Shown here piece after piece: positions 1-48,489 of a stretch of DNA of 48,489 nucleotides (its first letter is position 1; the number at the start of each line of letters is the position of its first letter). The stretch covers positions 1 to 48,489 of IMG/VR virus record IMGVR_UViG_3300025168_000012; one strand, given 5' to 3'. The position numbers and the translations under genes are program-made. This DNA is from a virus. A model generated the notes under the pieces. It did no database searches and had not been told where the DNA came from. It saw nothing but the letters and a program-made list of their open reading frames with translations.

Positions 1-100
1 CCAAGAGCAGCCAAGAGCAGCCAAGAGCAGCCAAGAGCAGCCAAGAGCAGCCAAGAGCAGCCAAGAGCAGCCAAGAGCAGCCAAGAGCAGCCAAGAGCAG
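1..100. repeat. Left terminal array of ten 10-bp direct repeats
   Basis: Ten perfect head-to-tail copies of CCAAGAGCAG fill the first 100 bases. The same unit ends the window (48449-48489), so the first and last 41 bases are identical. This is seen directly. It fits a circular genome cut in the repeat, a terminally repetitive linear genome, or an assembly that ended in an unresolved tandem repeat. The copy number in the real molecule may differ. Confidence 0.97.
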
Positions 101-210
101 CTAGCAGACGCACGAGAATCGTTTGTGAGCGATTTTATGAGGTTACCCTATGCCTACCCATAGGTTAGATAGGGCGGACAGCTTAGAACGTCGATACTTT
201 CGAATAGGCA
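101..210. other. Non-coding left-end segment with one small hairpin
   Basis: No convincing gene was found between the terminal repeat and the terminator of the first leftward gene. A small dyad is visible: CCTATG at 147-152 and CATAGG at 159-164 around a 6-base loop. No consensus promoter was seen. It probably belongs to the terminal, packaging or junction region together with the right-end non-coding DNA. Confidence 0.5.
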
Positions 211-236
211 ATAAAAAAGGGCGCTCTCGCGCCCTT
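211..236 (-). terminator. Rho-independent terminator of the left-arm operon
   Basis: An 8-bp GC-rich stem (AAGGGCGC at 217-224, GCGCCCTT at 229-236) has a TCTC loop. Read on the minus strand it is followed by a T-run (complement of 211-218). It lies 25 bases past the stop of the leftward gene ending at 261, the classic arrangement for an intrinsic terminator closing the leftward left-arm transcript. Confidence 0.9.
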
Positions 237-260
237 CAAAATACTACTGATGGTTAGGGA

Positions 261-827
261 TTAATCAAGTTGTTCAAGTGCCAGAAATAGCTTGTCAATT
301 TGACGTTGAATCTGTGCTGCTGTTAATGGTTTCGATTCACTATTATTAGATTTCGTGGGTTTAGTTGAGATTTTAACCGGTTCTTTTTTGGTGATTTTTC
401 GAGTTTGAATTGTCGTAGACTTCTTCGATTTTTCGTCGGTTAAACCCTTCAATTTGTTGAACTTTAAAATTACCTTTTTAATTTTAGCTTCTGATACTTT
501 GTCTTGCTGTAGGAGTTTAACTAATTCATCCGATTTCAGCAGCAAATGTTTGAAAGCTTCGCGAAAAATATCCGAAAATTTAGCCGGATTTGTTCCCATT
601 TCTTGGATGTCACCGTGCGTGAGTGGCTTGTCCATTGTGGCGGTTTCGATGGATTTTCCCATTTGTTTAAACAACCTATAGTTGGTGGATTTCAGCCCTA
701 CATTTTTGAGACCTAAATCGCTGAAAAGTAACGCGACACCTATGTTTCCGGCACGAAATTTAATTTGATTAAACGTAGCCGCCTTAGTCGCAGATATCGA
801 ACTAAAATCAAAGTTTACATTGTTCAT
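261..827 (-). CDS. Hypothetical lysine-rich protein, 188 aa
   Basis: Family not recognised. The ATG at 827 is preceded by an AGGA-type ribosome binding site (TTAGGATTAG). The first half is mixed and probably globular. Residues of about 95-130 look helical and charged. Residues 130-170 form a Lys/Ser/Thr-rich low-complexity linker, and the C-terminus (from about 168) is a short predicted helix with QIQRQIDKLFLALEQL character, possibly for oligomerisation. It is the last gene of the leftward left arm and is followed by a strong terminator. It shares no visible motif with virion or replication proteins, so an accessory or host-interaction role is only a guess. Confidence 0.7.
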   Translation of the reverse strand: MNNVNFDFSSISATKAATFNQIKFRAGNIGVALLFSDLGLKNVGLKSTNYRLFKQMGKSIETATMDKPLTHGDIQEMGTNPAKFSDIFREAFKHLLLKSDELVKLLQQDKVSEAKIKKVILKFNKLKGLTDEKSKKSTTIQTRKITKKEPVKISTKPTKSNNSESKPLTAAQIQRQIDKLFLALEQLD

Positions 828-871
828 TTTTCTAATCCTAAGTAGTTGATTATGGTGACTAATTTCACCTC

Positions 872-899
872 AAAGCATCCTAAAATACTAGGATGCTTT
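872..899 (-). terminator. Hairpin after the predicted secreted-protein gene
   Basis: A perfect 11-bp dyad (AAAGCATCCTA at 872-882 and its complement at 889-899) has a 6-base loop and lies 10 bases beyond the stop at 909. The following minus-strand sequence has only a weak T-tract, so it may be a partial terminator or an RNA processing or stability hairpin between two leftward genes. Confidence 0.6.
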
Positions 900-908
900 A
901 GGCTAAAA

Positions 909-1319
909 TTAATACCACTCGAAAAAGTCGCTTAACACTTGGTACGCTTTCCAATCGAAATCACTGTACGATTGAGAATCATAACGCTTCATTAATTCTT
1001 TTTTGATACCATTTTGTCCAATTTCATAGTCTCGGGTAAAATAAAATCCGCCGGACAGCCCTCGTGTGGAATCATAGAAGTAGACATCTACGAACAACGT
1101 ATGGTCGAACAGTGCTTGATTATCACTATATATACTATAAGCCACCTTTATCAATTGTCCCGTAGGCCCATACCATCTTCCGGTTTGAAACTCAAAATTT
1201 TTAAACATATTGTAGCAAGTGTCGTAGGTAACCTGTTTCATTCTCCCATACTCCCGGTCGTCGCTGGCAAATCCAGCAAGCAAAGTTAACCATAAGTAAA
1301 CAAGCAGTGCAACATTTAT
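909..1319 (-). CDS. Small predicted secreted protein with uncertain (ATA?) start
   Basis: Family not recognised. The first conventional start is TTG at 1283, which has no ribosome binding site and gives 124 aa. The open frame continues upstream through codons for NVALLVYLWLTLLAGFA, a typical signal-peptide hydrophobic core. An AGGA box sits about five bases before an in-frame ATA at 1317-1319. I therefore place the start at ATA, giving 136 aa, either as a rare start or as a mutated ATG. The mature part is rich in aromatic residues and Asp (for example DVYFYDS, DFFEWY) and looks like a small beta-rich exported domain. A cell-surface role is inferred only from the signal peptide. Confidence 0.6.
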   Translation of the reverse strand: MNVALLVYLWLTLLAGFASDDREYGRMKQVTYDTCYNMFKNFEFQTGRWYGPTGQLIKVAYSIYSDNQALFDHTLFVDVYFYDSTRGLSGGFYFTRDYEIGQNGIKKELMKRYDSQSYSDFDWKAYQVLSDFFEWY

Positions 1320-1636
1320 TTTTTCCTGTTTAATTTCAAGAGGTTAACGAGTACTGATGAGTACCTACTAGCACTCATTAGCACTATAATTAGCGTCAAA
1401 TTGTCGAGTCTCTATATATATAGAGTAGTCATTGAAGCTCCGGATTCTAGACAGACTCTGAAGAGTCTACAATTAGTTCGTAAGCTGTTGAAATATAAGA
1501 GGTTCCCCTACGAGAATGAGAAAGTTCTTGACATCTGGGAGTCGTTGTGCTACGCGGGGCAGGAGACCACCCCCCCTCCCCCCTATATATACTAATACTC
1601 AGACATTTTGCAGAATTTCTAAATGTCAAGTAGGTG
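1320..1636. other. 317-bp intergenic region with palindromes and a C-rich tract
   Basis: No firm gene was found. Visible structure: dyad ATGAGT (1357-1362)/ACTCAT (1373-1378); a TATAAT hexamer at 1385-1390 without a matching -35; the perfect 16-bp palindrome at 1410-1425; an inverted repeat AGACTC-TGAA-GAGTCT near 1453-1468; and a C7-T-C6 run (about 1570-1583), G-rich on the other strand, ending in a TATATAT stretch. A rightward 64-codon open frame beginning with TTG at 1401 crosses it but has no ribosome binding site. It could hold an untranslated RNA or regulatory sites. Confidence 0.4.
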
Positions 1637-1978
1637 TTAATGACTTGATGCTCTATCGTGGTCCTCCATCTCTTTTTCTAATTCTTCAAATTTCTCTTCT
1701 AAATCTTTTATTTCTTCTTTAATATATTCTATGTTGATATCTTGTACAGCATCATCTGGTAACGCTCCAAGCTCACCTCTCGGCCACTTGATTCTGAACT
1801 CTGTGTTCATTCCACTTGAGTCTTGCATTCGCACCACGTCTAATTCAAGTTGTGCTATTTTGCCCTGAAGTGAAAAGTAAACAGTTGCGATAGTCATTAT
1901 CATGATAACAATTCCAACTAACGTCTTCATATCTAGATTGACTTTACCTGTTTCTGATATATCAATTCCCTTTTCCAT
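1637..1978 (-). CDS. Single-span membrane protein with coiled-coil tail
   Basis: 113 aa, with a strong GAGGAG box before the ATG at 1978. Residues of about 19-37 (TLVGIVIMIMTIATVYFSL) form one transmembrane segment, followed by a short helix (KIAQLELDVVRMQD). The C-terminal third is an acidic coiled coil (residues of about 83-107, rich in EELEKE). One membrane anchor plus a coiled coil is the shape of inner-membrane spanins and some phage membrane-associated proteins. However, the gene lies away from the lysis cassette, so I do not call it a spanin. It is the first gene downstream of the leftward consensus promoter at 2126-2154, so it is probably well expressed. Confidence 0.7.
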   Translation of the reverse strand: MEKGIDISETGKVNLDMKTLVGIVIMIMTIATVYFSLQGKIAQLELDVVRMQDSSGMNTEFRIKWPRGELGALPDDAVQDINIEYIKEEIKDLEEKFEELEKEMEDHDRASSH

Positions 1979-2125
1979 AGTGTACTCCTCAAGAGGCTTA
2001 CTCAGTCCTCTACGCTTACTGGTAACGTTAGTGAAACGACAAAGAACTTAAGTTGAATTTAGAGCGGGTTTGGGCGGGTCTTTGAAGGCTACTTTAGGTA
2101 GTTAACGGAGGAGGCCGCAATAGCT

Positions 2126-2154
2126 ATTATAGGGTTCATTTGAGTAGTTGTCAA
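2126..2154 (-). promoter_or_regulatory. Perfect-consensus leftward sigma70 promoter
   Basis: Read on the minus strand: TTGACA (2154-2149), exactly 17 bases, then TATAAT (2131-2126). Both hexamers match the bacterial consensus. It points at the three leftward left-arm genes starting at 1978. Together with the rightward promoter at 2174-2202 it forms a back-to-back pair. Confidence 0.92.
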
Positions 2155-2180
2155 GTTTTTTTTAAAAAACTACTTGACAA
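2148..2180. repeat. Dyad carrying both divergent -35 boxes
   Basis: TTGTCAAGT at 2148-2156 and its exact complement ACTTGACAA at 2172-2180 flank a 15-base centre containing a T-run and an A-run. Each arm contains one of the two divergent -35 hexamers. The symmetric arrangement could let one bound factor, or competition between polymerases, affect both promoters. Confidence 0.85.
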
Positions 2181-2202
2181 ACCTCATATGCGACCCTATA
2201 CT
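2174..2202 (+). promoter_or_regulatory. Rightward sigma70 promoter for the structural genes
   Basis: TTGACA at 2174-2179, a 17-base spacer, and TATACT at 2197-2202 (five of six consensus). Transcription would start near 2209, about 45 bases before the small terminase gene. It is the only strong rightward promoter noticed ahead of the packaging and structural block. Confidence 0.9.
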
Positions 2203-2254
2203 GTACACACAATGAAGACTCAACCTAAAAACATATTAAACAAAAGGTAAAGTA

Positions 2255-2632
2255 TTGAAAACTGATAAACAATTAACAACTAAACAAGAAAACTTTCTTG
2301 AACATTTACTTGAAACGGGAGGTGATTCTAAAAAGGCTGCGGAGCTTGCTGGGTACACAACGCACTGGTACGTAGTAAAATCACTAAAAAATGAAATCAT
2401 AGAACTTGCTGCGACCATTCTGGCCCAGTCAGCTCCGAAAGCCGCTCAAAAGCTCGTAAGTGTAATGGAATCTGATGAGCCTATTCCTCAAGCAAGTATG
2501 CGAATACAGGCTGCACAGACAATTTTAGACCGTATAGGGTTAGGTAAGAAAGATACTTTGGATGTAAAGCACGAAGTGACAGGTGGAGTTTTTATACTAC
2601 CTGCAAAAGAGGAGATAATCATTGAGGCGTAA
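2255..2632 (+). CDS. terS: Probable terminase small subunit
   Basis: 125 aa, starting at TTG (2255) behind an AAAGG box. The N-terminal part (LTTKQENFLEHLLETGGDSKKAAELAGY, given here as residues of about 7-34) has the conserved look of phage small terminases: a helix ending in a helix-turn-helix in which the enzyme recognises phage DNA. Residues of about 45-95 are helical and probably oligomerise. The C-terminus is short and beta-like. It lies just ahead of the large terminase with one small gene between, as expected for a packaging module, and its stop overlaps the next start. Assignment rests on the motif pattern plus position. Confidence 0.75.
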   Translation: MKTDKQLTTKQENFLEHLLETGGDSKKAAELAGYTTHWYVVKSLKNEIIELAATILAQSAPKAAQKLVSVMESDEPIPQASMRIQAAQTILDRIGLGKKDTLDVKHEVTGGVFILPAKEEIIIEA

Positions 2633-2849
2633 GAAAGGACCACTTCCATTTGGTTATTCAGCAACTTCTGATGGCTATTTGAAAGAAGTCCCAAACGAAC
2701 TGGAAGCACTCGATAAAATAAAGGATTTAGTAAATGACGGTTCTATTTCTTTACGTGACGGTGCTACCTGGGTTGCCCATAAAACAGGGCGTTACATAAG
2801 CCATCAGGGACTCAAGAATGTCATCAGAGAGCGATTCACTGACACTTAG
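2622..2849 (+). CDS. Small recombinase-like DNA-binding protein between terminase genes
   Basis: 75 aa from a TTG start at 2622 that overlaps the end of the small terminase gene; its own end overlaps the large terminase start. The pattern PFGY...DGYL...ELEALDKIKDLVNDGSIS (shown in pieces) followed by a second short helical unit resembles the small recombinase domain next to the catalytic part of serine recombinases, which binds DNA. No catalytic domain is present. In this position it may help the terminase recognise DNA. That function is inferred; the family likeness is by eye. Confidence 0.6.
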   Translation: MRRKKGPLPFGYSATSDGYLKEVPNELEALDKIKDLVNDGSISLRDGATWVAHKTGRYISHQGLKNVIRERFTDT

Positions 2850-4533
2850 CCCCGACTGGGAGATTAATCCAAGTAGGTATCTTACGAATGACTGCGGAAG
2901 CTTTGTTCTAAAGAAAGACGGAACTCCTCGAAAAAAAGCAGGAAGAGAGAAAGGCTCAAAAGGTAGAGGCTACGCTTACCAAGCTCGAACAAAAAGTAGA
3001 ATGGAAGCCACGCGAGCTGTGCGTAGTAAACAAAAAAGAGTGAATGCGGTTGAAGCGAGACTCAAAAGACAACGAAAAGCTCTCAGCAACTCGAAAGAAC
3101 TTTTAAATAAGTTAGATAACAAGACAGTTAAGACAGGAAAGATTGTTACGGGAGAGTCACTAAAAGCAGCTTCTTTAAATGTACAAAGAGAAATTGCACA
3201 GGCAGATGTAGTCTTTCGACCTAACGATGGTCCTCAAACAGATTTTTTAGCGGCTCCAGAAATAGACGTTCTGTATGGTGGAGCAGCAGGTGGTGGTAAG
3301 TCCTATGCCATGCTCGTAGACCCTTTGAGATACGCACATCGTGCAGCTCACAGAGCTTTAATACTCAGACGCTCGATGCCAGAACTAAGAGAGCTTATAG
3401 ATAAATCAAGAGAACTTTATCCACAAGCTTTTCCCGGCTGTAAGTTTCGAGAGGTAGAAAAGCTTTGGAACTTTCCGAGTGGTGCGAAAGTGGAGTTCGG
3501 CTTTCTAGAGCGAGATGCTGATGTTTATCGTTATCAAGGTCAAGCTTACTCGTGGATAGGCTTTGATGAAATTACTCATCTTCCAACAGAGTTTTCTTGG
3601 AACTACTTAGCGTCACGATTGCGTACAACAGATTCGGAGATAAAACCCTATCTTCGTTGTACAGCAAACCCAGGAGGAATTGGTGCACATTGGGTTAAAA
3701 AACGATATGTGACACCTATGATTCCAAACGAACCTTTTGAAGGCGTAGATGGACTCTCAAGAAAATTTATTCCTGCAAGACTTGAGGATAACCCGTATCT
3801 TTCTTACGATGGAAGATATGAAAAAATGTTACAGGCTTTACCAGAAGTACAACGTAGACAGCTCTTAGAAGGTAACTGGGATATTACAGAAGGTGCAGCA
3901 TTTACAGAATTTGATTCAAATGTTCACATCATAACTCCTTTTGATATTCCACTAGGATGGGAACGATTAAAAGGAATTGATTATGGGTATGCTTCTGAAA
4001 GTGCTTGTATTTGGGGTGCTGTTGACCCTACCGATGGTACTTTAATTATTTATAGAGAGTTGTATCAAAAGAACTTAACGGGTGTTGACTTAGCGAGTGT
4101 TATAACTCGCATGGAAGTACGAGACCCTTACAGTGTTCAAGGCGTACTGGATACTTCGGCTTGGGCGAGAACTGGCACTACGGGGCCAACCGTAGGTGAA
4201 ACCCTACAACGTGCAGGTCATAAGCTTCGTAGAGCAGATAAAAATCGTATCCAAGGAAAAATTCAAATCCATGAATATCTTCGAGTACAGCAAAGCGGAA
4301 GGCCACGATTACAAATATTTAATGTTTGCCCTAATCTGATACGCGAACTCCAAGGCATTCCTCTGGATAAGAGTAATCCTGAAGATGTCGATACTCACGC
4401 GCCTGACCACGCTTACGATGCATTACGCTACTTAATAATGTCAAGACCGCGTATGAATGACCCTTATAACCAACTTAGACATTTACACTTACAACAGGCT
4501 TATACGCCTTCTGACACTACATTCGGATACTAA
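2818..4533 (+). CDS. terL: Terminase large subunit (packaging ATPase/nuclease)
   Basis: 571 aa. It pumps DNA into the prohead and cuts the concatemer. Walker A GGAAGGGKS lies at residues 154-162, Walker B WIGFDE at about 246-251 with the catalytic Glu, and the coupling motif CTANPGG at about 281-287. The C-terminal nuclease is of RNase H type, with Asp in GIDYG (388), Asp in VLDTSAW (445) and Asp in APDHAYDALRYL (530, 534). The first 130 residues are a basic, helical extension (KKAGREKGSKGRG and many Lys/Arg) not needed for the ATPase core, possibly for DNA or small-subunit contact. All catalytic motifs are intact. Confidence 0.97.
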   Translation: MSSESDSLTLSPDWEINPSRYLTNDCGSFVLKKDGTPRKKAGREKGSKGRGYAYQARTKSRMEATRAVRSKQKRVNAVEARLKRQRKALSNSKELLNKLDNKTVKTGKIVTGESLKAASLNVQREIAQADVVFRPNDGPQTDFLAAPEIDVLYGGAAGGGKSYAMLVDPLRYAHRAAHRALILRRSMPELRELIDKSRELYPQAFPGCKFREVEKLWNFPSGAKVEFGFLERDADVYRYQGQAYSWIGFDEITHLPTEFSWNYLASRLRTTDSEIKPYLRCTANPGGIGAHWVKKRYVTPMIPNEPFEGVDGLSRKFIPARLEDNPYLSYDGRYEKMLQALPEVQRRQLLEGNWDITEGAAFTEFDSNVHIITPFDIPLGWERLKGIDYGYASESACIWGAVDPTDGTLIIYRELYQKNLTGVDLASVITRMEVRDPYSVQGVLDTSAWARTGTTGPTVGETLQRAGHKLRRADKNRIQGKIQIHEYLRVQQSGRPRLQIFNVCPNLIRELQGIPLDKSNPEDVDTHAPDHAYDALRYLIMSRPRMNDPYNQLRHLHLQQAYTPSDTTFGY

Positions 4534-4548
4534 ATAGGAGATATAAAA

Positions 4549-5136
4549 ATGGCGAATCCAGTTTTTGATATTAGAAACACAGGCCGAAACTCGGCGCGGG
4601 CAGTAGATGTCCAAGAACTAGCTGACCACATCTGTACCTCATGGACTTCTGCAACAACGGGAACCATTGCAGTTACCGCAGATGCAACATACGATGTTTC
4701 GTTGACGCAGCCAGCGGATACGATTATTCGTAATCTGATTGCTATTCCGGCGGGTAATATTGTTACTGCGGGTGCTAGTGGTGATGACGTAGATTTTGAT
4801 TTAGGCACAGCAGCAGGTGGTGGTCAGGTAATCGACGAAAAGGCTATTCTAGATGATGGAGGCGCAGCAGTAACTTGGACGGCTAATGCACCTTTGTACA
4901 TTATTCAGAACTCTCACGGTCATGCTGCTAATGCCTTTGTAGGTACGGGGGTAACGGCAGGTGTTGTAGGTGGACCAGCGACTTCGGAAGCGATTGTAAT
5001 TGCTTCGACGTTGTACTCAGCGGCTGCTCGAACTCTATATGCCCGTCTGAAACCTTTAGCTAATGACCTAGCGACGGGTGCAACCACAGTAACTTACTTA
5101 GTTGAGTTCTTGCATCTTGGTGTGTTACCGGATTAA
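4549..5136 (+). CDS. Head decoration-like structural protein
   Basis: 195 aa with a good AGGAGA box before the ATG. The composition is rich in Ala, Gly, Thr and Val with alternating beta-strand patterns (TTGTIAVTADATYDVSL, ending YLVEFLHLGVL), as in capsid decoration or head-fibre proteins. It lies between terminase and portal, in the head module, so a virion role is likely. No specific family was recognised and no catalytic motif is visible. Confidence 0.6.
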   Translation: MANPVFDIRNTGRNSARAVDVQELADHICTSWTSATTGTIAVTADATYDVSLTQPADTIIRNLIAIPAGNIVTAGASGDDVDFDLGTAAGGGQVIDEKAILDDGGAAVTWTANAPLYIIQNSHGHAANAFVGTGVTAGVVGGPATSEAIVIASTLYSAAARTLYARLKPLANDLATGATTVTYLVEFLHLGVLPD

Positions 5137-5142
5137 CAACAT

Positions 5143-5217
5143 ATGAGCGATATAATTCAGTGGGTTCTTATCATTTTGCTTCTGATGTCAGTTTTCTTTC
5201 TTCACGGAAAGAAATAA
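5143..5217 (+). CDS. Tiny single-span membrane peptide, 24 aa
   Basis: ATG at 5143 opens a 24-codon frame consisting almost wholly of one hydrophobic helix (WVLIILLLMSVFFL) flanked by Asp at the start and HGKK at the end, a positive-inside shape. It fills the gap between the decoration-like gene and the portal gene. The ribosome binding site is weak. Short membrane ORFs are common in phages, but this one could be fortuitous. Confidence 0.4.
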   Translation: MSDIIQWVLIILLLMSVFFLHGKK

Positions 5218-5232
5218 AAGAGATTTTAATAT

Positions 5233-7413
5233 ATGGCTGAAAACGAAGAAAATTCTTTAACCTCTAACGAAATTTATTTTTCGGATGTAGAGAACGAGCA
5301 CGGTATAGAATTAACGCTAGACGAAAGTCTTCGTAATAACTTAGTTGCTCTGCTTCTTGACCGCTTTACGTCGGCAAGGTCTTCAAGAGACCAAGATGAA
5401 GGACGGTGGTTAACGGCTTATCACAACTACCGTGGACTTTACGGTAAGCAAGTACGTTTTCGAGAATCTGAAAAATCAAGAGTATTTGTGAAAGTTACAA
5501 AAACAAAAGTCTTAGCAGCTTTTGGTCAGCTAGTAGATGTTATATTTGGTGGAAACAAATTTCCTATAGGTGTATCAGAAACGAGGGTACCAGAGGGGAT
5601 TGAAGAACACGCCAACTTTAATCCTTCTCTGGAAACCTCACTGCCTAAAACTCCAGAAGAAACTGAGGAGACTGAGGAAACTGAAAATCCTTTTGATGTA
5701 GGTTACGAAGGGGATGACCGAGTATTAAAAGCTGGAGCAACTTACGGCTCAGGTAAATTTGAAGTAGTCCAACCTACACAAGAATTAAATATGGAAGAAG
5801 GTCTGAGTCCTTTACCAGAAGCATTAGAAGTACACCCTGCACAAGCAGCGGCAAGAAGAATGGAAAAGCTTATACACGACCAAATTGAAGAGTCCAATGG
5901 CTCGTCAGAGTTACGTTCAGCTCTTTTTGAATGTTCACTTTTTGGTACAGGAATTATAAAAGGCCCCTTTAACTTTAATAAAACGCTAAATAGGTGGGAA
6001 GAAAGTGAAGACGGCGAAAGAGTCTTCAAACCTGTTGATGTAAGAGTTCCTCGTATTGAGTTTGTTTCTATCTGGGATTTTTTTCCAGACCCTAATGCTA
6101 CAAGTATGAATGAAGCAGAGTTTATTTTTCATCGACACAAGTTTAATCGTACACAACTTCGAAGTCTTGGAAAGATGCCCTACTTTAATCGAGATGCTAT
6201 TCGAGAATGTCTTAAAATGGGACCAAATTACGTAGAGCAGGATTACGAACATGCGCTTAGAGATGATTCTGTTTCGGCTGAGCATACTTCGGGACAGTTT
6301 GAAGTTCTTGAGTATTGGGGAGTTATGGACGCAGAATACGCTCGTGAAGTAGGAATGGACCTTTCCGAAGATGTAGATGACTTAGACGAGGTACAAATAA
6401 ATGCTTGGCTTTGTAATGGACAACTTTTGCGTTCTGTCGTTAATCCTTTTACTCCTTTCCGAGTTCCTTATCAATCCTTTCCATATGAAAGAAATCCATA
6501 CAGCTTTTTTGGAATTGGTGTCGCGGAAAACATGGATGACTCGCAGCAAATAATGAATGGACACGCTCGAATGGCTATTGACAATCTAGCTCTTTCTGGT
6601 TCATTAGTGTTTGACGTAGATGAAACAGCCCTTGTAGGCGGTCAAAGTATGGAGATTTACCCCGGTAAAGTCTTTAAAAGACAAGCAGGTGTACCTGGAA
6701 CAGCGATTAACGGTTTAAAGTTTCCGAATACCTCTACAGAAAACATGATGATGTTTGACAAGTTTCGACAGCTTGCAGACGAACAAACAGGAATTCCTAG
6801 TTACTCACATGGTCAGACAGGTGTTCAAAGTATGACAAGAACAGCATCGGGTATGTCAATGCTCCTCGGCGCGGCTTCGTTGAACATTAAAACAGTAATT
6901 AAAAATCTTGACGATTTTCTTTTAAAGCCTTTAGGAGAATCTTACTTTCAATGGAATATGCAGTTTCTCGAAAAAGTTCTAGGAGTTACAGGCGACCTTG
7001 AAATTAAAGCAACGGGTACCAATAGTTTGATGCAAAAAGAAGTAAGGTCACAACGTTTGACGATGTTTCTTCAGACAGTTCAGAACCCTGCGGTTGCACC
7101 TTTTGTGAAGATGAACAAATTAATTTCTGAGTTAGCTTACAGCCTAGACTTAGACCCTGATGAACTGCTAAATGACCCTGAAGAAGCGGCGATTATGGCT
7201 CAAATTATAGGAATGCAAAATGGAAAAATCACAGGCGAAAAAGCTTCTGCCCCTAATCAACAACTTGGAGGCATGGGAGGCCCTGAAGCAGCACCTGAAG
7301 GACCAACAGAACTTGGAGCTACGGGTACTGGTGGGGGCAACATCGGAACTGGAGTTGTACCGCAGTCAGGGGAGAATGAATTCTCTGGAACGCCTAGAGC
7401 AGTTGAAGGATAA
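5233..7413 (+). CDS. Portal protein
   Basis: 726 aa, close to the length of P22-type portals (about 725). The dodecameric portal forms the vertex through which DNA enters and leaves the head. Features: a long acidic insert (residues of about 135-155, rich in EETEET); a central beta/alpha wing and clip region; the stretch QQIMNGHARMAIDNLALSG (about 437-455), typical of podoviral portals; and a helical stem and Met-rich region followed by a C-terminal Gly/Pro-rich tail (about 680-726). Its place after terminase and before the scaffold and capsid genes supports the call. Confidence 0.88.
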   Translation: MAENEENSLTSNEIYFSDVENEHGIELTLDESLRNNLVALLLDRFTSARSSRDQDEGRWLTAYHNYRGLYGKQVRFRESEKSRVFVKVTKTKVLAAFGQLVDVIFGGNKFPIGVSETRVPEGIEEHANFNPSLETSLPKTPEETEETEETENPFDVGYEGDDRVLKAGATYGSGKFEVVQPTQELNMEEGLSPLPEALEVHPAQAAARRMEKLIHDQIEESNGSSELRSALFECSLFGTGIIKGPFNFNKTLNRWEESEDGERVFKPVDVRVPRIEFVSIWDFFPDPNATSMNEAEFIFHRHKFNRTQLRSLGKMPYFNRDAIRECLKMGPNYVEQDYEHALRDDSVSAEHTSGQFEVLEYWGVMDAEYAREVGMDLSEDVDDLDEVQINAWLCNGQLLRSVVNPFTPFRVPYQSFPYERNPYSFFGIGVAENMDDSQQIMNGHARMAIDNLALSGSLVFDVDETALVGGQSMEIYPGKVFKRQAGVPGTAINGLKFPNTSTENMMMFDKFRQLADEQTGIPSYSHGQTGVQSMTRTASGMSMLLGAASLNIKTVIKNLDDFLLKPLGESYFQWNMQFLEKVLGVTGDLEIKATGTNSLMQKEVRSQRLTMFLQTVQNPAVAPFVKMNKLISELAYSLDLDPDELLNDPEEAAIMAQIIGMQNGKITGEKASAPNQQLGGMGGPEAAPEGPTELGATGTGGGNIGTGVVPQSGENEFSGTPRAVEG

Positions 7414-7483
7414 CGTGAAAGCAGCACTTGAATCAAAAGATGAAGAACACCTAACAATTCGACAAGGAGTCAGGTATGCGTAA
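7376..7483 (+). CDS. Small charged coiled-coil protein overlapping the portal end
   Basis: 35 aa from the ATG at 7376, preceded by GGGGAG. It overlaps the portal C-terminus by 38 bases in another frame, and its stop overlaps the next start at 7476. The sequence (MNSLERLEQLKDNVKAALES...) is one amphipathic helix. A longer frame from 7220 exists, but its extension is antagonistic to portal coding and lacks a good ribosome binding site, so I use the short start. The function is unknown; translational coupling between portal and the next gene is plausible. Confidence 0.55.
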   Translation: MNSLERLEQLKDNVKAALESKDEEHLTIRQGVRYA

Positions 7484-8159
7484 AAAGAAAGATACAACCA
7501 AAAAATCAAAGCGTAATTATCGTTATGAAGGTGGTTCTATCATGGTTCCTGTGGAACGTGCTGAAAGAGCGGAAGAACTGGATGATATGGAGAACATGGA
7601 ACTTCCTTTAGAAATGGAAGACACACAGGAAGAGCTTCCAATGGAAGAACTAGAGGATACTTACCCAAATGCGACTCTAGAGGAAATAGAAGCCGCACAG
7701 AAGCCCGACGAAGAAATGGAAGACGACCACATAGTTTTTATTCTAACAGAAGCCTTGGCATTAGAGGAACGAGAATATTTAATGCAAACGTTAGAAAACG
7801 ACCAAAAGCTTAGCGACATTTTTGACAAAGTAGTAGGAACGGCTGCTGAGTTTTCCGGGGAAGGAGAAGTTGAAGGCCCCGGCACTGGTATATCAGACTC
7901 AATACCCGCACGTTTATCGGACGGAGAGTTTGTGATGACTGAAAAAGCTACTGAAGAATTAGGCGCAGATAATCTACAAATTATGATGGATGATGCTGAA
8001 CGCGCCTATGACGGTGGTGTGATGAGAAAAAAGCGTTATCTTGGAGGTAGTATTACAGATAACGAAGAGGAGCTAGGATTGGAGAGTTCAGATAGCACTG
8101 ACGACGAAATACGAAAGTTAATGAGTCTGAAAGCTAACAAAACTCCAAGTCTTAGATAA
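7476..8159 (+). CDS. Acidic head-assembly protein with GPGTGISDSIPARLSDGEF motif
   Basis: 227 aa. The N-terminus is basic (MRKKKDTTKKSKR), residues of about 25-85 are extremely acidic and low complexity, and residues of about 133-160 contain the conserved phage signature GPGTGISDSIPARLSDGEFV, which recurs at the ends of structural or assembly proteins in many marine podoviruses. A C-terminal helical region follows. Located between portal and scaffold genes, it is probably a minor virion or assembly protein. The molecular role of the signature is not known to me. Confidence 0.65.
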   Translation: MRKKKDTTKKSKRNYRYEGGSIMVPVERAERAEELDDMENMELPLEMEDTQEELPMEELEDTYPNATLEEIEAAQKPDEEMEDDHIVFILTEALALEEREYLMQTLENDQKLSDIFDKVVGTAAEFSGEGEVEGPGTGISDSIPARLSDGEFVMTEKATEELGADNLQIMMDDAERAYDGGVMRKKRYLGGSITDNEEELGLESSDSTDDEIRKLMSLKANKTPSLR

Positions 8160-8170
8160 TTTTAATTTAC

Positions 8171-8258
8171 GGCTACCTTGACAAGCCAAGCCCCATAAAT
8201 TTTTCTTAGGCCAATAGAAAAAATGAGTATGGCTACCTTGCAGAGTACAAGCCCCGTA
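8171..8258 (+). repeat. Duplicated intergenic element before the scaffold gene
   Basis: Two related 28-base elements start 60 bases apart (8171 and 8231). Each begins with GGCTACCTTG and has AAGCCCC 7-8 bases later. The second lies in a 16-codon open frame (8223-8273) whose TGA overlaps the scaffold ATG at 8270, so it may be a leader peptide coupling translation. The element may instead act as RNA structure or a processing site. Confidence 0.6.
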
Positions 8259-8269
8259 GGAGATATATT

Positions 8270-9112
8270 ATGAGTGAAATAAACCAAGTAGAGGAGAAAA
8301 CACCAAATCCGTATAACATGAATAAGTCTTGGCATAAGCCGGATGGCCCTCGTGTGGATACTGCGGACCAGATGTTTTTTGAAAGACCACAGCAACAGGC
8401 TACCCCCGAAGATGACGAGGCCCCTGAAGAAGAAAGAACTGCGGCTCCTAAGAAACGTACTAATTATAAAAAAAGATATGATGATTTGAAGCAGCACTAC
8501 GATAACAAGGTAAATGAGTTTAAACAACGTGAACAGCAGTTGTTGGCACAAACAACACCTACTTACACAACTCCCAAAACTCAAAAGGATTTGGAAAAGT
8601 TTAGACAAGATTACCCTGATTTGTACGATACGGTAGAAACTGTAGCACACTTACAAAGTGCAGAACAAGTAAATCAACTTCAAGGTCAGTTGGAAGCTAT
8701 TCAAGAACGTGAACATCGCATTGTTCGTCGCGAAGCGGAAGCAGACTTGATAGCTAAACATCCAGATTTTGATGAGATTAGAGGTTCTGATTTTTTTCAT
8801 GAGTGGGCGGAAACACAACCAGAGCAGATTCAGGCTTGGATTTATAACAATCCTGATAATTCTCAGCTTGCTTCAAAAGCCATTGACCTTTTTAAATTAG
8901 AAAATGGGATAAAAACTCAAACTAAATCGCAGTCCAGAGCACAGAATCAAGGTTCAGCAGCCGATATGGTTTCAACCAAAACAAAAACCATTGACGCCAG
9001 GGAACCTAAAATTTGGACTGAACGGGAAATCGCTGCAATGTCTTTAGACCAGTTTGATAAGTATGAAGAAGATATACGACAAGCTTTGGCTGAAGGCAGA
9101 GTAGTACAATAA
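8270..9112 (+). CDS. Scaffolding-like capsid assembly protein
   Basis: 280 aa, directly upstream of the major capsid gene. The N-terminal 65 residues are acidic and Pro-rich, followed by a long charged, Gln-rich helical region (about 66-190; KKRYDDLKQHYDNKV, QLQGQLEAIQEREHR) of coiled-coil type, a linker, and a C-terminal helix (about 245-280). Elongated acidic helical proteins directly before the coat gene are usually internal scaffolds that direct prohead assembly and then leave. The assignment rests on this shape and position, not on a recognised domain. Confidence 0.75.
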   Translation: MSEINQVEEKTPNPYNMNKSWHKPDGPRVDTADQMFFERPQQQATPEDDEAPEEERTAAPKKRTNYKKRYDDLKQHYDNKVNEFKQREQQLLAQTTPTYTTPKTQKDLEKFRQDYPDLYDTVETVAHLQSAEQVNQLQGQLEAIQEREHRIVRREAEADLIAKHPDFDEIRGSDFFHEWAETQPEQIQAWIYNNPDNSQLASKAIDLFKLENGIKTQTKSQSRAQNQGSAADMVSTKTKTIDAREPKIWTEREIAAMSLDQFDKYEEDIRQALAEGRVVQ

Positions 9113-9136
9113 TACTCAATCTAGGAGGTCAACAAT

Positions 9137-10126
9137 ATGGCTTATAATCAATCAGACCAGTTTTTTGAACCAAGTACAGATACGAATGCCAACTTTGGTA
9201 ACTCTGTAAGTGGTCAGAATAATTCTTTCTTTCTACCTAAAGTTTATTCTAAGCAGGTTCTAAACTTTTTTCGTAAGTCTTCTGTAGCGGAAGCAATTAC
9301 GAATACGGACTATGCGGGTGAAATTAGCAACTTTGGTGACAGTGTACGAATTATCAAAGAGCCGGAAATTACTGTTTATCAGTACGAGCGTGGTGCAGAT
9401 GTTACCGCCACTAAACTAACTGACCAAGAAGTTACATTGGTCGTTGATACAGCAAACGCCTTTAAATTCATTGTTGACGATATCGAAAAAAATATGTCGC
9501 ATGTAAACTGGCGAGACGCAGCAACATCTGCGGCAGCTTACGCTTTGCGTGACGCTTTCGATGAAGGTGTAATCGCTGTGATGTTTGCTGGTGTATCGGC
9601 GTCGAGTCCTAACCATATTCTAGGTTCGGACAATGCAACTGACCTTGCTGCTGGTACCTTCGATGGTACTGGTAACTTGGACATTGGTTTTGGGTCTTCT
9701 GAGCATGACCCTATTGACGTTCTTTCTCACATGGCCCGTCTTCTCGACGAGCAGAATGTGCCGGAAGAAGGACGCTGGTTTCTAGCGAATCCAGAGTTCT
9801 ATGAGGTGCTTGTTCAAAGCTCTTCGAAACTTCTGTCAGTAGATTATAATGCTGGGCAAGGTTCGATTCGTAATGGTCTAGTCAGCTCTGGTAAGCTACG
9901 TGGATTTAATATGTATAAAACCAACAATATCGCTTCTACCTCTAACGCGGCTGGTAAGTGTATTGCTGGACATATTAGTTCGACAGCTACTGCTCAGACT
10001 ATCACTAGCACGGAAGTTATTCGTGACCCTGATAGCTTTGGCGACATTGTACGTGGTCTTCACGTCTATGGCGGTAAAGTCCTACGGGCCGGTGCCCTCG
10101 CGTCAGCGTTCTACGGAATCGACTAA
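9137..10126 (+). CDS. Major capsid protein
   Basis: 329 aa behind a very strong ribosome binding site (TAGGAGGTC), as expected for the most abundant virion protein. The sequence fits an HK97-fold coat protein: an N-terminal arm (about 1-45), a beta-rich segment (VTLVVDTANAFKFIVDDIEKN, 20 residues shown as about 94-114), a long spine-like helix region (AATSAAAYALRDAFDEGVIA), then a domain with VPEEGRWFLANPEFYEVLV, the usual hallmark in podoviral coat proteins, and a C-terminal beta segment. It follows the scaffold gene and is followed by a long hairpin that may limit readthrough. Confidence 0.9.
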   Translation: MAYNQSDQFFEPSTDTNANFGNSVSGQNNSFFLPKVYSKQVLNFFRKSSVAEAITNTDYAGEISNFGDSVRIIKEPEITVYQYERGADVTATKLTDQEVTLVVDTANAFKFIVDDIEKNMSHVNWRDAATSAAAYALRDAFDEGVIAVMFAGVSASSPNHILGSDNATDLAAGTFDGTGNLDIGFGSSEHDPIDVLSHMARLLDEQNVPEEGRWFLANPEFYEVLVQSSSKLLSVDYNAGQGSIRNGLVSSGKLRGFNMYKTNNIASTSNAAGKCIAGHISSTATAQTITSTEVIRDPDSFGDIVRGLHVYGGKVLRAGALASAFYGID

Positions 10127-10140
10127 CCGTAACTAGGTAA

Positions 10141-10186
10141 GGGGGTCTTTTACGCTGCACTACAAGTTTTCGCGTAAGAGTCCCCC
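10141..10186 (+). terminator. Long hairpin after the major capsid gene
   Basis: A 15-base arm at 10141-10155 (GGGGGTCTTTTACGC) pairs with 10172-10186 with one G-U pair and one mismatch, around a 16-base loop. It starts 15 bases after the capsid stop. The following bases AAGCCTTTT give only a short T-run, so it may be a partial terminator that lowers expression of the tail genes, or a 3-prime stabiliser of capsid mRNA. Confidence 0.75.
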
Positions 10187-10210
10187 AAGCCTTTTAAGGA
10201 ATTTTTAAAA

Positions 10211-10372
10211 ATGCCACAACTAGGAAGTAACGAAAAACCTTTTGTAATGAGTACTGGTACAAAAGTTAGCAAAGAAAGTCGCTTTCGAAAGAATTTTAAT
10301 AAATCAAAATACGATGAAAATTATAGTCGTATTTTTAAGAAAGAGTCTATAGGAAAGGAGAAACTAAAATGA
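10211..10372 (+). CDS. Small basic hypothetical protein, 53 aa
   Basis: ATG at 10211 follows AAGGA. The product is rich in Lys, Ser and Asn (FRKNFNKSKYDENYSRIFKK), strongly basic and probably disordered. It lies between the capsid hairpin and the tail genes, and its TGA overlaps the ATG of the next small gene (10369). No family is recognised. Its place suggests a minor virion or assembly factor. Confidence 0.6.
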   Translation: MPQLGSNEKPFVMSTGTKVSKESRFRKNFNKSKYDENYSRIFKKESIGKEKLK

Positions 10373-10548
10373 TGCAGATGTTACCGCCATTTAGCCAAAT
10401 GGAGATGTATCCCGAAGAAAAAAAAGTACCTGATGGTCAACAAGACCACCAGAGTATTTTTGAACTAGAAAATAAATTTGATAACTCAGGGCACAAGCAA
10501 GGAGTTAAATATAATTACGAGCAACGGATGAAAACAGTAGGATATTAA
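10369..10548 (+). CDS. Small hypothetical protein, 59 aa
   Basis: It begins at 10369 behind a strong AAAGGAG box and overlaps the preceding stop. The N-terminus is Met/Pro-rich (MMQMLPPFSQMEMYP), then acidic and Gln-rich, ending in YNYEQRMKTVGY. It ends three bases before the next gene. Function is unknown. The tight packing between capsid and tail-tube genes makes it likely to be real and possibly a virion component. Confidence 0.6.
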   Translation: MMQMLPPFSQMEMYPEEKKVPDGQQDHQSIFELENKFDNSGHKQGVKYNYEQRMKTVGY

Positions 10549-10551
10549 TCT

Positions 10552-11322
10552 ATGGCTACGACTTACCTTCAACTGGCTAATGAACTTTTAAGAGAGCTAA
10601 ATGAAGTAGAATTAACTGCTGCTAATTTTGCTGACTCTAAAGGTATTCAGACTCACGCCAAAGACCTTGTAAATAGGTCTTATCTTGATATAGTAACCGA
10701 GGAACCTCAATGGCCCTTCTTAGCTGTTGGCGAGTCAGGTGCGACAGACCCAATGTATGGTAATACTTATATTGAAACTGTTGCGAACACTCGTTGGTAC
10801 GAATTAAAAGCGGCTGCAAGTAGTATAAAGGATGATTATGGTTCCGTAGATTGGGATAATTTTATGCTTACAACTGTAGGTGTAAGTGGCGAAAGTGCGC
10901 CTTATACTATTCGTAATTTACGATATACAAGTATAGAAGAATGGAAAGATTACTACAGACTCGGGCAAAATAAAGATGACGCAAACCAAGCAAACGGTGG
11001 CACACCTTCAAGAGTAATTAAAAGTCCTGATAATCGAAAGTTTGGACTATCACCTATTCCCGACCAAGTGTACCGTATCTGGTTTTATGCTTTTAATCTT
11101 CCTACAGAACTGTCCGCGTATGGAGATGAAATAGTTTTTCCAGATTTGTATGTGCCTGTGCTTATAAATAGAGCAAGGTATTACATGCACCAATTTAAAG
11201 ACAACGCACAAAATGCTGTTTTTTCTTTAGATGACTACAAGCGTGGTTTAAAAACAATGAAGCTACACCTACTAGACCCAACTCCTAATTATTTTAAAGA
11301 TGACCGTATAAGGTTTATATAA
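10552..11322 (+). CDS. Head-tail connector / tail tube protein A-like
   Basis: 256 aa. The opening (residues 1-60; YLQLANELLRELNEVEL, then a helix with KDLVNRSYLDIV) and the following beta-rich core with ARYYMHQFKDNAQNAVFSLDDYKRGLK (in pieces) match the pattern of podoviral adaptor proteins such as T7 gp11 or P22 gp4, which bind the portal and carry the tail. Its end shares one base with the start of the 538-aa partner, as the two tail proteins do in many podoviruses. Sequence likeness is by eye. Confidence 0.72.
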   Translation: MATTYLQLANELLRELNEVELTAANFADSKGIQTHAKDLVNRSYLDIVTEEPQWPFLAVGESGATDPMYGNTYIETVANTRWYELKAAASSIKDDYGSVDWDNFMLTTVGVSGESAPYTIRNLRYTSIEEWKDYYRLGQNKDDANQANGGTPSRVIKSPDNRKFGLSPIPDQVYRIWFYAFNLPTELSAYGDEIVFPDLYVPVLINRARYYMHQFKDNAQNAVFSLDDYKRGLKTMKLHLLDPTPNYFKDDRIRFI

Positions 11323-12938
11323 TGGCACAGTCACAACCATATGGTGTATCGTGTAAGGGCGGTTTAAACACTAATTTAAATCAGTTTGAAATGTTAGCAC
11401 AGCCCGGAGTTGCTACAACTCTTGAAAACTTTGAAGTAGACTCTGATGGTGGCTATAGACGTATCAACGGCTTTGTAGCTTTTGGTGGTGACGACGCAAC
11501 AAAACCAAATAGCACAAATGCTATTCTTGGTCTTTTTGTTTATGCGGACGGCCTTATTGCTTGCTCTGGAACAAATATTTATTTTACATTAGACGGAGAA
11601 ACGTGGCTTCAAATTAATAAAGCCTCGGTAGCTGGAGGTGGGGATGATTATACTGCTTTTACAGGACGTTCTTCACTTGCGCGAACAAATCAAGCGCAAT
11701 GTAATTTTACAGAATATGAAGGTGATTCTACTTACGGCGAAGTTGTGATTACAGATGAGTCTTCAGCTACAAAACCTTTTTATTTTAAAATGGCAGGTTC
11801 AGGCGCTTTAAGTAACCGCACTTATTTTGCAAAAGAAATTACAGTATCAGGCACTGTGTACCCCACAACTTGTATTGTTCACGATAGGCATTTAGTTGTC
11901 GCAGGAGACGACACTAATCCAAATACAATTTATTATAGCGGAACCGATGATATAGATGATTTTACAAGCACTGGTTCAGGTACGATTAAACTTGATGACA
12001 AAGTAATTGGCATTCGTTCATTTCGAAGCGACTTAGTAATTTTTTGTAAAAACAGTATATATAAACTTCAAAATATAAATAATAGTTCAACAATTGTTGT
12101 AGCTCCGGTAACAAAGAATGTAGGTTGTTTAGATAATCATAGCATTCAAGAAATTGGAGGTGACTTAGTATTTTTAAGCTCAGACGGTGTGCGGACTATT
12201 GCAGGAACATCAAGAATTGGTGACGTAGAACTTAGTTCGGTGAGCCGCCAAATTCAGCCCATAATAAATGATATAGCTAAAAAGATTAATACTTATGTAG
12301 TTGATAGTGTAGTTCTTCGACAAAAATCACAGTATAGAATTTTTTACACAACTATTACAGAAGACTCGTCGGGAGCCAAAGGAATTATAGGTTCGCTTAC
12401 AAGCAACGGTTTTGAGTGGTCAGAAACAAAAGGTATTCAATGTAGAGCAGTTACGTCGGGATTTAACTATGCTGGTGTAGAAAAAGTATACCACGGTGAT
12501 AGTGACGGCCATGTTTATATACATGATTCTGGAAATGCTTTTTATCATTCAGGTTCTTCAGCAAACATTAGAGCAACATATGTAACACCTAATTATGATT
12601 TTGGAGACTTTGGAACTCGAAAAAATATAAATTATGTAAAAATTTCTATTAGTCCTGAAGGAAATTGTACCCCTACATTACGTGTAAGATATGACTATGA
12701 AGATACATTACGTCCTCAACCCGATGATTATAATCTTAGCGCTATTCCGTTACCCTCTCTTTTTGGAGAAGGCACTTTTGGAACATCGACTTTCGGAGGA
12801 ACTAATGACCCTATGGTAAGACAGGCGGTACAAGGAAGTGGATTTACATCTAGCTATAGAATACGGACAGAGGATGTAAAGGCCCCCTATGCTATTAATG
12901 GTCTTTACATAGACTACACCCCGACGAATAGGAGATAA
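11322..12938 (+). CDS. Tail hub / tail tube protein B-like
   Basis: 538 aa, starting on the last base of the previous stop. It is almost entirely beta, with repeated strands and NIYFTLDGETWLQ, IIYYSGTDDIDDF-like and DLVIFCKNSIYKLQN patches that suggest a beta-propeller, as in T7 gp12 or the P22 gp10 hub. Such proteins plug the tail channel and hold the fibres. The start (QPYGVSCKGGLNTNLNQFEML) is typical of this class. It sits between the adaptor-like gene and the fibre gene, which supports the call. Confidence 0.72.
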   Translation: MAQSQPYGVSCKGGLNTNLNQFEMLAQPGVATTLENFEVDSDGGYRRINGFVAFGGDDATKPNSTNAILGLFVYADGLIACSGTNIYFTLDGETWLQINKASVAGGGDDYTAFTGRSSLARTNQAQCNFTEYEGDSTYGEVVITDESSATKPFYFKMAGSGALSNRTYFAKEITVSGTVYPTTCIVHDRHLVVAGDDTNPNTIYYSGTDDIDDFTSTGSGTIKLDDKVIGIRSFRSDLVIFCKNSIYKLQNINNSSTIVVAPVTKNVGCLDNHSIQEIGGDLVFLSSDGVRTIAGTSRIGDVELSSVSRQIQPIINDIAKKINTYVVDSVVLRQKSQYRIFYTTITEDSSGAKGIIGSLTSNGFEWSETKGIQCRAVTSGFNYAGVEKVYHGDSDGHVYIHDSGNAFYHSGSSANIRATYVTPNYDFGDFGTRKNINYVKISISPEGNCTPTLRVRYDYEDTLRPQPDDYNLSAIPLPSLFGEGTFGTSTFGGTNDPMVRQAVQGSGFTSSYRIRTEDVKAPYAINGLYIDYTPTNRR

Positions 12939-12943
12939 TTTGA

Positions 12944-15736
12944 ATGGCTAGTTACACAAGACAGAGTTCGTTTTCAGATGGAGATACAATAACCGCAGCG
13001 TTATTTAATAATGAGTATAATCAACTCTTAAATGCTTTTGCTTATGCTTCTTCAAGCACAACGGGGCACCGTCACGACGGAACTACTGCTGAAGGCGGTA
13101 ATATTCATACAATAGGCGACCAAGATTTTTTAAATAAAATTGTAGCGGATAGTACAAATAATCGTTGGGGAGTTTTTGTACAGGTTTCAAGTTCGGCAGT
13201 AGAACAAATTAGAATATCTGATGGCGTTGTTTCACCAGTTACAGATAACGATGTAGATTTAGGAACATCTTCTTTAGAATTTAAAGATTTATTTATCGAC
13301 GGTACAGCTCATATTGATACTTTAGATGTTGATGTCAATGCTACAGTTGCTGGTACATTAGGAGTTACAGGAGCTTTAACAGGTTCTAGCACTATTCAAG
13401 GTACTACTATAACCGCGACAACCGCTTTTGTACCTGATGCTTCTGACGGCGCTGCACTCGGAACAAGCGCATTAGAGTTCTCAGATTTATTCTTAGCCGA
13501 TGGAGCAGTTATAAATTTTGGTGATGACCAAGATGTTTCACTAACTCACGTAGCAGATACAGGATTACTTCTTTCAAGTACGGACCAGCTACAGTTTGGT
13601 GACTCTGGAACTTATATTTATCAAAGTGCCGATGGTATACTAGACCTTGTAAGTGATACTGAAATTGAATTAACTGCAACTACAATAGATATTAATGGTG
13701 CTGTCGCGATGGATGGTGCTATTACGGGCGGAACAAACATTACTATCTCTGGAGAGTTGGATGCAGCTACTCTGGACATTAGCGGAAACGCTGACATTGA
13801 TGGTACTACTAATTTAGACGCGGTTGATATTGATGGAGCCGTTCAAATTGACGCAACGGTTACGGTAGGTGTAGACGACACTGGATATGACGTTAAGTTC
13901 TTTGGTGATACCGCTTCAGCTTACATGCTTTGGGATACATCAGCCGATGATTTAATTCTTGGTGGAGCTGCGCGAGTAGTTGTACCCGCAAGCGGCTTAG
14001 TAATAGGAAGCACAGCAGTAACATCTACAGGGGCGGAACTAAACATTCTTGACGGTGTGACAAGCACCGCAGCAGAACTCAATATCATAGACGGCGACAC
14101 AAGCGCCACTGGCACTACTCTCGCGGACGCGGACAGGGTTATAGTAAATGATGCAGGAACGATGAAACAAGTCGCGCTTACTGACTTTGAAACTTATTTT
14201 GAAAGTGCAATAGATACTTTTAGTACGATTGATATTAATGGTGGCTCTATCGATGGAGCAACATTAGGAACAAACAGTGCAATAACCCAAGCTGTTATAG
14301 ATGATATTGACCTAAACGGTAAAGTTATTACGATGACGGGTTCGAGTAGTGACACCGCAGTATTTACTGCTGGCACTAACGGGACACTTAGTATTGTCAC
14401 AACTGACGATGCTGCCGCAGCCGCTAATATTCAAATCACTGCGGACGGTACAGTTGATATTGATTCTGCTGGAGTATTAACTTTAGACTCTGGCGCAGCG
14501 ATTAATATTGAACCTGCTGCCGGTTCTGCCATTCTATTAGACGGTACGATTAGTGTAGATGCAGGTGTGGTCACTGGTGCTACATCAGTTACTTCTACAG
14601 CTTTTGTAGGCGCTTTAACGGGTAACGTAACAGGAAACGCTAGTGGCACAGCAGCCACAGTAACCACTGCTGCACAGTCTAGTATCACAAGTCTTGGAAC
14701 TTTAACAACCTTAACAGTTGATAATGTAATTATAAATGGCTCTACTATTGGGCACACAGGCGACACAGACTTAATCACTGTAGCTTCAGGAATAGCCACA
14801 GTTGCTGGTGAAGTCTCAATGACTACCCTAGACATTGGCGGAACGAATGTTACAAGCACCGCAGCAGAACTAAATGCCTTAGACGGCATAACCGCTGTAG
14901 TAGGAGAATTAAACGCCTTAGATATTGGTTCAACGGCTGTTGGAACAGCAGTAGCTTCTAAAGCAGTTATCTTAGATTCTAATAAGGATTACACAGGTGT
15001 AAGAAACTTAACAATCTCTGGAGAACTTGATGCCGCAACATTAGATATTAGTGGCGCGGTAGATGTAGATGGCGCGGCTACCTTTAACGGTAACACTACG
15101 CTTGGTAACGCCGCATCTGACACGGTGACAGTAACCGCAGATGTTGCTAGTCATTTAATTCCGTCCGCAGATGGTACCTACGATATTGGAGCAACAGCGA
15201 GTCGCTGGCGTCAAGGCTTCTTTGACGAAATAGAATGCAGCAGCAACTCTTCGCTTACTGCCGGTTCGGCCAACGCAATATTTCTCGGATATGGCGGTGG
15301 AGAGTACGGCTTAGAGATTAAGACTGACGGTGATACCGGCGTGGCTGTTTACTTTCTACACTCCACGACGACGGCTTGTGGAACTATTACTGTTGGAAGC
15401 TCAGCCACTGCTTACAACACCAGCTCAGACTACCGACTCAAAGAAAATGTAACGGAAATGGAGGGAGCAATAACTCGGTTAAAAGCTCTCAATCCGGTGC
15501 AGTTTAATTGGATTATCGACGATACAAATGAGCCGGTAGATGGGTTCTTGGCGCATGAGGTAACGCCGGTCGTTAAACAGGCCGTGCACGGGGAGAAGGA
15601 TGCGCTCATGCCAGATGGAGAAATTAGTCCGCAAGGTATCGACCAAAGCAAACTTGTCCCGCTGCTTACCGGCGCATTGCAGGAAGCAATTGCAAAAATA
15701 GAAGTTCTTGAGGCACAGGTATGGGAACTTCTTTAA
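12944..15736 (+). CDS. Tail fibre with C-terminal S74 intramolecular chaperone
   Basis: 930 aa receptor-binding fibre. Residues 1-120 form the virion-attachment part. A long Ala/Thr/Ser/Asp-rich beta-repeat shaft follows, with recurring TSTAAELN.LDG units (about 360-385 and 640-660) and two copies of ISGELDAATLDISG. The end (from about 826) is a peptidase S74 chaperone: it starts with SDYRLKENV, where these domains self-cleave between Ser and Asp after the fibre trimer folds, and closes with a coiled coil. The last 500 bases look more GC-rich than the shaft, hinting that the tip was acquired separately. It is preceded by a TAGGAGA box. Confidence 0.93.
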   Translation: MASYTRQSSFSDGDTITAALFNNEYNQLLNAFAYASSSTTGHRHDGTTAEGGNIHTIGDQDFLNKIVADSTNNRWGVFVQVSSSAVEQIRISDGVVSPVTDNDVDLGTSSLEFKDLFIDGTAHIDTLDVDVNATVAGTLGVTGALTGSSTIQGTTITATTAFVPDASDGAALGTSALEFSDLFLADGAVINFGDDQDVSLTHVADTGLLLSSTDQLQFGDSGTYIYQSADGILDLVSDTEIELTATTIDINGAVAMDGAITGGTNITISGELDAATLDISGNADIDGTTNLDAVDIDGAVQIDATVTVGVDDTGYDVKFFGDTASAYMLWDTSADDLILGGAARVVVPASGLVIGSTAVTSTGAELNILDGVTSTAAELNIIDGDTSATGTTLADADRVIVNDAGTMKQVALTDFETYFESAIDTFSTIDINGGSIDGATLGTNSAITQAVIDDIDLNGKVITMTGSSSDTAVFTAGTNGTLSIVTTDDAAAAANIQITADGTVDIDSAGVLTLDSGAAINIEPAAGSAILLDGTISVDAGVVTGATSVTSTAFVGALTGNVTGNASGTAATVTTAAQSSITSLGTLTTLTVDNVIINGSTIGHTGDTDLITVASGIATVAGEVSMTTLDIGGTNVTSTAAELNALDGITAVVGELNALDIGSTAVGTAVASKAVILDSNKDYTGVRNLTISGELDAATLDISGAVDVDGAATFNGNTTLGNAASDTVTVTADVASHLIPSADGTYDIGATASRWRQGFFDEIECSSNSSLTAGSANAIFLGYGGGEYGLEIKTDGDTGVAVYFLHSTTTACGTITVGSSATAYNTSSDYRLKENVTEMEGAITRLKALNPVQFNWIIDDTNEPVDGFLAHEVTPVVKQAVHGEKDALMPDGEISPQGIDQSKLVPLLTGALQEAIAKIEVLEAQVWELL

Positions 15737-15816
15737 AAGCGTAGAAGAGTTTAGTTGGTAATCGTGGGTGATAGTAGTTAACTTTATAAATAAAAATACA
15801 CAACAGGAGGTTTAAA

Positions 15817-16086
15817 ATGCCTAAAATGTACGGAGAAAAGTTTCCATACCCTAAGAGTGGTATGCAGCCAGCAGCAATGGACAGGCTACACGCACCAACT
15901 TCAGTTGTCTCAGGTGGCGCAAATGATATTTACTCACCAGAAGTATCTCGAGTAGCTGACACATCTATTTATCTTTCGGCAGCACCTTCAATTAGCGGAG
16001 GGGCTAACGATGTTGAAAATCCAAATCCTCCTAAAACAGCAGGTGGTGCAAACGATATTTATTTGAGTGACAATGAGACGGTTTAA
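15817..16086 (+). CDS. Small protein with three SGGAND repeats
   Basis: 89 aa behind a very strong AGGAGG box, which suggests high expression. GGANDIY occurs at about residues 33-39 and again near 76-82, with a variant GGANDVE near 61-67, separated by linkers rich in Ser, Pro and Ala. The N-terminus is basic and Pro-rich. No family is recognised. Short repeat motifs of this type could bind another virion protein in several copies. Its stop overlaps the ATG of the next gene. Confidence 0.6.
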   Translation: MPKMYGEKFPYPKSGMQPAAMDRLHAPTSVVSGGANDIYSPEVSRVADTSIYLSAAPSISGGANDVENPNPPKTAGGANDIYLSDNETV

Positions 16087-16385
16087 TGCACGAAGAAGAG
16101 AACATTCTTTTTAACAGGAATAGAATGTCTAAATCAATTGGAACGTCCAGCGACCTCACTAGATTTTCACGCGATAAACTAGTAGAAGAAATGGCATTAG
16201 AGGCACTCGACAGAATTGCAAAACACGAAAAAGAGTGTGGTATAAGATGGGCTGAGGCTATTGTTGAACTTCGAGAATTAAAGAGTGCTACAAAAAACCA
16301 TGCGGCAAGATGGGAAAAACTAGCTTGGCTTATTGTGGTTTCAATGTTGACCTGTATAACTACAATATTAACTTATCATATATAA
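16086..16385 (+). CDS. Coiled-coil protein with C-terminal membrane anchor (XhlA/holin-accessory-like)
   Basis: 99 aa. A charged helical region (about 28-75, ending KSATKNHAARWEKLAWLIV) leads into one C-terminal transmembrane segment (about 78-98, WLIVVSMLTCITTILTYHI). This layout is that of XhlA/haemolysin-type phage lysis accessory proteins and of some membrane anchors. It lies in the virion block rather than in the lysis cassette at 30.6-32.7 kb, so a role in lysis is uncertain. It overlaps the preceding stop by one base. Confidence 0.55.
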   Translation: MHEEENILFNRNRMSKSIGTSSDLTRFSRDKLVEEMALEALDRIAKHEKECGIRWAEAIVELRELKSATKNHAARWEKLAWLIVVSMLTCITTILTYHI

Positions 16386-16403
16386 ACATAGGAATATTAT
16401 AAA

Positions 16404-19022
16404 ATGCCAAGACGTAGAGCTTCGAAAAAACGATTAAGATTTCCGAGTGGTGGTGACGTTGAACCTGAAGTAACTATCACAGGTACCCCACGTCAGAGTA
16501 CGACTGTCACTGGACCTGACGGAAAACAAACTCAGGTTAACATTCGAGGTGCTGAGCCTTCCAAAGAGGACGTAACTCAGTTACGTGAAGCTTTCGATAT
16601 TGATGTTGAAAAAACTAGTTCAGAGGGCACTGTAACAGCGGATAGCCAAATTCAGAAACTAGAGGACCGAGAAAGCTTAGCTGACACAGCGGGTATAGAA
16701 GATATAACAATAGACACCGTTAAAACAACTGATGCTATTTCTAAAGATGCTCAAAAGCAAGAAGACTTTGCTGCCTCAAAGTTTGATGCTGCTCAAGCTG
16801 GAGATTTAGCCACCACAAAAGCGGCACAGAAAGAGGTAACAAAAGAAGCAGAAGCCGCCACCGCACAGCTGACAACTACTCAAGCAGCGACAAGAGATGC
16901 TCAACAAGAAAAAGCAGCAAAAGCTGAGGATGTAGTTTTTGTTGAAGACACAAGGTCACAAATAGATAAAGTTACGGGCCAAGAAGTAATAGTAGCTGCT
17001 ACTCCCGATGCTGAAAAGAAACAAAGAGCAGCTATCACTGGGACTGCTGCTGATGATGCGGTTGCTGCTCAAATTATAGGAGTGGTAGGTTACGAAGCAG
17101 CACAACAGCGCCAAGTCACTGGAACAGCCGCTACAGCAGCCGCACAGACGATGGTTGCACAGATTAGTGACCTTCCTTCTGATATAAGTGCAGCTATCGT
17201 AGAAAACCCCGCTGCTGTAGAAGCTCAGATAGATAACCAGCCTGTGGAAGTTCAGGCAGCTATCGCAGCTTTACCCACAGAAGCTTTAGTCTCTGTTCAG
17301 TTGGAGTCTTTACTAGCAGGAATGGACAGCGGAGTAACTCCCACTTGGGCAAGACCAGCAGTTGCCGCAGTGAATCAGCAAATGGCAGAAAGAGGTTTAT
17401 CTATTTCTTCAGTCGGACGAGATTCTTTGTTTAATGCTATTATTCAAAGTTCATTACCTTTAGCTCAAAGTAATGCACAAGCTTTGCAGCAACGTGCATC
17501 TCAGAACTTAACAAACCAGCAACAGGCTAATATGGCGCAAGCCACTCAAGATATGCAACGTCGCATGGCAAACCTCGCAAATAGACAAACTGCTGAGTCT
17601 CAGTCGGCTGCAAATGCGCAACAGATGGCGACGATGCAAAGTCAATTTAAACAAGACGCTACACTTCTTTCTGCAAATCAGCAGCAGCAATCAAGACTTC
17701 AAAATTTACAAAATCTTCAGCAAGCGGCTGTGCTTAATCTTCAAAGCGAGCAATCGATGGCTGCTCAAAATTTAGGTAACGAACAGCAAGTACAGTTGGC
17801 GAATCTTCAGGTAGACGCCCAACGTGCTGGAGCAGACCAAACTGCTGAAAATCAAGCAAGACTTGCTGAGTTTCAAGTAGCTTCCGATTTTATGGCTAAG
17901 AACGCTGCCCTTACACAGGACATGAGAAAAGCAAACCTGAGTAATGAGCAGCAAATACGATTAGCTAATCTATCAGCACTTAATCAAGCAGCTTCAGAAA
18001 ATCTTTCTGTTGCTCAGCAAACAGAACTTTCAAACTTAAATAAAACCTTAGAAACAAATAAGCTACAGGCGCAGATAGCGCAGCAAATGAGTTTAACTCA
18101 GCTTAATGTGGACCAACAGACCGCTGTAACTAACGCTGCTACAGTAGCAAATTTAGACTTGACGAAATTTAGTGCTTCACAACAAAATCAATTAGCTAAC
18201 AGTAAATTCATGCAGACAATGACTACGGCTGATTTTAGCGCAAGGCAACAAGGAATTATGCAAGATGCTACAACACTTGCGGCAATAGATATGCAAACTG
18301 CTGACTCACTCACTAAAGTATCAATACAGAATGCTCAAAACTTTTTAGCGATGGATGTAGCTAATCTAAATAATGAACAACAAGCAGCGGTGTTAGACCA
18401 GCAGCTCAGGCAACAAAGAATGCTATCAGACCAAGCTGCTCAGAATGCTTCAAAACAGTTTAATGCTACTTCTGAAAACCAAACAAATCAGTTTATAGCA
18501 AGTCTTGGACAGCAGCTAGAGCAGTTTAATGCACAGCAAGTTACTGCAACATCTAAATTTAATGTAACTGAAAAAAATAAAGCTTCTGCTATAGATGCTG
18601 GAAATACATTAGATGCTGATAAATTTAGTAATCAGTTGGCTACTCAAATAGCGCAATACGATATTGATGCACAATTTAGGACTGACTCTTGGAATTCTGC
18701 AAACGCACAAGCTGTAGAACAGTCGAATGTTACTTGGAGAAGAAAACAGAACACTATTGATTCTGCTGCTCAAAATGCTTCAAATCAACAAGCGGCTCAA
18801 TTTGCTTTTGGTGTAACTGCTGCGGAACAAAACTATGTCTGGCAATCACTAAGAGACAAGGCTGCTTTTAATCAGCAAACAAAAGAAAACAAATCAACAA
18901 GTGCTATGCAAATACTATCATCAATCTACTCTAATGAATCGTTGATGGCGCCATCTAATAGGGCGTTGGTTGGGCAGTTAGCTAACGCACTCGAAGTAAT
19001 AATATTCGGTAAAAATATCTAG
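16404..19022 (+). CDS. Gln/Ala-rich helical internal virion protein
   Basis: 872 aa. The start is basic (MPRRRASKKRLRF). Residues of about 40-300 are Ala/Thr/Glu-rich. Residues of about 330-820 consist of degenerate tandem helical repeats built on Asn-Leu-X-X-Gln-Gln-like units (QNLQNLQQAAVLNL, NLGNEQQVQLANLQ, NLSNEQQIRLANLS). The long rod is almost free of Cys and aromatic residues. In podoviruses such proteins sit inside the head around the portal and leave with the DNA to form the ejection channel. It heads a run of five such genes between fibre and lysis genes. Confidence 0.65.
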   Translation: MPRRRASKKRLRFPSGGDVEPEVTITGTPRQSTTVTGPDGKQTQVNIRGAEPSKEDVTQLREAFDIDVEKTSSEGTVTADSQIQKLEDRESLADTAGIEDITIDTVKTTDAISKDAQKQEDFAASKFDAAQAGDLATTKAAQKEVTKEAEAATAQLTTTQAATRDAQQEKAAKAEDVVFVEDTRSQIDKVTGQEVIVAATPDAEKKQRAAITGTAADDAVAAQIIGVVGYEAAQQRQVTGTAATAAAQTMVAQISDLPSDISAAIVENPAAVEAQIDNQPVEVQAAIAALPTEALVSVQLESLLAGMDSGVTPTWARPAVAAVNQQMAERGLSISSVGRDSLFNAIIQSSLPLAQSNAQALQQRASQNLTNQQQANMAQATQDMQRRMANLANRQTAESQSAANAQQMATMQSQFKQDATLLSANQQQQSRLQNLQNLQQAAVLNLQSEQSMAAQNLGNEQQVQLANLQVDAQRAGADQTAENQARLAEFQVASDFMAKNAALTQDMRKANLSNEQQIRLANLSALNQAASENLSVAQQTELSNLNKTLETNKLQAQIAQQMSLTQLNVDQQTAVTNAATVANLDLTKFSASQQNQLANSKFMQTMTTADFSARQQGIMQDATTLAAIDMQTADSLTKVSIQNAQNFLAMDVANLNNEQQAAVLDQQLRQQRMLSDQAAQNASKQFNATSENQTNQFIASLGQQLEQFNAQQVTATSKFNVTEKNKASAIDAGNTLDADKFSNQLATQIAQYDIDAQFRTDSWNSANAQAVEQSNVTWRRKQNTIDSAAQNASNQQAAQFAFGVTAAEQNYVWQSLRDKAAFNQQTKENKSTSAMQILSSIYSNESLMAPSNRALVGQLANALEVIIFGKNI

Positions 19023-19031
19023 GAGAATAGC

Positions 19032-20189
19032 ATGGGCTTCTTTAAAAAAATATTTAAATCTATCGGTAAGGTTTTTAAAAAAATTGGTAAAGGCATAAAA
19101 AAAGCTTTTGTAGCTGTTGGTAAGTTTACGAATAAGCTTGGTATTGTCGGTCAAATAGGTATGATGTTTGCTGTGCCATATTTAGCAGGTTTAGCTGTGC
19201 AAGGACTGACTACGTTAGGTAGTGGGTTTATGACAGGTTTAGCAAACACAGGTTATATAACTTCGGGTACAAAATTAGTAGCAGCAAAAGGGTTCACAGC
19301 AGGTGCAGCTAGAGTAGCTCACACAGTGTTGTCAACCGCTGCGGAGATTGCAAGCAAAGGAATGCATACTTATCGTACTATTTCGAATACCATAAAGGGT
19401 GTAGTAGGAGATATAGCAAAAGGAATAGGAAATAAAATGGGTATACCCACTAATATTTCTTTCGTAAGCCCCATGACTGGAAAGGCTATACCCGGAGTCG
19501 AAGGAACTGCTGGAGATATTTTCGAAAACGCTGCAAAACGTCTGAAGCATGGGTTTAACCCACCTCCTCTTACTGATAGAATTCTACCTTTAACGGACTT
19601 ATCCAAAGTGAATCCTAAATCCATGAACTACGAGTACGGCGGTGTAACTAAGGATGTCACTAGCAAAATTGCCCCATCTGACCCTAGCATGAATCGCCCA
19701 GTGTACGCTCCTGTAGAAGGAGCAACGCCAGATGGCAACCTTATTGATATTATTTTTCCTGCGGATAAAACTGCAAAAGAAGTAGCAGAAATAGCAGCAA
19801 GAAAAGCAGCAGCAGCAAAAGCAGCAGCAGAAAACAAAAGTCTTGAAAAACAGGTAGCAGAAGCACTCGTAGGAACAGGCATTACTAATTTGATGGCAAA
19901 ACCACCGACTGAGTACACATATGCTGGTGGTCCCGGCCCATCCTCCCGCAGTTATGTTCCACCAAGAAATCCAGACACTTACGGCATTGCCGGTATCGCT
20001 GAGTTTACTGCTGCTCACGGCATTGGTATTCCTTTCGACGGCACCACAAGGGCTGACGATTATGCCTCCTTGGTTCCTGCTCCGGCGCTTATTGCCGCTT
20101 TTCCCAAAAATTCGTTCACTGACATGCTATATAACGAGCAGACGAGTGGTAAACCGCCGTTGTGGTTTCCAGAAGGGTCTCTAGTATAA
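19032..20189 (+). CDS. Ejection protein with cationic amphipathic N-terminus
   Basis: 385 aa. The first 30 residues alternate basic and hydrophobic residues (KKIFKSIGKVFKKIGK), like a membrane-active amphipathic helix. A Gly/Ala-rich hydrophobic segment (about 38-75) could insert in a membrane. The middle is Pro/Gly-rich; a short helix of Ala/Lys repeats (about 250-268) and a Pro/Ser/Gly-rich tail end it. Within the internal virion protein block it is a good candidate for a protein that opens the cell membrane during DNA entry. That is inferred from composition; the family is not recognised. Confidence 0.6.
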   Translation: MGFFKKIFKSIGKVFKKIGKGIKKAFVAVGKFTNKLGIVGQIGMMFAVPYLAGLAVQGLTTLGSGFMTGLANTGYITSGTKLVAAKGFTAGAARVAHTVLSTAAEIASKGMHTYRTISNTIKGVVGDIAKGIGNKMGIPTNISFVSPMTGKAIPGVEGTAGDIFENAAKRLKHGFNPPPLTDRILPLTDLSKVNPKSMNYEYGGVTKDVTSKIAPSDPSMNRPVYAPVEGATPDGNLIDIIFPADKTAKEVAEIAARKAAAAKAAAENKSLEKQVAEALVGTGITNLMAKPPTEYTYAGGPGPSSRSYVPPRNPDTYGIAGIAEFTAAHGIGIPFDGTTRADDYASLVPAPALIAAFPKNSFTDMLYNEQTSGKPPLWFPEGSLV

Positions 20190-20219
20190 CATAGAACTAC
20201 ACACACAAGGAACTTATAG

Positions 20220-20804
20220 ATGGCAATAAGCGAACAACAAATTGAAAAATTTGCAAGTAAGACAGACAGGCCAATTGCAGGGCAGTCTTTAACACAAGAC
20301 CCTGACAATCCTGCTGCTTACGAGCGCCCTCCTTCAATCACCACAAAAGAAGAGGGTATTGAATACTGCATGGATATAATTCTAGATGATGACAATTTTC
20401 CTGTTATTATGAATGCGTTAGCTGAAGGTGTTCCTGTAATGGACCTTGTGCAAGGAATACTAGTAAACTCTTTTGAAGAAGGAGTTTTCAATCCAGACCT
20501 CATGTTGTTGTTAGCAGAGCCTCTCGCTTATTTACTTTTAGGAATTTCAGAACGAGAAGGTATTCGAGCTACAATTGTGACAGACCCGGACGACCCTTAT
20601 GACCCAGACGATTTTGACAACTGGGAGTACGATGACGACGACGAAGAAGAAAAAGAAACTACAAAAAATTCTAGAAGCTCTTTTAAAGAAAATCTAAAAT
20701 CTATTAAAACTCCAAAAGCTGACGAAGATTTAAATCTAGATAAAATTATAGAAAATGCTTCCTCTTCTTTAATGAGTAAACCTTCAAAAACTAATTCTAG
20801 ATAG
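20220..20804 (+). CDS. Acidic virion-block protein, unknown
   Basis: 194 aa behind AAGGA. Residues of about 40-115 form a hydrophobic, helical, probably globular domain (IILDDDNFPVIMNALAEG, LLLAEPLAYLLLGIS). Residues 120-145 are a striking acidic run (PDDPYDPDDFDNWEYDDDDE). The C-terminus is Lys/Ser-rich and disordered. It lies 30 bases after the cationic ejection-type protein and just before the 855-aa protein. The acidic run could partner the basic neighbour, which is inference. No family is recognised. Confidence 0.6.
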   Translation: MAISEQQIEKFASKTDRPIAGQSLTQDPDNPAAYERPPSITTKEEGIEYCMDIILDDDNFPVIMNALAEGVPVMDLVQGILVNSFEEGVFNPDLMLLLAEPLAYLLLGISEREGIRATIVTDPDDPYDPDDFDNWEYDDDDEEEKETTKNSRSSFKENLKSIKTPKADEDLNLDKIIENASSSLMSKPSKTNSR

Positions 20805-20813
20805 GAGTTTACA

Positions 20814-23381
20814 ATGGCAGATAAGTTTGGACAAGAGGAGTCTACCGCAGGTTTCGGAGAGGGTGAGTCGAATAATATATCATTGTTGACGCAAGTGATG
20901 GCGAAACAATATGTTCCGTCGGAAGAAGAAAAAAAACCGAAAAAAAAATCTCTTTGGGACAAAATAAAACAATTTGGAGTTGACTATGTATTGCCCACAG
21001 TCGCGGAGACAACTACAAAGTATGTAGCTCAAAAGGGATTAAAAGCGGTTGACGATACTATGAACGAGTTTTTTAACGCCAAGCAGAATGTGTGGCACCG
21101 GAAAGCAGAAGAAGTGACATCTTCAAATCTTTCGGCACAAAACAGAGGAGCCGTCTTCCTCAAGCAACACAAAAAATGGGTAGACGATGGTAAATCAGAC
21201 GACGAAATTTTGAGACTTGCACTCCGAAGTTCAGTGGGCGAACAAGTTGCAACTCAATTGGCGGAAGGAGAACTTATGGTTGATGGTAGGGTAGTATCGT
21301 ATGATATTAAAGGTACAGACGCGTATTCTATTTTAATTGATAATATAGTAGACGACAGAATAAAGGAAAACAATGGTGCGTTTGGAAAACAGTACAATGA
21401 AGTTCTAAGACTCTCACGAGACAATTACAAAGAATCTCCCACAGAGAGATATACACGTCTAAGTGAACACAGTAGAAAAGCTCGTAATATGTTTGATTCA
21501 GTTATAGACTACTTTCAAGGTAAAACACCAGAGGAATTAGAAGCTGAAGCAATAAAAAGTTTAAAAAATTCTGATGTATATAAGGATAACTTAGCTTTAG
21601 CAGAAGCTTTTAAACAGTGGGATGTACGTAGAGGAAAGGAAGAAGCGAATAAGGTTTTTACCGCAGCCACGGTAGCAGCAGAAATAAAGAATATAAACCC
21701 TGACTTATTTGAAGGCAAGTTGAGAACTATAGAGGGAACGGAGTCTTACTATAATACAGAAGGGAAGTATGTAACATCGAATGGATTCTGGGAGATATCT
21801 ACTAATATGTTTGGAGAGACACAAACCAACTTCCACAGAGTGGGTGACGAACGGCCAACGACAGTTGATAATGAACGATTTAAATCAATGTGGTCTGGTA
21901 TAGGGCAAACTCTGATTACACTGCGAGAGGGAAGTATTTACTCTAAATCGCTAGGAACAGAACTTGCGAATAATATAGCAAATAAATACAAAGGACTAGA
22001 TATATACAATTTAGAAACCCATCTGGGTAGAGGAGACTTCGTAGGACCGGAAGGTTTCGAAAAGTTAAATGCTATTGCAGAAGATATTGCACAACAAGTA
22101 AATATTTTTCGAAGCGTGGAGGAGAACTGGTCACCAACACTGACAGACCTTGATAGAAGCAGTATACAGGCAGTGATAACAGAGACAGAGGCCCTACAAA
22201 AGGCAGCGCTTACAAAGCTGGATGAGGGAACAAGCCCAGCTGCCCGACAAGAAATACTCTCCCAAATAGCCGTAGATGTTGCTAAAAGACGACGTCTAAT
22301 AAACGGGATTAAAGCAGGTGTGGTTACAGTAGATACGGTCACCCGCATAGAAATGCCTGTAGGTTTTAAGATTGAGAACAATGTACCTGTTGAAAACTCA
22401 ACGTTCAATTGGACGATTTCGCAGTATGCGATTTCTCAAGCAGCATTTAACTCATGGCATGGGGGAGGCAATAGTTTATCTGTATTACAAAAGAACAAAA
22501 TACGCAAAAGCCTTGGTGAGCTTGGTGATGAACCTATGTTCGATGGAGATACGATTACCCTCGCTGGGAATGAATATTTTAAACTCATCACGGGAGGTGC
22601 TGCTACTGGTACTGTTACTGGTACTGTTACTGGTACTGTTACTGGTGCTGTTACTGGTGCTGTTACTGTTGATACTGATGGAGTTGCAATATCTCCAAGC
22701 GTAGCACAAGACGCGTTTGATGCTTTAACTTTAGATGACATGCTCGAAAGGACACAAAGATTGCAAGGTGCTGGGTCAGATACACCAGGAAGAAGTATTT
22801 CTGAAACAGATAACCCGCGTATAATAAAGGAAATGTGGACTACCGGCGTAACTTTAGCCGAGATGGAGAATACATTACCCGATACTTCTGATATCCAGTT
22901 AAAAGACGTCAGAGCCATCACCAAGATTATCGACGACGAAGAAGGAGGTAATTACGCCGCAGTACTCGCGTCGAGAAGAGAACCACTTACATCCGTTACA
23001 CCCGAAGAGGTAGACGTTGATTTTTTAAAAACTTCTTCAGCTTCTTCAACTTCTTTACTACAGGCGCCAGACGCCACTGACAGCTATGCCATCCACCTTA
23101 GCACAGGAGAAGAAAGAGCTACGTGGAATTCAGTAACACGATGGTATGAGGATAACAGACAGTTATTAGCTGTTGCCATGGCGACGAATGCCAAGGTGTA
23201 TGAACTATACAATACGGAAGGTATCCCAGGTCTTTTTGCAAAATTTAATAAGGACTATACGGCTAAGGCGGCTGAGGCGGCTAAGGCGATACTTGAGGCG
23301 GATGAGGCGGCTGATGCGGCTGATGCGGCTGAGACTAAGAAAAGAATTAAAGATACGGGTGCTAGGAGTCGGTTTGAATGA
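20814..23381 (+). CDS. Large internal virion protein, 855 aa
   Basis: It begins behind a TAGGAG box. It is mostly helical and charged, with no recognised enzyme motif. Residues of about 35-85 are Lys-rich; the middle (about 90-560) is mixed alpha/beta. Residues of about 598-617 carry the low-complexity GTVTGTVTGTVT stretch coded by a 12-base tandem repeat. The last 40 residues are an Ala/Glu/Asp-rich helix (EAADAADAAETKKR). It overlaps the start of the 2290-aa gene by four bases. Size, position and lack of catalytic residues fit a podoviral internal or ejection protein. Confidence 0.6.
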   Translation: MADKFGQEESTAGFGEGESNNISLLTQVMAKQYVPSEEEKKPKKKSLWDKIKQFGVDYVLPTVAETTTKYVAQKGLKAVDDTMNEFFNAKQNVWHRKAEEVTSSNLSAQNRGAVFLKQHKKWVDDGKSDDEILRLALRSSVGEQVATQLAEGELMVDGRVVSYDIKGTDAYSILIDNIVDDRIKENNGAFGKQYNEVLRLSRDNYKESPTERYTRLSEHSRKARNMFDSVIDYFQGKTPEELEAEAIKSLKNSDVYKDNLALAEAFKQWDVRRGKEEANKVFTAATVAAEIKNINPDLFEGKLRTIEGTESYYNTEGKYVTSNGFWEISTNMFGETQTNFHRVGDERPTTVDNERFKSMWSGIGQTLITLREGSIYSKSLGTELANNIANKYKGLDIYNLETHLGRGDFVGPEGFEKLNAIAEDIAQQVNIFRSVEENWSPTLTDLDRSSIQAVITETEALQKAALTKLDEGTSPAARQEILSQIAVDVAKRRRLINGIKAGVVTVDTVTRIEMPVGFKIENNVPVENSTFNWTISQYAISQAAFNSWHGGGNSLSVLQKNKIRKSLGELGDEPMFDGDTITLAGNEYFKLITGGAATGTVTGTVTGTVTGAVTGAVTVDTDGVAISPSVAQDAFDALTLDDMLERTQRLQGAGSDTPGRSISETDNPRIIKEMWTTGVTLAEMENTLPDTSDIQLKDVRAITKIIDDEEGGNYAAVLASRREPLTSVTPEEVDVDFLKTSSASSTSLLQAPDATDSYAIHLSTGEERATWNSVTRWYEDNRQLLAVAMATNAKVYELYNTEGIPGLFAKFNKDYTAKAAEAAKAILEADEAADAADAAETKKRIKDTGARSRFE
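22605..22670 (+). repeat. Five 12-base coding tandem repeats
   Basis: Five 12-base units of ACTGGTACTGTT (the last two with GCTGTT) run from 22605 to 22664 and are followed by one more ACTGTT. They lie in frame in the 855-aa virion gene and code Thr-Gly-Thr/Ala-Val repeats. The unit keeps the frame, so copy number can change without disrupting the protein. Confidence 0.9.
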
Positions 23382-26300
23382 TAAGAATAAATCCTAATAC
23401 TGGTGAATATGTTGAAAGTACATTCACTAACGAGGGGCAGATATTTAGACCTCTTACTGAGCAGGAAGTAAACGCATATCTAAACAAACCTAAGTTTACT
23501 TCTGTGGTTGAAGAACCCGTGGAAGAGGACGACGCATCTTTTTTGACAGATGCGGGTAGAGTTGGTTTTTCAATTTTAGAAGGTTTTGCTCAATTAGGAA
23601 GTGATGTTATTATTCGCCCTTTTGTAGACGACAAAAAAGAGTACGACGAGTCTTACTCTGAGTGGCGCGGCGAAATGGCAGAGTATGTTCCGGGGCTAGA
23701 CCGCGAAGATATTATTGACGAGGAAACTGGTGAAGTTTTAAGAACTGAAACAGGCGCAGGTATGATATTAGACGTGGCCTCATATTTAGTTGGTGGTGGT
23801 GTGGTATTTAAAGCACTAGGTAAGATTTCTAAATTACAAAAAGCTAAATATGGAAATCTTACGAGAGGCGTGATAGCCGAACAAACTGTAGAACAAGTAT
23901 TGGCCGACCCCCACAGTAATTTAGCTAATCTTGTTAGTGAAAGCTTAATGGACGAACCACCGGAAGTTATAGAATTTTTAGCAGCCGATGAAGCAGACGA
24001 CGTTCTTTTTAACAGAGCTAAGATGGCTATGGTATCTGGCGTTCTTACAGCAGGTATTGGTGGCATTTTAAAGCTTGGCTTTAAAACTGTTGATGTTGCT
24101 AAACACTCTAGAGCGGTAATAGGAAAGGAAAGTCCATCAACCCCTGGAGAGTACGAAGTAGTGATTGGCAGTCTGCTACAGGCAACTAAAGAACAACTAA
24201 AAGATAATCCCTCTCCTCTAGTAGAGAAAGTTAAAGAGGTAGCTGAAGATTCAGCGGAGGGGGTGTCCCAAATAATTAAGCAAAGTTCAGGTTCTATCGG
24301 GAGCGTAGCTGGGTTTTCCGGTGTGCTCAAATGGGTTAAGCAGCGTTACTTTTTGTCAAGAGGTTTTTTATCTAAAGAAGGGTATAAAGCCCAGGAAGAT
24401 TCAATTGAATCTCAGAAGAGACTTGTGGCTCATGCTGGTCATCTTGCTAAACGCCTTCAACGATTTATGGATGATACAATCGAAGGAAATATAGTTGATG
24501 ATGTTAATCGAGCTTTAACTGACAAAAAAATGTTAGAGTTAAAGCCAGATGAAAAAATAAAATATCTAGTTAGCGAATATAAATTTTCTACAGAGATAGC
24601 AGAAGACATCGCGGATGCCAGAGGAACTATAGACACTTTATCTAAAACTATTTTAGATTCTAACATCGGTTCAGAAGCTGTTAGAGAAGCTATCGATGCG
24701 AATATGGGCAGTTATATGAGGAAATCTTATAGACTATATGAAGACGCTGATTGGTCTCCTAGTGATTCTTTAAAAGAGTCAGCAAAAGACGCAATTGTGA
24801 AAGCTAAGTTAGGCTCCAAAAAAGCTGAAGATGTTGACGTTGATTTACTTGAAAAGTTCACACGAGAGGCTTATACTGATATAGCAAAACTTCTCGACAA
24901 AAATAGCTTATTAGGTGCCGATGATTATCTTACTCAAATAAGAAAAGTAAACAAATATTATTTGACGGGAAGAAAAGAAATGCTTCCTGAAATAGAAAAA
25001 CTAATGGGCATAATTGAAAGTCCTACAGAAAATATCATATTAACGATTCAAAAGTCGGTTAGTCTTACTGAAAATAATAAATTTTACACCAGATTACTGG
25101 AGCTTGGGGGTTCAGTTCCTTCTAATCCATCGGTGTACGACGAATCGTTGGTTAAAGCAAGGATTGAGTTAGCAAGTAATAAAAACAGAAGTGTTGAAGA
25201 CCTCACAAAAGGTAGTTATGTTACAATAGACAGTTCTGATTTAGGTGTTCCAACAGGTTCGGTTGGTAAAGTGTTAAGTGTAAATTCTAAAAAAACTCCC
25301 GGTATGATTACTGTACAAATAGGTAAGGGCGGGAAAAAAATAAATGTTAAAAAAAGCGAAGGTTTGGATAAGTTATCAATTATTCCAAACTCCAACAAGG
25401 TAAACAAACTTGCTACACAATACTACGATGATGTCACAGGTGGTAAGGCTTATACATCTTCAAAATATATCAGCAAATACAGAGATACCACAGGTCCACT
25501 AACCACTGAAATTAAAGGTACTGGGTCTGTGTTAGATGGGCAATACACAACTAAAGAATTGGCAAGGTCTATTCATGGCCTCGAAGATACGCACCTTTCA
25601 CTTTTTGGATTAGGGACAAAATATTTTGAAAAGGGTGCTAAAAATCAAGGAATTTTTAGATGGTTTGCAGGAGCAAAAGGACTTAATCAACAGATGAGAA
25701 CTGTCTACGACCACACCACTCATTTACGTAATGGTTTGGGGGGTCTTCAATTTGGACTAGCTAATGGATTAAACCCTCTTAAAAATGGAAGACTAAATTT
25801 TCAAGTTCTTAGGAATGAAATAGGAGAAGGAAGTGACAAAGTATTCGATGAATACTATGAACTACTTCAAGGTTTAGGAGTTATTGGTACTTCAGTCAGA
25901 GGTTCTGAAGCTAGAGCGCTTCTCGATATAGCAAGCGAAACAACACCTTCTAGATGGGCGGCAAAGCTTGAAGATTATGCTAAACGAAACCCAGACACTA
26001 GACGTGGAAAGTTAGCAGAAATGGCTAGGCTTGGAAAAAATAGACCAGAGCAAATCTACATGGCTACGGATGATTTCTTTAAAATGAACGGGTTTGCTAA
26101 CGAGCTTGTCACACTTCGTAAAGCACACGCCGGTGACGCTGCTTGGACGGAAGATTTGTTGCGAATAGAAGCTGCTAATCTTATAAAAGATACTATGCCT
26201 AATTACAACAGAGTTACTAAGGGTATCAAAGCTCTACGAGAAATGCCTATAGGTAATTTTGTGGCTTTTCCTGCTGAGATTGCGAGAACCAGTGCTAATA

Positions 26301-29300
26301 TTCTCTCACAATCAATGAAAGAAATAAAGTCTGGTAATAGCGTACTGAGAAATAGAGGACTTCAAAGATTAGCTGGGTTCTCATTCACAAATTTAGGGTG
26401 GACTGCCGCAGGTAGTTTCGGCTACAAATCGGTTGGCTTTTCTGAAACTGAAAATGAAGGTCTTCAAACAAACGCTGAGAGTTACACTACTCATCACGAC
26501 AAACAATTTATACCGGGAGAGGATGGTGTCATGTACGTGCACGACCCAACCTATATAAATTCTTATTATGTGTGGCAGGATATAGGGCAGTCGCTATACA
26601 GAGAGTTGTCCGTAGGAGAAGTAAGCGGCGTAGCACTTGGTGAGAGAATGATGAAGGGAGTGTTATCGTCCGCAGAAGCATTTGTTAAACCTTTTACCGA
26701 TGAGTCTATGTTTACTCAACTTATGGGAGACCTCTACTACGCATCGAAAGATTCCGACGGAAGAGCGCCCGCAGGTCGAAAAATTTTCAAAGACAAAGAA
26801 GACTTCGGTGGCTCTATTTACGATATAGCAGAGTACATGGCGGCGGGGTTTTCGCCTGGATTTATTTTAGATGGTATTAAATATTCAAAAGCTATATTCG
26901 AAGAACCTAATGCCAATACAGGGCTTAAAGATAACCTAACAGCTAGAACACTTGAGATGTTGAGTGGTATAAATTTTCGTAAATATAAACCTGAAGATAA
27001 CTTTGGATTTCATATTAAAAAGTTTAATAGTGTTGTTAGGTACCAAATTGGTGATATAACGCCTAAATTTAATAAGGAAGGAGCTGAGTATTTTAAAGAG
27101 TACAGTACAGCTCAAGCAAAGAAATTCAGGGCTTCTCAAGAGTTATACAGACAGATTGAAGCTATGAGAGCTATTAATTTTAAATCTCATGAAATTTACG
27201 CCATGTTAAAAAAGAATGGAATAACAAGCAAAAAGCAGCTTCGGTTTTTAATGCGAGGTCGTTTTGACCCTGATACTATTACGCCTAGCATGAGAAAAAA
27301 AATACGTGAAAAAGCAAGTGATGTATCTCAAGCTAAACAAGACAACTCAATACTAAGAGAGTTTTATTCAAAATTAAATGGTGCTCTTCTTCAGCCCATA
27401 GATAAAGAAGATATAGCTCGTGCTGAACTTGCGAGTGGTAAAATATCTCGCGTGGAATATGACAGACTAGAATTTAAAAAGGGTGGTGAGGTAAACATTC
27501 CTCGTGCACCGAGAGAACCCGATGAGCGTATAGATAAAATGACGGGGTTGCCTTATAATGTACAAGCAGGTATGGCCTTTATAGATGATGAAGACCCTCT
27601 AAAACGTTTAGGTTTTGCTGGCGGAGGACAAGTAGACCCACTGGTGCGTTTAGGATTTAGTGGGGGAAGTGCTGTTGGTGGACTAAACAAAATTTTAGGT
27701 AGCTTAAAGCGTTCCCGATTTGTCGGAGGTGGTGCTACCTACACAATCCAAGCAGGAGACACGCTTTCGGGTATTGCAAAAATGCATGGAATATCACAAG
27801 AGAAGCTTCAAGAATTAAATAAGATTGAAGACCCTGATAAAATCTTTTCGGGTAGTGAATTAAAGCTATCTAGCACAGAAACTGAAGAGTTCATAGCACA
27901 AGACCCAGTGTATACAGAGTTTACAACAACAGAGTTTACACCAGAAGATGAGGCAAACGTAGCGGCAGATATTCTACAAAGTATCATACGAGACCCAAAC
28001 AGAGATATAGAAGCAGAATTAGAAGAAGAAAAACTGCAACTACAGAGACTCGAGATGCGTAAATTAAACCTCAATACTCGTGAATTAGAAGTAGTAGATG
28101 AGATTGCTCCATCGCAGCCAGAGAAGATATCAGAAACAGGTGATGCTGAGGATGTCGATTACGAAGGTGTATGGGGAGGAGGTAGACGACGCTTGCATGA
28201 GGTTTTAAATGAGATTAAAAATGATTTGGATGAGGGACAAATACTAAGCATAGAGGCGCAAGTCCGTGAATGGGGTGCTTACATAGACATGATGTTCGCG
28301 CCCGTAGGAGAGCTTATTGGCACCGTAGCATCTGCTTTAACTCCTGATGCAATTGAAGAACCATTTAAAAGAGAAATGGCAGAGGTTGGAGAAAATATTG
28401 GAGAGTGGATAAAAGAAAACGGGTACGAGCGTTCTGCAAAAAATGTGAACGCTCTAATTTCTATTGTTGGAATTATACCAGCGGCACAAATACTCAAAAG
28501 AGGAATAAATACTGTAGCAGCAGGAACTAAAACAAAGCTTGATGGTTTTTATGAAAAGTCGCGTGACGAGAAGGGAAAAGTTATACCCTTTTCAAATGAG
28601 GCAGAACGAAAGCTTTCCCAATTGAAAGCAGCAGGTACTGCGTTTGCTCAAGCAGCACCCTCTGCGGTTGTCGATGTTCTTTTACCGGGAATGATAGCAC
28701 GTAGAAGATTATCAGCAGCGGGGTCTAAACGAAAAGAAATAATTAGAGAAGAAAAAACTAAAAATGTTGCTGACGCTTACTCTTCTGCAATGGCTGGAAG
28801 AAATATTGTAGAACAAAGCCCTGATACAAAACTAGGAGATTTAGTTGAAAGAGATTCGGCTTTGTCAATATCTTACATTTATGATAATAAAAAATTAGAT
28901 GATTATGCAGGTGTAAGGGCTGCTTTATTTAAAGACTATAATGATTTTGATGTTCCGCTAGAAATTCAAGATGCAGGAATGAATCATATACTTAACGGTC
29001 CTTGGACTGAAGGATTAAGAATTACAGTAAAAGGAAAAGAGCTAAAGTCTGAGCGTCCTCTAAATCCTCAGAATACTGACGTAGATATTAAAAGATTAGA
29101 TAGCCCACAAAACTTATTAACTGAATCTCATGGAGAACTTGATATAGCTGCTAACTCACTCAGAAAAATATTCAAAGAGTCCAATAGAGCTAAGATGGCA
29201 AAATATATTAATCAGTTAGAAGGAGACGGAACTTTTAAAAAGACAATAAAACTTAATAACAAAGGTACTGTAACCCCAGCTTCTTTAGGGAAAGACCATC

Positions 29301-30250
29301 ATACACACGTAAATGTTGAAGCTACTATAGGCAGCGCTACTCCTGACCAGATTAAAGCTTGGCTATCTTATAAGGGTGATAGTATAGGTTCAGTTACAGT
29401 GTATCAAAAAGATAAGTTTGGAAAATATAAGCGAGATGCAAAGGGCGCTAAAATAGTAAAGTTAGACGCAGATAATAAACCCGTATTAAAGTTAGATAAA
29501 TCTGGCAATCCTGTAAAGGATATGGCAACACATACTGGTAAACAATTAGCAGCAGTTGCATTTAGAGTGGATGAAAACAACCCTAATATTATTTATTGGT
29601 CAAGCTCTCATAAATCTAATTCTAAAGAATCTGGTGGAGTCAATGATTTTGTAGCGTTTGACCTTAAAACGAAAGAAGTCTATACAATGGTTTCTGACAA
29701 GCATGACATGTTAGCAAATTTAAATCCAATCGGAGGAACTTCCCGCCTAACAATTGCACCTATAACTAAAAGAAATTTTGTCAATCCTAAACTTAAAGGT
29801 AAGCACACGCAGAGAGACTTCCAAGGAGAGGCAAAGGCAGCACTTGCAATGTTAGAAAAATACAAATTAGAACTTCCAGAAGGTGGTTTAACAATGAAAA
29901 CATACGACCCCTTAACTGGAGTAATTCCTACCGGAAAGAAAACTGTTTCTTTGCTTGGTAACTCTAACATAACAATAGACAACCTTAAAAAAATTGCAAG
30001 CGCAAAGAAGATAGAAAAGGTAGGTGAAAATTGGAAAATAGATGGGGATAAAATGCTCAGGAGCCAGCTTGATGGGGCGGTACATATTAATCAAACTACT
30101 TTAGCGCACTTTGCTGGTAAAGCTACTTCAAAGGATTACGCAACATTAGCTAGAAGATTAGGTAAAATCTATGCGTCATCTACCGTGTTGGGAGAATCGA
30201 ACAGAGAAGGTTCAGTGCTTGGGGGCCTCAAAAAGGTTTCGCAATCATGA
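23378..30250 (+). CDS. Giant internal virion/ejection protein with LysM domain, 2290 aa
   Basis: The largest gene of the window. The N-terminal third is mixed helical. Residues of about 612-660 (GSYVTIDSSDLGVPTGSVGK and the following strand) look like a KOW/SH3-like barrel. The region of about 740-1330 is helical with DNA-ejection-like character. Residues of about 1454-1497 form a clear LysM domain (YTIQAGDTLSGIAKMHGIS), which binds peptidoglycan. The last 800 residues are alpha/beta with no recognised motif. A transglycosylase motif was not seen. It probably lies in the capsid and reaches the cell wall during infection, as T7 gp16 does. No frameshift was found. Confidence 0.75.
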   Translation: MIRINPNTGEYVESTFTNEGQIFRPLTEQEVNAYLNKPKFTSVVEEPVEEDDASFLTDAGRVGFSILEGFAQLGSDVIIRPFVDDKKEYDESYSEWRGEMAEYVPGLDREDIIDEETGEVLRTETGAGMILDVASYLVGGGVVFKALGKISKLQKAKYGNLTRGVIAEQTVEQVLADPHSNLANLVSESLMDEPPEVIEFLAADEADDVLFNRAKMAMVSGVLTAGIGGILKLGFKTVDVAKHSRAVIGKESPSTPGEYEVVIGSLLQATKEQLKDNPSPLVEKVKEVAEDSAEGVSQIIKQSSGSIGSVAGFSGVLKWVKQRYFLSRGFLSKEGYKAQEDSIESQKRLVAHAGHLAKRLQRFMDDTIEGNIVDDVNRALTDKKMLELKPDEKIKYLVSEYKFSTEIAEDIADARGTIDTLSKTILDSNIGSEAVREAIDANMGSYMRKSYRLYEDADWSPSDSLKESAKDAIVKAKLGSKKAEDVDVDLLEKFTREAYTDIAKLLDKNSLLGADDYLTQIRKVNKYYLTGRKEMLPEIEKLMGIIESPTENIILTIQKSVSLTENNKFYTRLLELGGSVPSNPSVYDESLVKARIELASNKNRSVEDLTKGSYVTIDSSDLGVPTGSVGKVLSVNSKKTPGMITVQIGKGGKKINVKKSEGLDKLSIIPNSNKVNKLATQYYDDVTGGKAYTSSKYISKYRDTTGPLTTEIKGTGSVLDGQYTTKELARSIHGLEDTHLSLFGLGTKYFEKGAKNQGIFRWFAGAKGLNQQMRTVYDHTTHLRNGLGGLQFGLANGLNPLKNGRLNFQVLRNEIGEGSDKVFDEYYELLQGLGVIGTSVRGSEARALLDIASETTPSRWAAKLEDYAKRNPDTRRGKLAEMARLGKNRPEQIYMATDDFFKMNGFANELVTLRKAHAGDAAWTEDLLRIEAANLIKDTMPNYNRVTKGIKALREMPIGNFVAFPAEIARTSANILSQSMKEIKSGNSVLRNRGLQRLAGFSFTNLGWTAAGSFGYKSVGFSETENEGLQTNAESYTTHHDKQFIPGEDGVMYVHDPTYINSYYVWQDIGQSLYRELSVGEVSGVALGERMMKGVLSSAEAFVKPFTDESMFTQLMGDLYYASKDSDGRAPAGRKIFKDKEDFGGSIYDIAEYMAAGFSPGFILDGIKYSKAIFEEPNANTGLKDNLTARTLEMLSGINFRKYKPEDNFGFHIKKFNSVVRYQIGDITPKFNKEGAEYFKEYSTAQAKKFRASQELYRQIEAMRAINFKSHEIYAMLKKNGITSKKQLRFLMRGRFDPDTITPSMRKKIREKASDVSQAKQDNSILREFYSKLNGALLQPIDKEDIARAELASGKISRVEYDRLEFKKGGEVNIPRAPREPDERIDKMTGLPYNVQAGMAFIDDEDPLKRLGFAGGGQVDPLVRLGFSGGSAVGGLNKILGSLKRSRFVGGGATYTIQAGDTLSGIAKMHGISQEKLQELNKIEDPDKIFSGSELKLSSTETEEFIAQDPVYTEFTTTEFTPEDEANVAADILQSIIRDPNRDIEAELEEEKLQLQRLEMRKLNLNTRELEVVDEIAPSQPEKISETGDAEDVDYEGVWGGGRRRLHEVLNEIKNDLDEGQILSIEAQVREWGAYIDMMFAPVGELIGTVASALTPDAIEEPFKREMAEVGENIGEWIKENGYERSAKNVNALISIVGIIPAAQILKRGINTVAAGTKTKLDGFYEKSRDEKGKVIPFSNEAERKLSQLKAAGTAFAQAAPSAVVDVLLPGMIARRRLSAAGSKRKEIIREEKTKNVADAYSSAMAGRNIVEQSPDTKLGDLVERDSALSISYIYDNKKLDDYAGVRAALFKDYNDFDVPLEIQDAGMNHILNGPWTEGLRITVKGKELKSERPLNPQNTDVDIKRLDSPQNLLTESHGELDIAANSLRKIFKESNRAKMAKYINQLEGDGTFKKTIKLNNKGTVTPASLGKDHHTHVNVEATIGSATPDQIKAWLSYKGDSIGSVTVYQKDKFGKYKRDAKGAKIVKLDADNKPVLKLDKSGNPVKDMATHTGKQLAAVAFRVDENNPNIIYWSSSHKSNSKESGGVNDFVAFDLKTKEVYTMVSDKHDMLANLNPIGGTSRLTIAPITKRNFVNPKLKGKHTQRDFQGEAKAALAMLEKYKLELPEGGLTMKTYDPLTGVIPTGKKTVSLLGNSNITIDNLKKIASAKKIEKVGENWKIDGDKMLRSQLDGAVHINQTTLAHFAGKATSKDYATLARRLGKIYASSTVLGESNREGSVLGGLKKVSQS

Positions 30251-30576
30251 GTCTCTTTTTTCGCAGTGCAGCAGCTACAAAAGTAAAAGAACTTCTTAGC
30301 GCAGAATCAGAAGATTTGAAAGATAAAAGTCTCAGAGTTTTCGTGAAGGGTGGAGGGTGTTCAGGATTTCAATATGAGTTTATATTTGATAAGAAGAACG
30401 AAGAAGATAAGGTAGTAACTACTGACGGAGTAGCTTTAGTAGTAGACCCTCTGAGCTTTGAGTATTTAAAAGGCTCTGAAATAGACTACTTAACAAGTCC
30501 CTTTGCATCTCAGTTTGTAATTCGTAATCCTAATGTTCAAACAACTTGTGGTTGTGGCAGTTCTTTCGCGTTATAG
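30247..30576 (+). CDS. A-type Fe-S cluster carrier (IscA/HesB family)
   Basis: 109 aa, the usual family length. It carries the three ligand cysteines: Cys38 in GGGCSGFQYEF, and Cys101 and Cys103 in TTCGCGSSF. The family receives Fe-S clusters from scaffold proteins and delivers them to apo-enzymes in the cytoplasm. It begins four bases before the giant virion gene ends and precedes the lysis genes. HesB-like genes are known auxiliary genes of marine phages. Possible phage-encoded clients are the four-Cys nuclease at 37648-38505 or host enzymes. NrdB, with its di-iron-oxo centre, is not a client for Fe-S clusters. Confidence 0.93.
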   Translation: MSLFFRSAAATKVKELLSAESEDLKDKSLRVFVKGGGCSGFQYEFIFDKKNEEDKVVTTDGVALVVDPLSFEYLKGSEIDYLTSPFASQFVIRNPNVQTTCGCGSSFAL

Positions 30577-30594
30577 TAAAGGGGGAGACAAATA

Positions 30595-30879
30595 GTGGAA
30601 TTTTTAATTAATACTTTTGGCGCTAAACTATGTTGTATTGCAGCAAGTGGATTAGGCGGGATAACAGACCAAGCAATTAGAAGAAAGTTTAAAGTTATGG
30701 AAATACTTATAGCTTTGCTTATTGGTGTTGTCTCTGCTGAAATATTTATTCCAGCTTTAATGTCTTACTTTCATTTTGACAAAACTGTTGGCGTGGCAAT
30801 TGCTTTTGTTGTTGGGTACTGTGGTATCAGACTACTTCCTATGATTGAAGCTAATGTGAAAAAAAGGTTAGAAAAATGA
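30595..30879 (+). CDS. Small multi-span membrane protein, possible holin
   Basis: 94 aa starting at GTG behind GGGGGAG. Two clear transmembrane helices (about 35-59, MEILIALLIGVVSAEIFIP; about 65-85, VGVAIAFVVGYCGIRLLP), perhaps a third near 8-25, with a Lys-rich C-terminal end. It overlaps the M15 peptidase gene by four bases (ATGA), the usual place for a holin, which forms holes that release the endolysin. A second, better holin candidate lies at 31413-31799, so one may be a regulator. Confidence 0.6.
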   Translation: MEFLINTFGAKLCCIAASGLGGITDQAIRRKFKVMEILIALLIGVVSAEIFIPALMSYFHFDKTVGVAIAFVVGYCGIRLLPMIEANVKKRLEK

Positions 30880-31247
30880 CATACAAATATTTTACAGAGC
30901 AAGAACTAAGTTGTAGTCATTGCAAGAAGAACGGAATGAATGATGCTTTCATGGTAAAGATAGAAGCTCTTCGAGAAGAACTGGGGTTTCCTTTTGTGGT
31001 AACCTCTGGCTATCGGTGTGCGAACCACCCAATAGAGGCCCGTAAAGCCTCTCCAGGAGCACACACAACGGGTAGAGCACTCGACCTATTGGTGTCTGGA
31101 GAAAACGCCTACAGACTCCTCTCAGACGCTCTCAGGGCAGGGTTTACAGGCATCGGAGTGAACCAAAAAGGAGGCTCTAGATTTATACACATAGACAACA
31201 TAGAATCTACTGCGGAAAGACCCAGACCTTGGGTATGGAGTTACTGA
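30876..31247 (+). CDS. Endolysin-type M15 peptidase (zinc D-Ala carboxypeptidase fold)
   Basis: 123 aa. The peptidase M15A pattern is clear: TSGYRC (43-48), zinc ligands His63 and Asp70 in HTTGRALD, and His105 with Asp107 in FIHID. The enzyme cuts peptide cross-links in peptidoglycan. There is no signal peptide, so export would need a holin. It also has four Cys in the first half (13, 16, 48 and none other conserved). It overlaps holin-like genes on both sides in a compact lysis cassette. Confidence 0.85.
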   Translation: MTYKYFTEQELSCSHCKKNGMNDAFMVKIEALREELGFPFVVTSGYRCANHPIEARKASPGAHTTGRALDLLVSGENAYRLLSDALRAGFTGIGVNQKGGSRFIHIDNIESTAERPRPWVWSY

Positions 31248-31423
31248 TGGAAGAGTTGTTGGTGCTTATGTATACAGAAGAACAACTTGAAACTCTCTAC
31301 GGTATCTACGCTAGGCATCAGAACCGTGCTAGTTTAGGCTTTATGAAACTTGAAGATTTTAGGGCTTTGTTTGAAGAACAACAATCGTATTTACTTATGA
31401 AGGAGATGGAGAATGCTTCTTAG
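31247..31423 (+). CDS. Small acidic helical protein, 58 aa
   Basis: The start at 31247 shares a base with the endolysin stop (TGATG) and has GGAG seven bases upstream, so I prefer it over the start six codons earlier inside the endolysin gene. The product is helical and Glu/Leu-rich (MYTEEQLETLYGIYARHQN). It overlaps the next gene by 11 bases. No family is recognised. Its place in the lysis cassette suggests a partner of the holin. Confidence 0.55.
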   Translation: MEELLVLMYTEEQLETLYGIYARHQNRASLGFMKLEDFRALFEEQQSYLLMKEMENAS

Positions 31424-31799
31424 CGCAATACTTGGACCCATAGGAACTATCGCTTCAAGCTGGTTGGACGGTCGCAATGAAAAGATAAAGGCTAACACAA
31501 AAGTGAAGGTAGCTAGAGCAGAAGCCGAAGCTATTGTGATGCAAAAGAAAGCTACAGGAGAAATAGATTGGGATATCGCACAAGCTAAGGCTAGTGAAAG
31601 CTCCTGGAAAGACGAGTGGCTTACTGTGGTGTTCACCTTACCTTTAATTCTATTGTTGTTCGGGGAGGAGCAGCGAGTTAATAACTTCTTTCTTGCTCTG
31701 GGTAACTGCCCCGAGTGGTACCAGTATTTGTTAGGTACAATCGTAGCGGCTAGCTTTGGATTTCGAGGGGCATCTCAGTTTATGAGGAAAAAGAAATGA
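31413..31799 (+). CDS. Holin of the 3TM superfamily type
   Basis: 128 aa. An amphipathic N-terminus (LLSAILGPIGTIASSWL) and a charged helical linker (about 22-60) are followed by SWKDEWLTVVFTLPLILLLFG and a second hydrophobic segment ending LGTIVAASFGFRG, then the basic tail RKKK. The pattern SWKDE...LP...G...P.W...LLGTIVAASFGFR matches 3TM holins, including those of gene transfer agents. It would collapse the membrane at lysis. It overlaps neighbours on both sides by ATGA-type overlaps. Confidence 0.75.
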   Translation: MLLSAILGPIGTIASSWLDGRNEKIKANTKVKVARAEAEAIVMQKKATGEIDWDIAQAKASESSWKDEWLTVVFTLPLILLLFGEEQRVNNFFLALGNCPEWYQYLLGTIVAASFGFRGASQFMRKKK

Positions 31800-31909
31800 A
31801 GCGATATATAAATGCACATAGAAGAAAAAGGAAAGGTGGTGGTCGTTTCAAAAAGAATTCAACTATCTACGCTGTGATGAAGAAAGGATTTCCAAAAGGT
31901 AGAAAATGA
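31796..31909 (+). CDS. Tiny highly basic protein, 37 aa
   Basis: Its ATG overlaps the holin TGA (ATGA), and its own stop overlaps the next ATG in the same way, a strong sign of a real coupled gene despite its size. The sequence is mostly Arg, Lys and Gly (RRKRKGGGRFKKN ... KKGFPKGRK), suggesting binding to nucleic acid or acidic surfaces. No family is recognised. Confidence 0.6.
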   Translation: MKRYINAHRRKRKGGGRFKKNSTIYAVMKKGFPKGRK

Positions 31910-32169
31910 ATAAGTTCCCCGTAGTAGAAGTATGTTGGGGTGATGCGTGGGTTGATACAGCCGACTACACTTTTGAAGAAGCCAAAAATCTTAAGCCTGT
32001 AATCCGAAAAACAATAGGCTATTTAATCAACACAACAGATGAGTGTATCATATTAGCCACAGACCTATACAATGAAAGTAAAATACCGACTATAAAAGAA
32101 AGTACTGTTAATACTCCTATGATTATTCCTTGGGGTATGGTACTGGAGTGGTATGAGTTTACTTTTTAA
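31906..32169 (+). CDS. Conserved-type small phage protein, 87 aa
   Basis: Start and stop overlap the neighbours (four bases upstream, 17 downstream). The pattern VEVCWGDAWVDTADYTFEEA...GYLINTTDECIILATDL (in pieces), ending with IIPWGMVLEWYEF, resembles small uncharacterised phage proteins with a beta sheet rich in Trp and Asp. Proteins of that pattern often contain a WxDAW or GW core. No function can be given. It lies between the holin-type and hydrolase genes. Confidence 0.6.
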   Translation: MNKFPVVEVCWGDAWVDTADYTFEEAKNLKPVIRKTIGYLINTTDECIILATDLYNESKIPTIKESTVNTPMIIPWGMVLEWYEFTF

Positions 32170-32650
32170 ACTATTAATTATTACTTCAATATTGTTCAGT
32201 TATGCTTGTTCAGTAGATACCAGAGCTGAAGAAAGTGAAGAGGACATCAGATGCTTGGCGAAGAATATTTATTTTGAAGCGCGTAGTGAAAGCATGGCAG
32301 GATGGTTGGGAGTTGCCGGTGTGACTTTGAATAGAGTATCTTCAAAAAGATTTCCAAACTCTGTTTGTGAAGTAGTTTTTCAAGGCCCTAAGTATGTAAG
32401 TAGTGGGCTACCCATAAAACACAGGTGTCAGTTTAGTTGGTACTGCGATGGGAAATCAGACTATATTGTGGATAGGGATATACACTCTGAAATATCTTAC
32501 TTTGTTAGAACTATAATGGAAGCTAACAACTTTATATTTGATATCACCGAGGGTGCAACACACTATCATCACTTCGCAATAAATCCTTATTGGGCTAAAA
32601 GTATGACAAAAACTGTGCGAATAGACTCACATATTTTTTATAGGAACTAA
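32153..32650 (+). CDS. SleB-like cell wall hydrolase with signal sequence
   Basis: 165 aa. A hydrophobic N-terminal segment (LLFKLLIITSILFSYACS) is a signal peptide, possibly with a lipid-modified Cys, though the lipobox is imperfect. The core matches the Hydrolase_2/SleB family: catalytic Glu42 in YFEARSE, GVAGVTLNRV, and the C-terminal GATHYHHFAINPYWA ending HIFYRN. Such enzymes cleave peptidoglycan in the periplasm. It is a second lytic enzyme besides the M15 peptidase and would be exported by the host Sec system, independently of the holin. Confidence 0.85.
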   Translation: MSLLFKLLIITSILFSYACSVDTRAEESEEDIRCLAKNIYFEARSESMAGWLGVAGVTLNRVSSKRFPNSVCEVVFQGPKYVSSGLPIKHRCQFSWYCDGKSDYIVDRDIHSEISYFVRTIMEANNFIFDITEGATHYHHFAINPYWAKSMTKTVRIDSHIFYRN

Positions 32651-32652
32651 AA

Positions 32653-32949
32653 ATGATACTAGAAGACTTCAGTAAAGGCGGAAGTGCTAAGAAGAAAGAC
32701 TCTCGCTTAAAGAACGCAGGTGTTTCTGGGTACAATAAACCTAAGCGTACTCCAAAACATAAAACAAAATCTCATGTGGTGGTCGCAAAAGATGGGGATA
32801 AGATTAAGACTATACGGTTTGGGCAACAGGGCGTGACAGGAGACAGAAAAAAAACAAAACGCTCAGATTCTTTTAAAGCTCGTCACGCAAAGAACATTGA
32901 GAAGGGCAAAATGTCAGCAGCTTACTGGGCCAACAAAGTTAAATGGTAA
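32653..32949 (+). CDS. Basic conserved phage protein, 98 aa
   Basis: The product is strongly basic. The stretch KTIRFGQQGVTGDRKKTKRS followed by FKARHAKNIEKGKMSAAYW and ending WANKVKW is a distinctive signature that I recall from many marine phages, where it is of unknown function (a virion role has been suggested). The first 40 residues are Lys-rich and disordered. It starts two bases after the hydrolase stop. Confidence 0.7.
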   Translation: MILEDFSKGGSAKKKDSRLKNAGVSGYNKPKRTPKHKTKSHVVVAKDGDKIKTIRFGQQGVTGDRKKTKRSDSFKARHAKNIEKGKMSAAYWANKVKW

Positions 32950-32962
32950 CTAGGAGAGTATT

Positions 32963-33184
32963 ATGTCTGAAGAATTTTTTCAATTTATAGAGTCTCCAGA
33001 AACCACCGCAATTCGAGTCAACACGGACGCAATGAATCATCTAGGGGTTTTACTTAGTAGTTTAGAAGATATGGTATTGCGACTTGCCGTGCTTGATATG
33101 CTGTCCAAACATTCTAAGTTTGTTTTAGAAACTTCAGAAAAAATAGTAATGAATAAACGACTAGATATAAAAGCAGTTAAGTAA
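32963..33184 (+). CDS. Hypothetical helical protein, 73 aa
   Basis: It is the last rightward gene, behind a TAGGAGAG box. It is helical with hydrophobic stretches (LGVLLSSLEDMVLRLAVLDML) and no recognised motif. It ends 20 bases before the end of the convergent leftward block, and I see no terminator hairpin between the two. Confidence 0.6.
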   Translation: MSEEFFQFIESPETTAIRVNTDAMNHLGVLLSSLEDMVLRLAVLDMLSKHSKFVLETSEKIVMNKRLDIKAVK

Positions 33185-33204
33185 AGTCTGTGTTTCTTTC
33201 ACTA

Positions 33205-33417
33205 CTAGCGCAAAGCACTTAACTCCTTTTCTAAATGTGCATGAAGACTTGAGAGTTTAACATCAGCCTCTCTTATCAGTTTCTGCACAAGAGGAGTGTC
33301 GTGTTTATCAAATACTTTTGATACATCCTCTATAGGTAGCTTACGAAACTCAGTCATTAAGTTACCTTTTCTATCTATAAATACTTTAAACGAAATTATA
33401 TTTCCTTCTTCTTTCAT
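33205..33417 (-). CDS. Hypothetical protein downstream of nrdB, 70 aa
   Basis: Its ATG overlaps the nrdB stop (ATGA), so it is probably translated with nrdB. It begins with a beta-like stretch (IISFKVFIDRKGNLM) and ends in a helical, charged region (LVQKLIREADVKLSSLHAHL). No family is recognised. In the nucleotide operon it may be a small regulator or simply the last accessory gene of the leftward transcript. Confidence 0.65.
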   Translation of the reverse strand: MKEEGNIISFKVFIDRKGNLMTEFRKLPIEDVSKVFDKHDTPLVQKLIREADVKLSSLHAHLEKELSALR

Positions 33418-34376
33418 TGAAACACTACCCCTTCTAAGTTACCCCTAAGTCCTGCTTTCATGTAGGAAGTTGACCGACCTTCAAAGAAGTTCTGGTGTTC
33501 AACTCCTAGCACATCATCCAACCAATTCAGAGGGTTATCCTTAACACCATAGTTAGGCTTTAATCCCAACTGTAGCAATCGTCGGTCAGCAATATAACGA
33601 ATGTATACCGTCATTTCTTTCTTTGATAATCCTTGAATATCCCCATGTTCAAATACCAAGTCTAAGAACTTATCTTCTAACTCGACCATATCTCTGCATG
33701 CTTGGTAGATTTCTTTTTTAAAATCATCAGTCCATATCTCAATATTCTCTTGTATGAATTCTCTAAATAGTTTTGTCATCGCTTCAACGTGTAAAGACTC
33801 ATCCCGAATACTATAAGTAATTATTTGTCCCATACCTTTCATCTTTCCAAATCTAGGAAAGTTTAAAAGTATTATAAAACTACTGAATAGCTGAAGGCCC
33901 TCAGTGAAACCGCTATAAACGGCAAGCGCTTTTGCAATACTTTCTTTGTCCTTTGCGGTTACCTTTATATTATTTATATATTCATGTTTAGCGGCCATCG
34001 CCTCGTATTCAGAGAAGGCTTTATACTCTGTTTCAGGCATACCTACTGTATCCAACAGCAGACTGTAGGCGTGTTGATGAATGGATTCCATATTTGCAAA
34101 GCTACTCATCATCATACGAGCTTCAGGCTTCTTAAATATTCTCATGTATCTATCAACGTAGCCTGACCCCACATCCACATCTGACTGAGTGAACAGCCTA
34201 AATATTTGAGTGAGTAAATTCTTTTCGGACTCACCTAAATCCTGCCAATCTTTTACGTCATTATGTAGAGGTACGTCCTCTGGAAACCAGTGCATTTGAT
34301 TCTGTTGAACGTAGTAATCAAACATCCAAGGATGGTCAAAAGGTTTATAGTAATCTCTCGTTCCTAACAAGCTCAT
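33414..34376 (-). CDS. nrdB: Ribonucleotide reductase beta subunit (class I)
   Basis: 320 aa. It supplies the tyrosyl radical that lets NrdA convert ribonucleotides to deoxyribonucleotides. Di-iron ligands: Asp66 in QSDVD, Glu97 and His100 with radical Tyr104 in MESIHQHAY (same spacing as E. coli Glu115, His118, Tyr122), Glu159 in FTEGLQ, Glu193 and His196 in RDESLHVE. All are present. It is shorter than the 376 aa of E. coli, usual for phage forms. It follows nrdA by 31 bases in the same leftward operon. Confidence 0.97.
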   Translation of the reverse strand: MSLLGTRDYYKPFDHPWMFDYYVQQNQMHWFPEDVPLHNDVKDWQDLGESEKNLLTQIFRLFTQSDVDVGSGYVDRYMRIFKKPEARMMMSSFANMESIHQHAYSLLLDTVGMPETEYKAFSEYEAMAAKHEYINNIKVTAKDKESIAKALAVYSGFTEGLQLFSSFIILLNFPRFGKMKGMGQIITYSIRDESLHVEAMTKLFREFIQENIEIWTDDFKKEIYQACRDMVELEDKFLDLVFEHGDIQGLSKKEMTVYIRYIADRRLLQLGLKPNYGVKDNPLNWLDDVLGVEHQNFFEGRSTSYMKAGLRGNLEGVVFQ

Positions 34377-34407
34377 TTAATGTTATCCTTATTGTTAATA
34401 ATCAGTG

Positions 34408-36285
34408 CTACCCCTCGCAAGCCAAACACTCTACATCAGAAAGATTAATTCTGGGTATCTTGACGTTTACATTCTCCGTATTTCTTGCTGCGTCAGACCT
34501 CAAATAGTAAAGAGATTTTAAGTTTTTTGCCCCCGCCCAGTGCACATCGTTTACATACTGCAAAAACTCGTTGTGAATTTCTTGTGGTTCTGTAGCCTTT
34601 GGTGGTGCAAAGAATAGATTTACGCTTTGACTTTGACAAACATACTTCTGTCTATGGTGTGCATGTTCTATAACCCATATCTGATTTATCTCAGGAGCAG
34701 TTTTAAATATTTCTTTTTCCTCGTCACTCAAGAAATTCAAGTGCTGAACGGACCCTTGCTCCGCAGCAATATTCTTCCAAACTTCTTCTGTATTTTTCTT
34801 TTTAGATTTTAAAAGTTTTTCTAAAAACCGATTGACAACCTTGTACGAACCCGTCAGAGTTTTGTGCGTATACACATTAGCCCTCGATGGCTCAATACTA
34901 GGACTTGTTCCATCACATATAATGCTAGAACTAGCGTTAGGGGCAATAGCAAGAAGATGAGCATTCCTCCTGCCGCTACCAACCATGTCAGGTGCTTCGC
35001 CGCGTTCGCCGCCCAATCGCAGACTAGCTTCTTCAGCCCTACTCTTGAGTAATCCGAAAGCTCTGTGGTTAAATGAACTGGCATACATACTTTCGAAAGG
35101 AATGTTATGAGACTGGAGGTAGCTGTGAAACCCCATCGCGCCAAGGCCGATTGAGCGTTCTCTATAGGCTGAATAAGCTGCTTTTCTGTAACCATGTTTA
35201 CTCTCCTTGATGTAGTTTTTAAACCGAACTGGTCCTGCTCTATAAGAACCAAGCTCGTCTGTATGAACCGCGCTGTCGATAAAATGCTGCAATACATTAT
35301 CTAGCATTGTAATCAAGTCTTCAATGAAAAGCTCGTCTTCACTCCACTCATCAAACTTTTCTAGATTCACACTTGATAGACAACACACGGCTGTTCTATC
35401 TTCGTTTGTAGGTAAAGTTATTTCACTGCATAGATTACTCTGCTTTATTTCTAGCCCAAGTTCTCTTTGTTCTTTCGGAAGAGCGTCATTACAGTTATCT
35501 ACATTAATAATATAGGGTTCTCCTGTCTCCGCACGAGTATGAATAATTTGCCACCACAAATCTCTGGCGCTTACACTCTTGACAGCTTCCTTGGATTTAG
35601 GGTCTATCAATCTCCAATCTTCATCTTTCTTTACTGAATTTAAAAACTCATTTGTGATGTTAACAGCGTTATGTATGTTTAAACATTTACGATTCAAATC
35701 CCCGCCAGTCGTTTTCCGCATGGCGATGAACTCTTCTATCTCGGGGTGGTGAATATCCATATAAGCTGCGTAGCTACCTCTACGAGTAACTCCCTGGTTG
35801 AACGCCAGCATTTGAGAGTCTACGACGTGCATGAAAGGGATAGAACCAGTAGATTTACTACCACTAGAAGTCCCAGTACCGTTACTCCTAACATCACCCC
35901 AATACCCCCCGATACCTCCACCTGCGCTTGCCAACCAAATGTTTTCATCATAATGGTCAGATAAACCAATCCTCGAATCAGGCACATAGTTAAGAAAACA
36001 ACTAATGGGAAGACCGCGAGAGGTTCCCCCGTTACTAAGTATAGGGGTGCTAAACATAAACCAGCAATCACTTGAGTATTTATAAAGTCGCTGTGCAAGG
36101 CTGAAGTCAGTAGTTCCTTGATACGTTGCCCCAAATATCGAAGCCCTAGCAAAAGCTTGTTGAGCATACTCTTCACTCTCCCAGAAGTATCTGTCTCTTA
36201 GTGTGTCTTGTGAGAATTGATTTAAGTCATTCTCTTTACTGAGGTCTATCTGAATCCCCAGATATTCTTGTGTTTTCAAGGTCAT
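34408..36285 (-). CDS. nrdA: Ribonucleotide reductase alpha subunit (class I)
   Basis: 625 aa. It catalyses reduction of ribonucleotides, with the radical coming from NrdB. Cys96 in PISCFLNY pairs with Cys301 in TAVCCLSSVNL as the redox pair; Asn284, Cys286 and Glu288 in SNLCSE are the active site; the C-terminal CLACEG (Cys620, Cys623) is the thiol relay to thioredoxin or glutaredoxin. It is shorter than E. coli NrdA (761 aa), mainly by lacking the N-terminal ATP-cone. It therefore probably escapes dATP feedback inhibition, as expected for a phage that consumes dNTP quickly. Confidence 0.97.
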   Translation of the reverse strand: MTLKTQEYLGIQIDLSKENDLNQFSQDTLRDRYFWESEEYAQQAFARASIFGATYQGTTDFSLAQRLYKYSSDCWFMFSTPILSNGGTSRGLPISCFLNYVPDSRIGLSDHYDENIWLASAGGGIGGYWGDVRSNGTGTSSGSKSTGSIPFMHVVDSQMLAFNQGVTRRGSYAAYMDIHHPEIEEFIAMRKTTGGDLNRKCLNIHNAVNITNEFLNSVKKDEDWRLIDPKSKEAVKSVSARDLWWQIIHTRAETGEPYIINVDNCNDALPKEQRELGLEIKQSNLCSEITLPTNEDRTAVCCLSSVNLEKFDEWSEDELFIEDLITMLDNVLQHFIDSAVHTDELGSYRAGPVRFKNYIKESKHGYRKAAYSAYRERSIGLGAMGFHSYLQSHNIPFESMYASSFNHRAFGLLKSRAEEASLRLGGERGEAPDMVGSGRRNAHLLAIAPNASSSIICDGTSPSIEPSRANVYTHKTLTGSYKVVNRFLEKLLKSKKKNTEEVWKNIAAEQGSVQHLNFLSDEEKEIFKTAPEINQIWVIEHAHHRQKYVCQSQSVNLFFAPPKATEPQEIHNEFLQYVNDVHWAGAKNLKSLYYLRSDAARNTENVNVKIPRINLSDVECLACEG

Positions 36286-36388
36286 GTTCGTGTTCCTTTT
36301 TATCCTTTACGTAACGCTTAGATTTCTGTCTGTTCTTCGCGGTTTTGCTGCGATTAAATCGAGCCGTTCTTTCCGCTTTTCTGTCCAC
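36236..36388 (-). CDS. Possible overlapping basic protein between DUF3310 and nrdA, 50 aa
   Basis: A GTG at 36388 has GGGGAG seven bases upstream, the right spacing. The frame runs 50 codons, overlapping the end of the DUF3310 gene by 35 bases and the start of nrdA by 50. The product is Lys/Arg-rich (ERTARFNRSKTAKNRQKSKR) with an acidic end. It fills the 68-base gap that would otherwise be empty. The good ribosome binding site argues for a gene; the heavy overlap leaves doubt. Confidence 0.45.
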   Translation of the reverse strand: MDRKAERTARFNRSKTAKNRQKSKRYVKDKKEHEHDLENTRISGDSDRPQ

Positions 36389-36743
36389 CTTCAAACTCCC
36401 CTGTTTTCGTGTAGGAATTAAATAGTTTTTGCTCGTACCAAGAAGCCTTTGATAAATCGCTTACAGGATTATTCTTATAACGAAACCTCCATCTGTACTT
36501 TAGAGAGTTACCACGTAGGTACCCCACAAATTCTTCGGGGGTGAGCATAGCTTCTATTGCATCAATACATTCTATAGCTCCTTTATTATAATGAGATGGG
36601 TTGTTCACCTCATCGTTCTCAGGCGCTTTACCCGGAGATTTTAGAGAGTTAGGTTGTCTTTCTTCTATTTTGTTGGCCCATTTATACTCATCAAAATAAT
36701 CTGTCTCTGTAGGTGTTGTATCATCCAAATAGTTATTTCGCAT
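36354..36743 (-). CDS. DUF3310 family protein
   Basis: 129 aa from the ATG at 36743, chosen because AAGGAGG lies nine bases upstream; a longer frame from 36791 exists without such a site. The C-terminal half has the DUF3310 pattern: NPSHYNKGAIECIDAIEAML, then FVGYLRGNSLKYRWRFRYK and SWYEQKLF. These small phage proteins are often annotated as nucleotide-kinase-like, but their activity is not established. It lies between endonuclease I and the reductase genes. It ends 11 bases inside the previous gene. Confidence 0.8.
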   Translation of the reverse strand: MRNNYLDDTTPTETDYFDEYKWANKIEERQPNSLKSPGKAPENDEVNNPSHYNKGAIECIDAIEAMLTPEEFVGYLRGNSLKYRWRFRYKNNPVSDLSKASWYEQKLFNSYTKTGEFEGGQKSGKNGSI

Positions 36744-37230
36744 AGGTTTCTTCCTCCTTATCGAAGTCATGTTTTCGCTCATTAAATTCATCTGATTTTC
36801 TAGCTTTAATATCTACCCACTCATCAGGCAGTGTGTCCTCCGTGTACCATCTAAATTTATTAGCAGAAGCCCACTCGCCGTGAGTTCGTTTTGTCCCGTC
36901 TTTTCTCATTTTAGAATTTGGCATGGGGGAAGAAGGATTAGCGAATAAAAAAACTAGCTCCGTATTTTCTGGTAGGTTCTCTCGAATCCATTTGTACTTT
37001 GAATATTCTGCGAAGTCCCAAAACCTACCCTTTGATTCTAGCACAATTTTCTTACTGTGTAAAGTCCTAACGAAGTCAGGCTCATAAGAATGTTGAATTA
37101 CATACTTAATCTTGTCTGCGTGATGCTCCCAATCTTTTAGAATTGTATCGTGCAGTAGGTATTCCCAAATGCTGTCGTATCCTTCAACCTTTGTATGTCG
37201 TGGTCTTTTAACTCTTGATTTACGTTTCAA
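36733..37230 (-). CDS. T7-type endonuclease I (Holliday junction resolvase)
   Basis: 165 aa starting at TTG (37230). Conserved residues match T7 gp3 in spacing: Asp52 in YEPDFV, Glu65 and Lys67 in IVLESKGRF. The family cuts branched DNA, resolving junctions before packaging and breaking down host DNA. The N-terminus is basic, and the C-terminus is charged and helical. Its start shares TTGA with the stop of the preceding 54-aa gene. It lies among recombination and replication genes. Confidence 0.85.
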   Translation of the reverse strand: MKRKSRVKRPRHTKVEGYDSIWEYLLHDTILKDWEHHADKIKYVIQHSYEPDFVRTLHSKKIVLESKGRFWDFAEYSKYKWIRENLPENTELVFLFANPSSPMPNSKMRKDGTKRTHGEWASANKFRWYTEDTLPDEWVDIKARKSDEFNERKHDFDKEEETYAK

Positions 37231-37391
37231 TGAATTTCTCTTTCATACTTGGCTATAGTATTACCGATGGCATCGTATAAAAATATCAGTTCTTCTAAGT
37301 CTAACTTCTCTTGACGTAACTGCACGTTGGCCGCGTAAGCAATGATTACATGCTCAACTGGTCGTTCATTTTTTGTTTCTTCAGAAGCCAT
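37227..37391 (-). CDS. Small acidic helical protein, 54 aa
   Basis: ATG at 37391 has GGAGG seven bases upstream. The frame is too short for a 60-codon cut-off but is well supported: its stop forms a TTGA overlap with the endonuclease I start. The product is helical (VQLRQEKLDLEELIFLYDAIG) with an acidic start. No family is recognised. It overlaps the end of the preceding 101-aa gene by 46 bases. Confidence 0.7.
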   Translation of the reverse strand: MASEETKNERPVEHVIIAYAANVQLRQEKLDLEELIFLYDAIGNTIAKYEREIH

Positions 37392-37651
37392 TGTAAATCC
37401 TCCATTTTAATTTTATCCAGGGACATTCCTTTTTTGACTAACTTTTTAATGTTCTGTGTAGCCCAACGGAAAGTATAAAAGGATAGATAATAAGTTTTTT
37501 TCATTTGCATATAACAGTCTTTGGGCAAGAAGCTTTTAAAGTTTTCTTTTGTTATTCGGTTAGCCTCATCTTCTTCCACAATACTTTTCAGCCACTCAAT
37601 TAAAAGACTACTTGCCCTTTCGTTTATTCTTTTTGTGACCTTCTTTTTCAT
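37346..37651 (-). CDS. Hypothetical basic helical protein, 101 aa
   Basis: The ATG overlaps the stop of the nuclease upstream (GCATGA), indicating coupling. The product is basic and helical; the middle (residues of about 45-72, YMQMKKTYYLSFYTFRWATQN) is rich in Tyr and Lys, and the end (about 70-95) is Lys-rich. It may bind nucleic acid. It is part of the replication/recombination block. No family is recognised with certainty. Confidence 0.65.
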   Translation of the reverse strand: MKKKVTKRINERASSLLIEWLKSIVEEDEANRITKENFKSFLPKDCYMQMKKTYYLSFYTFRWATQNIKKLVKKGMSLDKIKMEDLQWLLKKQKMNDQLSM

Positions 37652-38505
37652 GCGGCGATTTCTTCAACTTTAGGAACTGTTTTTACTTTCGTTAAGTATT
37701 CAATACCCTTAGCATACTTAAACATGCGAAGACCCTCACCATCATTGACATCTTTGTGACACTCTATTTTAAAACTACAATATACACAACCCATTGGTAA
37801 TTTCATGTTACCTTTTGTTCCTGCTGGTACAGGCGCGTAGCATTTTTCTGGAGGCTTTCCCATGTTAAAAACTAACTTCATTAATTTACTAATGAGCGAC
37901 TCCACATTTGGTTTCTCTAGGTCTTCTGGTTGAAACAATGTAAGCTCTCCTGACTCTTTATTAATAACTAAGAAGCCGCCGTTCTCTGTTCCTTCAGCCT
38001 TCTCGTATCCCGCAAGCTGGCTCAGATAACCGAAGGGGTCATCCTCTCTAAGCTTACCATTTTTAAACTTCCTAAACGCAAAACCAGAGGCTGTTTTTAT
38101 ATCTATTACCTCGCCGTCAATCTTACAATCCATATGACCCTTGACACCGCTGACAACAACTTCCTTTTGCTGGTCCGTTACGGTATGCCCAGAAAGCTTC
38201 ACTAAAAAAATTAAAACTTCCTCCAGTAGATGCCCATACAAAAATTTTATAGAGGTGGAAGCGTCCACCGTCGAGCTAGAGTCAGCATGTTTATTCGCAT
38301 AGTACAGTTGTCTACTCGGTTTACCGATGTTCGACATTCGGAGTGTGAAGCCGCTTCTATTTCTTGGAGTAGCCCAAGATACTACCGCATTCTTTATTCC
38401 TTCCATCAAGGAATCTAAAAGTTCCTGCGGAATTTGTTCCTCACCTGTGTTTAATTTAGATACAGATGTATACATATCATCAACTAGGGTCGTCAGGTTT
38501 TTCAT
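37648..38505 (-). CDS. Cas4/RecB-like PD-(D/E)XK nuclease with four cysteines
   Basis: 285 aa from the ATG at 38505, chosen for AGGAG seven bases upstream; a longer frame from 38532 has no such site. Catalytic pattern: His92, Asp126 in GHMDCK, Asp135 and Lys137 in VIDIKT, and the following YLSQLAGY with its Gln. C-terminal Cys222, 240, 243 and 249 (CVYCSFKIEC) resemble the Fe-S cluster of Cas4 and AddB nucleases. The likely role is 5-prime or strand-resecting exonuclease in recombination. The cluster is inferred from spacing. A phage-encoded Fe-S carrier is at 30247-30576. Confidence 0.85.
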   Translation of the reverse strand: MKNLTTLVDDMYTSVSKLNTGEEQIPQELLDSLMEGIKNAVVSWATPRNRSGFTLRMSNIGKPSRQLYYANKHADSSSTVDASTSIKFLYGHLLEEVLIFLVKLSGHTVTDQQKEVVVSGVKGHMDCKIDGEVIDIKTASGFAFRKFKNGKLREDDPFGYLSQLAGYEKAEGTENGGFLVINKESGELTLFQPEDLEKPNVESLISKLMKLVFNMGKPPEKCYAPVPAGTKGNMKLPMGCVYCSFKIECHKDVNDGEGLRMFKYAKGIEYLTKVKTVPKVEEIAA

Positions 38506-38506
38506 A

Positions 38507-38935
38507 TTAGGTCTCCTGTTCTGCACTATCAAGATTATTCTTAAATGCTTTTATAACATCACTTGAAAAAAGTTTTTGTAGATTAACAAGGAACATCCGA
38601 CTCGCGTTGTTGTCCCCTCCCGATACAGTTTTAAAAGTATCTAAGTCATTCACAATTTTCTTGAGCATCTTGGTATCAAAAACTAAAGTACAAAACTCTG
38701 CGTCACCAACACAAAGATTGTGAAACCAGTAGTCTGATTCGGTAGCTTTAATGCCTGAAGGTTTCCCGTAACTTTCGTACTCAATACAAATGTTACCCGT
38801 CTTCATCCACATATCTCTTTCAGATTTAACCTCTATTTTTTTATTCTCAAGCATGTCTCGTATCTTATCTTCTCGTATCTCTCCGTACTGTAAGTCTAAG
38901 TCAAACTTTTTTCTGTCTGCTTTAATGGGTTTCAC
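38507..38935 (-). CDS. PD-(D/E)XK nuclease-like protein, 142 aa
   Basis: IEVKSERDMW (Glu35, Lys37) followed by NICIEYESYGKPSGI is the core pattern of a small PD-(D/E)XK nuclease family found beside phage replication genes. The acidic residues before it (about 14-22) may complete the site. The C-terminal part is helical. It starts inside the end of the DNA polymerase gene (14-base overlap) and ends one base before the next start, so the three are probably coexpressed. Structure-specific DNA cleavage is the likely activity. Confidence 0.7.
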   Translation of the reverse strand: MKPIKADRKKFDLDLQYGEIREDKIRDMLENKKIEVKSERDMWMKTGNICIEYESYGKPSGIKATESDYWFHNLCVGDAEFCTLVFDTKMLKKIVNDLDTFKTVSGGDNNASRMFLVNLQKLFSSDVIKAFKNNLDSAEQET

Positions 38936-40670
38936 TCCAGTTTTCTCCTACTTTATATTCGGCGTCCAAAGGACAGTTAAGTTTATAGTAATCACCAGCT
39001 TGTCGTATTGCACTTACAGCCATCTCTCCAAGTCTATCAACATCTTCATGCCAGGTTTCTATCTGCCATTCATCGTGTACGTTTGCTACGATACGAGCAT
39101 CAACTACATTTTCTGAAAGCATCTTGTTCAGTATAATTAATCCTCGTTTCATAACGATGGCTCCCGCTCCTTGCAGCAATGAATTTAATGCAGCATGGGA
39201 ACTACGAATAAAAATCTTACGCCCGTCTAACGCTTTGATGTATTCGTTTTGTTCAGCTTCTCCTGTAATACGATGTCTAAGAGACTTAAGTGTTGGGAAA
39301 TTATCAAGAAAAGATTGCTTAATTCGTTTACCTGTTTTTTTGTTTCCTCCAACCACGCTTCCAATTTTAGCATCTCCAGCTCCGTAAAGGAAGGCGTAGA
39401 TGAAAGTCTTAGCCTGATTTCTTGATTCAAGTCCCGCCCTAGCTTGATTAGCTGTGTGGATATCTCCGTTGAGAATTTCATCTATAAACTCCTTATCATT
39501 TAAGTAGTGTGCAAGCATTCTAAGCTCTAGACCACTCGCATCCACGCCTACTAGCTTATACCCTCTTGGCACTACCCAGCAAGCTCGACACTCTTTACCA
39601 TAAGGTGAGTTAACACTAGGTACCTGCGCTAAGTTAGGGTCGCGATGGGCCATTCTTCCAGTGATTGTACCATTAGAAATTACTGAACCATGCACTCTGT
39701 CTCGCTTCAGAAAAGATAACCAAGACTGTACTTGAGCTATACGTTTTTGTAACATTAAGTATCGAGCTATAATTACTGCCTCTGGAATATCCTTTACTAT
39801 CGATAAGACTGTTTCATCAATTTTAGGGTGACCAGTTGGTGTGAAATACTTAGGCTTCCAGCCAAACTCTTGTAGGTACTGCCCTATCTGCTGGCGTGAA
39901 CCTAAATTAAAAGGTTCTTCAGTAATTCTAGTTAAACCACTAGACCCTTTAGACAGAAGAGTGTATTCTTCTTCCGTTAACCGGGCTTGATTACCCTGTG
40001 CATCGACACCTAGTCTACTCAGAATACCTTGCTTTGTATGCTGAGCTTTCAGCGTCCTCTCTATTATTCTAGGTTTAAAAGTTTTATGTACCTCCTCCTT
40101 AGCATTCACCAGCTCATATTTAAAATGAACTAGTAACTTCTGTGCAGCTTCTTGATTGAGCATGAACCCAGAATCTCGTTGCTTACAGGTTATTTTGTAA
40201 GTCTCTGTTTCAAGATTAACACTCTCGGATGTGAACCCTTTGCTTTCAATTTTCAAGGCTTGATAAACTTTATAATTTACAAAGACATCTTGAGCGCAAT
40301 ACTTCATCATGTCGTCGGAGTATTTATTGTAATCGTTGAACTCTATTTTCGGAAACCTTAACTGGTTACCCCACGCCCTTAGACCGTGTGATGCTCTAAT
40401 AGGATTAAATAATCTGGAGAGTACCAAAGTATCAATGATTTTTTTACTCATGAGGTCAACACCACAAAGTCTCTTGATGACAGGTATATCAAATCCAATT
40501 ATGTTATGTCCGATAAGTTTGTCAGAACTTTGAAGAAGCTCGATGCCTTCTTCTATTTTGTTTGGTGGAAAATTTAATTGTTCCTTTGTATCAATATTTA
40601 ATATAGATATACAATATATTTTAGTCGGTTGTAATCCATTTGTTTCAATATCAAAGACTAAAGATTTCAC
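38922..40670 (-). CDS. polA: Family A DNA polymerase with proofreading domain
   Basis: 582 aa, starting at GTG with a GTGA overlap to the helicase stop. N-terminal 3-5 exonuclease: Asp7 and Glu9 in FDIET, GHNIIGFD (54-61), Tyr124 to Asp128 in YCAQD. Polymerase motifs: A with Asp377 to Glu382 in GVDASGLELR; B with Arg417, Lys421, Tyr425 and Tyr429-Gly430 in RNQAKTFIYAFLYG; C with HDE (532-534). Residue 425 aligns with E. coli Phe762 and is Tyr, as in T7. No 5-nuclease domain is present. It is shorter than T7 polymerase (704), and a T7-type thioredoxin loop is not obvious. Confidence 0.96.
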   Translation of the reverse strand: MKSLVFDIETNGLQPTKIYCISILNIDTKEQLNFPPNKIEEGIELLQSSDKLIGHNIIGFDIPVIKRLCGVDLMSKKIIDTLVLSRLFNPIRASHGLRAWGNQLRFPKIEFNDYNKYSDDMMKYCAQDVFVNYKVYQALKIESKGFTSESVNLETETYKITCKQRDSGFMLNQEAAQKLLVHFKYELVNAKEEVHKTFKPRIIERTLKAQHTKQGILSRLGVDAQGNQARLTEEEYTLLSKGSSGLTRITEEPFNLGSRQQIGQYLQEFGWKPKYFTPTGHPKIDETVLSIVKDIPEAVIIARYLMLQKRIAQVQSWLSFLKRDRVHGSVISNGTITGRMAHRDPNLAQVPSVNSPYGKECRACWVVPRGYKLVGVDASGLELRMLAHYLNDKEFIDEILNGDIHTANQARAGLESRNQAKTFIYAFLYGAGDAKIGSVVGGNKKTGKRIKQSFLDNFPTLKSLRHRITGEAEQNEYIKALDGRKIFIRSSHAALNSLLQGAGAIVMKRGLIILNKMLSENVVDARIVANVHDEWQIETWHEDVDRLGEMAVSAIRQAGDYYKLNCPLDAEYKVGENWSETH

Positions 40671-42325
40671 AGTAATACCTCTTCATCGTCGTCAGTTACA
40701 AAAGTTTCGTTCAGCCTCCCTGTTTCTTTGTCATAAACTAAATGTGTGGCTATGCCTACATCGCCAGTGTACCTAGATTTTAATACTCGCATGTGCGTTG
40801 TGTTAGCCTCCTGCGGGTCTTCTGATTGTTGGTCACGCTCTAATGCTATCACACAATCGGACAACTGTGCAATACTTTGTGACCCTCGTAGATGTGAAAG
40901 ACTGACAGAGATACCATTCTCGTGCCCTCTGTTACCTTCGACTCTACGTAAGTGGCTTACGAGTATCAAGCCTACACCTGTCTCCTCAACGATGCTACGA
41001 AGCTTTGTCATTATATTATCAATAGCTCTGCGCTCGTCACCTTCCACCATTGAGCTTACAAGCATATGAAGATGGTCTACGACTACCCACTTACATTCGC
41101 ACCCTATGATAAGAAACCTAAGCTTGCTGAATATCTCTTCGATGTCAGTAATTCCAAAATGACTATGAATCCATACGCGGTCCTTATTTTTACCGCTATA
41201 AATCTTATCGAAGATAGTATTTAATTGTTCTTCGTTGTAGGTTTCTCGAACTTGGTCAATGTAAAGTCGTGCGTTGGCTTCGATAGATAAAATACCATCC
41301 ACAGTCCTTCGCCAATCTTCTTCAAGCGCAATGATACCTACGTTATCTTCAGTGTGCGTAATTAACCAATGCTCTAGCTCTCTTGTAACACTTGACTTAC
41401 CTAATCCAGTGCCTCCCGTGAGCGTCACAAGCTCACCTCTTCGTAGACCATAAAGTTTATTGTTAAGCCCATCCCAAGGGTAGGGCACACTCTCTCGTTG
41501 CTCACGGCTATTAAAATTATCTTTCTGTTCTGAAATATTCAGAACTCCAGAAGGTGTGTATAGCTTCGAACTCCACCAAGCATCTATATAAGATTGCTTA
41601 TGTCCTGCCTTGAGCATTTCATTAGGGTCTTTGAAGTCGTCAGGCATCACAAGCAGTCTAGCTTTACCTGGTGTGAGTAACATCGCAACCTTTTTCGCAG
41701 CTTCCCTACCAGCCTTATCGTTATCAAAATTAATTACAACAGTATTATAGCCTTCAAGGAATTCTATCGAATGTTTAACATCCCTAGCTGCCCCTGCGGC
41801 TCCACTTTTAATACTCACTACAGGCCACTTTGAACCTAGTAGTTCGTAAGCAGCCATCGCATCACACTCACCCTCGACGAGCGTTATATATTTTCCAGAG
41901 TCTTTGAATATAGACTGACCGAATAGACCAGTGCCCTGTGAACTTCCTCGCCAAGAGAAATACTTACCTGTTTCTCTCACCTTGTAACTTGTAACTTCTG
42001 CTGCTACCGAGTAAGGATAAAAGTGTTTTACTATTTCTCCTTTGTCATTTGTAACTGCTTTGACGTTGTACTTCTTCGCTGTTTCTAGACTAATACCACG
42101 GTCAGTTAACTGTACGAAGCTGCCTTCAATTTCGTTGATTGAATTTGTTTGCTTCACTTTAAATTCTTCTACGTTGTTGTTGATTGAGTTACCTTCAGTT
42201 AGATTTGCGTAGTCACCAACTCTTTTATCACATGAAAAACAATAAGCACTACCGTCGTCGTTGATACTTGCCGCATCACTCGAACCGCAGAGTGGACACG
42301 GCTGATGGTATTTAACAAAGGCCAC
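40667..42325 (-). CDS. T7-type primase-helicase
   Basis: 552 aa starting at GTG behind AAGGAG. Zinc ribbon: Cys10, 13, 29 and 32 (CPLC, CFSC). TOPRIM primase: Glu151 in VEGECD, and Asp201 and Asp203 in NFDNDKAG. C-terminal RecA-like helicase: Walker A GGTGLGKS (304-311), the EED motif in IIALEEDW, Walker B VVVDHLH (about 414-420), and SHLRR. It lays RNA primers and unwinds DNA at the fork. All motifs are intact and the length is close to T7 gp4 (566). It follows the ssDNA-binding gene and overlaps the polymerase start. Confidence 0.97.
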   Translation of the reverse strand: MAFVKYHQPCPLCGSSDAASINDDGSAYCFSCDKRVGDYANLTEGNSINNNVEEFKVKQTNSINEIEGSFVQLTDRGISLETAKKYNVKAVTNDKGEIVKHFYPYSVAAEVTSYKVRETGKYFSWRGSSQGTGLFGQSIFKDSGKYITLVEGECDAMAAYELLGSKWPVVSIKSGAAGAARDVKHSIEFLEGYNTVVINFDNDKAGREAAKKVAMLLTPGKARLLVMPDDFKDPNEMLKAGHKQSYIDAWWSSKLYTPSGVLNISEQKDNFNSREQRESVPYPWDGLNNKLYGLRRGELVTLTGGTGLGKSSVTRELEHWLITHTEDNVGIIALEEDWRRTVDGILSIEANARLYIDQVRETYNEEQLNTIFDKIYSGKNKDRVWIHSHFGITDIEEIFSKLRFLIIGCECKWVVVDHLHMLVSSMVEGDERRAIDNIMTKLRSIVEETGVGLILVSHLRRVEGNRGHENGISVSLSHLRGSQSIAQLSDCVIALERDQQSEDPQEANTTHMRVLKSRYTGDVGIATHLVYDKETGRLNETFVTDDDEEVLL

Positions 42326-42409
42326 TTTGATTTCTCCTTTTTAAAAAAGAAACTAAAAGCAGTTTTTGGACTTGCTCAGGTCGTCGGTGCAGGTTAGTTA
42401 TTTTCTACC

Positions 42410-42658
42410 TCATGTATACATATCATCAACTTCAGCAGTATCTACTACTGCCATATCATCTGTGAGATGCTCTTTCAATTTACTATTGAAGGTAATGCTC
42501 GCTGCTTGTAGTATATCTACACGCCGCTTGCACGTCGCTATCTCCTGATTTATATCTACCATGTAACTTAAAAAAGTCTTACCATCGCTACTAAATTTAG
42601 TAGTATCGTACTTTACTCCTTCGTTTTCATAGGTAATTTTATTTATTTCCTTATTCAA
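42410..42658 (-). CDS. Small conserved-type protein after the ssDNA-binding gene, 82 aa
   Basis: It starts with TTG, overlapping the SSB stop as TTGA, behind a strong AGGAGGTGG. It is Asp/Lys-rich with a helical centre (YMVDINQEIATCKRRVDIL) and an acidic C-terminal end (VDTAEVDDMYT). The pattern YDTTKFSSDGKTFLSYMV is reminiscent of small phage proteins of unknown function found near replication genes. There is an 84-base gap with a weak stem-and-T-run before the primase-helicase. Confidence 0.6.
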   Translation of the reverse strand: MNKEINKITYENEGVKYDTTKFSSDGKTFLSYMVDINQEIATCKRRVDILQAASITFNSKLKEHLTDDMAVVDTAEVDDMYT

Positions 42659-43086
42659 AGTTCACCCACCTCCTCTTCATCATCTTCGATAATATCAAAC
42701 GAATCACTGGCTTGTGGTTCGTAAGGTACTAGTTTCACTACCTGTACAGCTAAAAGTTCCAAGCCCTTGAAGTCTTGACCATTTCGGTTCATTTCCCAAG
42801 CCCGTACTAATACCTTAACCTTAGAACCATTACCTACCAAACAATTCAGAGTATTTTTCTGAGCATCCACCAACTCAGGGGCTTCGCGAATCCTTCCATT
42901 CGGCCCGTTAACCTTACGATTGATAGTAATGGTAGGCCCATCAGATTTATCTTTAATTGTGTATCCTTCATCCTTAAGTTCTTGAGCCTTATCATCAGTC
43001 AGCACCACGTCGATGCAGTATTTTGGTTCAAACCTAGTATTAGGTTGTGTGATTGAAGCCCAATTTGCAATACCTTCTATCATCAT
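42655..43086 (-). CDS. Single-stranded DNA-binding protein, gp2.5-like
   Basis: 143 aa from the ATG at 43086. An AGGAG box is seven bases upstream and the promoter at 43119-43147 would start transcription near 43112, so the longer frame from 43128 can be ruled out. It has a beta-rich OB-like core (IEGIANWASITQP, YCIDVVLTDDKA, VKVLVRAWEMN) and a very acidic tail (FDIIEDDEEEVGEL), as in T7 gp2.5, whose tail binds the polymerase and helicase. It is the first gene of the replication operon, next to helicase and polymerase. Confidence 0.82.
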   Translation of the reverse strand: MMIEGIANWASITQPNTRFEPKYCIDVVLTDDKAQELKDEGYTIKDKSDGPTITINRKVNGPNGRIREAPELVDAQKNTLNCLVGNGSKVKVLVRAWEMNRNGQDFKGLELLAVQVVKLVPYEPQASDSFDIIEDDEEEVGEL

Positions 43087-43118
43087 TATGCGTCTCCTTT
43101 TTGTGAGTGAACCCCGAC

Positions 43119-43147
43119 AGCATAGCACGGTCGGGTTTGTGTGTCAA
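43119..43147 (-). promoter_or_regulatory. Leftward promoter of the replication operon with overlapping dyad
   Basis: Read leftward: TTGACA (43147-43142), 17 bases, TATGCT (43124-43119). A dyad CCCGAC (43113-43118)/GTCGGG (43130-43135) surrounds the -10 box, with AACCC/GGGTT-like extension. It may be an operator or a hairpin near the transcript start. It lies 33 bases before the SSB start. Confidence 0.85.
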
Positions 43148-43148
43148 G

Positions 43149-43355
43149 CTAAATTTCAGCTAAGTAATTTAAAAAGTTTGGCAGTTGATTAAAAACAAAT
43201 TCTTCAGTTAGTTTTGTATCACTTTTTCGATTCATCAAAACAAAACCTATGAATTTTTCTTTAACTACTTTGTTAGGGCATGGACAACCTATATGTAGTG
43301 CAAACATCTTTGCCCAATAATCATCAAGAAGTAACCGTTCTTTTTCCTTTGTCAT
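43149..43355 (-). CDS. Hypothetical protein, 68 aa
   Basis: The ATG has GGAGA five bases upstream and overlaps the stop of the AP2-like gene (ATGA). It contains CPCP (about residues 24-27), a possible partial metal or redox site, and a charged helical start (MTKEKERLLLDDYWAKMFAL). It ends just before the promoter of the SSB operon, so it closes the upstream early transcript. No family is recognised. Confidence 0.6.
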   Translation of the reverse strand: MTKEKERLLLDDYWAKMFALHIGCPCPNKVVKEKFIGFVLMNRKSDTKLTEEFVFNQLPNFLNYLAEI

Positions 43356-43558
43356 TGTGGTCTCCGCATATGACTTTGTTCAAAATAACTTTGTACGACT
43401 TTGTTCAAAATAACTTTCGTTGCTGCATCCTGGAACGTTACAAACCGGCCCAGAAACCTCTGACCGTCACGTGCCAACCAAGAGTTGCGAGTGTTACACC
43501 ATGATACTCCTGTGACATGTGATGACGGTCTGATTGTAGTGCGAACTTGTGTATTCAT
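43352..43558 (-). CDS. AP2-like DNA-binding protein, 68 aa, with altered C-terminus
   Basis: Residues of about 16-50 (TGVSWCNTRNSWLAR, then FLGRFVTFQDAATK) match the compact AP2/integrase-type DNA-binding fold of three beta strands and a helix, found in phage homing-endonuclease-related and regulatory proteins. The C-terminus is read through a 25-base tandem duplication that shifts the frame, so the last 15-20 residues are probably new. It has a GGAG box and overlaps the next gene. It is a plausible early regulator; the target is unknown. Confidence 0.65.
   Translation of the reverse strand: MNTQVRTTIRPSSHVTGVSWCNTRNSWLARDGQRFLGRFVTFQDAATKVILNKVVQSYFEQSHMRRPQ
43372..43417 (-). repeat. 25-base tandem duplication in the AP2-like gene
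   Basis: A 21-base sequence at 43372-43392 recurs exactly at 43397-43417 with GTAC between (25-base period). It lies in the 3-prime part of the AP2-like gene. As 25 is not a multiple of three, the second copy is read in another frame, replacing the original C-terminus. It looks like a recent slippage or recombination event. Confidence 0.9.
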
Positions 43559-43791
43559 TTAGTTTCTCCAAAGGCTTCGATTGATAATTCTCTATACTTT
43601 TCTTTTTGAATGTTCACTAAGCGCTGAACGTATCTCTGACGAGCCATTAGACTCTTCGATATTAGTTTTTCAAACTCTGAAGCAGGGAGTTCATCGATAA
43701 AGTTATCATTCTCTACAGTGAGTTCGTCATTCTTTTGGAATACCTTGTCGATAAGTATGTCGTTTTCTAAATTTTGATATTCATCACTCAT
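43555..43791 (-). CDS. Hypothetical acidic protein, 78 aa
   Basis: The start is chosen at 43791, where the ATG overlaps the upstream stop as ATGA with AAGGTG upstream; a longer frame from 43836 overlaps the previous gene heavily. The first half is Asp/Glu/Asn-rich (EYQNLENDILIDKVFQKND), and the second half is basic and helical (MARQRYVQRLVNIQKEKYR). It is a charge-polarised small helical protein, unknown, in a chain of coupled early genes. Confidence 0.65.
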   Translation of the reverse strand: MSDEYQNLENDILIDKVFQKNDELTVENDNFIDELPASEFEKLISKSLMARQRYVQRLVNIQKEKYRELSIEAFGETK

Positions 43792-44336
43792 TTCATTGTC
43801 ACCTTCATAAATTCTGGGGTTGGTCGGTTGGTCCATCTTGCAAAGTCTTTCTTATATTGTGAATAATAATTACGGTAGCCGTCAACAGGATTCTCTGACT
43901 TCACATCGTCCGGCATACATTGCGGAACTACTGTTGCGTCGTTCGAAAACGACAAATTCCTTGGTAAGATTTCTAAATATCGAGCTAGCTTTATATAAGT
44001 TGCGTGGTCTTTGTCGTATCTATAAGTGTACTCCTCACATAGGTGATGCCACAAAAGTTGAAGCCAGTTATAATTCCAAGGTGACTCTCGCACCCATATA
44101 GCACTCGGGTGTTTAACAAAACAAGCCTTGTACAAATTGTCCTCAAAGTCAGCATCAGGATGTTGCCATCTTTTAATTTTGCGGCCACTTGAACTGTCTA
44201 TGTACATCTCACCATCAAGTACACGATGTGTTGTGCTGAGTAGCTGTGCATACTCTACAATCATCTTCACTACGTGCTTGTCACAATGCAGCTTAGCACT
44301 TTCAACAGCGCTTGAATCTAGATAAAAAATATTCAT
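43788..44336 (-). CDS. Conserved phage protein with HCDKHVVKM motif, 182 aa
   Basis: The start at 44336 overlaps the upstream stop (ATGA); a longer frame from 44384 is less likely. The opening MNIFYLDSSAVESAKLHCDK with VVKMIVEYAQLLSTTHRVL is a strong signature that I recall from many phages of diverse hosts, without known function. Later parts carry conserved-looking HPSAIWVRES, NWLQLLWHHLCEEY and the ending GYRNYYSQYKKDFARW. Several His, Cys and Asp residues could bind a metal. An enzyme of DNA or nucleotide metabolism is possible but unproven. Confidence 0.78.
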   Translation of the reverse strand: MNIFYLDSSAVESAKLHCDKHVVKMIVEYAQLLSTTHRVLDGEMYIDSSSGRKIKRWQHPDADFEDNLYKACFVKHPSAIWVRESPWNYNWLQLLWHHLCEEYTYRYDKDHATYIKLARYLEILPRNLSFSNDATVVPQCMPDDVKSENPVDGYRNYYSQYKKDFARWTNRPTPEFMKVTMK

Positions 44337-44560
44337 TTGGACTCTACTATATATTGTGTAACACAAGATGACCACTGCGCCCACGAAGATGATAGGTTGG
44401 TTGCAGTCGTATCGATAAAGTGTTTTGGATACAAATCAACCGCTAGTAGGTTAAGCATATCAAGAATACGCTCGTGAACCTCTTCGACTCCACAAGCCTG
44501 TAAACCCTGAACTACAATAGGGAGCGTGGTTACGGTCATAAAGTCGGCAACCTCTACCAT
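44333..44560 (-). CDS. Hypothetical protein, 75 aa
   Basis: ATG at 44560 behind AGGAG, ATGA overlap with the next gene. The product is hydrophobic-helical with acidic residues (ADFMTVTTLPIVVQGLQACG, HERILDMLNLLAVDL); no transmembrane segment is certain. It is the first of five overlapping early genes (44560 to 43149). No family is recognised. Confidence 0.65.
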   Translation of the reverse strand: MVEVADFMTVTTLPIVVQGLQACGVEEVHERILDMLNLLAVDLYPKHFIDTTATNLSSSWAQWSSCVTQYIVESK

Positions 44561-44657
44561 TTTAGGTATCTCCTAATATAACTACATAGTTTTATCACCA
44601 TAATTTTGACAGTTACTTGAAGTACAAGTAGACGTGCTCTCAATTTGGTGCCTAACA

Positions 44658-44834
44658 TTAACATAATGTGAGTTCTACATTCAGAAATAGAAAAGCTAAT
44701 CGTATATCCTTCTTCGCTATATTAAAATGTAGTCGGGGAGTGTGCGATAAATACACATCAATACAGTTTGTGTTCCATTCAAAAATAAATCCGCATCCTT
44801 CTCCATATCGTTCTTGTGATGTCTGTAAAATCAT
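44658..44834 (-). CDS. Small hypothetical protein, 58 aa
   Basis: ATG at 44834 follows AAGGA by six bases, good spacing. The product (MILQTSQERYGEGCGFIFEW, then a strand-rich end) has mixed beta character and ends in hydrophobic LAFLFLNVELTLC. It is below the usual 60-codon cut-off. The opposite-strand frame over it (44668-44946) has no ribosome binding site and is rejected. Function is unknown. Confidence 0.65.
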   Translation of the reverse strand: MILQTSQERYGEGCGFIFEWNTNCIDVYLSHTPRLHFNIAKKDIRLAFLFLNVELTLC

Positions 44835-44887
44835 TTTTTATCCTTTTAAAAAAGAGCCTTTTATTGACATGCTCAGGTCAAAATTAT

Positions 44888-44998
44888 TTAAGTTAGTGAA
44901 TTATAAATTCTTCTGCAAATTAAACCTGCTCTTGTTGAGCGTTTAGTAATTGCTAAGAAGAGTAGAAACGATTGCTTCTTCATAAACTTTTTCATCAT
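44888..44998 (-). CDS. Small basic hypothetical protein, 36 aa
   Basis: Two ATG codons at 44998 and 44995 follow AAAGGG; the second has the better spacing. The product is basic and hydrophobic (MKKFMKKQSFLLFLAITKRS), with a short hydrophobic centre flanked by Lys/Arg, perhaps membrane-associating. It lies 14 bases after the DUF932 gene and before the 58-aa gene. Real expression is likely from the good position but unproven. Confidence 0.5.
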   Translation of the reverse strand: MMKKFMKKQSFLLFLAITKRSTRAGLICRRIYNSLT

Positions 44999-45012
44999 GT
45001 TACCCTTTGTAG

Positions 45013-45981
45013 TTAAGCCGCTAGTAGGAAGTTATTCATTACTTCACTTGCCTTGTCAGTTCTGCGTTGCATCAAAGCTATTTTATTTTTAGACGATGAT
45101 GGTGCGTGAGTAGACCAGTCTGTAATTGTATTATAAACTGACCACAAGTTCGGTCCCATTTGTGGTGCGTAATGATTATGATACTTATCCATCAAATATT
45201 TCAGAGTACGATTAGTTATGTTATCGCCCCAGCTAATATCTTGAACATCATCCTTGTAGTTCGCTACGTTTGCAAATATTTCTAACACTAACCGTCCTGC
45301 CGCAGGAGTATTGTATAGCTCATGCCATAACTCTATTTCATCTTCAATGATATTTGCTGCCTTGCCTAACACCGATACACCTAAGTCTATATCAAGTTTG
45401 TTTGTGTGTCGAGATTTGTAAATGGAGGCAGGGTTTCGTATAAATATTTGTGAATTCAGACATGCTGCCTGATGAAAACCCAAGGATAGAATAAAACTCC
45501 ACACTCCATTGAAACTTGATAGCGCCATGACCTTAATATTACCTGTGTCTCCATCAGGTGTTAAGTATTTCTTACAGGGTAGTGTGTATTCGACAAGACA
45601 CATACCTCCGTTGGGAGATACAGATATTCTTTCTTGAATACCTGTAGCGTCGAGGTTACAACGCTCAATCATGTCCCTAGTTTTATCTATCATCGTAGGA
45701 TATTGAATAGGTTTATAACGTAGCCCATGAATTGCGATAGGTTCGCCTGTATCCTCACGATAATAAACTTCTTTGGAGTTGTAACTTCTCAGTGTGCCAT
45801 CTATATCATTTGAGAATGGAGTGAATTGTCCTATCCGTGGACCTGCGAACAGCCGTACAGATTTAGAATCCTCAATCTGATATATCACCTTAGCTTTCTT
45901 CACGTTAAAATCCGCATCTCCATAGCCATTTTCACGTAGCCCTTGGACTGCTTCAAAGTTACTATTCAATGTATGTAGCAT
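45013..45981 (-). CDS. DUF932 phage/plasmid-like protein
   Basis: 322 aa, the usual length for the DUF932 family. The C-terminal block with NTITDWSTHAPSSSKNKIA followed by RRTDKASEVMNNFL is characteristic. The family is found in phages and plasmids, often as an abundant early gene; function is not established, though a link to replication or host takeover has been proposed. A strong CGGAGA box is present. A leftward promoter candidate (46034-46063) lies 53 bases upstream, and the repeat array at 46161-46266 lies beyond that. Confidence 0.88.
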   Translation of the reverse strand: MLHTLNSNFEAVQGLRENGYGDADFNVKKAKVIYQIEDSKSVRLFAGPRIGQFTPFSNDIDGTLRSYNSKEVYYREDTGEPIAIHGLRYKPIQYPTMIDKTRDMIERCNLDATGIQERISVSPNGGMCLVEYTLPCKKYLTPDGDTGNIKVMALSSFNGVWSFILSLGFHQAACLNSQIFIRNPASIYKSRHTNKLDIDLGVSVLGKAANIIEDEIELWHELYNTPAAGRLVLEIFANVANYKDDVQDISWGDNITNRTLKYLMDKYHNHYAPQMGPNLWSVYNTITDWSTHAPSSSKNKIALMQRRTDKASEVMNNFLLAA

Positions 45982-46033
45982 TTTGTATCTCCGTTAGTTA
46001 AAATAAAACCGCCCTTCAACGACGATTGCAAAC

Positions 46034-46063
46034 AGCCTAACACACCCCGGAACCGCTTGTCAA
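46034..46063 (-). promoter_or_regulatory. Leftward promoter candidate before the DUF932 gene
   Basis: Read leftward: perfect TTGACA (46063-46058), 18 bases, TAGGCT (46039-46034), which keeps the T, A and final T of the -10 consensus. It is moderate in strength. It lies back to back with the rightward promoter at 46090-46118, recalling the divergent pair at 2126-2202. Confidence 0.55.
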
Positions 46064-46089
46064 CCCCTTGGCGAATATTAAAGTAGGTA

Positions 46090-46118
46090 TTGACAGCCAT
46101 TTAAAAATATGCTATAGT
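46090..46118 (+). promoter_or_regulatory. Rightward sigma70 promoter into the 10-bp repeat array
   Basis: TTGACA at 46090-46095, 17 bases, TATAGT at 46113-46118 (five of six). Transcription would start near 46125 and run into a small hairpin (46127-46142), then the repeat array, antisense to the leftward genes beyond it. No rightward gene follows, so the product would be non-coding. Confidence 0.82.
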
Positions 46119-46160
46119 TTTTTTCAAAACTCTTTAGAGTTTCTTTATAAAAAAAACAAC

Positions 46161-46266
46161 AAGAACTCTAAAGAACTCTAAAGAACTCTAAAGAACCTTA
46201 AAGAACCTTAAAGAACCTTAAAGAACCTTAAAGAACCTTAAAGAACTCTAAAGAACCTTAAAGAAT
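46161..46266. repeat. Ten 10-bp tandem repeats, origin-like
   Basis: Three AAGAACTCTA, five AAGAACCTTA, one AAGAACTCTA and one AAGAACCTTA units run head to tail from 46161 to 46260, with a partial eleventh. The period equals one DNA helical turn. The array is followed by about 80 bases almost wholly A and T (46261-46345) and preceded by the rightward promoter. Iterons next to AT-rich DNA and a promoter are the usual parts of a replication origin; the role is inferred. Confidence 0.93.
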
Positions 46267-46305
46267 CTTTGTAACTCTTTAATATATAAAGAATTTAATA
46301 AGTTT

Positions 46306-46448
46306 TTAAAGTTCTTTAAAAGGTTTTAAGAAACTATTTTTTATTTGTTTCAGTAGATTAGCTTTGTCCTTACGTGAATAATCCTTTTTAGATTTATGTG
46401 AATGAGATTTCTTTAGAATCTCTGGACTCCCTACTTGCTTTTTCATTT
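46306..46448 (-). pseudogene. Possible small Lys-rich gene interrupted or frameshifted at A7
   Basis: The ATG at 46448 lies 11 bases after a GGAG. The zero frame stops after five codons, just past a run of seven A (about 46438-46445). In the -1 frame the sequence stays open for about 45 codons (KKQVGSPEILKKSHSHKSKK, then a Lys/Asn-rich end) to a TAA at 46306-46308. This is either programmed or accidental -1 slippage on A7, a one-base sequencing or assembly error, or a broken gene. The product would be about 47 aa, very basic. Confidence 0.4.
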
Positions 46449-46452
46449 TTAA

Positions 46453-46665
46453 TTAATCTCCTTTAGTAGTTATCAATTTAAAATCATCATCGTTTGTTGA
46501 GTGTACCCAGCGAGAAGTGTTGAGATTACCATTCCATATACGCCACCAAGGACCAACTTCATTTGAAAAAAATACAGCATTTGTTACTTGTATAATTGAC
46601 CAACCTGTATCCCCGTCGCGCTTGCAGCGTTCTTCGCCCTTCTTAGTTTTAGGTATAAGTTGCAT
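46453..46665 (-). CDS. Hypothetical protein, 70 aa
   Basis: ATG at 46665 behind GAGG inside the end of the Gp88-like gene. It is Lys-rich at the start (KTKKGEERCKRDGD), then aromatic (WSIIQVTNAVFFSNEVGPWW), with a beta pattern suggesting a compact domain. No family is recognised. It belongs to the leftward early block. Confidence 0.65.
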   Translation of the reverse strand: MQLIPKTKKGEERCKRDGDTGWSIIQVTNAVFFSNEVGPWWRIWNGNLNTSRWVHSTNDDDFKLITTKGD

Positions 46666-46666
46666 T

Positions 46667-47506
46667 TTAATTCCTCTTCATTATGTCATGAAACTCTTTT
46701 AAGTTTGCCAGAGTAACAAAGAAAGAATTAGAAATCAAATTTTCTTGTCGTCTCTGAGCTTTATTTGAACCTTTACGTTTTAAACTACCTAATAAATCGC
46801 TTGGGTCGAGATGTCTCAGGTCATTCTCATCAAAGGATAATATATTTGGAGGCAATTGCAAGCCATCATCCTTCAAATTCTTTGTATTAAATGCCATTGC
46901 AATTCTATAATCACGTTGTAGTGCCTTGCGTAATGCGTTCTTCGATTGCTTGGTATACATAGAACCACTAAAAGTTAAATCATAATTTGTTTGAACATTT
47001 TTGCGTAGCCTACTTAATACTTTAGTATAATCATAGAACATTGAGTTCGGTCGTTGCGCTATAATATACTCAAAGTCTATATCACTTGTACCATTTAATC
47101 TAAAGAGTGCAGGTAGGTTATCACGTTTCGCTTTTCGCTCTGCACTATCTATTTCAATAAGTAATTGCTGATTAAACCAATTGTTTCTGAGTAAATATAA
47201 AATAGTCTTTTTTGTTGTGGCATTTTGAGCTGGCGTCATACCTAGCTGACCACTCGAAATTAAACAATCACGCTTACATCCAGATGCATCAGCGCCACTA
47301 CATAAAGTTTTCATTGCTACCTTATCTGCCGGTTGCAGATACATGATGTAAGTATTAAATTTAGCAGAACCCATTTCCGTTTTAGTACCAGTACCAAATA
47401 ACTTCATAGATTCATTTAAGTAATCTAAGTTGTCATATGCCCAGACCTTTGCGGTTTGCTGTAGCTTGTCGCTATTGTGTATTTCTTTTGTAGTTATATT
47501 AAACAT
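46667..47506 (-). CDS. Gp88-like protein with cysteine cluster, 279 aa
   Basis: After an N-terminal region, GSAKFNTYIMYLQPADK leads into a cluster of three Cys (69, 77 and 81: CSGADASGCKRDC), then SGQLGMTPAQNATTKKT and RLNGTSDIDFEY. This order resembles the Gp88-type phage family, whose first part binds a metal or Fe-S cluster through such cysteines and whose function is unknown. The C-terminal part is basic (KRKGSNKAQRRQ). GAGG seven bases upstream supports the start. The family likeness is by eye. Confidence 0.65.
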   Translation of the reverse strand: MFNITTKEIHNSDKLQQTAKVWAYDNLDYLNESMKLFGTGTKTEMGSAKFNTYIMYLQPADKVAMKTLCSGADASGCKRDCLISSGQLGMTPAQNATTKKTILYLLRNNWFNQQLLIEIDSAERKAKRDNLPALFRLNGTSDIDFEYIIAQRPNSMFYDYTKVLSRLRKNVQTNYDLTFSGSMYTKQSKNALRKALQRDYRIAMAFNTKNLKDDGLQLPPNILSFDENDLRHLDPSDLLGSLKRKGSNKAQRRQENLISNSFFVTLANLKEFHDIMKRN

Positions 47507-47527
47507 TTTAAATCCTCTATTAAACTT

Positions 47528-47722
47528 TCAAAAGATGTAATATGCTACTTTCAAAGATTTGGGGTACACAGATACAGCATACGCTTTATTCTGTTCTGTT
47601 CGATAAACTACAACACACATAGTTTTTTCTGGAAACAACACATTATCTCTAAATTCCACAGTCAACTCACTTTTAGCATTCACAAGTTCCTTGAAAAATT
47701 TATCTTTGGATACTTGTTTCAT
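47528..47722 (-). CDS. Hypothetical protein, 64 aa
   Basis: I choose the ATG at 47722 (GGAG seven bases upstream); a frame from 47755 lies within the neighbour. It overlaps the previous gene by 23 bases. A basic helical start (MKQVSKDKFFKELVNAK) leads to strands (ELTVEFRDNVLF, MCVVVYRTEQNKAYAVSVYP). It is a small alpha/beta protein with no recognised family, probably an early host-interaction factor. Confidence 0.65.
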   Translation of the reverse strand: MKQVSKDKFFKELVNAKSELTVEFRDNVLFPEKTMCVVVYRTEQNKAYAVSVYPKSLKVAYYIF

Positions 47723-47978
47723 TTTCAATCTCCATTGTTGGTAATTCAATTTCAATTATTTTATACGCCGACCAAACTTCTTTACTTTCCGAATGTATTA
47801 CTTTGTTATTTTCTATTGTTGCGTAGCTTTCCCATTTCCAGCCCCGCGCATCTTCCCAATCTTCATCTAAACCTAACTTCATATGCTTAATTGCACCTTC
47901 TTTGCTATCAAACATGTTAATACATTCCCATTGTTCAATCATATGCCCACAATATCGCAGTAAAATAAACTGGTTCAT
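47700..47978 (-). CDS. Hypothetical early protein, 92 aa
   Basis: ATG at 47978 behind AAGGGG. It is Trp- and Glu-rich (IEQWECINMFDSKEGAIKHM, DWEDARGWKWESYA) with an acidic C-terminal part. It lies among the first genes of the leftward block from the right end. No family is recognised; acidic small early proteins often target host factors, but that is only a general expectation. Confidence 0.65.
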   Translation of the reverse strand: MNQFILLRYCGHMIEQWECINMFDSKEGAIKHMKLGLDEDWEDARGWKWESYATIENNKVIHSESKEVWSAYKIIEIELPTMEIENETSIQR

Positions 47979-47979
47979 T

Positions 47980-48048
47980 TTATAAACCCCTTTTAGTTAT
48001 CTTTAAGGATTGTATCGCAGATGTAGCGACTTGATATACATAATTCAT
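47980..48048 (-). CDS. Tiny peptide between the first early genes, 22 aa
   Basis: Its ATG overlaps the stop of the 39-aa gene (ATGA), and its end carries the AAGGGG that serves the 92-aa gene. The peptide (MNYVYQVATSAIQSLKITKR) has no recognisable family. It could be a coupling peptide that carries ribosomes to the next gene. Support is only positional. Confidence 0.35.
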   Translation of the reverse strand: MNYVYQVATSAIQSLKITKRGL

Positions 48049-48164
48049 TTACATAACTCCAATAGCAACAGTTGTTCTTGATAATAGTTTTCAAATAAAT
48101 TACCTATAACTAATCCTGTTACTATTCCAGCAGATATAAGTAATGCCATCACGACTTCATTCAT
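48045..48164 (-). CDS. Small membrane protein, 39 aa, first early gene
   Basis: The ATG at 48164 has GGAG eight bases upstream; that GGAG is the last unit of the 22-base repeat array. One hydrophobic segment (VVMALLISAGIVTGLVIG) is followed by an acidic, polar part (NLFENYYQEQ). It is probably a single-span inner membrane protein. As the gene nearest the right end, it would enter and be transcribed first if the right end is injected first. The role is unknown. Confidence 0.6.
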   Translation of the reverse strand: MNEVVMALLISAGIVTGLVIGNLFENYYQEQLLLLELCK

Positions 48165-48172
48165 TTTATTAG

Positions 48173-48290
48173 CTCCATTAGAAATTCAATGAGACTCCAT
48201 TAGAAATTCAATGAGACTCCATTAGAAATTCAATGAGACTCCATTAGAAATTCAATGAGACTCCATTAGAAATTCAATGAGACTCCATTA
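48173..48290. repeat. Five 22-bp tandem repeats upstream of the first early gene
   Basis: Five exact 22-base units of CTCCATTAGAAATTCAATGA plus GA run from 48173 to 48282, with eight further bases of a sixth. The period is two helical turns. On the leftward strand each unit carries a Shine-Dalgarno-like AATGGAG and a 4-codon mini-frame; the last unit provides the ribosome binding site for the 39-aa gene. A regulatory or binding-site array is likely. Confidence 0.93.
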
Positions 48291-48448
48291 GCGCAAAAAA
48301 GTCAAGCATGGTCGAAAAATAAAGACAAGCGTAGTCAAAACAATAGCTTGCAACGCTCGAACTGTTCGACCGAGACGACACACTGCCACATCTTGGCGTG
48401 TGCTGTCAAGTCTCCAAGAAACCCTAGCAAAATCAACAGCTTGGGTAG
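48291..48448. other. Non-coding right-end region with TTGAC boxes
   Basis: No gene supported. On the leftward strand TTGACA (48409-48404) and two TTGACT (48338-48333 and 48305-48300) occur. Only the last has a possible -10 at the right distance (TCTCAT at 48282-48277), so a leftward early promoter here is weak and unproven. A short dyad TCGAAC...TTCGA lies near 48357-48367. It probably forms the right half of the end or junction region. Confidence 0.4.
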
Positions 48449-48489
48449 CCAAGAGCAGCCAAGAGCAGCCAAGAGCAGCCAAGAGCAGC
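48449..48489. repeat. Right terminal copies of the 10-bp repeat
   Basis: Four perfect copies of CCAAGAGCAG plus one base end the window, identical to its first 41 bases. The array begins abruptly after GGGTAG. If the molecule is circular or the ends overlap, the junction would hold one longer array of about ten or more copies. Confidence 0.96.

Follow-up and report, generated by a model that had tools for sequence, protein, structure and literature searches.

A strong promoter opposed to the early genes and the least stable DNA of an uncultured phage genome as a candidate replication origin

The window studied here is the complete 48,489-bp virus record IMGVR_UViG_3300025168_000012 (positions 1 to 48,489). 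Within its early region, a strong extended -10 sigma-70 promoter on the + strand (46090-46118) is antisense to the early genes and points into an A/T-rich block of low duplex stability (46119-46346). We propose that these two parts make up a replication origin, the former acting as origin promoter and the latter as DNA unwinding element, fired by host RNA polymerase; judged on sequence features, this reading has a slightly better than even chance of being correct. It is favoured because the promoter and the easily opened stretch behind it are kept among relatives, and because the make-up is that of T4 oriF/oriG and of the T7 primary origin.

In the window, the structural genes (terminase, SU10-like portal, capsid) form a rightward block. 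The leftward block encodes a replisome of T7-like type, with a polA-type DNA polymerase, a primase-helicase, a gp2.5-like SSB, an endonuclease and ribonucleotide reductase. A search for T7-type RNA polymerase (PF00940) gave no match in the window and four long relatives (G000-G003, G007), while the same search was positive in another record, G011. Because no such polymerase was found, firing is attributed to the host enzyme. The two genome arms are separated by back-to-back near-perfect sigma-70 promoters at 2126-2202, used here for comparison of strength: that of the leftward early operon (2126-2154, - strand) scores 12/12 and that of the rightward terminase and structural block (2174-2202, + strand) 11/12. 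This pair is also kept in G001, G002, G005, G006 and G007. By primase, the nearest isolates are only ~45% identical, and no near DNA match to the early region was found. A search for the host through bacterial genomes did not find it and returned one weak match, and a literature search found no described replication origin for this virus group.

The rightward promoter at 46090-46118 reads TTGACA-17-TATAGT, with a TG extended -10 and a hexamer score of 11/12, in agreement with an earlier note on this DNA, which had called it near-consensus. The same note stated that no gene lies on the rightward strand, and this is correct for ORFs of at least 60 aa at the element. It also placed a leftward promoter back to back with the rightward one. 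This promoter, belonging to the DUF932 gene (46034-46063, - strand, TTGACA-18-TAGGCT), is the weaker of the two: it has a perfect -35 at 46063-46058 and an 18-bp spacer, and its -10 matches the consensus in only 3/6 positions, but the same gene is also preceded by sense promoters in relatives (L002-L016). The DUF932 protein gene itself occupies 45013-45981 (- strand); in all relatives that carry it, about 1 kb at most separates it from the element. Its product had no match among 50,697 phage records. A gene for a GP88 family protein is located nearby (46667-47506).

For comparison, about 20 related viral loci, mostly fragments, were used. Among those fetched through the DUF932 protein, every checked locus with enough upstream sequence has one strong intergenic promoter beside the DUF932 cluster, antisense to the early genes; the distant DUF932 member L128 (38% identity) shows only weaker promoter matches. 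Hexamers and 17-bp spacing are constant in this promoter, whereas the sequence of the spacer varies widely, as illustrated by TTGACATTTACTTCAAGGGAGTGTATAAT in L112 and TTGACAAATACTTTTTAAACCTGTATAAT in L118; in L112-L121 the promoter scores 12/12 with an unrelated spacer. Only three promoters of G001, a 44.7-kb record, reach 12/12, namely the antisense one and the two of the divergent early/late pair. Nearly all other strong promoters point in the sense direction, and those flagged as non-sense are mostly located beside spurious ORFs or represent the rightward terminase promoter. Neighbour genes of the element are not conserved. Both of its flanks (45013-46450 and the corresponding segments in relatives) form an insertion hot spot, and in L003, L004, L006, L011, L012 and L027 unrelated small genes separate the element from the DUF932 gene.

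Duplex stability was calculated from nearest-neighbour energies in 200-bp stretches, and also over 120 bp immediately following the promoter. The 200-bp minimum of the entire genome (46144-46343) lies inside the A/T-rich block. The 200-bp minimum falls at the element also in G001, G002, G003 and the G006 fragment, and in G005 the element ranks third, at the 0.9 percentile. In each of the seven lineages, the outgroup L038 excepted, these 120 bp rank among the 0.6% least stable of their locus. Other strong promoters are found mostly at 2-93% of the stability distribution, with one exception at 0.8% in G006; because most of them occupy such unremarkable percentiles, low stability is not merely a property of promoters. 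On the loci compared, the combination of promoter and low-stability DNA is limited to one clade, because in the outgroup L038/G004 the promoter is present and the A/T-rich DNA absent, and G007 is without the antisense promoter. Both of these cases point against the origin reading, as does the GC3 skew of leftward genes, which gives no signal, being unchanged from one side of the element to the other (0.102 vs 0.114 in the window and 0.088 vs 0.118 in G001).

The main rival explanation, less probable but deserving serious weight, assigns the conserved promoter to antisense transcription or interference. Rightward transcription from 46090 would collide with early leftward transcription or make antisense RNA, and its role would be to lower expression of the variable early genes or to insulate the DUF932 and replication genes from read-through. 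The antisense direction of the promoter in every relative and a strength equal to that of the main early promoters are in accordance with this, as are the hairpins at the transcript start, long and perfect in L112 (z -5.6) and milder in the window (z -2.5). Against it, z-scores for folding of the rightward transcript span -5.6 to +2.7 across relatives, so that RNA folding is not conserved, and the genes opposed by the promoter belong to several different, unrelated families. In addition, the DNA directly following the promoter was found to hold no rightward terminator, and the explanation does not predict the least stable DNA at exactly that place. Because the opposed genes vary and folding is not conserved, a cis-acting DNA site fits better than an antisense RNA. 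A structured antisense RNA or a non-coding RNA gene was rejected on the same lack of conserved folds together with an Rfam search in which nothing exceeded the gathering score. In L112 and L114-L116, the antisense transcript starts with a long inverted repeat, TAGAATCTTTTAGAACTCTT, whose arms of ~20 bp match perfectly.

If the element is an origin, host RNA polymerase would start at the 46090-46118 promoter and run rightward, in the direction opposite to the early genes, entering about 200 bp of A/T-rich sequence predicted to open more easily than any other in the genome. The transcript may stay hybridised there as an R-loop or may be processed, priming the rightward leading strand, and the opened strand would allow assembly of the T7-like primase-helicase and polymerase of the phage. 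From the arrangement of the element we infer the transcription, the formation of an R-loop or primer, and the origin activity.

The primary origin of T7 is primed or activated by transcription from adjacent promoters, which are those of T7's own RNA polymerase. An A/T-rich cluster is present at this origin (PMC12839067). The element is like it in having an A/T-rich region downstream of a promoter, and the polymerase, primase-helicase, SSB and endonuclease of the phage are T7-like; it is unlike T7 in that no phage single-subunit RNA polymerase (PF00940) was found. In T4, oriF and oriG combine a promoter with an A/T-rich DUE and have little mutual homology; their R-loops need no specific sequence, and the R-looped transcript primes DNA synthesis (PMC3016281). 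The element resembles these origins of ~100-200 bp, in which the downstream A/T-rich unwinding element is not conserved in sequence (PMC3016281), since its strong promoter stands directly upstream of the proposed unwinding element and its downstream A/T-rich DNA likewise lacks a conserved sequence. Unlike in oriF/oriG, its promoter faces against genes. Moreover, T4 uses MotA-dependent middle promoters and a T4-type replisome, whereas the element combines a plain host sigma-70 promoter, possessing a full -35 hexamer, with a T7-like replisome and an R-loop that we infer. The element is thus said to work like transcription-primed origins of the T4 and T7 type and to belong to neither, because its promoter neither depends on MotA nor serves an RNA polymerase of the phage.

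A broader statement can be made for the clade of uncultured phages that have a T7-like replisome and are without their own RNA polymerase. In them, a consensus-strength host sigma-70 promoter facing against the early genes might serve solely for origin opening and priming, with firing hard-wired to host transcription; we consider this possible, at somewhat under an even chance. If true, a gene-less strong promoter pointing into the least stable DNA of a genome would be a signature that could locate origins in uncultured phages by sequence alone, and a T7-like replisome would be started by host instead of phage RNA polymerase. It would also follow that a conspicuous repeat array next to such a site is not necessarily its functional part.

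Such an array is located behind the promoter in the window. The earlier note had described an origin of the iteron type with an RNA primer or activation transcript, built of ten 10-bp repeats in helical phase and a tail almost only of A/T. The ten repeats are indeed there, followed by a partial unit (46161-46269), with the unit AAGAAC(CTC/CCT)TA. Identity at lag 10 is 93% over 90 bp, and because 500 dinucleotide shuffles reached at most 53% at any lag from 7 to 14, the array is not due to chance. Its period is 10.0 bp and not 10.5, and therefore the phase drifts by about half a turn across the array. The tail (46270-46345) is 86% A/T but not gene-free, as a conserved leftward ORF of 46 aa (46306-46446, - strand; MKKQVGSPEILKKSH...FKEL), with homologues in L027, L010, L011 and L012, has its 3' end within it. 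When the position was compared in relatives, the antisense promoter, the A/T-rich DNA and its stability minimum were found to be kept in seven lineages, while the array was absent from L027 and L003, which leaves the transcription part of that description standing and the iteron part without a conserved array.

In L027, whose DNA polymerase is 99% identical to that of the window, the A/T tail is nearly identical and the place of the array holds only AACAAGAACTCTAAAGAACCTTTGTAAC, about one unit. L003 is also without the array, two or three repeats of 27-34 bp occupy its position in L004-L006, and L002 terminates within what may be an array. Exact searches of viral contigs gave two short, apparently unrelated matches or none, and a longer stretch of the array had no match elsewhere; the array-like matches in L105 and L106 looked unrelated and were set aside. 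The array is therefore a private feature of the window genome and, with about one unit in L027, none in L003 and no other match, most plausibly a recent tandem expansion, starting from a short motif that the unwinding region already contained. The short form in L027 may instead be a collapse in short-read assembly, although L003 points the same way as L027. Within the origin reading, the array may tune opening and would not be required.

An iteron-type origin, or a centromere-like site, at which an initiator or partition protein would bind the 10-bp array cooperatively, is improbable. Ten nearly perfect units beside a promoter recall iteron-controlled plasmid and lambdoid phage origins, where direct repeats lie beside A/T-rich DNA; short motifs, among them AGAACTCT and TCTAAAGA, are found again at the same place in several relatives, and the longer repeats of L004-L006 occupy that place too. 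The shared motifs may reflect common descent only, the repeats differ in unit length and sequence between relatives or are missing, and the scan of the proteins, in which several early ORFs fell into no family, recognised no initiator of the iteron type. On present evidence, the element does not count as an iteron origin. The least probable explanation is that of A/T-rich intergenic DNA under no selection, with tandem repeats formed by slippage and a leftover promoter adjoining, for although the 10-bp array is private and other perfect arrays in the window (1-101 with 48447-48489, and 48173-48291) suggest that the phage accumulates tandem repeats, a TTGACA-17-TATAAT promoter with changing spacers and a stability minimum would not be expected to persist in seven lineages without selection.

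As to these other arrays, a perfect 10-bp tandem array, CCAAGAGCAG, is found at both ends of the window, which overlap by 41 bp. The map probably closes into a circle, with the contig broken within a single array. The intergenic array at 48173-48291 is a perfect 22-bp tandem repeat in 5.4 copies (CTCCATTAGAAATTCAATGAGA), with a period that would also suit iterons.
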